DNA from: a virus
IMG/VR virus record: IMGVR_UViG_3300021375_001709
Coordinates: 1-36,628 of that record
Reading direction: 5' to 3' (one strand)
DNA: 36,628 bases
In this document: one piece after another, positions 1-36,628 of the stretch
Layout of the letters: the number at the start of each line of letters is the position of its first letter
Position numbering within the stretch: position 1 is the first letter of the stretch
Position numbers and translations under genes: made by a program
Notes under the pieces: generated by a model
The model's database searches: none
What the model was told of the DNA's origin: nothing
Seen by the model: only the letters and a program-made list of their open reading frames with translations

Positions 1-237
1 ATCCTTAACCCAAGTATCAATAATATTTTGATCATCTTCTCTGTAATGTAGGAAGTCTTGTTGGTTATGTATTGTAGGTTGATCTGACCATGTATGTCCT
101 ATATAATCGTATGCTTCAATATCATAAATATCTCGAATCTTGTGTTCAAATTGTTTCCAATCATCCCAGATTTCACTATTATAGATTCTGGTTTGCCCAC
201 TAAAAATAACAAGTATTCTTTTAGGATTATTATTCAT
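1..237 (-). CDS. Hypothetical protein, C-terminus beyond the window
   Basis: The reading frame opens with ATG at 237 and stays open to base 1, giving 79 residues with no stop, so the C-terminus lies outside the window. The N-terminus reads as a beta strand followed by a glycine turn (RILVIFSGQTR at residues 7-17). This resembles the first strand of small marine-phage proteins that carry an SGQxR signature, some of which look like glycosyltransferases. That link is from memory and weak. The start overlaps the stop of the next upstream gene (stop 230-232) by 8 bases, the tight coupling typical of this genome. No catalytic residues can be assigned. Function unknown. Confidence 0.7.
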   Translation of the reverse strand, partial: MNNNPKRILVIFSGQTRIYNSEIWDDWKQFEHKIRDIYDIEAYDYIGHTWSDQPTIHNQQDFLHYREDDQNIIDTWVKD

Positions 238-508
238 CTATCGTATCCACATGTATTCCTTTTACCCAATGATACCACTCACGCCATTTGCGTTTTGCAC
301 TTACATGGGTTGGGTCCTTTGCCCAGTCTGCAACATCATCTCTACTTTTCCAAGTAGTGATTGTAATTTCAATGTCGCCTATCTCTTCACTCTCAAGACT
401 AATAAAACCTGGATGCTTCTCACCTAGATCACGTACACGAGTTACGTAATCTTTATATTCATCATTGAACTCTTTAATCTTTGCAATGAAAAATACTTTA
501 ACTGCCAT
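230..508 (-). CDS. ABM-type (antibiotic biosynthesis monooxygenase fold) small protein
   Basis: A 92-residue protein. I chose ATG 508 rather than the longer frame because it overlaps the stop of the NfuA-like gene by only 11 bases and gives a compact dimeric alpha/beta barrel-like sequence. It begins with a beta strand (MAVKVFFIAKI), then a helix containing EYKDYVTRVRDL, a HPGFISLES turn-strand, a strand ending in ITTWKS, and a helix DVADWAKDPTH followed by a tryptophan-rich tail. This order (strand, helix, GF turn, strand, W-containing helix) matches ABM or heme-degrading monooxygenase-like proteins. No heme ligand can be named with confidence. It is translated directly after the NfuA-like Fe-S scaffold, so a redox or iron link is possible but inferred. 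Confidence 0.75.
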   Translation of the reverse strand: MAVKVFFIAKIKEFNDEYKDYVTRVRDLGEKHPGFISLESEEIGDIEITITTWKSRDDVADWAKDPTHVSAKRKWREWYHWVKGIHVDTIDE

Positions 509-821
509 GGTCATCATCCGCTGGCCAGTCCATAAATGGATCTGACGCATAAAATGGATCATTAAAGTTAGCATCATCTTCACTTGTAACACCTTTAATT
601 TCAGGTATCATATGCATAAGTGTTTGCTCAACACCCATTTTTAATGTTACTGTACTACTTGCACATCCTGAGCAACTTCCACTCATTTGTGTATGTAATA
701 TTCCAGTGTCTTCATCAAAGCCAAGTATATTAATCTGTCCACCATGCATTGCTACATTAGGATTAATGTACTTTTCCATTGCAACGTCTACTTCACCTAA
801 TACTTCTTCTTTAGTCTTCAT
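498..821 (-). CDS. NfuA/NifU C-terminal-like Fe-S scaffold protein
   Basis: A 107-residue protein with the NifU C-terminal domain pattern. There is an early helix (KTKEEVLGEVDVAMEKYINP), an HGG turn (residues 26-28), a strand pair, and the cluster-binding CxxC as SCSGCASS with Cys50 and Cys53, followed by TVTLKMGVEQTLMHMIPEI. In the family the CxxC pairs bind a [4Fe-4S] cluster at the dimer interface and deliver it to target apoproteins. The acidic tail after residue 80 is an addition. The gene lies between a conserved 59-residue gene (11-base overlap) and the ABM-like gene, and just downstream of ferredoxin and SufT-like genes. The context points to Fe-S biogenesis. Similar genes occur in marine T4-like phages. 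Confidence 0.93.
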   Translation of the reverse strand: MKTKEEVLGEVDVAMEKYINPNVAMHGGQINILGFDEDTGILHTQMSGSCSGCASSTVTLKMGVEQTLMHMIPEIKGVTSEDDANFNDPFYASDPFMDWPADDDHGS

Positions 822-990
822 CTATATTCCTCCAAAAATATGGATTGTCTTCAGTCCATACTTGCCCAATATATTCTTGACCTGTTTGTAAATCAACTAG
901 TTTATATTTTTCTGGGCATTTAGTAACCACTTTCAACTCCAATCGCATATCAAATTCAGGTACTTCAGTACCGTCTAATAGTTTACGCAT
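811..990 (-). CDS. Conserved small phage protein, 59 aa
   Basis: A short frame from ATG 990 to TAA 811-813, giving 59 residues with 11 bases overlapping the NfuA-like start. The sequence begins MRKLLDGTEVPEFDMRLELK and continues with a lysine- and glutamate-rich beta-type segment (VVTKCPEKYKLVDLQTG) and an aromatic stretch ending YFWRNIDED. The predicted strands suggest a small beta domain. Upstream of the ATG the minus strand reads GAAAGAAAAAACA, a modest ribosome binding site. I recall similar small proteins from marine T4-like phages but know no function. The reading frame, the overlap spacing and the coding-like composition support it as a real gene. Confidence 0.72.
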   Translation of the reverse strand: MRKLLDGTEVPEFDMRLELKVVTKCPEKYKLVDLQTGQEYIGQVWTEDNPYFWRNIDED

Positions 991-1007
991 TGTTTTTTCT
1001 TTCTTGT

Positions 1008-1142
1008 TTAGCCTAACGCTCCGTTCTTTACTCGCTTACTGTTAGGATGTCGCTTAACTTTAAATGTGCTATGTGACATATTCTTTTTAACTCTAGGTTG
1101 TCCTTTTTTTACTTTTATAAATGGAACTGCTCTCTTTCCCAT
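1008..1142 (-). CDS. Small basic protein, 44 aa
   Basis: A frame from ATG 1142 to TAA 1008-1010, giving 44 residues. It has a very good ribosome binding site: AAGGAG sits five bases before the ATG. The product is strongly basic (MGKRAVPFIKVKKGQPRVKK, then HSTFKVKRHPNSKRVKNG), which suggests nucleic acid or ribosome contact, though nothing specific can be claimed. It lies between the ferredoxin gene and the 59-aa gene and is probably in the same transcript. It is supported by the SD sequence and by filling an otherwise empty gap. Confidence 0.65.
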   Translation of the reverse strand: MGKRAVPFIKVKKGQPRVKKNMSHSTFKVKRHPNSKRVKNGALG

Positions 1143-1154
1143 AAGTCTCCTTGG

Positions 1155-1511
1155 TTAGTCGCCAACACCTGGTTCCTCACTAAGTTCAGCCAATTTGTCT
1201 GGTCCTTCATAACCTTCTTTCGGATTGAACTTGTCAGCGTCAGGCATCTGATCAATTTTTTCTGTAATATTGGGCCATAGTTCACTATACTTGGCATTAA
1301 GAGCGACCCAATCAGTCTCTTCGCCACCCAGTTGTGTGTCAGGTAAAATTGCCCCTGCAGGACATTCGGGTTCACAAACACCACAATCAATACATTCATC
1401 TGGATTAATAACAAGCATGTTTTCACCTTCGTAAAAACAATCTACAGGGCATACTTCAACGCAATCTGTATATTTACATTTAATACAATCTTGATTAACT
1501 ATAAATGTCAT
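1155..1511 (-). CDS. fdxA: Seven-iron ferredoxin (FdxA type)
   Basis: A 118-residue ferredoxin. Counting from ATG 1511, cysteines lie at 9, 12, 18, 21, 25, 40, 43, 46 and 50. The arrangement ([19 protein letters not shown], then [19 protein letters not shown]) is that of the FdxA family, which holds one [3Fe-4S] and one [4Fe-4S] cluster and transfers electrons in the cytoplasm. The C-terminal extension ([14 protein letters not shown]...) is also normal for the family. I prefer ATG 1511 to the in-frame GTG at 1517: AGGAG lies 7 bases before the ATG, and the ATG overlaps the SufT-like stop as ATGA. With SufT-like and NfuA-like neighbours it belongs to an Fe-S block and could supply electrons to the radical SAM enzymes encoded elsewhere in the window (inference). 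Confidence 0.95.
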
Positions 1512-1804
1512 TCCCACACTCCTAATATCATTTTTACCTCATCACTCATTTTGTCTGGTCCAAATGGTGGATCAAACGTTAACTTAACATCACATGTTTC
1601 AATTCCATCAGCCATACATACTGCATCGTTGACATCACCAATAATCATATCTGCCGCAGGACAAAATGCACTAGTTAATGTCATTACAATATCACAATGT
1701 GTTCCATTTGGGTTGATTTCGTATATCAAACCTAAGTCGTATACATTTATACTTATCTCAGGATCAAATACATTTCTTAAATTTTCAATTATTTCTTCAG
1801 TCAT
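1508..1804 (-). CDS. SufT/PaaD-type MIP18 (DUF59) Fe-S assembly protein
   Basis: A 98-residue single-domain protein. The MIP18/DUF59 signature is clear: [17 protein letters not shown] (14-30), a strand [15 protein letters not shown] whose cysteine (Cys48) lies before a proline, then [18 protein letters not shown] and a terminal ILGVWE. In bacteria SufT-like members help [4Fe-4S] maturation of target proteins, and PaaD members mature the PaaABCE oxygenase. The stop overlaps the ferredoxin start as ATGA, so the two are translationally coupled. This one-domain form is shorter than Mrp-fused versions and is consistent with stand-alone SufT. The family call is firm and the exact role is inferred. 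Confidence 0.92.
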
Positions 1805-2250
1805 TAAGCCTCGTAGATTGCTGAGTTGGCACCATGCTCAGCACATTCTGCTGAAACACAATAACAACGGTTATTGCTTGCTTCACGTACTAGTTTGTCT
1901 GCAAAGTTAAATGCATGTTCTGCAAACTTCTCTGCACCAACACCATCCATTACAACAATTTCTGCTAAGTCAAGTTCTTGTAGTTCCATAAACTTATCCA
2001 AGTGTGGATCGTTTTTATCAATTGCTGTCTTGTGATCAAAGTGATCTTCAAGCCATTGTTTAAGTGGTTTTAAACCGCCAAAGTCTACTGCCCAGTTTTT
2101 ATTATCTAGTTCATTACATCCAAACTTAAATGTGAATGCTAAACTATACCCGTGTAACAAATGACAATGCGAATGATCTGCATTTGGTTGCCTAAAGACT
2201 GCTGACAGTCCAATGTTATGTCCGTAATGTTTTGTGCTATAATAAGCCAT
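1804..2250 (-). CDS. queD: QueD/6-pyruvoyl-tetrahydropterin synthase-like enzyme
   Basis: A 148-residue T-fold protein. The N-terminus (YGHNIGLSAVFRQP), the segment HSHCHLLHGYSLAFTFKF (26-43) with Cys29 and His33, the DFGGLKPLK strand (56-64), FDHKTA (71-76) and the C-terminal AECAEHGANSAIY (134-146, with Glu138-His139) follow the PTPS/QueD order. QueD makes 6-carboxy-tetrahydropterin for 7-deazaguanine (preQ0, queuosine) synthesis. The usual LHGH zinc ligand is replaced by LHGY, and the FSAAH histidine by FRQP. As I recall, phage and some proteobacterial members share this divergent form, so zinc binding may be arranged differently. The SD AAGGAG at 2257-2262 is strong. A possible pseudoknot lies just upstream. 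No queC or queE is visible in the window. Confidence 0.9.
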   Translation of the reverse strand: MAYYSTKHYGHNIGLSAVFRQPNADHSHCHLLHGYSLAFTFKFGCNELDNKNWAVDFGGLKPLKQWLEDHFDHKTAIDKNDPHLDKFMELQELDLAEIVVMDGVGAEKFAEHAFNFADKLVREASNNRCYCVSAECAEHGANSAIYEA

Positions 2251-2262
2251 ATTTTTCTCCTT

Positions 2263-2310
2263 TTAAGCACTGCAGAATGTTTATAGTGGGTTGAAGTGTT
2301 AAGTCCACTA
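2263..2310 (-). promoter_or_regulatory. Candidate H-type pseudoknot in the queD leader
   Basis: On the minus strand a perfect 6-bp stem forms from TAGTGG (2310-2305) and CCACTA (2289-2284) around a 15-nt loop. The loop contains TTAACACT (2302-2295). This can pair with AGTGCTTAA (2271-2263), with one bulged base, directly before the queD ribosome binding site AAGGAG. Stem plus loop-to-tail pairing abutting the SD is the architecture of preQ1-type riboswitches. The sequence does not match a class I or II consensus that I can recall, so a ligand cannot be assigned. It could also be chance pairing in AT-rich DNA. Confidence 0.35.
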
Positions 2311-2451
2311 GTATGCTACGTTGTAATATATAATTGACACAAACACAATAAATCCAATTAATTGAAGTATAAATGAGAGTGTTTTTAAAAACGACCTAGG
2401 ATAATTTACTACCCAATACGCAATCGCTATCCATAATATCAGTTGTACCAT
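2308..2451 (-). CDS. Possible small membrane protein, 47 aa
   Basis: A frame from ATG 2451 to TAG 2308-2310, giving 47 residues. Two hydrophobic segments are visible, around residues 2-16 (VQLILWIAIAYWVV) and 26-45 (ending GFIVFVSIIYYNVAY), separated by a short turn with PRS and K. There is no ribosome binding site. A consensus promoter -10 (TATAAT, 2463-2458) lies 6 bases before the ATG, so an mRNA starting at the usual distance would begin at or next to the ATG and be leaderless. The alternative is that this stretch is a roughly 200-nt leader of queD and the ORF is fortuitous. The hydrophobic pattern favours a gene, but confidence is moderate. Confidence 0.45.
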   Translation of the reverse strand: MVQLILWIAIAYWVVNYPRSFLKTLSFILQLIGFIVFVSIIYYNVAY

Positions 2452-2457
2452 TAGTCT

Positions 2458-2486
2458 ATTATAGTATATAACCTATTGTTTGTCAA
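2458..2486 (-). promoter_or_regulatory. Consensus sigma70-like promoter
   Basis: On the minus strand TTGACA (2486-2481), a 17-bp spacer and TATAAT (2463-2458) form a perfect match to the sigma70 consensus. The -35 lies within the last codons of the 88-aa gene. It would drive the 47-aa ORF, queD and the Fe-S genes downstream. It lacks the AAGRYRTCTT palindrome seen in five other promoters of this window. Confidence 0.75.
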
Positions 2487-2739
2487 GGATTACTTCTATA
2501 AATTCTCTGCCATAATCCTCTGGTTGACGCAATTGATGTCTTTCAAATGTGTCTTTGTCATCATACTCAAGTGTAATTACTGCACTTTTTGTATCTTCAT
2601 GTAATTCCCAATTAGAACTAAGTATTACTCCTGCCTTCGTTCCATGTGATGATCCATTGGCAGATTTCCATTCAGTTATATTATTGTATCCGTCTGGTTC
2701 TGGTATAGGAGTTATTTTCTTAATAACTACATAACTCAT
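2473..2739 (-). CDS. Hypothetical protein, 88 aa
   Basis: An 88-residue protein. I chose ATG 2739 because it overlaps the upstream stop as ATGA and has GGAG nine bases upstream. The longer frame to 2778 would overlap the previous gene more than needed. The protein has alternating strands (SYVVIKKITPIP, then a central strand with AGVILSSNWELHED and SAVITLEYDD) and a charged tail (FERHQLRQPEDYGREFIEVILDKQ). No family recognised. The beta-rich pattern resembles small phage accessory proteins. The downstream promoter overlaps its last codons. Confidence 0.75.
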   Translation of the reverse strand: MSYVVIKKITPIPEPDGYNNITEWKSANGSSHGTKAGVILSSNWELHEDTKSAVITLEYDDKDTFERHQLRQPEDYGREFIEVILDKQ

Positions 2740-3425
2740 TGAAGGGTTCTCCATAAGTCTATCCCATAGCTTCTCCAAGACTTTTTATGATTTAGGAATT
2801 CTGGACCTTCACTCCACCTAATGAATTTCCAAGGAATATAAGTTGAAGTGTGATGCCACTTCCACTCTCTATCCATATTTATCGTATTGTTGCATTCTTT
2901 TGCTATTTTAGGAAAAGCATGATATGTTTCAAAATATGGGGTTGTGTTGTTGTAACTAACCATTTCTTTAAATGATTCTATTGTTGTTATTTGTTGGCTT
3001 GTTGGTGGTACTGCAAAATTGTTTTCTGAAAAATGTACTAGAATAGCATTAAATTCTTTCTTGCCTTCTAACCATAATGCGACACTTCTACCACTACCTG
3101 GGTGTATTCTATATCTATCATGCCAGGGTTCATGTAACAAAGATGGCAAAAAATTTAAAGTGTTGTTTCTTATACAATCTCGCAAGTAATGAATTTTACT
3201 TGCATCTTCTAAAACTTCACGATTCTCCATTGTGTTATCTGTTACCTCTGCATCAGCAAAATCCATAACAGTTTCTAACGGAATATTTTTAAATTTTGTG
3301 AATAATTCATCTATATATTGTTCTGGGTTGGCTATAAGAGGTGGTCCACACTTAACAAGATGTACTTCACCTTCATATCTGTGATGTAGATCCCACCATT
3401 TTCTTATTAAAGTGTCTTGCAACAT
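2736..3425 (-). CDS. Hypothetical protein, about 229 aa
   Basis: Not assigned to a family. The frame is open to ATG 3458, but the ATG at 3425 reduces the overlap with the SGNH gene from 86 to 53 bases. The 3458 start has the better ribosome binding site (GAAGGG), so the start is uncertain. The product is soluble and rich in Trp and His. Notable blocks are WWDLHHRYEGEVHLVKCGPP near the start, a central HPGSGRSVALWLEG, and a C-terminal WKWHHTSTYIPWKFIRW. There are no membrane segments. It follows the SGNH-like gene and is coupled by ATGA to the next 88-aa gene, so these three are probably translated together. Confidence 0.7.
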   Translation of the reverse strand: MLQDTLIRKWWDLHHRYEGEVHLVKCGPPLIANPEQYIDELFTKFKNIPLETVMDFADAEVTDNTMENREVLEDASKIHYLRDCIRNNTLNFLPSLLHEPWHDRYRIHPGSGRSVALWLEGKKEFNAILVHFSENNFAVPPTSQQITTIESFKEMVSYNNTTPYFETYHAFPKIAKECNNTINMDREWKWHHTSTYIPWKFIRWSEGPEFLNHKKSWRSYGIDLWRTLQ

Positions 3426-3900
3426 GGGTATGCCATTCTCTGCCTGGGTGACTTCCATCTGTACCCTTCGCCATGAGGGTATGATCTATATCATCCATAT
3501 TCATTTGATAAAGTTTTACATTAGCATTTAGACAATATAGTTCTAAAAGTAATTTATTCTTTGCTTTATTATACTTATCATACTCAGAATTTTGTAATTC
3601 CAAATGAGCTTCTTCCCATTTAAATTTTACATCATCAGGTTTGAATCGTAGCTTGTTGCCATATTCATCTATCCATTCCCTACGGGCAGTATAAGTCCAC
3701 ATTACAAAAATAAATTCAGGCTTATGTTGTTTGAGAACTTCTATTGCAGTTCTGCATATATAATCGTTGCTTGCACCTGGCTGTCCCATGTTCTCAGCAT
3801 TTAATAAGGATGGCCATGCTTCATGAGGTTCTACACCTATGCCACTCGTGAAACTACAACCGAAAGCAATTCCGGTTGTAGCATTAGATTTTTCAATCAT
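3373..3900 (-). CDS. SGNH/GDSL-like hydrolase
   Basis: A 175-residue protein with the SGNH blocks in order. Block I, GIAFGCSFTSGIGV, has the nucleophile serine in GCSFT. The block II/III-like GQPGASNDYICR supplies the glycine and asparagine. A terminal KGTDGSHPGREWHTHVARHF contains the D-x-x-H catalytic pair. The family hydrolyses esters, including acetyl groups on polysaccharides. Phage copies have been linked to modification or deacetylation of surface glycans, which is inference here. ATG 3900 overlaps the stop of the SleB-like gene as ATGA. A GTG at 3915 is possible but lacks an SD. Confidence 0.85.
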   Translation of the reverse strand: MIEKSNATTGIAFGCSFTSGIGVEPHEAWPSLLNAENMGQPGASNDYICRTAIEVLKQHKPEFIFVMWTYTARREWIDEYGNKLRFKPDDVKFKWEEAHLELQNSEYDKYNKAKNKLLLELYCLNANVKLYQMNMDDIDHTLMAKGTDGSHPGREWHTHVARHFNKKMVGSTSQI

Positions 3901-4592
3901 CCTAGAATTTCCCACCTATAGAAATAGTGAACACCAACTCTGGTAACCTTATACATACCTCTGTCATGTCTCCAATTAGGAGAAACATAATTTGTATGAT
4001 AATGTGTGCTACCTTCTGTAATGTCTGCTATTGGAAATTCTCCCATCCAAGCTCTTGCAACTAACTGGGCGATTTCTTGTGCAACGAAGAATGCGTCTTC
4101 GTCCTGCATTGTATCTGGTTTACCATCGCAATACCAACTAAATTGGCAACGATTCCTTACTGGATAGTAAATACGTTCTTCATCAGGCAAGTCAGCATGT
4201 TGTCTTGTTTTCCATGATTCTCTTACAGGACCTTGTTGTATTACACCACATATTGTATCTGGGTAACGTGGATCTTGTACACGATTCATAACAACCATTG
4301 TTACTGCATACATTCCTGCATAACCATCTGATCGTGCTTCATGGTATGCATTTTGTACTAGGCAAGTTACCTCATCTTTTGATACGTTACTATACCAATC
4401 TGACATTTCAAACAGATAATCATCTTCTGTAACTATACTAAAGTCGGGTTTATTTTCACCTCTGGTTTCAGCTTGCACTGCGGCGTATGGTGGTCCCATT
4501 GTTAGATATACTGCCACTGCAATAAAGCTCACAATAGAACCATTCATTAGTACTGACATTAGGTCAGCAACTCGAGTTAGAAATATTTTCAT
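3897..4592 (-). CDS. SleB-type cell wall hydrolase with N-terminal membrane anchor
   Basis: A 231-residue protein. Residues 18-34 form one hydrophobic segment (SIVSFIAVAVYLTMG) after a short basic N-terminus, a signal anchor or SAR-like element. The hydrolase_2 (SleB) domain spans about 72-215: CLVQNAYHEARSDG with the probable catalytic Glu85, YAVTMVVMNRVQDPRYP (95-111), CQFSWYCDG (149-157), and STHYHTNYVSPNW (195-207). The family cleaves peptidoglycan as a lytic transglycosylase. In a phage it is a good endolysin candidate, and the anchor suggests Sec export that would not need a holin. The start overlaps the preceding stop as ATGA. Confidence 0.9.
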   Translation of the reverse strand: MKIFLTRVADLMSVLMNGSIVSFIAVAVYLTMGPPYAAVQAETRGENKPDFSIVTEDDYLFEMSDWYSNVSKDEVTCLVQNAYHEARSDGYAGMYAVTMVVMNRVQDPRYPDTICGVIQQGPVRESWKTRQHADLPDEERIYYPVRNRCQFSWYCDGKPDTMQDEDAFFVAQEIAQLVARAWMGEFPIADITEGSTHYHTNYVSPNWRHDRGMYKVTRVGVHYFYRWEILG

Positions 4593-4885
4593 ATCTTTTC
4601 CCCTATACTATTTAACATTTCTTGATCCAATAGAACTGGATCGTTACCACTAATTGAAGCCATTTTTAAGATAATGGCATCTACATTTTCACTAGTTAAG
4701 AACCTGTTTACAGTATCACCTGGTACTGTAATACCAGGCAACTCTGTTAACTCTCCATCTACAAATGCTCCAATCTCATAAAGACCAGAAGATTCATCAT
4801 GCCCTTCATGTATAATACTAAGAGCATAACGTTCTCCAAATTGTAATTTAATAGGAGGGTTTTTATACAAATTAAGAATTCGCAT
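4589..4885 (-). CDS. Hypothetical protein, 98 aa
   Basis: A 98-residue protein. I chose ATG 4885 over the longer frame (to 4996) because the upstream part of that frame is occupied by the real 57-aa gene in another frame. The overlap is then 14 bases, with AAGAG a few bases before the ATG. The protein begins MRILNLYKNPPIKLQFGERY and has a beta-rich core (SIIHEGHDESSGLYEIGAFVDG split by turns) and a C-terminal helical part. No family recognised. Its stop is coupled by ATGA to the SleB-like hydrolase. Confidence 0.75.
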   Translation of the reverse strand: MRILNLYKNPPIKLQFGERYALSIIHEGHDESSGLYEIGAFVDGELTELPGITVPGDTVNRFLTSENVDAIILKMASISGNDPVLLDQEMLNSIGEKI

Positions 4886-5045
4886 GTTTTGAACTCTTAC
4901 CTTTCCAATCGCTTTTAGCTCGCTGGCGTTTTTGCTCATTGAACCTATGCTTTTGTTGTTCTTGAGGATCAAGATGTTCATAACCCTTGATCCCATTTTC
5001 TCTAGCCCATTGAGCTATCATCTTAATATCGTGCTTTTTAGCCAA
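4872..5045 (-). CDS. Small basic protein with TTG start, 57 aa
   Basis: A short frame in a different phase from its neighbours, from TTG 5045 to TAA 4872-4874. The TTG has an excellent ribosome binding site: AGAGGAG lies 6 bases before it, overlapping the end of the previous gene. The product is highly charged (MAKKHDIKMIAQWARENG, then HLDPQEQQKHRFNEQKRQRAK), mainly helical and basic. No ATG is available in the frame close to the SD. The SD quality, the small gaps on both sides and the coding composition support it. No function known. Confidence 0.65.
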   Translation of the reverse strand: MAKKHDIKMIAQWARENGIKGYEHLDPQEQQKHRFNEQKRQRAKSDWKGKSSKHANS

Positions 5046-5351
5046 TTAATACTCCTCTACTACTTTTGTTTTAACCATTGACTTATCAATACGTGTTACC
5101 GTTGAACCAAACGGTGTGTTGCCAATGGCGTTAACTTCCATTGTTTTACGGTTCAGCTTCTTAATGATGCCAACTTTTTCGATGCCACCATATTCCCAAA
5201 TAATTTTATCGCCAATCTTAAGTCCACGAGATTTCTGTTGTCCCATGTAAGTACGGTGGCGGTTAAAAGAGTCTGCAAGCACAGCCATGTCTGTGTCTGA
5301 AGTAATTTTACGTAATGCAGTAATTGCATTTTCAAGTTCATTAGAATACAT
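5046..5351 (-). CDS. Conserved small phage protein, 101 aa
   Basis: A 101-residue protein. It starts at ATG 5351, sharing one base with the previous stop (TAATG). The N-terminal third is helical (ELENAITALRKITSDTDMAVLADSF). The rest is a small beta barrel-like part, with LKIGDKIIWEYGG followed by KVGIIKKLNRKTMEVNA and a TRIDKSMV strand. This KOW/SH3-like pattern (G-D-K-I-I-W, then KLNRKTMEV) is found in small proteins of marine T4-like phages as I recall. A nucleic-acid-binding role is only inference. It lies in the operon started by the palindrome-bearing promoter at 5623-5651. Confidence 0.82.
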   Translation of the reverse strand: MYSNELENAITALRKITSDTDMAVLADSFNRHRTYMGQQKSRGLKIGDKIIWEYGGIEKVGIIKKLNRKTMEVNAIGNTPFGSTVTRIDKSMVKTKVVEEY

Positions 5352-5590
5352 TATGCTACTCCCAAGTAATCAGTTTTTAAAACTTCCAAGCGATCTGCGG
5401 CTACATTAAGCTCAAATTCATCAGCTAAGTCATTAAACATAGCATAGTATTGTTCTGGAAGTCTATCCATCCAACCATCTATACAAAGATCTGCATCAAC
5501 AAAATTCCAGTTAATCTCATTGTTTTCATCAATGTTTTCTGAAGATTTAACCGCTTCGTTAAATGCTACACGTAGTTTTGTATCAATCAT
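5351..5590 (-). CDS. Hypothetical acidic protein, 79 aa
   Basis: A 79-residue acidic protein. It is the first gene after the promoter at 5623-5651, with ATG 5590 preceded by AAGGAATACAAT on the minus strand. It is mainly helical (KLRVAFNEAVKSSENIDENN, then DADLCIDGWMDRLPEQYYAM and FNDLADEFELNVAADRLEVL). No motif or membrane segment. Its position directly behind a strong host-like promoter suggests early expression. No family recognised. Confidence 0.8.
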   Translation of the reverse strand: MIDTKLRVAFNEAVKSSENIDENNEINWNFVDADLCIDGWMDRLPEQYYAMFNDLADEFELNVAADRLEVLKTDYLGVA

Positions 5591-5622
5591 ATTGTATTCC
5601 TTTTTTATTAACTTATACCATT

Positions 5623-5651
5623 ATAATACACTAAGATGCCTTACTTGTCAA
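5623..5651 (-). promoter_or_regulatory. Early-type promoter with palindromic spacer
   Basis: On the minus strand TTGACA (5651-5646), a 17-bp spacer and TATTAT (5628-5623) form a sigma70-like promoter. An overlapping TATAAT (5625-5620) is an alternative -10. The spacer holds the core AAGGCATCTT, a near palindrome shared with four other promoters in the window. It lies directly behind a terminator hairpin and precedes the 79-aa gene. Confidence 0.8.
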
Positions 5652-5664
5652 CCTTTTTGTTCAC

Positions 5665-5691
5665 AAAAAAACCCTTGCAGAACAAGGGTTT
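5665..5691 (-). terminator. Rho-independent terminator
   Basis: On the minus strand AAACCCTTG (5691-5683), loop TTCTG, CAAGGGTTT (5677-5669) and a run of T's form a 9-bp hairpin. It ends the transcript of the two tiny membrane-protein genes. The next promoter begins 13 bases further on. Confidence 0.88.
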
Positions 5692-5706
5692 CCAAATCTT
5701 TTTAAA

Positions 5707-5835
5707 TTAATCTTTAGGCTTAAACATATCCCAAAACATCCAAAACAATGCACTAATTTGTATTAGCATTGCTCCAATGCCTACTCCAACGAAAAAACAA
5801 AACCCTACGTAGATTAAAAGTTCAATACCTTGCAT
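5707..5835 (-). CDS. Tiny membrane protein, 42 aa
   Basis: A frame from ATG 5835 to TAA 5707-5709, giving 42 residues. The ATG shares one base with the stop of the 55-aa gene (TAATG). One long hydrophobic segment covers about residues 4-33 (ELLIYVGFCFFVGVGIGAML and beyond), followed by FWMFWDMFKPKD. This looks like a single-span membrane peptide with a cytoplasmic charged tail. A terminator follows 15 bases after the stop. Coupled with another small membrane protein, it may act on the host envelope. No family is recognised. Confidence 0.65.
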   Translation of the reverse strand: MQGIELLIYVGFCFFVGVGIGAMLIQISALFWMFWDMFKPKD

Positions 5836-6002
5836 TAGTAATCCTCCTCATCTTCATCATCTTGATCTGCGTTAGCTTGTATGGTTAACCAAAGCGGACC
5901 ACATAGTGCAACAAGTGTACCAAGTATTAAATCACCCAGTGCCATAAAAGTGATGCCTAAGATTACACAGATAATAGCGTAAATAATCATTCCTTGTGTC
6001 AT
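5835..6002 (-). CDS. Small two-span membrane protein, 55 aa
   Basis: A 55-residue protein. I chose ATG 6002 because AAGGAG lies 7 bases upstream. The longer frame to 6044 would begin in the promoter region. Two hydrophobic segments span about residues 5-20 (MIIYAIICVILGITFM) and 22-39 (LGDLILGTLVALCGPLW), followed by a very acidic tail (ADQDDEDEEDY). It is the first gene after the promoter at 6033-6061. Function unknown. Confidence 0.75.
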   Translation of the reverse strand: MTQGMIIYAIICVILGITFMALGDLILGTLVALCGPLWLTIQANADQDDEDEEDY

Positions 6003-6032
6003 AGCGTTTCTCCTTTGTGTTGCTATACATAT

Positions 6033-6061
6033 AATATAATACAAGATGTCTTGGTTTGCAA
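6033..6061 (-). promoter_or_regulatory. Early-type promoter with variant palindrome
   Basis: On the minus strand TTGCAA (6061-6056), a 17-bp spacer and TATATT (6038-6033) precede the 55-aa gene. The spacer holds AAGACATCTT, matching the AAGRYRTCTT core of the other palindromic promoters, although the flanking bases and the -35 differ. It lies behind the terminator at 6105-6130. Confidence 0.6.
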
Positions 6062-6104
6062 CCTAGCAGAAGTATGTTTTACGATATAAAAAGTATGTAC
6101 TCAT

Positions 6105-6130
6105 AAAAAAACCCGCTTTAAAGCGGGTTT
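6105..6130 (-). terminator. Rho-independent terminator after tRNA-Arg
   Basis: A fully palindromic hairpin (AAACCCGCTTT pairing with AAAGCGGGTTT, 6130-6109) followed on the minus strand by T's. It lies 5 bases beyond the CCA end of the tRNA and ends the transcript carrying the two small genes and the tRNA. Confidence 0.9.
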
Positions 6131-6135
6131 CTATT

Positions 6136-6212
6136 TGGCGAACCGTGAGAGATTCGAACTCCCGACCTTCTGGTTCGTAGCCAGATGCTCTATCCAGCTG
6201 AGCTAACGGTCC
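6136..6212 (-). tRNA. tRNA-Arg (anticodon ACG)
   Basis: A 77-nt cloverleaf with every part visible. The acceptor is GGACCGT/ACGGTTC, the D arm is GCTC...GAGC, and the anticodon stem TCTGG/CCAGA encloses the loop CTACGAA (anticodon ACG). The variable region is AGGTC, the T arm is GGGAG TTCGAAT CTCTC, the discriminator is G and the 3' CCA is encoded. With A34 it would need host TadA to make inosine and read CGU, CGC and CGA. Its 5' base touches the stop codon of the preceding gene, so it must be processed from a joint mRNA-tRNA transcript. Confidence 0.97.
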
Positions 6213-6455
6213 TTAACCCCAGTCTTTGAAATTGCCATCGTCTTCGTTTTCATTGTAGCCTTTTGTATAAGCTACAATTTCTTCTGGACTCATGTCTTTC
6301 ATTTCAATTCGTTCACCTTGATGTGTTCCATCAGGATACCAATGAGGATCAAAGCCTCGTCTATAATAACTATCCGCGCCACCTCTGTCATATGGTCCAC
6401 CATGTGTGGTTGACATTGGTAAATTTTGCTGAATGTCTACTCCTAAAGTTTTCAT
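6213..6455 (-). CDS. Hypothetical protein with HGGPYDRG motif, 80 aa
   Basis: An 80-residue protein rich in Gly, Tyr and Asp. The central part, THGGPYDRGGADSYYRRGFDP followed by HWYPDG, is a recurring motif of short proteins in marine phages as I recall, with no known role. ATG 6455 overlaps the previous stop as ATGA. An internal ATG at 6416 begins directly before the motif and is the alternative start. The stop codon abuts the first base of tRNA-Arg. No membrane segments or cysteines. Confidence 0.8.
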   Translation of the reverse strand: MKTLGVDIQQNLPMSTTHGGPYDRGGADSYYRRGFDPHWYPDGTHQGERIEMKDMSPEEIVAYTKGYNENEDDGNFKDWG

Positions 6456-6667
6456 TGATACTTACTCCATTTTTCTGACCATGCTTCACTAAGCATATTT
6501 TCAAAGTCATTTAAGTTTTCACATGCACTGGGCGAACCCTGTAACAAATCCTGTTGTGGTTTCATTGCTTCAAAAAACTGTTCAAAAACTTCACATTCAC
6601 CAATGGTGTCCTCTGCAATGTTCCAGAATTTATCTTCGTTTCCTAAAATCCAATTACTCATCCCCAT
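6452..6667 (-). CDS. Hypothetical acidic protein, 71 aa
   Basis: A 71-residue protein. I chose ATG 6667 for its ribosome binding site AAGGAG, 6 bases upstream. The longer frame to 6706 would run into the promoter. The protein is acidic, aromatic and mostly helical (NWILGNEDKFWNIAEDTIG, then EVFEQFFEAMKPQQDLLQG). No known domain. It is the first gene of a small transcript that ends with tRNA-Arg. Confidence 0.8.
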   Translation of the reverse strand: MGMSNWILGNEDKFWNIAEDTIGECEVFEQFFEAMKPQQDLLQGSPSACENLNDFENMLSEAWSEKWSKYQ

Positions 6668-6696
6668 GTTACTCTCCTTATTTTTAATTATGTCTA

Positions 6697-6725
6697 ATAG
6701 TAACATGAGAAATATTAATAGTCAA
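6697..6725 (-). promoter_or_regulatory. Sigma70-like promoter without palindrome
   Basis: On the minus strand TTGACT (6725-6720), 17 bp and TACTAT (6702-6697) lie in the gap between the ligase stop and the 71-aa gene. It lacks the AAGRYRTCTT core. It would drive the 71-aa gene, the 80-aa gene and tRNA-Arg. Confidence 0.65.
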
Positions 6726-6729
6726 CCTT

Positions 6730-7851
6730 TTAATCAACTCTTTGTCCTACTCCGTAATCAATAGTTACTGGAAATCTAGGAACACCATCATTTGAAAGTT
6801 CAAAGTATCTACATGTAGCCCAATCAATATTAGGATTATCTAATAGATCTTTTAGTTTTGCTTGTGATCCTCTGATACCTGAACTAAAAGTTCTTCCATC
6901 TGGCAATTGAAGTGTTAGTCTTTTAGCATAGCCAGTCCATGCTCCTTGTCCTTCGTGTACTTCAATTACTTTATATTCTTCAGTAATGAACTCTTTTCTT
7001 TTTAAAAGGTTGTTACTTCTTTTACCTTCGTAAGCAGTATTCTGCCTAACCATCTGACCTTCGTATCCATCTGAAGTATACATGCCATATAGCTCATCTA
7101 TATCAGCAGGTGTACTTGCATCATGTGTATCAACTAGTACAATACTAGTGCCTACAGGTAAAAACATTTTTAAGAATTCATATCTTTCTATAAATGGCAT
7201 ATCAGTATTATTGCTATCAAAGCAATCATACACATGGTATTGTACCATTTGCTTAGATTCAGCAAGTTCAGCCTCACCTAAGTTTTTAGTCTTTCTAACT
7301 AGACTTGTAATTTTTTGGAAGTCTGACTTTAGTTCGTGATTGTAAAGTTCTCCATCTAATGTAATGCCTGGAAACTTCTCACAAAATTCTTCCAGTGCTT
7401 CTGCAATATGAGGTACTGCAACAATCTCTTTAAATGCTCTACTAAACAAACCTTTTGCACTAGCAATACATCTAATACCATCTAATTTTGGCTGTGTGTA
7501 ACCTGAAGTAACTGGCTTTTTAGTAAAGTCATGTGCTAACATAGGCTTAAATGCAGTAAATGTATCAATCTTACTAACGTCTTCAAAGAAGTCCTTTTCA
7601 GTATTTTTGGTCCACTGTGCTTTTGCTTCAGCAACACTTTGTGATTGTGCATTGGTGCCATTAATTTTACCAACATTTTTACCTTCAGTTAGGTTCCAAA
7701 CACTAGTAATTTTCTTACCATCTACTAAACCTGAGATGGTTCTAATTCCAGCAACATCATCTGAATCCCATCCATATTGGATAGTCCATGTTCTGACTTT
7801 ACCTTTAGTATCTCTTTTAAATAGTTCTGGTAATGATTCTATATTTTGCAT
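6730..7851 (-). CDS. ATP-dependent DNA ligase
   Basis: A 373-residue ligase with a complete set of nucleotidyltransferase motifs: motif I QPKLDGIRC with the adenylated Lys122, motif III DGELY (166-170), the IIIa-like YHVYDCF (205-211), motif IV SDGYEGQMVR (260-269), and motif V LLKRKEF (282-288). The OB-fold follows (TGYAKRLTLQLPDGRTF, then RYFELSNDGVPRFP). The first 85 residues form a small N-terminal domain (GKVRTWTIQYGWDSDDVAGI). The family seals DNA nicks using ATP. The enzyme is shorter than T4 gp30 (487 aa), closer to compact phage ligases. It follows the 68-aa gene behind the promoter at 8101-8129, so early expression with replication is likely. Confidence 0.93.
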   Translation of the reverse strand: MQNIESLPELFKRDTKGKVRTWTIQYGWDSDDVAGIRTISGLVDGKKITSVWNLTEGKNVGKINGTNAQSQSVAEAKAQWTKNTEKDFFEDVSKIDTFTAFKPMLAHDFTKKPVTSGYTQPKLDGIRCIASAKGLFSRAFKEIVAVPHIAEALEEFCEKFPGITLDGELYNHELKSDFQKITSLVRKTKNLGEAELAESKQMVQYHVYDCFDSNNTDMPFIERYEFLKMFLPVGTSIVLVDTHDASTPADIDELYGMYTSDGYEGQMVRQNTAYEGKRSNNLLKRKEFITEEYKVIEVHEGQGAWTGYAKRLTLQLPDGRTFSSGIRGSQAKLKDLLDNPNIDWATCRYFELSNDGVPRFPVTIDYGVGQRVD

Positions 7852-7861
7852 TTAGTACTCC

Positions 7862-8068
7862 TTAGTCTAGTAAAGTTTCATAAGCGTTCTCGTTAACCCA
7901 AGCACATGTTTCATCTAAAACATTAAGTGCTTCTAACTGCACATCATTTAATGGCGTACCATCATGAAATTCAGCTGATTCAACATACGCATCACAAAAG
8001 TCTGGATAGTCTTTCATATCCACTCCATCTATTTGCATGTTTGTTACTTGTGAGAATTTAATTGTCAT
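7862..8068 (-). CDS. Conserved small acidic phage protein, 68 aa
   Basis: A 68-residue acidic protein. ATG 8068 has AAGGAG upstream in the short leader after the promoter at 8101-8129. The signature MKDYPDFCDAYVESAEFHDG followed by LNDVQLEALN is a pattern I recall from small proteins of T4-like marine phages. Function unknown. It precedes the DNA ligase by 10 bases and is probably co-transcribed with it. Confidence 0.85.
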   Translation of the reverse strand: MTIKFSQVTNMQIDGVDMKDYPDFCDAYVESAEFHDGTPLNDVQLEALNVLDETCAWVNENAYETLLD

Positions 8069-8100
8069 ATATAACTCCTTATTTCTTTATTGTTACTTAC

Positions 8101-8129
8101 AGTATACAGTAAGATGCCTTACTTGTCAA
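8101..8129 (-). promoter_or_regulatory. Early-type promoter with palindromic spacer
   Basis: On the minus strand TTGACA (8129-8124), a 17-bp spacer and TATACT (8106-8101). The spacer reads AGTAAGGCATCTTACT plus G, an inverted repeat with 6-bp arms (AGTAAG/CTTACT). It drives the 68-aa gene and the DNA ligase. It lies 14 bases past the terminator of the preceding transcript. Confidence 0.85.
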
Positions 8130-8143
8130 CCTTTTTCTGTCAT

Positions 8144-8165
8144 AAAAAAACCTGCCGTAGCAGGT
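8144..8165 (-). terminator. Rho-independent terminator
   Basis: On the minus strand ACCTGC (8165-8160), loop TACG, GCAGGT (8155-8150) and seven T's. It closes the transcript carrying DNA polymerase and the 2OG oxygenase gene and is followed at once by the next promoter. Confidence 0.85.
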
Positions 8166-8185
8166 AATTTATAAGTGCATTTTTT

Positions 8186-8869
8186 TTAGATTTTTATTAT
8201 TAAATTAGGTTTACTAAACATTTCATGTGTTTTTGGAGTTCCAATACCCGTAATAACCATTGTACTACGTGGTGATACTCCTGAATTTGCCGTACAATGT
8301 GGTACGTTCTCGTGATCCCATGTGTAAAGTTCACCTGCACGATACTTAGTTAATATTTCATTACCATATTGTACAAAGTGTCCAAACTCATAGTCGTGTA
8401 GGAATATCATAAAACGGAATATATTTGTCATTGGTTCTTCGACACTCCATTTTTTCAGCCTATCAACATGAGCTGTCCATGTTTGACCTGGCATTTGTAC
8501 ATGTACACGAGTTTGCAATGGGCGATCTTTTCCATCTACTAGATGTAATGCATCTGTCATTGCTTGAAAACTTGGATAACTTGCCACATCATCTTCTAGA
8601 CTTGTAATCTCAGTATCTGCCTTACCACCAGCATTTACTATGTCAGCTTCTGTTCTATCAATACCTGCACCGCCACGTGGATTATCTTTTGGATCACGTG
8701 ATCTCCATGTTATTGCTTTTGCATTTGCCTCTGCTCTAGCTAGTTCTTCAGACCAATCGCCTTCAAACCTACCAACATAACGCATTCTGTCTGCCTGTGA
8801 TGTATGCCCAAAAGGATCAAAGTGATAACTTGATTCCTGTTTGCATAATTCCCAATTACCTTTTTCCAT
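8186..8869 (-). CDS. 2-oxoglutarate/Fe(II) oxygenase-like protein
   Basis: A 227-residue protein. I chose ATG 8869 because it clears the polymerase stop at 8883. The longer frame to 8902 would overlap it. The C-terminal half shows the double-stranded beta-helix iron triad: VQMPGQTWTAHVDRLKKW gives His134 and Asp136, VPHCTANSG gives His191, and SPRSTMVITG gives Arg201, which would bind 2-oxoglutarate. The strand FRFMIFLHDYEFGHF lies between them. Family members hydroxylate proteins, nucleic acids or small molecules with O2, Fe(II) and 2OG. The substrate is unknown. Phage copies are common in marine T4-like genomes. It follows DNA polymerase in the same transcript. Confidence 0.82.
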   Translation of the reverse strand: MEKGNWELCKQESSYHFDPFGHTSQADRMRYVGRFEGDWSEELARAEANAKAITWRSRDPKDNPRGGAGIDRTEADIVNAGGKADTEITSLEDDVASYPSFQAMTDALHLVDGKDRPLQTRVHVQMPGQTWTAHVDRLKKWSVEEPMTNIFRFMIFLHDYEFGHFVQYGNEILTKYRAGELYTWDHENVPHCTANSGVSPRSTMVITGIGTPKTHEMFSKPNLIIKI

Positions 8870-8882
8870 ATTGCTACTTATC

Positions 8883-11537
8883 CTAAAACTCAAATAGATC
8901 ATTAAATGTAGTAAGTGCTTTAGCTGAATCTAAATCCCAACCTAACTCACCCAACAAGTTGTCTACTTTTTTACTAATGATTGCATTTTCCATTGCATCA
9001 TCATCAAACGTAAGATCCTTAAACCAATCAGGTATTCTAGACTCATCTGTGGGGTATCCAACACTTGTATATCCCATAGGATTGTTTTTAAGTTTACAAA
9101 CAATAGTCTTCATACCATCTGTAATTTTCATGCTATATGCATCACTATGCATCTTACGTAGATTATTCCAATTAATTGCGGCCCTAACATGCCCAATACT
9201 ACATTTGCCTGTTTTCTCAAATGTCTTTGTATGATTTGTAAGATTGTTAACACGTTTAGGCGTGCCTTTATGCCAGCTAGGTTTCTCTCTAAACTCCTTA
9301 CGGAATTCAATAATCCTATCAATTACACTTTTTTCACTACCACCTGTAAGCGCCATCATTAGTAGTTCACTTAAAAAGTCTTGCATGTAATCAGGAGTAT
9401 CTGAACGTTTTAGATCCAATCCCATTGCTTTAATTTTGCCTGCCTTGCCATCAACATCTTCACGTTTGCCTTCATTATCAAATACAAGAATTGCATAACG
9501 TTTTTTAGTAATAAAGATACCAGCTTCACCAACTACTTCTTTACCTGCGGCAATTATCTTACCTAAATTATGTGTTGTATGAAAACTGTTGTGCATGTAA
9601 TCTGGGAATGTTTTGTTTACTTCCTCTGCTACTGCGTCATAATATTCAATAATTGTATCCTTGTCCCACGCAATCTCGCCTTTATCTATTTGATCTTTTA
9701 ACAAAGGATAAGCACTAAAGTATGTAGAGTCAGTATCACCATACACAATAGCATCTCCTGTGTGATCATATTCTCCAGTCATAACTTTGTTAAGTTCACT
9801 TGCCATATGTTTAGCAATACAACGCCCTGTAAGGGTCGTACTCTGCCCTAAGCGTTCATCAAAGAACCTACTACCAGGGTTCAACAAAGCACCATACAAA
9901 CTATTCAAGTTAATCTTTTTAACTAACTGTCGCTTATCCCAATACTCAAATTCATGTCCCCCACCAGCTCTAGCTTCACGTGCTTTTGCTTGTAGCTCTT
10001 TACGTTCTGCATACCACTGTTCTAGTAATCCAGGAATAATACCCTGATTGTCATAACGGAAAATAGTTGCATTAGCAGTAATAAGCCAGGTTTCACCACT
10101 GTTAAAAATTAAGTTGTAAATCTCTGCACCTGTTGCTTCAATACTTTCACCATTTTCAAAGTCAACCCATAACAGTTGATCTGTATCTTTAGCCATTACA
10201 AGTTCATATTCTTCTGTAGCAAACTTACCTTCCCAGGCTCTTGCAACATACCCATCTCTACCATTATTGAAACTCTCAATCATAGGGCTAGTTAAGCTAT
10301 GCCTTACTTGTCCAACAATAGTTTCTGGACTCATGTTACAACTTCGCAAAATACTAGGATATAGACTGTTCAAGTCAACTGAAGATACCCATTTGTGCAT
10401 ACCTTTTTTAGGTGTTGCAACATATGCGCCTGCGGCTGGTAGTGGTTTTTCACCCCGTTGTTTATCGGGAACAATAAAACCACGTGCATGGGCCGCATTA
10501 ATAATAGCCATATCTGTCTGTGCAACCGCACCCAATGCACTAATAATAGGAACTGTATTAGAATGACTTAGAACATTTGCTAAGTCAATAAACTGTAGTT
10601 TCTTATCCATACGTACAAGCAAGTCAACATCCTGCCTAGAGTATGAGATAAATGTTTCAAAGTCGTTGTTGTAAAGTGCGTCAAGTGTTCCTTCATATGC
10701 AACCTTACGTTCATCTAGTTCATATTCACCAATAGCATCTAGGCTATAACTGTGCATTTCATGATATGTAAATTTACGATACAGTTCTAAATAGTCTAAG
10801 TGTACACGCCCTGTAAGCTCATATGCTTGACTTTCTTTACCAAACTTAATAAGTGTACGCTCACGTGGCATTCTATCCCATAAGCAGAATTTACGTGTAT
10901 GGCTTTTACTTAATACACGAGTAATTCTATTAACTAGATAAGGAATATCAAAGCCTTCTGAATTCCATCCACTTAGTACATCAGCATCATCAATTAACTC
11001 TAGGAATGTACTTAGAAGTTCTTCCTCAGTTTCCATAAGAAACGTGTCATTAAACTTATCCATTATTTCTTTTGCCTGATCAGTAGTTATTGTATCAGGT
11101 TTTATTGCGACACAGATAGTTTTTTCTAACCAGCTTAAATGTACACTAATTGCCGTTACCTTATTAAAGGGATCTTCTGGAGGAGCAAAGCCTTTTTCTT
11201 TATTGAAGTCAACCTCGATATCAAAAAATGCTAAGTTTAAATCTGGAGTATCTTTATCCAGATAGTTATCTGCTAGGCAACGAAATAAAGGATTAACATC
11301 ACTCTCAAATAATTTTTTATGTGAGTGTATCTTTTTCTCAGTATTAAATTTTTTGCTTGTATTAACCTGTGTCCTAGTTAATTTGTCACCAAAGATACTT
11401 GTGTACTTGCCACGTGGATCAGGATAATAGAACGTATACTTTGCTGGATATTCACGGAACTCTCGCCTGCCATTGACACGCTCAACAACCTTAATAATAT
11501 CTTTATCTCTGTCTAAAAATGCGTCTACATAACTCAT
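8883..11537 (-). CDS. 43: T4-type family B DNA polymerase (gp43)
   Basis: An 884-residue polymerase, close to the 898 of T4 gp43, with all motifs in order. Exo I is LAFFDIEVDF (Asp106, Glu108), exo II is LSGWNSEGFDIPYL (188-201), and exo III is YSRQDVDLLVRMD (299-311). Pol motif A is SVDLNSLYPSIL (386-397), motif B is KKINLNSLYGALLN (540-553), and motif C is YGDTDSTYF (599-607). Both proofreading and polymerising centres are intact. It is the replicative polymerase and works with the clamp, clamp loader and helicase, which are not in this window. The start overlaps the upstream stop as ATGA. The sequence is complete with no intein or split, although both occur in gp43 of other phages. Confidence 0.99.
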   Translation of the reverse strand: MSYVDAFLDRDKDIIKVVERVNGRREFREYPAKYTFYYPDPRGKYTSIFGDKLTRTQVNTSKKFNTEKKIHSHKKLFESDVNPLFRCLADNYLDKDTPDLNLAFFDIEVDFNKEKGFAPPEDPFNKVTAISVHLSWLEKTICVAIKPDTITTDQAKEIMDKFNDTFLMETEEELLSTFLELIDDADVLSGWNSEGFDIPYLVNRITRVLSKSHTRKFCLWDRMPRERTLIKFGKESQAYELTGRVHLDYLELYRKFTYHEMHSYSLDAIGEYELDERKVAYEGTLDALYNNDFETFISYSRQDVDLLVRMDKKLQFIDLANVLSHSNTVPIISALGAVAQTDMAIINAAHARGFIVPDKQRGEKPLPAAGAYVATPKKGMHKWVSSVDLNSLYPSILRSCNMSPETIVGQVRHSLTSPMIESFNNGRDGYVARAWEGKFATEEYELVMAKDTDQLLWVDFENGESIEATGAEIYNLIFNSGETWLITANATIFRYDNQGIIPGLLEQWYAERKELQAKAREARAGGGHEFEYWDKRQLVKKINLNSLYGALLNPGSRFFDERLGQSTTLTGRCIAKHMASELNKVMTGEYDHTGDAIVYGDTDSTYFSAYPLLKDQIDKGEIAWDKDTIIEYYDAVAEEVNKTFPDYMHNSFHTTHNLGKIIAAGKEVVGEAGIFITKKRYAILVFDNEGKREDVDGKAGKIKAMGLDLKRSDTPDYMQDFLSELLMMALTGGSEKSVIDRIIEFRKEFREKPSWHKGTPKRVNNLTNHTKTFEKTGKCSIGHVRAAINWNNLRKMHSDAYSMKITDGMKTIVCKLKNNPMGYTSVGYPTDESRIPDWFKDLTFDDDAMENAIISKKVDNLLGELGWDLDSAKALTTFNDLFEF

Positions 11538-12250
11538 GTAAGATTATCCCACCATAATTTAAAATCTGCTATCACAGGTTGCTTCCTAATATATTCTTCG
11601 TAGAAGTCTTCCGTTTGTTTAGTCCTATTACATCTACTAACATATTCTAACATAGAAAACAGTTTTTGTCTATCATTATATATCCATTCCAATGGCAATA
11701 CGAAATACCTATCAGGGTATTTTCTACTATTCTCTGCCATTATACTAATAATACCATCATCAATACCACCTATACCACTTGCTAGTTTGTCCATATGTTC
11801 TTTTGTAATTTCATCTTTACTTGTTAAATTACTGCCTATTTCTGCATTGAATGCATCTCTGCCATACATATCCCATTCACCTAACAATGCCTTAGTAACA
11901 TAGTTGCAAAGGTACCGTTCTCCATGTAGGTCAGGTATTATTTGAATAAGTTTTGCATTTGGATCGTTTTCTAAAACTAGATGTGCGTTCACCATTCGTG
12001 TATGTAATTTTACAAATAGTTCATCAGTCTTAAAGTCTGACAATGCTTCTAATAGTTCGTCTCTTGGGCGAGCAAATATTTCAGGCTCATGTGTCCTATT
12101 AGTATGGCATGAACCAGTTTGCTCAACGTTTAGTTGCTCAACTCTCCATGCTTCTTTGTCGTGTTGGTGCATTCCAATAAGCAGTGAGAGGATAAATTCT
12201 CCACACTGCCCACTGTTGAACCCTACAAATATATTAGTGATTTCTGCCAA
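11534..12250 (-). CDS. Hypothetical protein, TTG start, possibly sulfotransferase-like
   Basis: A 238-residue protein. No ATG occurs before residue 27, and TTG 12250 is the only start that keeps the N-terminal strand-loop. It overlaps the dsbA stop by 17 bases. The opening TNIFVGFNSGQCGEFILSLL looks like a strand, a glycine-rich loop and a helix, as in the PAPS-binding loop of sulfotransferases. HLVLENDPNAKLIQIIPD could be a later strand. The similarity is only to the pattern, so a sulfotransferase or P-loop fold is speculative. No membrane segments. It is coupled by ATGA to the DNA polymerase, so the ratio of the two products may be fixed. Confidence 0.75.
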   Translation of the reverse strand: MAEITNIFVGFNSGQCGEFILSLLIGMHQHDKEAWRVEQLNVEQTGSCHTNRTHEPEIFARPRDELLEALSDFKTDELFVKLHTRMVNAHLVLENDPNAKLIQIIPDLHGERYLCNYVTKALLGEWDMYGRDAFNAEIGSNLTSKDEITKEHMDKLASGIGGIDDGIISIMAENSRKYPDRYFVLPLEWIYNDRQKLFSMLEYVSRCNRTKQTEDFYEEYIRKQPVIADFKLWWDNLT

Positions 12251-12482
12251 CCGCTTCTAAAATAGACTCTAGTTCATCAAACTCTTCTCTATTTTTACCT
12301 GCTTCAGCTTTGTATGCAATACGAATTGCTTTGTTTAATACAGATGGTTTAATACCTAGTTCTTCTGCAATAGCTTTAACTGTATCTCGTAGGCCCTCTT
12401 TTAGAGTATCAACCTCTTGAGTTACGTGAATTCCTTCTTGTACAATACGCTTTAGCTTATCGACGTCTTCTGGTGAATACAT
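12234..12482 (-). CDS. dsbA: DsbA-like dsDNA-binding protein (T4-type)
   Basis: An 82-residue helical protein matching the short DsbA family of T4-like phages. The signs are VDKLKRIVQEGIHVTQEVD, TLKEGLRDTVKAIAEELGIK (25-44), PSVLNKAIRIAYK and an acidic end (FDELESILEAVGRN). In T4, DsbA binds double-stranded DNA and affects late transcription. ATG 12482 is preceded by CAGGAGAAGAC. A promoter (12512-12539) lies directly upstream, so the dsbA, unknown gene and DNA polymerase unit starts here. Confidence 0.88.
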   Translation of the reverse strand: MYSPEDVDKLKRIVQEGIHVTQEVDTLKEGLRDTVKAIAEELGIKPSVLNKAIRIAYKAEAGKNREEFDELESILEAVGRNH

Positions 12483-12511
12483 GTCTTCTCCTGTATGTTA
12501 TGAATACGTTT

Positions 12512-12539
12512 ATTATACACGATCTGTGCAATAAGTCAA
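12512..12539 (-). promoter_or_regulatory. Sigma70-like promoter of the dsbA-43 unit
   Basis: On the minus strand TTGACT (12539-12534), a 16-bp spacer and TATAAT (12517-12512). It lies in the 60-base gap before dsbA and lacks the palindromic core. It would transcribe dsbA, the 238-aa gene, DNA polymerase and the 2OG oxygenase gene down to the terminator at 8144-8165. Confidence 0.72.
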
Positions 12540-12542
12540 GAA

Positions 12543-12824
12543 CTATCTTTTACCTTCAAGGTGTTTTATACGATTTTCTAGTTCGTCAATTTTACTTGTA
12601 ACTTTTGGATAGCGTTTACGCCAGGCATCTTCTGGTTCTTGCAACCATGTCCAACCCCAACGATTTACTAGATAGTCTAATACAGCATCAAATTTACTAT
12701 ATGCCCATAATGCCATTCTAGTATCTTTGAACCACATTAAAAATGCGGCTCCAAATAAACTTCCTGCTAGAGCTGTGTAAATCCACAACCTATCAGTAGC
12801 CATACGTTCAATCATTTCCCACAT
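12543..12824 (-). CDS. Small membrane protein with coiled-coil tail, 93 aa
   Basis: A 93-residue protein. After an amphipathic start (MWEMIERMATDRLW) there is one membrane segment at about 15-32 (IYTALAGSLFGAAFLMWF). It is followed by an aromatic linker (YSKFDAVLDYLVNRWGWTWL) and a C-terminal helix of coiled-coil type (KIDELENRIKHLEGKR). The start shares one base with the stop of the long gene before it. I recall similar membrane proteins from marine T4-like phages. A structural or lysis role cannot be decided. Confidence 0.82.
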   Translation of the reverse strand: MWEMIERMATDRLWIYTALAGSLFGAAFLMWFKDTRMALWAYSKFDAVLDYLVNRWGWTWLQEPEDAWRKRYPKVTSKIDELENRIKHLEGKR

Positions 12825-14140
12825 TATTTTTTTCCAAAGTCTAGTTTAGTTGCCATTTGTCTTTGTTCTAGTTGTGCAATTACTTTAAGTAATTTACCCA
12901 TCTCTACAATATTACGAACATATCCTTTACCTTCTGATTTGAAGTTAGAACGTAATCGTAAGAACATAGCATCACCACCATTTTCACCACGTCCCCATAT
13001 TTCAATCTTTGCTGGTTTACGCTGTCCTGGTGCTTCATATTTTAGATACAAATCAATGTTGTCCATTGCTTTGCGTAGTTTATCACCAAACTCTAGCTCA
13101 GTATATCCTGGAGCATTTGGTGTTGTTTTTAATATTACCATACTTGTACCATCTTCACCACCAGTTGCGTGATGTTTAATACCGTTGTACAGTCTTTCTA
13201 TAAATGTTGCTTCTTGCTGTGAATTATCTCCAGCCAATTCTGCTTCAATACTTTTAGCTACTTGGTTATAAACTTTATGTATTGCTTCAAAACTTGTTAC
13301 TGGATCACCATCTACAAATTCATTTTTAAGTCTATTATCAACATTAACTCCAAATGATTCTTGGAAGAAACGTTCAATAGCATCAAAGTTATATCCACTT
13401 GCTTGTCCAAATTGTTTTACATCTCCAGCTTTCAAACTTAGTAGATTAATAGTTGTACCATCAATATCTAGGAATAGGTCCGCTTTTATTGATTGATCAG
13501 TAACACCGTCAGCATTAACAATAACTTGGTTAGCATTGTTATCACTTATAATCTTCTGTAGTGCTACCTTTACTGCTGGATTCTGATTTCCGAATTGTAC
13601 TGCACTACGTACTGCTCCTAAAATTTGAGGGTGTGGATTACCTGATGTGCCTGCACCTACTACTGCTTTATAGCTAGTTGTGTTTAATGCAAGATGAAAG
13701 TGTATTTTATCATTTTTACTTGCTCCAGATACTGTGCCTTTTAAATTGTTTTTACCAATAAGCTCACCACCGGCAAGTTGTGCAAAAACTTTAAAAATGT
13801 CTTCTTCTGAAATTTGTTGCTTTCTTGATTGGAATACTGCATATACAGCCGCACCCAATGCGGCTTCACCTACATCACCAGCATTAAAGTCTTTGCCACT
13901 TTTATATTCTGGAGTTTTCTGTAGTGAACTAAGTACTAGTTCATCACCATCTGCTGTACGTAAAACTACTTTGCTTGGATCTGATACTGGTATAATATCA
14001 CCATTGTCTGCTAGATCCATATTTTCTGTTGAAGGTATATTGGTGCCGCTTGCCACTCCGAAGTATGCTTTAACAATGTCATTAGCCGCACTTGGGTTAA
14101 CGATTACTTTCTCACCACTTTTCCTGTTTTTCAGGGACAA
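12824..14140 (-). CDS. Large phage protein, probably the frameshifted 3' part of a longer gene
   Basis: A 438-residue frame whose only possible start is TTG 14140 (or other weak codons), with no SD close by. Its first residues run through the 3' end of the 48-aa ORF (14112-14258) in another frame. Joining the two by a single-base shift gives a continuous sequence, IVPE(K/N)RKSGEKVIV, that reads like one domain. The protein is soluble. An early helix carries GEAALGAAVYAVFQSRKQQ (91-109). A later SIKADLFLDIDG and INLLSLKAGDVKQFG (218-245) give an E...D...SxK order reminiscent of PD-(D/E)XK nucleases, which is tentative. The C-terminal part contains KIEIWGRGENGGDAMFLRLR. The intact family may be virion-associated. 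Confidence 0.8.
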   Translation of the reverse strand: MSLKNRKSGEKVIVNPSAANDIVKAYFGVASGTNIPSTENMDLADNGDIIPVSDPSKVVLRTADGDELVLSSLQKTPEYKSGKDFNAGDVGEAALGAAVYAVFQSRKQQISEEDIFKVFAQLAGGELIGKNNLKGTVSGASKNDKIHFHLALNTTSYKAVVGAGTSGNPHPQILGAVRSAVQFGNQNPAVKVALQKIISDNNANQVIVNADGVTDQSIKADLFLDIDGTTINLLSLKAGDVKQFGQASGYNFDAIERFFQESFGVNVDNRLKNEFVDGDPVTSFEAIHKVYNQVAKSIEAELAGDNSQQEATFIERLYNGIKHHATGGEDGTSMVILKTTPNAPGYTELEFGDKLRKAMDNIDLYLKYEAPGQRKPAKIEIWGRGENGGDAMFLRLRSNFKSEGKGYVRNIVEMGKLLKVIAQLEQRQMATKLDFGKK

Positions 14141-14258
14141 TCTCTAAAGGTTCGCCTTCTTTAATTTTTCTAATTAATACACTTAAATACTTTCCAGCAT
14201 GTTTGCGTAGTTCACTATTACTTAGACTTGCTTCGTTTAGAATTTCTTGAAATCGCAT
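14112..14258 (-). CDS. N-terminal part of the frameshifted gene, 48 aa, I-x-E/L-x-E tag
   Basis: A frame from ATG 14258 to TGA 14112-14114, with the ribosome binding site AAGGAAAAGG upstream and a late-type box at 14284-14292. The product starts MRFQEILNEASLSNSELRKH and continues KYLSVLIRKIKEGEPLEIVP. The +1 frame from the AAAAA run near 14125-14131 continues smoothly into the 438-aa frame, so this is probably the true start of that protein (about 486 aa in total). The N-terminus resembles the capsid-targeting peptide of T4 internal head proteins, with LNE-A matching the prohead protease rule. A short stand-alone protein remains possible. Confidence 0.65.
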   Translation of the reverse strand: MRFQEILNEASLSNSELRKHAGKYLSVLIRKIKEGEPLEIVPEKQEKW

Positions 14259-14283
14259 TGTAGTTTACCTTTTCCTTATATTG

Positions 14284-14292
14284 TATTTATTC
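14284..14292 (-). promoter_or_regulatory. T4-late-like promoter box
   Basis: On the minus strand GAATAAATA (14292-14284), overlapping the TAA stop of the ANL gene. It lies 25 bases before ATG 14258, leaving room for a leader with an SD. It resembles the T4 late consensus TATAAATA. Confidence 0.5.
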
Positions 14293-15345
14293 AAATCGTT
14301 GTGTACGGATGATCTTTCTTAAATTATCATCTACCCTTATCTCATCAACTTGTCTAACTTTAAATCTGGGAATATCAGCATAACGCTGTTTTACCTTTCC
14401 TTCATCTAAAGTTCCTGTATAATACAACACACATTTATGTCCTACTTGTTGGCATAACGCTAACTCAGCACCATATGCAACCGCAGTTTTTTCAATTTGT
14501 TCTGGATAAACTCTGTAAACATCTTGCTTAAACATATTAGGTACTCTGCCATTAAGAGTAAATCTATTTATATCACCCTCAACACAATCACCACTTATCC
14601 AATATTCGTCTTGTGTACTCCACTTAGCACATATTTGTGTGTTATGTAGTTTAACACTACACCCTGGAGGTATACTATCTTTTGTGTATATATTTTCTTC
14701 CTCGCTATATAAAACAATAGGAGGTACTTCTGTACTGCCGTATACGTTATAAACTTTATTTGGATTATGTGATCTCAATTCTTCCATACATCCTTCAGGT
14801 GTAAAATCACTACCTATAATTAATTTATCAACACTACTAAAGTCTAGTTCTTGCCACTTTGAATGTTTATGTAAGGATTTCCATGCGTTCGGTAATACAA
14901 GAGTATGTGTAGGTCTTACTTTGTGTATTCTATCTACGTAACTTATACCTTTAAATGTTTCAATGTACAATTCACAATCTAACTCTGCGGCCAGATATAG
15001 ACTTAATACACTCCAAGCAATACCACGTGGACTATATAAACTATAAATTTTACTGTTACTATTTAAATCAAGTAGTTTAATATTGGCTTCAACTACTTCT
15101 TGTATCGTGTCTCTTGAATGACTGATACGTTGTGGATACCCTGTTGTTCCACTAGTTGTTACGTTTACAAATCCTGGACCTTCTTCTCCATACCCGTAAC
15201 CTAATCCATGTTTCCAGTTATGCATTCCTGCTAAAATGTTTTCCTTGTAGTCTGCTGTCAGTGTTTGTTGATAGCCAGGATATTCATTTAACTTTCTTCT
15301 TAGATCAACGGAGGATAGTTCGTCCCCATCAATATATATTTTCAT
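14287..15345 (-). CDS. ANL-superfamily adenylate-forming enzyme (acyl/aryl-AMP ligase-like)
   Basis: A 352-residue enzyme with the ANL core motifs in order. The A3 P-loop is VTTSGTTGYPQR (62-73), with R in place of the usual K. A5 is YNVYGSTEVPP (199-209), A7 is YWISGDCVEGD (248-258), and A8 is NGRVPNMFKQDVYRVYPEQIE split over 265-285. Near the end VDDNLRKIIR holds the candidate A10 lysine, Lys344. ANL enzymes activate carboxylates as acyl-AMP and pass them to CoA, a carrier protein or another acceptor. The protein is about 150 residues shorter than typical members, mainly at the N-terminus. It is coupled by ATGA to the DUF6356-like gene, behind an ATP-grasp-like gene. I know of no well-studied phage example. 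The substrate is unknown. Confidence 0.9.
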   Translation of the reverse strand: MKIYIDGDELSSVDLRRKLNEYPGYQQTLTADYKENILAGMHNWKHGLGYGYGEEGPGFVNVTTSGTTGYPQRISHSRDTIQEVVEANIKLLDLNSNSKIYSLYSPRGIAWSVLSLYLAAELDCELYIETFKGISYVDRIHKVRPTHTLVLPNAWKSLHKHSKWQELDFSSVDKLIIGSDFTPEGCMEELRSHNPNKVYNVYGSTEVPPIVLYSEEENIYTKDSIPPGCSVKLHNTQICAKWSTQDEYWISGDCVEGDINRFTLNGRVPNMFKQDVYRVYPEQIEKTAVAYGAELALCQQVGHKCVLYYTGTLDEGKVKQRYADIPRFKVRQVDEIRVDDNLRKIIRTQRFE

Positions 15346-15587
15346 TCCATCATCATTTTTTTAGGTTTTGGTTTAGGCTCTGCGACACATTCTGGAAAGT
15401 TTTTCTCTGTGCCATCTGTAATTTTCTTCGCTAATTTGTATGGTAAAAACCCAAACATAAAAGGAAATACTGCATGTATTAATCCTAATATTCCTACTAG
15501 GAATGCTATGCCTGCATAATATACTGCGATATAGAAATGCTTAAACCAGCTTGCGCCGGCTTTGCTTAAATGATCCCATTCAAACAT
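15342..15587 (-). CDS. DUF6356-like small membrane protein, 81 aa
   Basis: An 81-residue protein with a strong ribosome binding site, AAGGAG, before ATG 15587. It starts HLSKAGASWFKHF (residues 6-18), then has hydrophobic segments at about 19-37 (IAVYYAGIAFLVGILGLIHA and on) and 40-50 around HAVFPFMFGFLPYKLA. It ends in a Lys/Pro/Met tail (EPKPKPKKMMME). The H-L...G-x-S-x-F-x-H start and the I-H-A-x-x-P segment fit the DUF6356 family of alphaproteobacteria, from memory. The family has no known activity. It is translated together with the ANL enzyme. Confidence 0.75.
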   Translation of the reverse strand: MFEWDHLSKAGASWFKHFYIAVYYAGIAFLVGILGLIHAVFPFMFGFLPYKLAKKITDGTEKNFPECVAEPKPKPKKMMME

Positions 15588-15602
15588 ATTAACTCCTTAC
15601 TG

Positions 15603-16253
15603 TTACTTATAGTAGAATCCGATTCGCTTAGGTGAAATATTACCGTCTGCGTCATCTTCATTGGCTATAAATGTGTATCCACCTTCAACCCATTGTGTAT
15701 GTGTTTGCACATCATCACCGTCCCATATTGGGATTACTTCTGTTGCATTTTTAGGAAAATCATGATTACCATGTCTTAAATGCACTTCAATTATTTTTCC
15801 ACCAACCCATTCTATATTACACTGGTTTGGACTTAGTGCGCCTTCTAACCAAGTTGGTATGCCACAATCTTCTGGCAACACATCAAGTTTTTGCCACCTA
15901 GCAAATTTTACAAGATTTTGTTTGTTATTCCAACCCTGTGCAACAAATGTGTTATAACGCTCACCTTTACGAAATATAAAATCTGCTGTTATATGGTCAC
16001 CTTCAAATACTTCACACCAAAAATAACCTGGTTCAGTAGTTGGGACTTTTCCTGTTTTACATGTTACTATTTTTGCGCCTGCACCCATACCTGATAGATT
16101 TGTAATTGGCCTTATAATATAGTCGCCTTCTCTATCAACTTTTGTACCTGCAGGACCGCAATGGTATTCTAATTTTTCGGAAAGTTGTAGTTTGTTGTAT
16201 ACCCAATTCGAGCCAGGAAATTTGTGATAGGCTTCATCATCATTCATATACAT
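15603..16253 (-). CDS. ATP-grasp-like protein
   Basis: A 216-residue protein. The segment DREGDYIIRPITNLSGMGAGA reads like the ATP-grasp nucleotide-binding strand and glycine loop. EPGYFWCEVFEGDHITADF provides the acidic strand. NIEWVGGKIIEVHLRHGNHDF resembles the conserved E-x-N metal-binding end, with H in the last position. The ATP-grasp fold joins an acyl-phosphate to an amine or thiol. It is small for the family and lacks an obvious N-terminal substrate domain, so substrates cannot be guessed. ATG 16247 is an alternative start and neither start has a strong SD. It is the first gene of a three-gene unit with DUF6356 and ANL. Confidence 0.68.
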   Translation of the reverse strand: MYMNDDEAYHKFPGSNWVYNKLQLSEKLEYHCGPAGTKVDREGDYIIRPITNLSGMGAGAKIVTCKTGKVPTTEPGYFWCEVFEGDHITADFIFRKGERYNTFVAQGWNNKQNLVKFARWQKLDVLPEDCGIPTWLEGALSPNQCNIEWVGGKIIEVHLRHGNHDFPKNATEVIPIWDGDDVQTHTQWVEGGYTFIANEDDADGNISPKRIGFYYK

Positions 16254-16292
16254 GTCTCACACGGCCTAAGTGGCGCCTCTGATGGGCTTATT

Positions 16293-16310
16293 ACTAGTTG
16301 CGTAACTAGT
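16293..16310. repeat. Short inverted repeat
   Basis: ACTAGTT (16293-16299), GCGT, AACTAGT (16304-16310): perfect 7-bp arms around 4 bases, in the 79-base gap between the zinc-ribbon gene and the ATP-grasp-like gene. There is no T-run, so it is not a clear terminator. It could be a binding site, a weak terminator or an mRNA processing stem. Confidence 0.5.
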
Positions 16311-16332
16311 TACTTTGCCACCGCGAATAAAA

Positions 16333-16530
16333 TTATGCATTTTCACGCACCGCGGATTCTTTTGTACATAGCTTGCATCTACAAGCATGACATATTTTTA
16401 TTTCTCTGTACTCACCACCATCACATGCATAGTCTTTAGTTTGTACATATTTGGCAGTTCCACAATGAGATCCCCAACCACAGTTCTGGCAATTCATACC
16501 TTCACTCATATGGTGTAAATCAATAACCAT
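16333..16530 (-). CDS. Zinc-ribbon small protein, 65 aa
   Basis: A 65-residue protein with eight cysteines. C14 and C17 lie in NCQNCGWGSHC (which includes C23), C36 lies in YACDGGEY, and C47, C50, C52 and C55 lie in KICHACRCKLC. This gives two CxxC knuckles spaced like a zinc ribbon, with extra cysteines. ATG 16530 is the longest frame. ATGs at 16509 (MSEGMN) and 16497 (MNCQNC) are good alternatives because the first residues look unlike the rest. I recall similar 'NCGWGSHCG' proteins from marine T4-like phages. Zinc binding is likely, with a DNA or protein partner unknown. Confidence 0.82.
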   Translation of the reverse strand: MVIDLHHMSEGMNCQNCGWGSHCGTAKYVQTKDYACDGGEYREIKICHACRCKLCTKESAVRENA

Positions 16531-16533
16531 TCA

Positions 16534-17634
16534 TTACATACCGTATATTTGTGTAGATTCGTCCCAACTATTAAGTAATTTTTCTAGTTGTTCTTTCATT
16601 CTATATAAATCACCTGTACCTGCTTTATCGCCTGTATTAAAATAAAGGTGGCTATTTCTAGCTCTAAACTCTATTGCATGATCTAAACTTTCTATAGTAG
16701 TGTTTAACTTTGATTTAACAGCATTTAATTGTTTAGCATCTAATGTTCTATAAAATTCAACGTCCTTCTCTTCGTCTGCTTCTACTGCATATCTAGATGG
16801 GATATCACTATGAGATAGTCTACCCTCTTTAAACATGCGTGATGGAATCTTTTCTTTTTCAATCTTACTAGCATACTGTATATCGTTTTTATCTACTGGA
16901 CCTTTGAAACCATATGAACGATCGTAAATATGTTCCCAACCATTCCCATCATTTTTAATATATGAGATTGCTGTATCTGGATAACGAACAATACCATATT
17001 TTGTATCGCCTGCTTCGTTAATTTCGTTACGTTGTAAGAAACTTTGAATAACATCTGCGTCTAATGATGTTAGTAGTTCGTGCATTACTTTTTCATAACC
17101 ATGCTTTTCGATCATGTCATATACTGGCTGTGTATAATATCCGCCTGCTTCTTCGATATCTTCATTCTGGCGTTTAAGAACAGCCATGACTTGCTTATGA
17201 CCAGATAGACCTTTTGAAAGTTTTTCAATAGCATTTACTGCACCAGTCATATTGCCACCTTTGTAACGTGGATCAGATGCAATACCAATAGCCATTTTGA
17301 TTTCTTTTGGTGAGAAATCTTCTTTTACTGGTGCTTTGTATTCATATCTAGGATCGCCTGCTTTATAACGTTGCCATGCTGGAGTGTTTCCCTCTTTATC
17401 AGCATTTGTTACTTGCATTTTACGATCTGCTTCTTTTTTGTCGTCTGCTGATTCTACTGTTGGATTAGCTGGACTTGAATCTCTTGTAATTTTTTTAGCA
17501 AGTCTTTTTTGTTTATTGCCATTTTTATTTTTTGGCATAATTGATCTTACCTGTGTATTAGGAAATACACTACCTTCGTTTGACAATAGATCAACCTCTT
17601 TGTTGTCTATATTATTCAGTTGATCCATTCTCAT
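16534..17634 (-). CDS. Putative virion-associated protein, 366 aa
   Basis: A 366-residue soluble protein. The start is ATG 17634, with AAGGA upstream. The first 75 residues are low-complexity, polar and basic (KNKNGNKQKRLAKKITRDSS). Residues about 93-170 hold DFSPKEIKMAIGIASDPRYK, GNMTGAVNAIEKLSKGLSGH and VMAVLKRQNE, a helical module that I recall from virion-linked proteins of marine phages. The rest includes a beta-rich segment (TKYGIVRYPDTAISYIKND) and a long C-terminal helix (LNTTIESLDHAIEFRAR). It heads a run of virion-type genes (17990-19960). No enzyme motifs. Confidence 0.75.
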   Translation of the reverse strand: MRMDQLNNIDNKEVDLLSNEGSVFPNTQVRSIMPKNKNGNKQKRLAKKITRDSSPANPTVESADDKKEADRKMQVTNADKEGNTPAWQRYKAGDPRYEYKAPVKEDFSPKEIKMAIGIASDPRYKGGNMTGAVNAIEKLSKGLSGHKQVMAVLKRQNEDIEEAGGYYTQPVYDMIEKHGYEKVMHELLTSLDADVIQSFLQRNEINEAGDTKYGIVRYPDTAISYIKNDGNGWEHIYDRSYGFKGPVDKNDIQYASKIEKEKIPSRMFKEGRLSHSDIPSRYAVEADEEKDVEFYRTLDAKQLNAVKSKLNTTIESLDHAIEFRARNSHLYFNTGDKAGTGDLYRMKEQLEKLLNSWDESTQIYGM

Positions 17635-17645
17635 TGTAATTTTCC

Positions 17646-17990
17646 TTACTGTTGTGGCGTATCGTCATTAGCTGGTGCTTCTACCCACTCTACAGTGCCA
17701 TCAGCTTGTTCTTGTAATCCTGCTTCGGTTACTGGTGCTGGTGCTTCTGCATGTGTATCCATAATTGGATCTGGCATATGCATCTCAGTCATCATTGAAC
17801 TCTGTGTTCCTGCTGTAGACATATGGTTCATTAAAGTAGCCCACATATCTCTTGCATTATGTCTGCTGTCTAATTCCATTCCATGCATTCTTGCTTCTGT
17901 TTCCATCATCATTTTGATAGATTTTTCCATGTCCGATGCGTTTCTCATCATATCTTCCATGCTTTGAATCATTGCTTCTGTTACGTACAT
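17646..17990 (-). CDS. Methionine-rich hypothetical protein, 114 aa
   Basis: A 114-residue protein with an exceptional methionine content, about one residue in six, concentrated in residues 1-77 (for example MIQSMEDMMRNASDMEKSIK and KMMMETEARMHGME). The N-terminal two thirds is an amphipathic helix. The C-terminal third is acidic, with Ala and Pro (PAPVTEAGLQEQADG). ATG 17990 has GGGGAGA upstream. It lies between two virion-type genes. The pattern suits a scaffold-like or coiled helix bundle. No family is known to me. Confidence 0.72.
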   Translation of the reverse strand: MYVTEAMIQSMEDMMRNASDMEKSIKMMMETEARMHGMELDSRHNARDMWATLMNHMSTAGTQSSMMTEMHMPDPIMDTHAEAPAPVTEAGLQEQADGTVEWVEAPANDDTPQQ

Positions 17991-18011
17991 TTTAGTCTCC
18001 CCGTTAAACCG

Positions 18012-19544
18012 TTACTTGCCTCCGGCATGCATAGCGGCCATGTGTTTATTGTACTTCTCAGTACCCTTTTTGTGTGGGCTTTTGCCCTCTGCCATTTTTG
18101 CTTCAAGTTGCTTACGCATTGACTTAACAAAGTTGGCGCCTTCAACATAATCATTTGGCTCTGAGTTATCCGGTTTTGCATCTTGGTATTTTGAACCATC
18201 TACATCACCTTCTTTATTGACTTTTGCATTACCCATTTTAACAATAGTTAAAACTTTGTCTTTATCTAACATTGCTTTCTTAGAAAGTTCATCTAAGTTT
18301 TTAGCGCCAAATGCGCCTGGAACACCGAATCCTTCGAGATGTTCACCTACACGACCTACATAGTTAAGTGTTTCCATTGGATCCTTAATACCTAGTGTTT
18401 TTGTTAAAGAATCAATATCTGCTTTATGTGCTTTATAGTCCATTGACATGTCTTCAAGTTTTCTACCTATTGCTTGGAAATCAGGCTTGTTTTCATTTAA
18501 TGCCGGTTTGCCTTCGTCTGCACTTGAATTCATTTTAGTTAGTACATCCATACCAAATCCACTATCTGATGATCCACTACCTGTTCCGTAAATAGCCGCA
18601 TTTGCACCAGCGGCACCAGCCGCTTTTGTCTTTGCGCCTTTTCTTTTAAATGCACGTTTTAATACTTTACCAGTACGTTTAATTCCACGTTTCGCTACTG
18701 ACTTAGCTATATTGCCTGCACCCTTGCCTGCAATCTGTCTAATAACCCAAGGTGCCGCCGTTCTTGCCGCCGCCACTGCTAGTGGTATTAATGGAAGAGC
18801 TTCTGCAAGTTGTTGTGCTTCATCTTCTCTTCCTTCTGCTTTAAGTTGTAAGTAACGCATTGCTGGTGATAAGTCATCTTCCTTTTCACAACCGCAATCT
18901 TCCATTACGCTTTCTACCATTGATTCATCATATTGTTTCCAGTCATCATATGATAGGAATATATCCGTATCTGGATCGTAGTATTTGCCAGCCTTTGGAT
19001 CGTAATATAGAACTTTCCCTGAGCGAGTTGGGATAGGACCTTCAAGTCCATCACGTTCTTGATATTTTTCTTTATCCATTGGAGGTAAAACTTCGTAACC
19101 TTCTTCCATCTCTGGTTCCATTGCTGGTTCCATTCCTGGTTCCATTTCTGGTTGTTTCTGAGCATTGTATTCTGTGTAACGACGAACAGCGTCAATAGCT
19201 TCAGAGGATTGTGCAATTTTGCTTTGAACCCAAGGTTCCAAATCATCTCTATCATCAATCATACCATGTAATGTAATGGCATCTCGTGCCATAAAGTATA
19301 GTTGTGAACGTGCCATAAAGCCATCGTCATCATCACTATCTAATACACCTTCTGTCAGTGTAGATGTGCCTAATGCTTGCTTTAGTGTTTCAAAAGCTGA
19401 GTTAATCTCTGCTAATGTACTTACATCACCATTGCTTTCCATAACTGCATTTTCTAGTTTACCATTTTGGCGGAATACCTTTTGCAATTTTTCTACTTGC
19501 TCTAGTGCTCCTTCAAATGTTTTTTCAATTTTTTGTTCGCTCAT
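18012..19544 (-). CDS. Large multi-segment virion-type protein, 510 aa
   Basis: A 510-residue protein of distinct segments. It has a helical N-terminus (1-130) and a short MEP repeat (EMEPGMEPAMEPEMEEG, 133-149). A tyrosine/aspartate segment, LYYDPKAGKYYDPDTDIF (179-196), looks like two copies of YYDP. A hydrophobic stretch, LPLIPLAVAAARTAAP (250-265), is followed by a very basic, Ala/Gly-rich region (268-320). The C-terminal helical part contains VGRVGEHLEGFGV and ends in a lysine- and histidine-rich tail (SPHKKGTEKYNKHMAAMHAG). The hydrophobic-then-basic order recurs in the CCA-adding protein. A head-internal or DNA-ejection role is inferred. The SD GAGGT lies in the end of the preceding gene. 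Confidence 0.78.
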   Translation of the reverse strand: MSEQKIEKTFEGALEQVEKLQKVFRQNGKLENAVMESNGDVSTLAEINSAFETLKQALGTSTLTEGVLDSDDDDGFMARSQLYFMARDAITLHGMIDDRDDLEPWVQSKIAQSSEAIDAVRRYTEYNAQKQPEMEPGMEPAMEPEMEEGYEVLPPMDKEKYQERDGLEGPIPTRSGKVLYYDPKAGKYYDPDTDIFLSYDDWKQYDESMVESVMEDCGCEKEDDLSPAMRYLQLKAEGREDEAQQLAEALPLIPLAVAAARTAAPWVIRQIAGKGAGNIAKSVAKRGIKRTGKVLKRAFKRKGAKTKAAGAAGANAAIYGTGSGSSDSGFGMDVLTKMNSSADEGKPALNENKPDFQAIGRKLEDMSMDYKAHKADIDSLTKTLGIKDPMETLNYVGRVGEHLEGFGVPGAFGAKNLDELSKKAMLDKDKVLTIVKMGNAKVNKEGDVDGSKYQDAKPDNSEPNDYVEGANFVKSMRKQLEAKMAEGKSPHKKGTEKYNKHMAAMHAGGK

Positions 19545-19549
19545 AGTCG

Positions 19550-19960
19550 TTACCTCTTGTTAATTCCTCTTGAATTGGCTCCGCCTTTTTTGCGGATCTG
19601 TTCTAAATCTTCTAATGCACTAATAAGTGCATCCAATTTTGGTTTAAATGTGCCTTTATCCAATTCGTATTGGATTCTTTCCCAATTATCTTGGTCAGCA
19701 AATTTTGCTAAACCTTCTAGCATTTGAGTACACATACGCTTTAATTGATCTAAGTTTAATCTACCATAACCTTGAATTAATACTTCAGGATTATTAGGAT
19801 CTTCCTTATTCATAGCGTAGACACTCTCTTCTACCTTCTTTTTAGCCTTCTTTTTAATACGTTTAATGATTCCAGGTCCACCATTTAGAAATCCATTGCC
19901 ATTGCCCATTGAGCCAGCGAAGGCGCCTGATACATTTTCACTTATTTCATCTATTTTCAT
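19550..19960 (-). CDS. I-x-E-tagged small virion-type protein, 136 aa
   Basis: A 136-residue protein starting MKIDEISENVSGAFAGSMG. The first residues carry the I-x-E tag (MKIDE) and a second one (ISE). Then come a glycine-rich stretch with NGNGFLNGGPGIIKR, a basic patch (KRIKKKAKKKVEESV) and a helical domain (QLKRMCTQMLEGLAKFADQD, then KLDALISALEDLEQIRKKGG). A late-type box GCTAAATA (19988-19981) lies 20 bases upstream, with AAGG between. Late expression and packaging into the head are inferred. Function unknown. Confidence 0.78.
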   Translation of the reverse strand: MKIDEISENVSGAFAGSMGNGNGFLNGGPGIIKRIKKKAKKKVEESVYAMNKEDPNNPEVLIQGYGRLNLDQLKRMCTQMLEGLAKFADQDNWERIQYELDKGTFKPKLDALISALEDLEQIRKKGGANSRGINKR

Positions 19961-19980
19961 AACACATTTACCTTATACTG

Positions 19981-19988
19981 TATTTAGC
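19981..19988 (-). promoter_or_regulatory. T4-late-like promoter box
   Basis: GCTAAATA on the minus strand (19988-19981), followed by CAGTATAAGG and then ATG 19960. It fits a late-type box with a normal leader and SD. Confidence 0.5.
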
Positions 19989-19995
19989 ATTATCT

Positions 19996-20760
19996 TTAAT
20001 AATTTTGTGTTACGGACATTAACTTCATTACATTCTCCCAAGTTTTAGGAACGTTAATTACTAAATGTATACTATTATTAAACCAACTATGTGTTCTATG
20101 TGTTTTACGAGTATCCACATAATACGCTTTTCCTGGTGTAATAGGCCATCTATGCCCATCCATTTCCCACTCATACGCATCATGTTGTGTTGCTCTACTT
20201 AAAAATGCAACAATTCTAAACGTACTACGTGTTAATTCTGGTTGATCTTTATGTGGTGGAAACCATCCGCCAGCATTAGATTTAACTAACATTGTACGTC
20301 CTAGTGGCTGAAAGAAATCTAGCATTTCATGCAAGCAAGACAAATCTTTGTATAACTGTGTAGGTGTATTAAAGTCAAGTTCTGATAATTTTCTACCATG
20401 TCTACGCCTTGCTTCAGGCATACTAAGTCCATCATTATAGTCATCACCTTCTATGCCCATTAGACATAAGCCTTCCCTGTCGTTAGTTACACCTTCTCTC
20501 CGTAAATACGGAACCCACTTATCATCATATTCTTTAATCTGTTTCTTGAACCAACCCATATCAAATTCATATTTTAATGGTTCCCAGACACTCATAGCTG
20601 ATAATTGAAGTTCGCATTTAATATCTTCCATTGTAGGTTCAAACTTTGTTTTGTCTGAATCTAACCATTTCTGATAATAGTTACCTTGCTTATTTTGATT
20701 AGCTTTGGGTATGAGTGTAATGTCTTTCCCATCCTTATCAACAAGAGGTTTATCTGCCAT
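19996..20760 (-). CDS. 2OG-Fe(II) oxygenase-like (aspartyl/asparaginyl hydroxylase type)
   Basis: A 254-residue protein with SD AAAGGA before ATG 20760. The iron-binding pattern is NAGGWFPPHKDQPELTR (His170, Asp172), a strand FRIVAFLSRATQHDAYEWEM, a PGKAYYVDTRKTHRTHSWFN segment (His221 and His224), and IHLVINV. This HxD...H...VINV layout is that of the aspartyl/asparaginyl beta-hydroxylase branch of the 2OG oxygenases. They hydroxylate side chains of proteins or peptides. The substrate is unknown. The N-terminal 150 residues form a helical domain. It is next to IscU, which has no known functional link. Confidence 0.82.
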   Translation of the reverse strand: MADKPLVDKDGKDITLIPKANQNKQGNYYQKWLDSDKTKFEPTMEDIKCELQLSAMSVWEPLKYEFDMGWFKKQIKEYDDKWVPYLRREGVTNDREGLCLMGIEGDDYNDGLSMPEARRRHGRKLSELDFNTPTQLYKDLSCLHEMLDFFQPLGRTMLVKSNAGGWFPPHKDQPELTRSTFRIVAFLSRATQHDAYEWEMDGHRWPITPGKAYYVDTRKTHRTHSWFNNSIHLVINVPKTWENVMKLMSVTQNY

Positions 20761-20772
20761 CTTTAATCCTTT

Positions 20773-21177
20773 CTATATCACTACTGCTTTCGCATTTATT
20801 TCTTTTTTATTGCCGTAATCTCTGACTGCGGCTTTAATGGCATCTTCTGCCAATACGCTACAGTGAATCTTAACTGGAGGTAATGCCAGTTCTTCAACTA
20901 TAGTTGTATTTTTAATTTCCTGTGCTTCTAACAAGCTCATGCCTTTTAGCATTGTTGTTACCATGCTTGAACTAGCAATAGCACTACCACATCCATATGT
21001 TTTAAATTTGGCATCTTCAATGATGCCATCATCTGTTACTTTAATTTGTAAACGCATAACGTCTCCACATGCAGGTGCACCTACCATGCCTGTTCCAATG
21101 TCAGGGTCTTTTGGATCAAACTTACCTACATTGCGTGGATTATTATAATGGTCTAACACTTTTTCTGAGTATGCCAT
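20773..21177 (-). CDS. iscU: IscU-type Fe-S cluster scaffold
   Basis: A 134-residue protein covering the whole IscU family. MAYSEKVLDHYNNPRNVG starts the family domain. The three cluster cysteines are present in their motifs: PACGD (Cys37 with Asp39), YGCGSAIASSS (Cys63) and IHCSVLAEDA (His105, Cys106). The chaperone recognition sequence LPPVK (99-103), bound by HscA in bacteria, is intact. IscU assembles [2Fe-2S] and [4Fe-4S] clusters with sulfur from IscS. No iscS, hscA, hscB or iscA is visible here, so host partners would be needed. A full-length scaffold in a phage is unusual. It lies between a 2OG oxygenase gene and a small basic gene. Confidence 0.97.
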   Translation of the reverse strand: MAYSEKVLDHYNNPRNVGKFDPKDPDIGTGMVGAPACGDVMRLQIKVTDDGIIEDAKFKTYGCGSAIASSSMVTTMLKGMSLLEAQEIKNTTIVEELALPPVKIHCSVLAEDAIKAAVRDYGNKKEINAKAVVI

Positions 21178-21185
21178 AAGTCTCC

Positions 21186-21413
21186 TTATATATTTTTAAT
21201 AATTTGTTTGCCGTCTCGCCTATCTTTCTTTTTAGTTGAGTTGACCAACTTCTTTTTCTTCGCTAATACTTGCCTTTTTGATTCCTTTGTTAGACTGCTA
21301 AGGTGTTTAACTTCCTCAGAGCCTGTTAATACTATTGCATCTTCTTTGCTGACCGAATTCATAGGTCCATGGGTATCATGCAATACCTTGGTTGTAAATT
21401 TTTTACTAGTCAT
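21186..21413 (-). CDS. Small basic protein, 75 aa
   Basis: A 75-residue protein. I chose ATG 21413 (MTSKKF) because it overlaps the GNAT stop by only 8 bases. The frame extends to 21425. It is soluble and lysine-rich (RQVLAKKKKLVNSTKKKDRR, 48-67), with a short N-terminal part (TTKVLHDTHGPMNSVSKEDA). The basic C-terminus suggests nucleic acid contact. No domain recognised. Confidence 0.7.
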   Translation of the reverse strand: MTSKKFTTKVLHDTHGPMNSVSKEDAIVLTGSEEVKHLSSLTKESKRQVLAKKKKLVNSTKKKDRRDGKQIIKNI

Positions 21414-21801
21414 AACGCTTAACATCGAATCCTAATTTCTTGGCGGTCTTCAAACTCGCTATATTTTTACTGTTTATATTACAGTACATAGTATTTACCT
21501 GAAATATTCTACGTGCTACACTAGGAGCCATTTTTAACATTTCAGATGCCACACCTCTCTGGCGTTCATCTTTATGTACTAAGTAGCTTAGTTCTCCATC
21601 CTTCTTGATTTCAAACACACCAACTAGTTTATTATTTTCCCATGCTCCATATGTGTTGTATATTGTAACAAATATTTCTGCATTTGTCAATGTAAATGGT
21701 GATTCAAGGTTAGTTTCTCTTGCCGTTTCATCGTCTATCAATTCATGTATATCTGAAATATCTGATATCCGTAACCTCATCACTCTAAGGTTTGGTTTCA
21801 T
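21406..21801 (-). CDS. GNAT-family N-acetyltransferase
   Basis: A 131-residue GNAT domain. Strand 4 and the acetyl-CoA loop are YLVHKDERQRGVASEML (73-89), with the R-Q-R-G-V-A signature at 80-85. The later helix and strand are NINSKNIASLKTAKKLGF (108-125), the typical N...A...K-x-L-G-F end. The family transfers acetyl from acetyl-CoA to amines on proteins, antibiotics or small molecules. The substrate is unknown. The start may be ATG 21801 or the internal ATG 21780 (MRLRIS). It is co-directional with IscU and the CCA-adding enzyme. Confidence 0.88.
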   Translation of the reverse strand: MKPNLRVMRLRISDISDIHELIDDETARETNLESPFTLTNAEIFVTIYNTYGAWENNKLVGVFEIKKDGELSYLVHKDERQRGVASEMLKMAPSVARRIFQVNTMYCNINSKNIASLKTAKKLGFDVKRYD

Positions 21802-21807
21802 TTGACT

Positions 21808-23778
21808 TTAAAGTCCTAACAGTTCTTCTTTACTTAATTTGTATCCACTTTGTTTCCACTTTACTTTTAATTTAGCAAGTGTTTTGCCCATATCAGGTCC
21901 AGGCTTCATACCATTATCAATTAGGTCTTTTCCAGTAAGTGGAAATTCTGGAGATTTGAATGATCGTGCCTTAAGTGCAAGTGAATCTTGTCCTTGCATT
22001 CTTAATAAATTTGCTGTCCATTCTGGATTGGCGCCATCTACTAGTAACCATTCCATTGCTTCTTTAGATAGTTTTGTCTTTTTATGTTGTGTATAGAATG
22101 CTAATTCTTTACGTTGCTCGTTGGACATTTTCCATGCCATTGCTATTTTAGCATCATTTACTAATACCGCCAAGTTCATCATAGGGTTATCAAATTTAAC
22201 ACCCTGTGCGTTTGCTACTGGCAATCCTATAACTTTTGCAACACCTGTTTTACCCATAAATGTAAGTACCTCAGGCGCACTAGATCCTACCAATAGTTTA
22301 GACATCTCTTGCCATACTCGTTCTACTGATACGCCAGATAGTCCACCAGCATTATCTTTTATTGCTTTCAATGCTTCCTTACTAAAGTTAGGTTTATCTA
22401 ACTTACTTTGAAAACGGAAGTAACGTAATACACGCAAGTAATCTTCCTGGATACGCTCTGCAGGATCTCCAACAAACTTGCTTACTTGATTTTGAAGATC
22501 ATCCATGCCACCAAAGTAGTCATGTATTTCACCATCAAGACTCATGCTCATAGCATTATATGTTAAGTCTCTACGTTTAGCATCTTCTTCCCATGATTTA
22601 ACAAATTCAACTTCTGAATGTCTACCATCAGGATTTACATCTGCTCGTAATGTTGTTATTTCGTAAGGCTCACTGTTGATTACTGCTGTTATTGTTCCAT
22701 GCTCTATTCCAGAAGGTACATGTCTTATTCCTTCCTTCTTAAACATTTCTATCATCTCATTTGGAGTTGCATCAGTTGCTAAATCTATATCTTTAGGATC
22801 TTTACCCAGTGCAACATCTCTTACTGCACCACCAACTATGCGTATCTCATATCCTGATCTAGCAAATATTTTACCCATACGTTTTACGTCAGGAGATAAT
22901 ATAGATGTATCAGTTGATACTTCTTCTGTAGTGAAGTGCTTCTGACCATTAGTTGTTTTACGTTTCATACCATATGCTTTCATTGTACTGTATATTGGTA
23001 CTAGCCCATGTTCACTTGTAATATCATTAGCCGCTTTTTCTGCTTCAGGACCCTTAGGGTGTTTAGGATTAATATGCACAACATCACCGTTCATCATATC
23101 ACTTACACTAGCAGATTTTCCTACTTTGTCAAGTAATTTATGCAATTTATCTTCAGGATCATATCCAGTAGTTTCATATCCCATCTTACCACGGACTTCT
23201 GAACGCCTGCCTGTCTTAGTGTCTTTAATATGTAATACAAGCATATTGGCACGTTTATCACGCTCTAACTGTAACATATAGCCTTCATTAGTTTTCTTTT
23301 TTCTATTAGATATTGCTGAAGCACCTGCTCCTAGAGCGGCGGCGATCTGATCTGGTGAGGCACCTGGAGGTGCACTTCTAACCCAGCCTTTAATTACATC
23401 TGCGCCTACTTTAATTCCTTTTTTAACTAATGCCCTGCCAACAGCCGCCACAACAGGAATAAGTGGTGCCCACTCGTCTACTTTTTTATCCTTAGTAGCG
23501 GTAGGTTTCATTCTATCATGCTTGGAAGGTTTTGCAAGTTGTTTAAGATTTGGTAGTTTTGGATCTGGAGTTATTAACTTCTCATTCTTTTGTCTACCAC
23601 GTTTCATATTTCTAAGATAGTGAGCTCGCTCTCTCTTTGCACCAGTTGCAGTACTAGCAATTTTATCTAACTGTGCTAGTGTAGCACCTTTAGGAATTCC
23701 TAAAGCACTTGATGACTTTTCTGTCATAGTTGTGTCCTCTGTATCAGGCTTACATATTTTTAATTCATTGATCTTCAT
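21808..23778 (-). CDS. cca: CCA-adding enzyme fused to a phage-specific N-terminal extension
   Basis: A 656-residue protein. Residues about 300-650 are a bacterial-type (class II) tRNA nucleotidyltransferase: RIVGGAVRDVALG (313-325), the catalytic KDIDLATDATPNE (Asp330, Asp332), KRRDLTYNAM (401-410), ERIQEDYLRVLRYFRF (441-456) and the terminal GKDLIDNGMKPGPDMG (616-631). The enzyme adds or repairs CCA on tRNA. The first 300 residues are foreign to the family. They contain an I-x-E tag (MKINELK), a basic stretch, WAPLIPVVAAVGRALVKKG (103-121) and an unknown domain with MLVLHIKDTKTGRRSEVRG (179-197). The late-type box CTAAATA lies 5 bases before the ATG. Head packaging is inferred. Confidence 0.93.
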   Translation of the reverse strand: MKINELKICKPDTEDTTMTEKSSSALGIPKGATLAQLDKIASTATGAKRERAHYLRNMKRGRQKNEKLITPDPKLPNLKQLAKPSKHDRMKPTATKDKKVDEWAPLIPVVAAVGRALVKKGIKVGADVIKGWVRSAPPGASPDQIAAALGAGASAISNRKKKTNEGYMLQLERDKRANMLVLHIKDTKTGRRSEVRGKMGYETTGYDPEDKLHKLLDKVGKSASVSDMMNGDVVHINPKHPKGPEAEKAANDITSEHGLVPIYSTMKAYGMKRKTTNGQKHFTTEEVSTDTSILSPDVKRMGKIFARSGYEIRIVGGAVRDVALGKDPKDIDLATDATPNEMIEMFKKEGIRHVPSGIEHGTITAVINSEPYEITTLRADVNPDGRHSEVEFVKSWEEDAKRRDLTYNAMSMSLDGEIHDYFGGMDDLQNQVSKFVGDPAERIQEDYLRVLRYFRFQSKLDKPNFSKEALKAIKDNAGGLSGVSVERVWQEMSKLLVGSSAPEVLTFMGKTGVAKVIGLPVANAQGVKFDNPMMNLAVLVNDAKIAMAWKMSNEQRKELAFYTQHKKTKLSKEAMEWLLVDGANPEWTANLLRMQGQDSLALKARSFKSPEFPLTGKDLIDNGMKPGPDMGKTLAKLKVKWKQSGYKLSKEELLGL

Positions 23779-23783
23779 ATATG

Positions 23784-23790
23784 TATTTAG
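23784..23790 (-). promoter_or_regulatory. Late-type box exactly 5 nt before ATG
   Basis: CTAAATA (23790-23784) then CATAT then ATG 23778. It fills the gap between the radical SAM stop and the CCA gene. With T4 late spacing (last A at about -6) the RNA would start on the A of the ATG. Confidence 0.5.
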
Positions 23791-24900
23791 TTACTTTCCA
23801 CAATGAAGCTTGCATGTAGAAAGTTTGTCAAACCCCTCTAATAACTTTTTGTACCCTGGACCTTGTTTGATTTCAGCAATACTATTGTTTGCAATATTCA
23901 TACTTGCTACATCTTCCTCAGTTAATTCTAAGTCACGTATTAGTTCACCTTTTTGTGTTCTAGTATAACAACAAGGATAAAACATTCCATCACTACCAAT
24001 AAAATGTGCAAATTTATCTACATTAATGCATTGAGGATCAACATGCTCTGTTACATATTTTTCTTTAACTTGTGTAATGTCTACGGCAGTTGCTCCTGCT
24101 TGCCTAGTTACAAACTGTTTGTCAATATTATTAATGTCAATTTCTTTTGATCTTTTTTGTACTACCTTAGCAATTTTATCCATTTCCTTTACTTTTCTAG
24201 TACGTGGGTGGATCTGTATTCTAAGACGTGGTATAAAGACATCGCTTTTGCTTACTAATTCACTATAGTAATCTTCTAACATTGACAAGTTATCTTGAAA
24301 ATCTGCAATTTCAACATACTGGCCTTCAACAGTTCTTTTTGTATGTACTAGTTGAAACTGTTTAATTCCAAGTTCACATGCTAAATCATATGCTATTTTC
24401 ATATCTTCGTAACTGCTATTGTATTTAAAAACAATATACTTCCAACGTGTTCTTATGTTGTATTCTTTTAGTATTTCCATACCACGTCGTATTGTTGGCC
24501 AATGCCCATTTACCCTATACTGCATAAAGTTATCTGGTGTTCCATCAACACTGAATACAATGGTATCTGTAGGTCCAACATTTTGTCCTATACCATGCCA
24601 TACTGAATCCTTTACATAACTACCATTTGTTTCAAATGTGTGATGTATTCTATTCTCTTTTAAGTGAGATAAAACTTCAATTAATCTTGGGTGATAAACA
24701 CCATCACCATATGAGCCTGCAAATACTACATCATAATCAGGTGTATCCAATACTTGCATTAATCTGTCTGCATCTATATGTCCATTATCCCATATATGTC
24801 GTTCACTAACACGAGTTACCCTTGGACACTTTGGACAAGCCAATGTGCATTTACTTGTAAGTTCTACTTCAAGTGTTGTGGTTTTAGGAAAGGTTATCAT
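23791..24900 (-). CDS. Radical SAM protein with C-terminal Cys-rich (SPASM-like) end
   Basis: A 369-residue protein. The radical SAM cluster motif is SKCTLACPKCPR (Cys18, Cys22, Cys25), with glycine-rich VFAGSYGDGVYHP (about 59-71) and the strand FSVDGTPDNFMQYR later in the barrel. The end carries GMFYPCCYTR and DKLSTCKLHCGK, cysteine groups that suggest a SPASM/twitch-type auxiliary cluster. Such enzymes modify peptides or proteins, or build cofactors, using SAM and an electron donor. The late-type box GAATAAATA lies exactly 5 bases before ATG 24900. It overlaps the second radical SAM gene by 17 bases. Confidence 0.9.
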   Translation of the reverse strand: MITFPKTTTLEVELTSKCTLACPKCPRVTRVSERHIWDNGHIDADRLMQVLDTPDYDVVFAGSYGDGVYHPRLIEVLSHLKENRIHHTFETNGSYVKDSVWHGIGQNVGPTDTIVFSVDGTPDNFMQYRVNGHWPTIRRGMEILKEYNIRTRWKYIVFKYNSSYEDMKIAYDLACELGIKQFQLVHTKRTVEGQYVEIADFQDNLSMLEDYYSELVSKSDVFIPRLRIQIHPRTRKVKEMDKIAKVVQKRSKEIDINNIDKQFVTRQAGATAVDITQVKEKYVTEHVDPQCINVDKFAHFIGSDGMFYPCCYTRTQKGELIRDLELTEEDVASMNIANNSIAEIKQGPGYKKLLEGFDKLSTCKLHCGK

Positions 24901-26050
24901 GTATATATTTATTCAGCTCTGGATCAAAGTCATTTAACTTAACTGGGCCTCGCTCATCCCAAAAGTCAACTACTTGTTTTAATTTCCATCTGTAATCTAC
25001 ATGTGGTTTTTTCAGTTGTGCAATAATGCTATCACTTCCCCAAGCAAGTTCATCATTGTCTTCGAACCATTGCAGTACATCTGTACGCATTGATTCAGGT
25101 AATCTATAAAAATGGAATGGACTATTTCCATATGCTGGTCTTACATTTATTTGTACTTCTGGAAATCTTGTTTTAAGATAAGTTATAAGTTCAGGTGCTT
25201 GTCTAACACTTAAACTATTTAAAGTTAAGTCCCAACATTCTATTGCAAAATACTTATAGTATTGATCCATGACTTTTAGTTTGTGTTGCCAGTTTGTACC
25301 GTTACGCACATACTCATCTACTGCGCCAACACCATCTATACTAACTCGCATAACTAAATTATAGTCCTTAAAACGCCTTATATCTTTATCTTTAAGTAGT
25401 CTAGTACCATTTGTATTAATAACATAACGTGCATTAGGTGCCTTAACCATCATTCTATGCAATATATCTTCAAAGTTATTAACATAAAAAGGCTCACCAC
25501 CTGCCATATAAACATGTTGTAAGTTTTCATCTATACCATCAAATATGTTCTGCCATGCTTGTTCATCATTACACCAATCCATTGTCTTTGGATTATGATC
25601 CTGTAGAATACGTTCTGCTGTACCTTTTTCCCAACCATAATGTTCTGACATTTCTGGCACTAGTTTGTATAACTGTATACTACTATAGCTATTGCACATA
25701 ATACATCTTAAATTACACGTATTACCTATACGCAAATCTAACCCACGTATTACTGTATCGTTAAATGGAGTATTTGTTCCGAATGTGCCACGCAATGCTT
25801 TCTGTCTAAAACTACGTACACCGTCTAGTTCAGGTTCAAAGCAATGCCCACAACCAGTAGGGCAACCACCCGATGTGAATTGCTCTCTAACAGTGTTTAT
25901 TTCATCACTGTTCCATATAGTTGCTAAACTATGTTCTTTTATATTATAGGGTAATCTGTGTTCACCGTTATTGCAACATAGAGCTGGTTGGCCTTTATGT
26001 CCAATATGTGCGTAATTGAATGGGTAAACACAATAGTTGTATGGGTGCAT
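24884..26050 (-). CDS. Radical SAM protein with N-terminal SPASM-like segment (paralogue 1)
   Basis: A 388-residue protein. Unusually, the SPASM-like cysteines come first: ALCCNNGEHRLPYN (Cys25, Cys26), SLATIWNSDEINTVREQF, then GGCPTGCGHCFEP (Cys63, Cys67, Cys70). The radical SAM core follows, with GNTCNLRCIMCNSYSS (Cys112, Cys116, Cys119), MAGGEPFYVNNFED, VINTNGTRLL and RVSIDGVGAVDEYVR. In canonical SPASM proteins the order is the reverse. It is clearly homologous to the 408-aa protein at 27136-28362. These enzymes modify peptides or proteins, and the substrate is unknown. The ATG follows the previous stop directly (TAGATG). Confidence 0.9.
   Translation of the reverse strand: MHPYNYCVYPFNYAHIGHKGQPALCCNNGEHRLPYNIKEHSLATIWNSDEINTVREQFTSGGCPTGCGHCFEPELDGVRSFRQKALRGTFGTNTPFNDTVIRGLDLRIGNTCNLRCIMCNSYSSIQLYKLVPEMSEHYGWEKGTAERILQDHNPKTMDWCNDEQAWQNIFDGIDENLQHVYMAGGEPFYVNNFEDILHRMMVKAPNARYVINTNGTRLLKDKDIRRFKDYNLVMRVSIDGVGAVDEYVRNGTNWQHKLKVMDQYYKYFAIECWDLTLNSLSVRQAPELITYLKTRFPEVQINVRPAYGNSPFHFYRLPESMRTDVLQWFEDNDELAWGSDSIIAQLKKPHVDYRWKLKQVVDFWDERGPVKLNDFDPELNKYIHDNLS
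24906..24914 (-). promoter_or_regulatory. Late-type box exactly 5 nt before ATG
   Basis: GAATAAATA (24914-24906), TATAC, then ATG 24900 of the third radical SAM gene. It lies inside the end of the preceding coding region. T4-like spacing predicts transcription start at the ATG. Confidence 0.5.
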
Positions 26051-26572
26051 CTATTTTTGTCTTGCAACAAATTCGTCGATGTGTTCTACTACTGAATCTT
26101 TTAGAGTGTCGGCTCTAGCCGTGGCTGATGACATAGCATTGCCGACTAGTTGTGCAAGTTCCTTAAATCCGTTTTTGGTTCTTAAAAACCATTGTATTTT
26201 CTTTTTCTTTTCGTCATCAACATCTAAATAAACATCAATGATTTTCTTAGCAATCGTAGGTGTGACACCTATTGTTGAGCCATCATACATTCTAACTGGA
26301 AACTGTGTATTATCTTTTCTAGTTGAAACCATATCCAATACTTTAATTGGATCACTTTGCTTTACAACCTTTTCCCATGTAAGTTGCTGACTCTCATTTA
26401 CTAGTCCTAGATTAAATAACTTCTGTGTTGAACGATCCAATTCAATAGGTGTTCCATTTCCACCGAAATACTTTTTTGCTTGTCTTTCAGTTTCGCCTGG
26501 TTGTACATCAACAGTGGTATTAACACCTTTGACTATTACACCATCTTCTTTAATAATTGAATGTATTTTCAT
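26051..26572 (-). CDS. Hypothetical protein with N-terminal tag-like peptide, 173 aa
   Basis: A 173-residue protein starting MKIHSIIKEDGVIVKGVNT. The opening resembles the I-x-E tag of neighbouring genes, with IKE at 7-9 instead of position 3-5. The rest has PGETERQAKKYFGGNGTP (27-44), a central part that looks like a small domain (MVSTRKDNTQFPVRMYDG), and a helical C-terminus with ELAQLVGNAMSSATARADTL. No family recognised. It lies between the two SPASM-like radical SAM paralogues, with a 49-aa coiled-coil ORF overlapping its start, and could be a substrate or partner. That is speculation. Confidence 0.75.
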   Translation of the reverse strand: MKIHSIIKEDGVIVKGVNTTVDVQPGETERQAKKYFGGNGTPIELDRSTQKLFNLGLVNESQQLTWEKVVKQSDPIKVLDMVSTRKDNTQFPVRMYDGSTIGVTPTIAKKIIDVYLDVDDEKKKKIQWFLRTKNGFKELAQLVGNAMSSATARADTLKDSVVEHIDEFVARQK

Positions 26573-26699
26573 TACACTTCCTCAATTCTTCCTTTAGGGC
26601 TTCTATTTCCTGTTGTAATTCTGCAATCTTCCTTTGAGCTTCAATTAGCTCTTGTGTTCCTCTATATCCGTATTCCGTATATGTTGGTCCTTCTACCAT
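26550..26699 (-). CDS. Small coiled-coil protein, 49 aa
   Basis: A frame from ATG 26699 to TAA 26550-26552, giving 49 residues. Its ends overlap both neighbours (7 bases upstream, 23 bases downstream), which is common here. The product starts MVEGPTYTEYGYRGT and then forms a clear heptad helix (QELIEAQRKIAELQQEIEAL and KEELRKC, residues 16-42). It probably oligomerises. No SD is obvious. The heptad pattern supports coding. Confidence 0.6.
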   Translation of the reverse strand: MVEGPTYTEYGYRGTQELIEAQRKIAELQQEIEALKEELRKCNENTFNY

Positions 26700-27139
26700 T
26701 TACGACAGCTCCAATAACGAGCCTTATGTCTTGGTCCAGGATTATCACAGTTGTGTCTTGCTCTAAACGAACGTCTACGTGCTGGATTGTTCTTTTTGAT
26801 CTTAACACCTTTTTGTCCAAAGTTAACTTTAACTACATTACCTTTTGGATTCTTAACGTATACTTTAAACTTCTTAACATCACCTGCCATTGGCTTACCA
26901 AGTTTAACTTTACGTCCTTGGTATTCTGCTTCGTCTAGAATTTCATCTTCGTTGTACCACATAACACCATAATCTTCAAAAAATGCATCGTCATCATGGT
27001 ATGTAAATTCATTGTCATTCTCTTTGACACAATTATTTACACGAACGCCGCCCTTCATTTTAGTACCTTGTTTTTTATAGCCATCCCAACATTTAGGATC
27101 TAAACGTTGTTTAGCTTCTGAAATTTCATTAATTTTCAT
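26693..27139 (-). CDS. I-x-E-tagged Cys-containing basic protein, 148 aa
   Basis: A 148-residue protein starting MKINEISEAKQRLDPKCWDG. Positions 3-5 (INE) and 6-8 (ISE, followed by A) both match the I-x-E/A prohead protease rule. Two conserved-looking blocks follow: GYKKQGTKMKGGVRVNNC (20-37), and the C-terminal PARRRSFRARHNCDNPGP with ARYWSCRKW (119-148). Cysteines are at 17, 37, 131 and 145, possibly a zinc site. The C-terminal block recurs in marine phage proteins as I recall. A late-type box GATAAATA (27175-27168) lies 28 bases upstream with AAAGGTGATG. It lies between two radical SAM paralogues. Confidence 0.82.
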   Translation of the reverse strand: MKINEISEAKQRLDPKCWDGYKKQGTKMKGGVRVNNCVKENDNEFTYHDDDAFFEDYGVMWYNEDEILDEAEYQGRKVKLGKPMAGDVKKFKVYVKNPKGNVVKVNFGQKGVKIKKNNPARRRSFRARHNCDNPGPRHKARYWSCRKW

Positions 27140-28362
27140 GACATCACCTTTATATTGCTGTTACCGGTATTTATCCATTCTGCCAATTCTGGATCAAAAC
27201 TCTCTAAAGTTAAAGCACCGTGTGTATCGTAGTAATTTACAAATCGCTTCATTGACTTTCTTCTGTTTTCATCCTCCACATGAGGCTTCTGCATCTCATG
27301 TATGACATGGTCAATACCTTCTAACTTGTCACTATGTTTTATAAAATAATCTAAACTCTCTTGTTTATATTCTGCTGGTATATTTTCCATCATAATTTCA
27401 TATTTGTTAATTACAGGACGTACTTGTATTTTACTATTAGGATATCGCTCACTAACAAAGTCAATTAATTTTGGAATGTGTCTAACACTCAGTGGATTAG
27501 CAGTTATATCCCATACTTGTACACCAAATGTTTTATAGTACTGATCCATTACTGCAAGTTTTTCTTCCCATACAGTATCTTGTCTAGTATATTCTTCAGC
27601 AGGTCCCCAACCATCTACACTTAAACGTATCATAATGCCCTGTATCTGCTTCAATTTTTGTATATCTTTATCACGTAGTAATCTAGTACCATTTGTATTA
27701 ATGGCAATCTTTGCATTAGGTGCTGTTTTCCAAATACGTTCTACTGTACTAGGAAAGTTTTTAAGATAAAAAGGTTCACCACCTGCTAGATATAAATGCC
27801 TTAGATTACTATCAATACTACTTAAAATATTCTCCCACGCCTGTGGATCATCACTCCAGTCGTAATGCCTTCTATGAAACTTATCCAGTTGTTTGTTTAA
27901 TCTTTCTTCAGGCCAGTTAAAATGTTCTGCCATTTTAGGTAAGTGTTGGTATATTCTATTACTATTACCTGCAAAACACATAATACATGCTAGGTTACAT
28001 ATATTACCTAAACGTAGGTCTAGAGCACGAATCTTTGTGTCCTCAAAAGGAACACCTCTGTTAATCATACCAAGTGTTTTTTGCCTAAAACTTCGTATAC
28101 CATTTCGTTCTGGATCAAAACATTTTTGTCCACAACCTATTGGTTCACCACCATTAGCAAGTTCTTGGCGTACACTATGCATTTCTGGACTATTCCAAAT
28201 TTCACTTAATTTGTAGTCTTTGATATTGTACTTGGTAATTTTGTTTTTTAAGTTTTTACAACACAATGCTACATAGCCATCATTATCAATGAAGCTATAA
28301 TTAGATGTGAATATGCAATACTTGTCTGGATCAGTGGTATTGGGGATCTTATGGGGGATCAT
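27136..28362 (-). CDS. Radical SAM protein with N-terminal SPASM-like segment (paralogue 2)
   Basis: A 408-residue homologue of the 24884-26050 protein. The N-terminal cysteines are VALCCKNLKNK and GEPIGCGQKCFDPERNGIRS, with LSEIWNSPEMHSVRQEL between. The core cluster motif is GNICNLACIMCFAGNS, followed by LAGGEPFYLKNFP, INTNGTRLL and RLSVDGWGPAEEYTR. The shared blocks (FRQK, LDLR-GN-CNL, GGEPFY, NTNGTRLLRDKDI) show a duplication followed by divergence. Its stop overlaps the start of the tagged Cys protein as ATGA, so the two are co-translated. The substrate is unknown. Confidence 0.9.
   Translation of the reverse strand: MIPHKIPNTTDPDKYCIFTSNYSFIDNDGYVALCCKNLKNKITKYNIKDYKLSEIWNSPEMHSVRQELANGGEPIGCGQKCFDPERNGIRSFRQKTLGMINRGVPFEDTKIRALDLRLGNICNLACIMCFAGNSNRIYQHLPKMAEHFNWPEERLNKQLDKFHRRHYDWSDDPQAWENILSSIDSNLRHLYLAGGEPFYLKNFPSTVERIWKTAPNAKIAINTNGTRLLRDKDIQKLKQIQGIMIRLSVDGWGPAEEYTRQDTVWEEKLAVMDQYYKTFGVQVWDITANPLSVRHIPKLIDFVSERYPNSKIQVRPVINKYEIMMENIPAEYKQESLDYFIKHSDKLEGIDHVIHEMQKPHVEDENRRKSMKRFVNYYDTHGALTLESFDPELAEWINTGNSNIKVMS
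27168..27175 (-). promoter_or_regulatory. T4-late-like promoter box
   Basis: GATAAATA on the minus strand (27175-27168), followed by CCGG and a leader with AAAGG before ATG 27139. It lies within the end of the preceding gene. Confidence 0.45.
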
Positions 28363-28378
28363 TACTCTACCTTAATTT

Positions 28379-29593
28379 TCAAGCGATTTCGTCAGGAATG
28401 CCGATTTTTATAATAGTATTATTTTGTGAGAAATCACTAACAATCTTCTTAACTAGTTCTGGAGAATACTTTGATTTAATTGCATCTAGTAGACTTTCAA
28501 AACTGTTTAAGTCTTTTGGCTCCAAGTTTAGTGCGTCTGCTATATCAGAAACATTTTTAAATGGTCCTTGGATGATTTCATTTTTATCTTTCTTTGTGTA
28601 TCCTGTACCTGCTTTATTTGGTACTGGTGTTCTTTTTACTTTAACTAATCCATTTGTAGGGCTCCACATCCAACGTAACCATTCTTTTGGTCTACCGTCT
28701 GCAATTTTATCATTGCTTGGTCGTGAATCATAATTTCCAATAATACTTGCTAGGAATATATTACGGAAAACGCCTTTATATTTTGACTCATTCTCATGTG
28801 GAGAATGATAGTAAGTTTTAAGCCATGCTGGATCGCCTGGCATAAAGTCTACTTGTACAAATCCTGTACGTGGTCTTCCATCTGGATCTTCTTTGTTTTT
28901 ATCAAAGTTTTGTATTTCAACTTTTGTCATAACAACAGAGCTCAATGCTACATCTTTAATTGCACTAATGCTTTTTAGTTTTTCTACAAAAGGTCTAATC
29001 TCTTCTTTTTCTATTTCAAGGGCAACATCAATGTCACCACTAAACTGTCTCTTACCTACACTACCTAATGTATTTCCACGTAGGTTGACACCAAGTACCT
29101 TCTCAAGGCTAGCCAGGGTCGGCTCAATCTCATCAATATGGATTGCTCCAACCCCAGGCATTGCTCCCCCCTCGTTCAGTACAGATGTGTTAGTACTGAA
29201 ATTTTTAGACTCTACTGGAAACTCCTGATTAGGAGTGCGAAAGTCTTTTTTCCTCATAACTGTTTTTGCAATTAAATCCAGTTCTTGATTTCGGGGATCC
29301 CAACGCAATGCAAAGGGAATATTAATGTCCGTTTTCATATCTTTCATTACTGCTTCTGCATCAGGGCCTAGTCGTGCAATAGGTTTGCCCCAACGTTTGT
29401 ATTCTTGTTTGAATAAACGTACAAGCTCGCTTACTGTAATTGGTTTAACGTTACGCTCATCATTTACTCTGTCTAAGAAGTGACGTGTAAACTCCACATC
29501 AATACCGATTTTGCCAAACATATTGTCTGCAAATCTTTCCACATTATCTAACTCTGCTGATGTGACTTGTCTATCTACTTCTGTAATTCTCAT
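28379..29593 (-). CDS. Pol-beta-type nucleotidyltransferase with phage N-terminal domain
   Basis: A 404-residue protein. I chose ATG 29593 (MRITEVDRQ) because it lies exactly 5 bases after a late-type box, rather than the longer frame to 29719. Residues 31-120 form a compact domain (FTRHFLDRVNDERN, then ELVRLFKQEYKRWG and LDLIAKTVMRKKDF) with some likeness to RelE/ParE-type folds. Residues 175-195 hold TLGSVGKRQFSGDIDVALEI, the GS...DxD nucleotidyltransferase motif (Asp187, Asp189). Later blocks include GRPRTGFVQVDFMPGDP (third acidic residue) and VKRTPVPNKAGTGYTKKD. The target could be RNA, protein or a nucleotide. It is tagged (MRITEV). Confidence 0.88.
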   Translation of the reverse strand: MRITEVDRQVTSAELDNVERFADNMFGKIGIDVEFTRHFLDRVNDERNVKPITVSELVRLFKQEYKRWGKPIARLGPDAEAVMKDMKTDINIPFALRWDPRNQELDLIAKTVMRKKDFRTPNQEFPVESKNFSTNTSVLNEGGAMPGVGAIHIDEIEPTLASLEKVLGVNLRGNTLGSVGKRQFSGDIDVALEIEKEEIRPFVEKLKSISAIKDVALSSVVMTKVEIQNFDKNKEDPDGRPRTGFVQVDFMPGDPAWLKTYYHSPHENESKYKGVFRNIFLASIIGNYDSRPSNDKIADGRPKEWLRWMWSPTNGLVKVKRTPVPNKAGTGYTKKDKNEIIQGPFKNVSDIADALNLEPKDLNSFESLLDAIKSKYSPELVKKIVSDFSQNNTIIKIGIPDEIA

Positions 29594-29597
29594 ACTC

Positions 29598-29819
29598 TTA
29601 TTTATTCTCTCTAGGAGTTGGATTCTCGCCTGTAAGTTTTGGTTTACTAAACCATAACTTGAACCATTCATCAGTTCCAGGCTGAACATTGTGCTTTCGC
29701 ATATATCTGCTTTTTTCACTACCTATTATACTTACATTACTTTCATCAGTGCCGTTTACACGATCACCACTGTCTATGCCTGCTAATATTTTTAATCTTG
29801 TGATCTCATCTATGTTCAT
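29598..29819 (-). CDS. I-x-E-tagged small protein, 73 aa
   Basis: A 73-residue protein starting MNIDEITRLKILAGID, with the I-x-E tag at 3-5. The C-terminal half contains SRYMRKHNVQPGTDEWFKLW (about 37-56) and LTGENPTPRENK, a motif that I recall from small marine-phage proteins. I chose ATG 29819 because it overlaps the previous gene by 14 bases and has AAAGGG upstream. The longer frame to 29843 lacks the tag start. Function unknown. Its stop overlaps the late-type box of the next gene (29599-29607). Confidence 0.78.
   Translation of the reverse strand: MNIDEITRLKILAGIDSGDRVNGTDESNVSIIGSEKSRYMRKHNVQPGTDEWFKLWFSKPKLTGENPTPRENK
29599..29607 (-). promoter_or_regulatory. Late-type box exactly 5 nt before ATG
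   Basis: GAATAAATA (29607-29599), AGAGT, then ATG 29593. T4 late spacing would place the start of transcription on the A of the ATG. Confidence 0.5.
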
Positions 29820-30324
29820 TACTAATTGCCCTTTGTACATCACTAATGCTATTATATTTAATTCCTTGACCGCCTGCGGCAGTCCATTTCTTTATTTGTT
29901 GACCAAAATCGTCAATTAATATATTAGGAATTCCATTTACACCTTTAGCAAACTGTGGCTTATTATGTGTAATGTGAATGTTCTTTGGCGGAAAGAAACT
30001 TAAATTCTTAGCAATCCATTCACGTTTTTGTGGTTCTGAATTAGGATCCCCTTGTAATGGACTTGAGCAAATACTGTATGAACCATATTTGTTTTTAATA
30101 AGGTTTATTAATGCTTTTGCATCTGGTAACATTGGTAAGTTAATCCAAAAATCTTCTGTTTGTCTAATCTTTTCAAGTGCTGGGTTTACATCTTTTATTT
30201 GTCTGTAATTACTAACACCCATAAGTTTCGCCCATTCACTAAAAAAATCTGCTAGTACTCCATCCATGTCGACGTATACTTCTGCTTGTTCTTCTTTGGT
30301 GTCTGTTACTTCAAATACTTTCAT
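29806..30324 (-). CDS. 5'(3')-deoxyribonucleotidase-like HAD phosphatase
   Basis: A 172-residue HAD-fold protein. Motif I is VYVDMDGVLADFF (17-28, nucleophile Asp19 and acid Asp21), motif II is YSICSSPLQ (83-91), motif III contains HNKPQFAKG (120-128), and motif IV is ILIDDFGQQ (135-143). This is the NT5C arrangement. Such enzymes dephosphorylate (deoxy)nucleoside monophosphates. The N-terminus MKVFEV is a variant of the shared tag. The late-type box GATAAATA lies exactly 5 bases before the ATG, with no SD. A role in nucleotide pools is normal for a T4-like phage, but late expression and a packaging tag would be unusual. Confidence 0.88.
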   Translation of the reverse strand: MKVFEVTDTKEEQAEVYVDMDGVLADFFSEWAKLMGVSNYRQIKDVNPALEKIRQTEDFWINLPMLPDAKALINLIKNKYGSYSICSSPLQGDPNSEPQKREWIAKNLSFFPPKNIHITHNKPQFAKGVNGIPNILIDDFGQQIKKWTAAGGQGIKYNSISDVQRAISNEHR

Positions 30325-30329
30325 AATAA

Positions 30330-30337
30330 TATTTATC
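30330..30337 (-). promoter_or_regulatory. Late-type box exactly 5 nt before ATG
   Basis: GATAAATA (30337-30330), TTATT, then ATG 30324. It lies behind the terminator at 30345-30371. The predicted transcription start coincides with the ATG. Confidence 0.55.
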
Positions 30338-30344
30338 TAAATAG

Positions 30345-30371
30345 AAAAAACCCCCAGTAAAAACTAGGGGC
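30345..30371 (-). terminator. Rho-independent terminator
   Basis: On the minus strand GCCCCTAGT, loop TTTT, ACTGGGGG (one G-U pair), then six T's at 30350-30345. It ends the transcript of the polysaccharide-lyase-like gene. Confidence 0.85.
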
Positions 30372-30388
30372 TCTTTTTATTGTTGGGA

Positions 30389-31303
30389 TTAATGTTTAGT
30401 TACTGATACATCCTTATAGTAAACAATGGGATCAACAACGTCTGTAAACTTATCAGCTTGAGCTAGGAAACGGTGAATACCAAATGCAAACACATAACCT
30501 AAATCACGAGATCCATATTCAGAATCATCACTTTTATAGTCTGAGTGTGACATGCTATTATCACATGTGCAATCAACAACAGTTTTGCCATTAAACACAA
30601 CCTTCATTGCACCTGCATCTCCCTTCCCCCAAGTCTGTGTTACAGTAATTGTATTCCACTGTCCTTGATATTCATCTGCATTTGCAAGTTTTATATTCGT
30701 TCCAAACTTAGGATGACCCTGAGCATCCAGAATACCTCGCACACTAAAAACAAGATCCTTTTGTTTAAGTTTACTTGATTCTAGAGCATAATCACTGTGC
30801 CATTGAAACTTCATATGTCCTGTTTCGTCTGCTGGTAAAGTAGTTACTGCCCAGGCATGGTTGTCTGAATGCCAACCGTGAGTCTGTCCAAACATTTGGA
30901 TATTATGGCCTGAAAACTCTATTTCTTCTGGAACGTAAAAACTATATTCAATGGTAGTTGTATCACCAGGTTTGAAGCGAGATTTATCTTTAGTCTTATA
31001 TTCAGCACGACTGTGTTTGTTAATTTTACTGTCTGCAGAATCCTTTTGTTCGTTACGTTTGCCTTCTATACTCTGTGTACGAAAAACTGTTTCTCCATCA
31101 ATAGTACCTGTAATAAAACTATTCTTCCAAGCAATATTATTAGGTTCCCATTTCAGGTTTGTGTCAATATGTTTGGCAGAGAAACCTGACTTAACAAAAG
31201 TAAACTGTGAATCCATACTTGGATTCCAATCATTAGCTGGTATATCTGCGTTTGCCGTTGTTGCAAAAGTTATAATTGCAATAGTTGATAGTAGTTTATT
31301 CAT
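30389..31303 (-). CDS. Secreted polysaccharide-lyase-like protein
   Basis: A 304-residue protein with a Sec signal peptide: basic MNK, hydrophobic LLSTIAIITFATTA, and a cleavage site ANA-DI near residue 19-20. The mature part is a beta-sandwich-type sequence with HSRAEYKTKDKSRFKPGDT (about 98-116), IEYSFYVPEEIEFSGHNIQM, GQTHGWHSDNHAW and MKFQWHSDYALE, consistent with the heparin-lyase-I-like (PF14099 type) polysaccharide lyase fold. The family call is from pattern memory. Export from the infected cell is unusual for a phage enzyme outside the tail, and the product may cleave surface or environmental glycans. SD AGGAGG before ATG 31303 is perfect. A terminator follows. Confidence 0.72.
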   Translation of the reverse strand: MNKLLSTIAIITFATTANADIPANDWNPSMDSQFTFVKSGFSAKHIDTNLKWEPNNIAWKNSFITGTIDGETVFRTQSIEGKRNEQKDSADSKINKHSRAEYKTKDKSRFKPGDTTTIEYSFYVPEEIEFSGHNIQMFGQTHGWHSDNHAWAVTTLPADETGHMKFQWHSDYALESSKLKQKDLVFSVRGILDAQGHPKFGTNIKLANADEYQGQWNTITVTQTWGKGDAGAMKVVFNGKTVVDCTCDNSMSHSDYKSDDSEYGSRDLGYVFAFGIHRFLAQADKFTDVVDPIVYYKDVSVTKH

Positions 31304-31313
31304 AATAGACCTC

Positions 31314-31499
31314 CTAGTCTAGGTTACATTGCCAAACAGAACCATCAAAAACTGCTTTTAAAGCACCTAATGGATAGTCTGAATGTTCAAATAAGATATA
31401 GGGTGTGCTATTGTAGTCCATCTTCATAGTAACTACATTAACATCATCCATTGGTAGTTCACGTTCACCTGGTATTGATGAATTAAAAACACGTATCAT
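31314..31499 (-). CDS. Hypothetical protein, 61 aa
   Basis: A 61-residue protein. ATG 31499 shares a base with the previous stop (TAATG). It has a beta-rich start (IRVFNSSIPGERELPMDD, then VVTMKMDYNSTPYILFEHSD) and ends GSVWQCNLD. No family recognised. It is the second gene behind the palindromic promoter at 31901-31929. Confidence 0.75.
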   Translation of the reverse strand: MIRVFNSSIPGERELPMDDVNVVTMKMDYNSTPYILFEHSDYPLGALKAVFDGSVWQCNLD

Positions 31500-31867
31500 T
31501 ATGCGGCTTCCAATTCTGTTACAAATTCTACTTTAATACCTTGCTCTTCAGCGGCCAGTAAAATCTTTCTTCGCATTTCAGGCTCAACTTTATCAGCAAT
31601 CTGAGCCCAGTCTCCTTGATAGTAATAATCCTGTGAGGGCATATAATATGGAAGACAAAGTTCATGTTTAGTAACTTTTAAACATTTTAGACTTTTACCC
31701 ATATTCATTAATGCATTGTTAAAGATATCATGTACAACGTTCTGGGCAACACGATATTGCTCTAGTTTACGATTTTTAACTGGATTAGTAACACAACCAT
31801 TCATTGGAATAAGTTCATTAAGAGCTTCTGTTACTGCTTCTAAATCTTTACAAACCCAATTTGACAT
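31499..31867 (-). CDS. Hypothetical protein, 122 aa
   Basis: A 122-residue protein, the first gene after the promoter at 31901-31929. The SD AGGAAG lies before ATG 31867. It is mainly helical (SNWVCKDLEAVTEALNELI, then EQYRVAQNVVHDIFNNAL), with a short aromatic centre (CLPYYMPSQDYYYQGDWAQI) and a helical end (RRKILLAAEEQGIKVEFVTE). Five cysteines are present, but no metal motif. An early role is implied by the promoter. Confidence 0.78.
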   Translation of the reverse strand: MSNWVCKDLEAVTEALNELIPMNGCVTNPVKNRKLEQYRVAQNVVHDIFNNALMNMGKSLKCLKVTKHELCLPYYMPSQDYYYQGDWAQIADKVEPEMRRKILLAAEEQGIKVEFVTELEAA

Positions 31868-31900
31868 TTTATCTTCCTCTTCTTTATTAACTATACTTAC

Positions 31901-31929
31901 AGTATACAGTAAGATATCTTACTTGTCAA
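31901..31929 (-). promoter_or_regulatory. Early-type promoter with perfect palindrome
   Basis: TTGACA (31929-31924), 17 bp, TATACT (31906-31901). The spacer contains AGTAAGATATCTTACT, a perfect 16-bp palindrome. Unlike the others it has no terminator directly before it. Only 5 bases separate it from the preceding stop. Confidence 0.85.
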
Positions 31930-31934
31930 CCTTT

Positions 31935-32114
31935 TTAATCGAAAAAATTACCTAAAACCCAAACAAATTTCGTGTCAGATACTTGGTTCCACATTCCGTC
32001 TTTCCAGTTTGGCCACAATATTTTACGGTTTGCATCTTCCATTACGTCAAGTCCGTTCTCAGCCTTAGCCTTAAATGTGTCACCTAAATGATTTTCAAAT
32101 GTAAATGTTTTCAT
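31935..32114 (-). CDS. Small aromatic protein, 59 aa
   Basis: A frame from ATG 32114 to TAA 31935-31937, giving 59 residues. It starts MKTFTFENHLGDTFKAKAEN and contains ILWPNWKDGMWNQVSD followed by FVWVLGNFFD. Four Trp in 59 residues and alternating strands suggest a small beta domain. The gene lies between the 117-aa gene and the next promoter, so it is probably the second gene of that transcript. No SD stronger than AAGGATAA is seen. No family recognised. Confidence 0.68.
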   Translation of the reverse strand: MKTFTFENHLGDTFKAKAENGLDVMEDANRKILWPNWKDGMWNQVSDTKFVWVLGNFFD

Positions 32115-32124
32115 ATTATTATCC

Positions 32125-32478
32125 TTATACTAGTTCTTCAAAACCAAAATTAGCAACCACTGATTGTTTACCAGTTGCATCTTCAACAATATCACCAACG
32201 CTAACACTATACATACGTGATAAACGTTCAATGTTTTCCTCTGGACCCATATTACCTACATGAAATACGCCTTCTAAACTATCAGCAGTAATATTACTAA
32301 CATGTGTGTAATAACCACGTGTAAAGGCATCTTTAGCAACACGACCTGTGTCTTTGCTACCTGGACGTGACATGTTTAACTTTAACGACTGCTTATGAAC
32401 TGCATCATGACCTTCTTCATTAATAAGATCAATTTCAGCGTCTGTTAGGTGTATTTGGAAAACTTTAAACTGTGACAT
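32125..32478 (-). CDS. Conserved phage hypothetical protein, 117 aa
   Basis: A 117-residue protein, the first gene after the promoter at 32509-32537. AAAGGACC lies before ATG 32478. Blocks are VFQIHLTDAEIDLINEEGHD (6-25), a lysine/arginine centre with GSKDTGRVAKDAFTRGYYTH, and a C-terminal half ERLSRMYSVSVGDIVEDATG followed by ANFGFEEL. This matches a pattern recalled from marine T4-like phage proteins (SVGDIV...GFE). Function unknown, early expression likely. Confidence 0.8.
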   Translation of the reverse strand: MSQFKVFQIHLTDAEIDLINEEGHDAVHKQSLKLNMSRPGSKDTGRVAKDAFTRGYYTHVSNITADSLEGVFHVGNMGPEENIERLSRMYSVSVGDIVEDATGKQSVVANFGFEELV

Positions 32479-32508
32479 AGTAGGTCCTTTTTTATTTAAT
32501 ATACCACT

Positions 32509-32537
32509 AGTATACAGTAAGACGTCTTACTTGTCAA
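32509..32537 (-). promoter_or_regulatory. Early-type promoter with perfect palindrome
   Basis: TTGACA (32537-32532), 17 bp, TATACT (32514-32509). The spacer contains AGTAAGACGTCTTACT, a perfect 16-bp palindrome. It follows a terminator hairpin by 13 bases and drives the 117-aa gene. Confidence 0.87.
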
Positions 32538-32550
32538 CCTTTTTAGTCAC

Positions 32551-32577
32551 AAAAAACCCCTTGTTTTTCAAGGGGTT
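32551..32577 (-). terminator. Rho-independent terminator
   Basis: On the minus strand AACCCCTTG (32577-32569), loop of five A's, CAAGGGGTT (32563-32555) and T's. It ends the uvsE transcript. Confidence 0.9.
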
Positions 32578-32592
32578 ATAAATCTTTTTAAA

Positions 32593-32772
32593 TTATTTTA
32601 CTTCTTCTATGCGATGTTCTGGATAATTTCTAGCAGATTGTATTGCTTGCTCCTTCGTTTCGTATATACATGGCATAATTAGATCATCATTACCAAAATA
32701 TGATACTGTAATCCATTCACCGCTCTGATGCCCACCAATTGGTATTTTTACTATCCAACCTTGTTCTTGCAT
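32593..32772 (-). CDS. Small protein, 59 aa, downstream of uvsE
   Basis: A frame from ATG 32772 to TAA 32593-32595, giving 59 residues, with GAGGAG seven bases before the ATG. It overlaps the uvsE stop by 22 bases. The protein starts MQEQGWIVKIPIGGHQSGEW, followed by a strand ITVSYFGNDDLIMPCIYE and a helix KEQAIQSARNYPEHRIEE. It appears to be a small alpha/beta domain with no known name. Co-transcribed with uvsE and closed by the terminator. Confidence 0.72.
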   Translation of the reverse strand: MQEQGWIVKIPIGGHQSGEWITVSYFGNDDLIMPCIYETKEQAIQSARNYPEHRIEEVK

Positions 32773-33779
32773 ATATACTCCTCATAAAATTTTCTAGATG
32801 CTAAGTTCTTAGCCTTGCTTTCTACCATAATATCTGCGGTATCTAAGAACTGCATAGCCCAATCATTAACGGCTGTATTCCACATATAGTCAGAGTGTCC
32901 ACGTAGTTTACCTTTCTTAAACCCTTGCTCTAGTAGTAATTCCTTGTCTGGAAGTACATCAGTAGCATGTTCAGGAATGTAATCTTCACGTGATACACTG
33001 TAATGTATTGCAGGTCGCTCACCTCGCCATGTATCTACTATGCGTAAATATCTATCGTCGGTGGGCAGTATATATTCGCCTGTCGCGACCCAGTGATGGT
33101 GTATGTCCAGTACCAGTGGGATATAACTGGGTAACTGTAGGCTTGCGTCGATGCCCCATGCGTTTTCGTCATTCTCGATTGTGAGAACGTTTTTCGCTTC
33201 TTTAGATAATCTTGGGTAGACGTCGACGATACCGGCTGGACCTTTCTTACCAGAGATGTGGACATTGCACTTGAAGTCCTGGAATTGTTGGCCGTAGCCC
33301 ATCCATCTGATGCAATCAACATGATATTCAAACTCCTCTATACTACGTTCTACTACTTCGGGTCTATCACTGGCCAGTACTGTAAATTGTCCTGGGTGCA
33401 TTGAGAGGCGGACATCAAGGGCTCTCGCCTTGTCACCGACTTTTGCAAGTTCTCTTTCACAGTATGCACGAACGTCAGGATGACGCCAAAAATAAGACCA
33501 ATCATCATGGGTATAAACAGGAAGTAAATCACTACCCAGTCGTACCATACGTAATTCATCTTCTAATTCTCCTACATATCCAATTAGGTTACTGTAGCTC
33601 TGTATGTTGTGGACCATAATATCCCACAAACGTTCTTCAGCCACAGTCCTATCTTGTCTATTTAACCATTGTACGGTTGTAGACCTAGTGTTGAAAGGAC
33701 GTTGAATTTCTTCAAGTTCTTTCTTCTTAAGTGATTGATCGGGGTGCATGTACTTACATGCAAAACCTATTCTAGCCAT
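32751..33779 (-). CDS. uvsE: UV damage endonuclease UvsE (UVDE)
   Basis: A 342-residue TIM-barrel endonuclease. Motifs in order are IGFACKYMHPDQ at the start, RLSMHPGQFTVLAS, CNVHISGKKGPAGI, NVLTIENDENAWGID, PLVLDIHHHWVATG, AIHYSVSRED, LRGHSDYMWNT and DIMVESKAKNLAS. They supply the metal-binding His, Asp and Glu and the substrate-contacting QFTVL. UVDE nicks DNA 5' of UV photoproducts, giving light-damage repair independent of the host. It is transcribed from its own consensus promoter (33808-33836), with CAGGTG before ATG 33779. Full length for the family, about 300-340 aa. Confidence 0.96.
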   Translation of the reverse strand: MARIGFACKYMHPDQSLKKKELEEIQRPFNTRSTTVQWLNRQDRTVAEERLWDIMVHNIQSYSNLIGYVGELEDELRMVRLGSDLLPVYTHDDWSYFWRHPDVRAYCERELAKVGDKARALDVRLSMHPGQFTVLASDRPEVVERSIEEFEYHVDCIRWMGYGQQFQDFKCNVHISGKKGPAGIVDVYPRLSKEAKNVLTIENDENAWGIDASLQLPSYIPLVLDIHHHWVATGEYILPTDDRYLRIVDTWRGERPAIHYSVSREDYIPEHATDVLPDKELLLEQGFKKGKLRGHSDYMWNTAVNDWAMQFLDTADIMVESKAKNLASRKFYEEYICKNKVG

Positions 33780-33807
33780 ATAAACACCTGTAATTGAACA
33801 TACAAGT

Positions 33808-33836
33808 ATTATAACACCGTTCTAGGATTATGTCAA
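33808..33836 (-). promoter_or_regulatory. Consensus sigma70-like promoter of uvsE
   Basis: TTGACA (33836-33831), a 17-bp spacer and TATAAT (33813-33808), a perfect consensus. Its -35 overlaps the stop of the RyR gene. No palindrome in the spacer. Confidence 0.78.
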
Positions 33837-34402
33837 ATTATTTTTTGTTTTCTGAGCCATTCCATAATGTCTGAATCTTCATACATTGGAATTCGTCTAT
33901 GTGATTCTGGTAGGTTATCCCAGTCTTTTAATGCAGGGTGTGTTTTTTGTTTACTATTGTAGTGCGATCCCCAACGCCATCCTTCATGAACTCTATCTGA
34001 AACCCAACGATTGTGGCTCCACTTTCCCATATCCTGTACAGTTTGTTCACGTAATGATTCATCAATATCAAGAGAATTGATAAAACTACCAAATCCCTTG
34101 TCTCTATATTGATTACTTACTTCAATATCAAAATCACCTTCACCATACATTGTAGTCCATGCTTCAACTATGAATACTGCTTCATCTGATGTTAAATCAC
34201 GTTGTAATGGAACAATTAGTTGATGTGGGAATTCTTCCCCATCTCTAATACCATATTCCATTGCTACCCAATTACCATTGTGTTGATAGTGATGTACTAT
34301 TTCTTCTGGACCATATTCTTCCACAGTTTTATACCAAAGAACTGCCTGCTCTGTTGGTAATTGTTCTATTGTGTTAAGCTGTATGTGGTGTTGGTATTTC
34401 AT
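33833..34402 (-). CDS. RyR-domain protein
   Basis: A 189-residue protein. Residues about 122-172 fit the RyR (ryanodine receptor) repeat: GKWSHNRWVSDRVHEGWRWG, then SKQKTHPALKDWDNLPESHR, with the typical W..GW.YG...K.HP.L..W..LPE layout. The first 120 residues contain two strands with WVAMEYGIRDGEEFPHQLIV and EAVFIVEAWTTMYGEGDFDI, a separate small domain. RyR domains occur in phages and may bind ADP-ribose-like or nucleotide ligands, but the role here is unknown. SD GGAAGG lies before ATG 34402. Confidence 0.84.
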   Translation of the reverse strand: MKYQHHIQLNTIEQLPTEQAVLWYKTVEEYGPEEIVHHYQHNGNWVAMEYGIRDGEEFPHQLIVPLQRDLTSDEAVFIVEAWTTMYGEGDFDIEVSNQYRDKGFGSFINSLDIDESLREQTVQDMGKWSHNRWVSDRVHEGWRWGSHYNSKQKTHPALKDWDNLPESHRRIPMYEDSDIMEWLRKQKII

Positions 34403-34403
34403 G

Positions 34404-34757
34404 TTAACCTTCCGAGTTATCGCTTGGTGGCATGATCACTGGTGATTCTGTTCTTTTTGCTGTTGTTGCAGTACTTGTATTCATACTAACTGATGCTTGT
34501 CTTGGTACTTCTACATTGCCAGACTTACTATTAACATATAAGCCAAACCATGCCGCACCTGCACCAACTACTACACTAACTAATCCTGCTTGTGCATTGT
34601 TTGGATCTGGCAGTGCCATGAACCAAATTGTTACTTGATAGAACATATAAATGTATATTGAAATGAATACTCTTGGGAATATTCTTAGCCTATCAAACCA
34701 GTATGGGAATAGTTCCCATTTACTAACCTTGCCGTCTCCATCTAAATCTATATTCAT
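34404..34757 (-). CDS. Membrane protein with one EF-hand at the N-terminus
   Basis: A 117-residue protein. Residues 4-15 (DLDGDGKVSKWE) are a canonical 12-residue EF-hand calcium loop, with D at 1, 3 and 5, G at 6 and E at 12. Two membrane segments follow, at about 30-48 (VFISIYIYMFYQVTIWFMA) and 58-76 (GLVSVVVGAGAAWFGLYVN), then a polar Ser/Thr tail. The single loop lacks a clear flanking second helix. Small T4-type phage membrane proteins of this form may act as holins, which is inference. SD GGGGGGAAAAG lies before ATG 34757. Confidence 0.82.
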   Translation of the reverse strand: MNIDLDGDGKVSKWELFPYWFDRLRIFPRVFISIYIYMFYQVTIWFMALPDPNNAQAGLVSVVVGAGAAWFGLYVNSKSGNVEVPRQASVSMNTSTATTAKRTESPVIMPPSDNSEG

Positions 34758-34775
34758 CTTTTCCCCCCTGATGAG

Positions 34776-35081
34776 TTATAAGTTTCCTGCTGTTACTGTT
34801 GCAGTTGCCATTGTTCCGCCAATAGCTCTGATACTTGTTTGTAAATCTGTTGCGTTCCATTGACTTGATTCTAAATAAATCTTAAATGCACCTCCAGTAA
34901 ACTTACCTAGTGCAATTAAGTTACCATAAGTTTGTACTGCTTCAACAAATTTTTCCATGTCTTCACCGGGCTGGATTTGAGAATCCGCTCCTGTGGCACT
35001 GGCTATATCAAATACAACAATAGGTGAACCGAAGTTCTGTGTTTCAAAACTAATTGTATTGTTTGGATTTCTACTTGCCAT
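34776..35081 (-). CDS. Putative virion structural protein, 101 aa
   Basis: A 101-residue beta-rich protein, starting MASRNPNNTISFETQNFGSP and ending GGTMATATVTAGNL. Small residues dominate (Ala, Gly, Thr, Ser). It is preceded by the late-type box CATAAATA (35114-35107) and SD AAAGGAGG. The location beside the fibre gene and the composition suggest a virion component. No homologue can be named. Confidence 0.78.
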   Translation of the reverse strand: MASRNPNNTISFETQNFGSPIVVFDIASATGADSQIQPGEDMEKFVEAVQTYGNLIALGKFTGGAFKIYLESSQWNATDLQTSIRAIGGTMATATVTAGNL

Positions 35082-35106
35082 TCTGGCCTCCTTTTAATAT
35101 TATATG

Positions 35107-35114
35107 TATTTATG
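35107..35114 (-). promoter_or_regulatory. T4-late-like promoter box
   Basis: CATAAATA (35114-35107) on the minus strand, followed by CATATAAT and the SD of the 101-aa gene. It lies just past the terminator at 35122-35147. Confidence 0.55.
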
Positions 35115-35121
35115 CTCAGAT

Positions 35122-35147
35122 AAAAAAAGCATACCCGAAGGTATGCC
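35122..35147 (-). terminator. Rho-independent terminator with UUCG loop
   Basis: On the minus strand GCATACC (35146-35140), loop TTCG, GGTATGC (35135-35129) and seven T's. A C(UUCG)G tetraloop gives high stability. It ends the transcript of the 86-aa gene. Confidence 0.9.
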
Positions 35148-35170
35148 TTTTAAATTTCTTTAGTTTAGAC

Positions 35171-35431
35171 TTATTTAAAGTCAGCTACTACAGTAAGCGT
35201 AATGTCAGCGACATAATCACCAGATGAAGCTTCTACATCTGCAGTACCTTGTACTGCTACGTATAGTGGATCTGTTCCTACTACACCTGCAATACCTGCG
35301 AAAGTATGAGTTAGACCCAATGCTTTTTCAAGAGAATTTAGTTCTGCTTGAGTATGATCGCCAGTACCTTTTGCTACTGAGCAAATTTGTGTTCTTGGTC
35401 CTAGACCTGAACCTACGATTGCGTTTGCCAT
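35171..35431 (-). CDS. Putative virion structural protein, 86 aa
   Basis: An 86-residue protein of small residues, with MANAIVGSGLGPRTQICSVA, AELNSLEKALGLTHTFAGIA and VASS-type strands ending ADITLTVVADF. It is beta-rich and probably soluble. The SD AAGGAG precedes ATG 35431, and the late-type box GATAAATA (35500-35493) lies upstream. It sits between the fibre gene and the 101-aa gene. A structural role is inferred. Confidence 0.8.
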   Translation of the reverse strand: MANAIVGSGLGPRTQICSVAKGTGDHTQAELNSLEKALGLTHTFAGIAGVVGTDPLYVAVQGTADVEASSGDYVADITLTVVADFK

Positions 35432-35492
35432 TTTTAGACTCCTTGTTCTATTATATTAAAAATATATATCATGTGCTTCTTTGCACTACTAT

Positions 35493-35500
35493 TATTTATC
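35493..35500 (-). promoter_or_regulatory. T4-late-like promoter box
   Basis: GATAAATA (35500-35493), overlapping the TAA stop of the fibre gene. It precedes the 86-aa gene by a leader of about 60 bases. Confidence 0.5.
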
Positions 35501-36628
35501 TTTTGGCGCTAGAAACTTGCACAAACACGGTCCAATCTACAGTAGTTGACGCTTCTCCAGTAACTTCTACCTTCAAATTATTGCTAGAACCCGCTGTTAG
35601 GGCTCCAGACCAGTCACTTCCACTGTCTTCTGCGAATGTTTCTGTGCTATTTGCACCAATTAATTGATTTGTTCCGCTATTGTTATCAATAACGCCTTTA
35701 ACAACAAATCCACATCTATCACTACCACTTGAGCCAATTATACGTGCCTCAAAGAATGCAGTAGTTCCAGTTGGAATACTTAGTACAGATGTACCATCTG
35801 CTAAGAATAATTCAGTTGCCGTAGCATCTGTCGTTTGTCCTGCTAATACATATGTGTCATTTCTAACTTCTACGCTTCCAGCAGTTACTTTATTGGTAGT
35901 TCTTTCACCACCAACATAGTTATTAAATGCAACATCAAGTGAACCAAATGTCCATGTATCTGATGTTTCATTCCATAATAAAGATACATTTGTTTCTGTC
36001 CCTCTATCAATCTCAATTCCTGATGTGCCTGCTGTTACGCCTGCACCTGATTCACCAGCGTTTAGTTCAATAACATTATCGCTGATATTTGTATTTGTTG
36101 TGTTTACACTTGTGGTTGTACCACTAACTGTTAAATCTCCAGTGATTGTAGCATTACCGGCAATACTAATATTTGTACTTGTAATATCATCACTTGTTAA
36201 TGTTCCGTCTACCTGTACATTGTTAAACTGTACATTGTCTGTTGTTGCTACTGGTTGTCCAATATTAATTGTTACTGTATCTGAAGCAACACTAGTTGTT
36301 ACACCTGTACCACCTGTAAATGTTAGTGTATCAGTTAATAGGCTTACTGTATCTGTGCCAGTATCACCAGCTATTGGCAAATCACTACTTACTGTTGCTG
36401 TTCCGGCCGCTGTAAGTCTACCCTGTTGATCTACTGTAAATGTTGGTATCTGTGTTCCACTACCATACGAGCCGGCTGTTACGGCAGTATCATCTAAATC
36501 TAGAGTTCCTGATGTATTTGTTATACCAACACCACCAGTTATAGCCGCCTGGGCTCTAACATCTGTGTAGTATAAATTAGTGCCTTCAGTTAGATCAGTT
36601 GTTGTTTTAGTAGCAAGATCTGTGTTAA
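35496..36628 (-). CDS. Tail-fibre-type repetitive structural protein, N-terminus beyond the window
   Basis: The frame is open from the stop at 35496-35498 to the window edge, giving about 377 residues. The apparent TTG start at 36380 is only an internal codon. The upstream part reads [40 protein letters not shown] and [15 protein letters not shown], typical of phage fibre repeats. The next part, [33 protein letters not shown] and [14 protein letters not shown], is also characteristic. The C-terminal 120 residues ([20 protein letters not shown] and on to [14 protein letters not shown]) form a different, probably receptor-binding or tip, domain. It is likely part of the tail or a fibre. Confidence 0.88.

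Follow-up and report, generated by a model that had tools for sequence, protein, structure and literature searches.

The window analysed here, a virus record of 36.6 kb taken as a whole, contains an accessory phage gene whose product, P0001, has about an even chance of being a soluble, Sec-exported beta-jelly-roll protein of the PF14099 family (PL13/PL20-like) that cleaves uronic-acid-containing host polysaccharide. That P0001 is catalytic in any way appears somewhat more probable; it would be a lyase whose catalytic pair has become His/His, or else a relative that binds glycan and has lost catalysis. Counted against the lyase reading are a His in place of the catalytic Tyr, a structural model of low confidence and the recovery of a single close homologue.

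The open reading frame, which encodes 304 amino acids, was found at exactly the coordinates given in the first-pass annotation (30389-31303), where the strand had been left unstated; it lies on the minus strand (31303→30389), and 304 open codons would occur with a chance of ~1.6e-10 at the composition of the window. The Shine-Dalgarno sequence that had been described as perfect is indeed present (Table 1). The protein begins with MNKLLSTIAIITFATTANA followed by D, and cleavage is predicted at …TTANA↓D; the n-region contains a Lys, hydrophobicity is highest at residues 4-14 (KD 2.3), and an A-x-A site is present without a lipobox. These features of Sec export and type I signal peptidase cleavage were read from sequence and hydropathy rather than with a trained predictor. 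They agree with the signal peptide proposed initially, as does a second, different one, ending in A-M-A, on the homologue encoded by a syntenic virus record (IMGVR_UViG_3300017739_002423, hereafter G001). No other large soluble protein among the ORFs of the window has a short signal peptide of the classical kind. The endolysin of this phage (3897-4592) also has an N-terminal membrane segment, indicating that exported phage enzymes are not exceptional in this phage.

Table 1. Features of the lyase transcription unit and of P0001 (positions in the window)
Feature	Position	Strand	Basis
Sigma70-like promoter with inner palindrome, TTGACA AGTAAGATATCTTACTG TATACT, 33 nt 5' of first gene	31901..31929	-	Sequence
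122-aa ORF, first gene of lyase unit	31499..31867	-	Beside lyase in G001 too, 55% identity
Short upstream ORF, 61 aa, in lyase unit; stop overlaps lyase Shine-Dalgarno sequence	31314..31499	-	ORF list
Shine-Dalgarno AGGAGG, 6 nt 5' of P0001 ATG	31310..31315	-	Sequence
P0001, predicted exported PF14099 (polysaccharide lyase) protein, 304 aa	30389..31303	-	ORF; PF14099 score; six-frame search of record
Type I signal peptide, residues 1-19, predicted cleavage after A17-N18-A19	31247..31303	-	Sequence and hydropathy
R99-A-E101, family R-x-E motif	31001..31009	-	R and E each in 66/70 aligned cellular members
Q140-T-H142, family Q-x-H/K motif	30878..30886	-	Aligns to HepI Gln149/His151, TrGL Gln91
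His277 (CAC) at catalytic Tyr position (HepI Tyr357, TrGL Tyr200)	30473..30475	-	Alignment
Intrinsic terminator directly 3' of lyase stop codon	30345..30370	-	RNA fold of 30340-30385: -20.6 kcal/mol, z -6.2

A Pfam search assigned P0001 to PF14099 (Polysacc_lyase) with an E-value of 8.5e-10 and 39.3 bits, above the gathering score of 29.9, which upholds the earlier description of the protein as lyase-like; no alginate-lyase Pfam model was reported for P0001 in this search. A six-frame search of the whole record returned the identical match, and the G001 homologue also scored above the cut-off (38.7 bits). PF14099 contains heparin lyase I (HepI, PL13) and glucuronan lyase (TrGL, PL20). P0001 alone gave no significant sequence match in the PDB and no relative in PHROGs or NCBIfam. 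A family profile of 14 sequences (12 cellular proteins and both phage proteins), when compared with the PDB, matched glucuronan lyase 2zzj (E 6e-17) and heparin lyase I (E 7e-13), consistent with membership in the family. In the profile alignment, the R-E, Q, H and Tyr positions of P0001 fall on active-site positions of both enzymes, the residue equivalences to HepI (3imn) and TrGL having been read by counting along it, and the hallmark of PL13, the HepI insertion of ~100 residues, is absent from P0001. A further profile comparison was circular, both phage proteins being present in its second alignment, and was given no weight.

For comparison with cellular members, 75 family-profile matches were collected from PF14099-search loci in three genome draws and aligned. 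The conserved residues R99, E101, Q140 and W216 are all present in P0001, and four of the five motif residues (R99, E101, Q140 and H142) are kept. Gln occupies the Q140 position in 66 aligned cellular members, while Q-x-(H/K) ends in Lys in 41 members and in His in 23. The catalytic position of the G-x-Y motif holds Tyr in 65 of 69, the remainder being Phe (2), Leu (1) and one poorly aligned His. P0001 departs from these catalytic members in lacking the Tyr of G-x-Y, where it has His277, so catalysis is not assured and the protein may bind rather than cut. The G001 homologue has R-A-E, Q-W-K and a Tyr at the catalytic position. PDB entry titles record a HepI H151A mutant and PL7C H124N/Y220F mutants with bound substrate, entries that fit a His/Tyr mechanism, and a review of PL7 enzymes likewise agrees with such a mechanism (PMC8618178).

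Structure prediction against PL families had been suggested as a check on the lyase assignment, and its outcome was divided. An AlphaFold2 model of P0001 built from the two aligned sequences was of low confidence (pLDDT 49, pTM 0.60). With this pLDDT 49 model, Foldseek against the PDB placed lyases at the top, the first thirteen rows including ulvan lyase (PL28), Aly36B (PL36), glucuronan lyase (PL20), PL7 enzymes and HepI; VIA-align gave Z-scores of 12-13 for PL7, PL36, PL13 and PL20 enzymes, but GH16 enzymes and a sialidase lectin domain were nearly equal at ~12. A search of viral models returned chlorovirus and giant-virus proteins (E 1e-7 to 1e-4), two of them named alginate lyases. A beta-jelly-roll lyase fold class is tentatively supported by the model, while the family to which P0001 would belong within that class is taken from its sequence. 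A single-sequence structure (pLDDT 37) was set aside, and so, for folding, were alignments of P0001 together with the short cytoplasmic homologues, which had come out misaligned.

The lyase unit reads from the promoter (31929-31901) through the 122-aa and 61-aa ORFs to the lyase gene and its terminator hairpin, the last of which was missed by a consensus terminator scan and found by eye and folding. Four promoters in the window share the element TTGACA-AGTAAG(N)4CTTA-(C/G)TG-TAT, at 32509-32537, 31901-31929, 8101-8129 and 5623-5651 (-), and the same element stands directly 5' of the lyase gene in G001 (26757-26729); it was present in 11 of 250 lineage loci and in none of the shuffled controls. 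The palindrome between -35 and -10, AGTAAG-NNNN-CTTACT, precedes differing gene units and was also seen in L082, L088, L090, L094, L098, L122 and L292. This recurrence suggests that the palindrome promoters likely constitute a phage regulon with a DNA-binding regulator, for which the palindrome may be the operator, and the promoters may be early ones. A T4-type late promoter (TATAAATA), for which 5.5 matches would be expected in the window, matched there once, and not near the lyase gene. The two lyases lie behind the same element despite differing intervening genes, which, together with the strong terminator, suggests a gene whose expression is regulated during infection rather than one for a virion component.

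The DNA polymerase of the window matches phrog_262 at 1e-197, and the nearest isolate polymerases are those of the jumbo phages Phosso and Atu_ph07 of Rhizobiaceae (49-50%). The phage is probably large, of a jumbo-phage lineage, and of marine source, the latter suggested by matches of the window to Pelagibacter-phage DNA. G001 has its gene order in common with the window over ~28 kb, with most neighbours at 55-92% identity, and carries its lyase homologue at the same locus with 38% identity to P0001. A profile search of 247 lineage loci recovered only G001, and whole-record searches of 76 other lineage virus records yielded one more PF14099-like protein (G035), distant and of another type; at the lyase spot, relatives carry other genes or nothing. 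Since G001 alone shares the gene among the searched lineage records, bar the distant G035 protein, the lyase gene is accessory and rare, sits at a variable spot and, by sequence comparison, is diverging faster than its neighbours. P0001 had no relative among INPHARED phages or PLSDB plasmids, the G001 homologue gave only chance matches to phages, and IMG/VR scans with P0001, the two-sequence alignment or the G001 protein returned nothing beyond G001. Scans of genome collections for P0001 homologues found none, and profile A1 gave nothing in 394 genomes of one order, in a scan run without a positive control.

Other genes of these phages also drew our attention. By eye, large subtilase-like ORFs lie near the lyase spot of a related phage record (L020, 1330-4395 and 6600-8147). 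The window encodes an AMP-binding (acyl/aryl-CoA ligase-like) enzyme (14287-15345) that is 82% identical in relatives, and iron-sulphur assembly genes (NifU_N, NifU, FeS_assembly_P and a ferredoxin-like ORF; 498-821, 1155-1517, 1508-1804 and 20773-21177) in the same phage fragment as radical-SAM/SPASM genes (23791-24900, 24884-26050 and 27136-28362); a SufB-like ORF was likewise noted by eye in L292. A tRNA nucleotidyltransferase (21808-23778) has its PolyA_pol head domain from residue 312, behind an unexplained N-terminal extension of ~300 residues. This protein shares the start M-K-(I/V)-x-E-(I/L/V) with the unrelated products of 19550-19960, 26693-27139 and 29806-30324, and by eye these starts resemble a targeting tag such as the capsid-targeting sequence of T4.

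These observations suggest the following course of events. Host sigma70-type RNA polymerase would probably transcribe the lyase unit from the phage promoter during infection, possibly under the control of a DNA-binding regulator, and P0001 would enter the periplasm with removal of its signal peptide. Mature P0001 would most likely cleave uronic-acid-containing host polysaccharide by beta-elimination, with R99 and Q140 holding the carboxylate, H142 as the base, and His277, which replaces the usual Tyr, either acting as the acid or being substituted in that role. By cutting polysaccharide that is nascent or at the surface, in the periplasm and, once lysis has released it, outside, the enzyme could keep progeny from being trapped. 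The secreted lyase of the first-pass annotation accordingly survives as far as PF14099, the jelly-roll fold class, Sec signal peptides in two homologues and the phage context carry it, while His277 leaves its catalysis unassured. Release of the enzyme by the infected cell, which had also been proposed, fits the Sec signal only in part: in a Gram-negative host, Sec export ends in the periplasm, and the enzyme could leave the cell only through lysis or another secretion system.

The main rival is that P0001 is a glycan-binding relative without catalysis, exported during infection to occupy or coat surface or periplasmic polysaccharide, for example blocking superinfection or progeny re-adsorption. 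Jelly-roll lectin domains fit the P0001 model almost equally well, His277 stands for a Tyr kept by nearly all family members, and TrGL has Ile (QFI) at the H142 position, so that catalysis in that enzyme appears to depend chiefly on Tyr. However, R99, E101, Q140 and H142 are all retained, and the G001 homologue, at the same place and behind the same promoter, retains Tyr and QxK, which often occur together in the family; we regard loss of catalysis as unlikely. That P0001 acts strictly in the periplasm, on exopolysaccharide still being made, and so keeps capsule or EPS from building up during infection rather than attacking the finished outside polymer, seems improbable. This reading would agree with Sec export without evidence for an outer-membrane route, with a regulated promoter of non-late type and with the periplasmic alginate lyases of alginate-producing bacteria, but lysis would free the enzyme regardless.

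That P0001 is a virion-associated depolymerase, an accessory of a tail fibre or spike degrading capsule at adsorption, we consider very improbable. Tailspikes commonly contain polysaccharide lyases, and the same strand carries putative structural genes (34776-36380; weak phrog_677 match) at 3.5-6 kb upstream of the gene, but a cleavable type I signal peptide is predicted on both homologues, neither a trimerisation nor a fibre-attachment domain was seen in P0001, and the gene has its own promoter and terminator, with no fusion to a structural or tail protein in the ORF. Scarcely more credible is an auxiliary metabolic gene by which the infected cell digests environmental polysaccharide for carbon, even though CAZyme genes of viruses, those for lyases among them, are described as auxiliary in work on mangrove viromes (PMC6460857). 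The Sec signal alone would deliver P0001 to the periplasm and not outside, and oligosaccharide uptake would seem of little value in a lytic cycle. Feeding on environmental glycans had been raised initially, but none of the present observations favours it: no transporter, uptake or uronate-catabolism gene was noticed among the ORFs of the 36.6 kb.

Phage polysaccharide-degrading enzymes are known mostly as virion depolymerases. If the lyase reading is true, export of a soluble lyase from infected cells under a phage promoter would give phages a second way of handling host glycans. In its most specific form, which we hold to be quite doubtful, a phage-regulated, Sec-exported lyase with an unusual His/His active site would cut nascent acidic polysaccharide in the periplasm and so prevent EPS of the dying cell from enveloping the progeny; a jumbo-phage lineage would then act against capsule with a soluble enzyme that is no part of the virion. 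With QTH/H in one natural variant and QWK/Y in the other, the pair differs at each of the two catalytic positions, making the reading directly testable. Phages with polysaccharide lyases and viruses with CAZyme genes are already known (PMC6460857); neither open-licence papers nor the searched collections yielded a Sec-exported PF14099 protein of a jumbo-phage lineage that stands under a shared regulated promoter and has its catalytic Tyr changed.

Among known enzymes, glucuronan lyase A of Trichoderma reesei (TrGL, PL20, 2zzj) resembles P0001 in its PF14099-type sequence, its R-x-E / Q / G-x-Y framework, in which Gln91 aligns with Q140, and in the beta-jelly-roll predicted for P0001; it differs in having Ile for H142 and Tyr200 for His277 and in being a secreted fungal enzyme. 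HepI of Bacteroides thetaiotaomicron (PL13, 3ikw/3imn) shares PF14099, R-x-E and a Gln149/His151 pair corresponding to Q140/H142, but it has a long insertion (~100 residues) that P0001 lacks, and it carries Tyr357 where P0001 has His277. Aly36B (PL36, 6kcw) and the PL7 alginate lyases are similar in the predicted jelly-roll (Z ~12.5 with the pLDDT 49 model) and in the PL7 motifs RxExR, QxH and YxKAGxYxQ (PMC8618178), whereas P0001 matches PF14099 and the catalytic residues differ, Aly36B using Lys. The cytoplasmic PF14099-like phage proteins (G035 in L292, 4097-4660; L293, 3986-4561) are also phage-encoded and share the motifs, in the form ERQE, QLHD/QIHD and FG(V/A)YR, but are ~190 aa long, lack a signal peptide and keep the catalytic Tyr. 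Their genes adjoin a QueC-like gene, in L293 inside a run of radical-SAM-like genes. The G001 homologue is like P0001 in sequence (38% identity), signal peptide, locus and promoter type, and unlike it in having QWK/Y rather than QTH/H, in lying directly behind its own promoter and in having flanking neighbours that are partly replaced.
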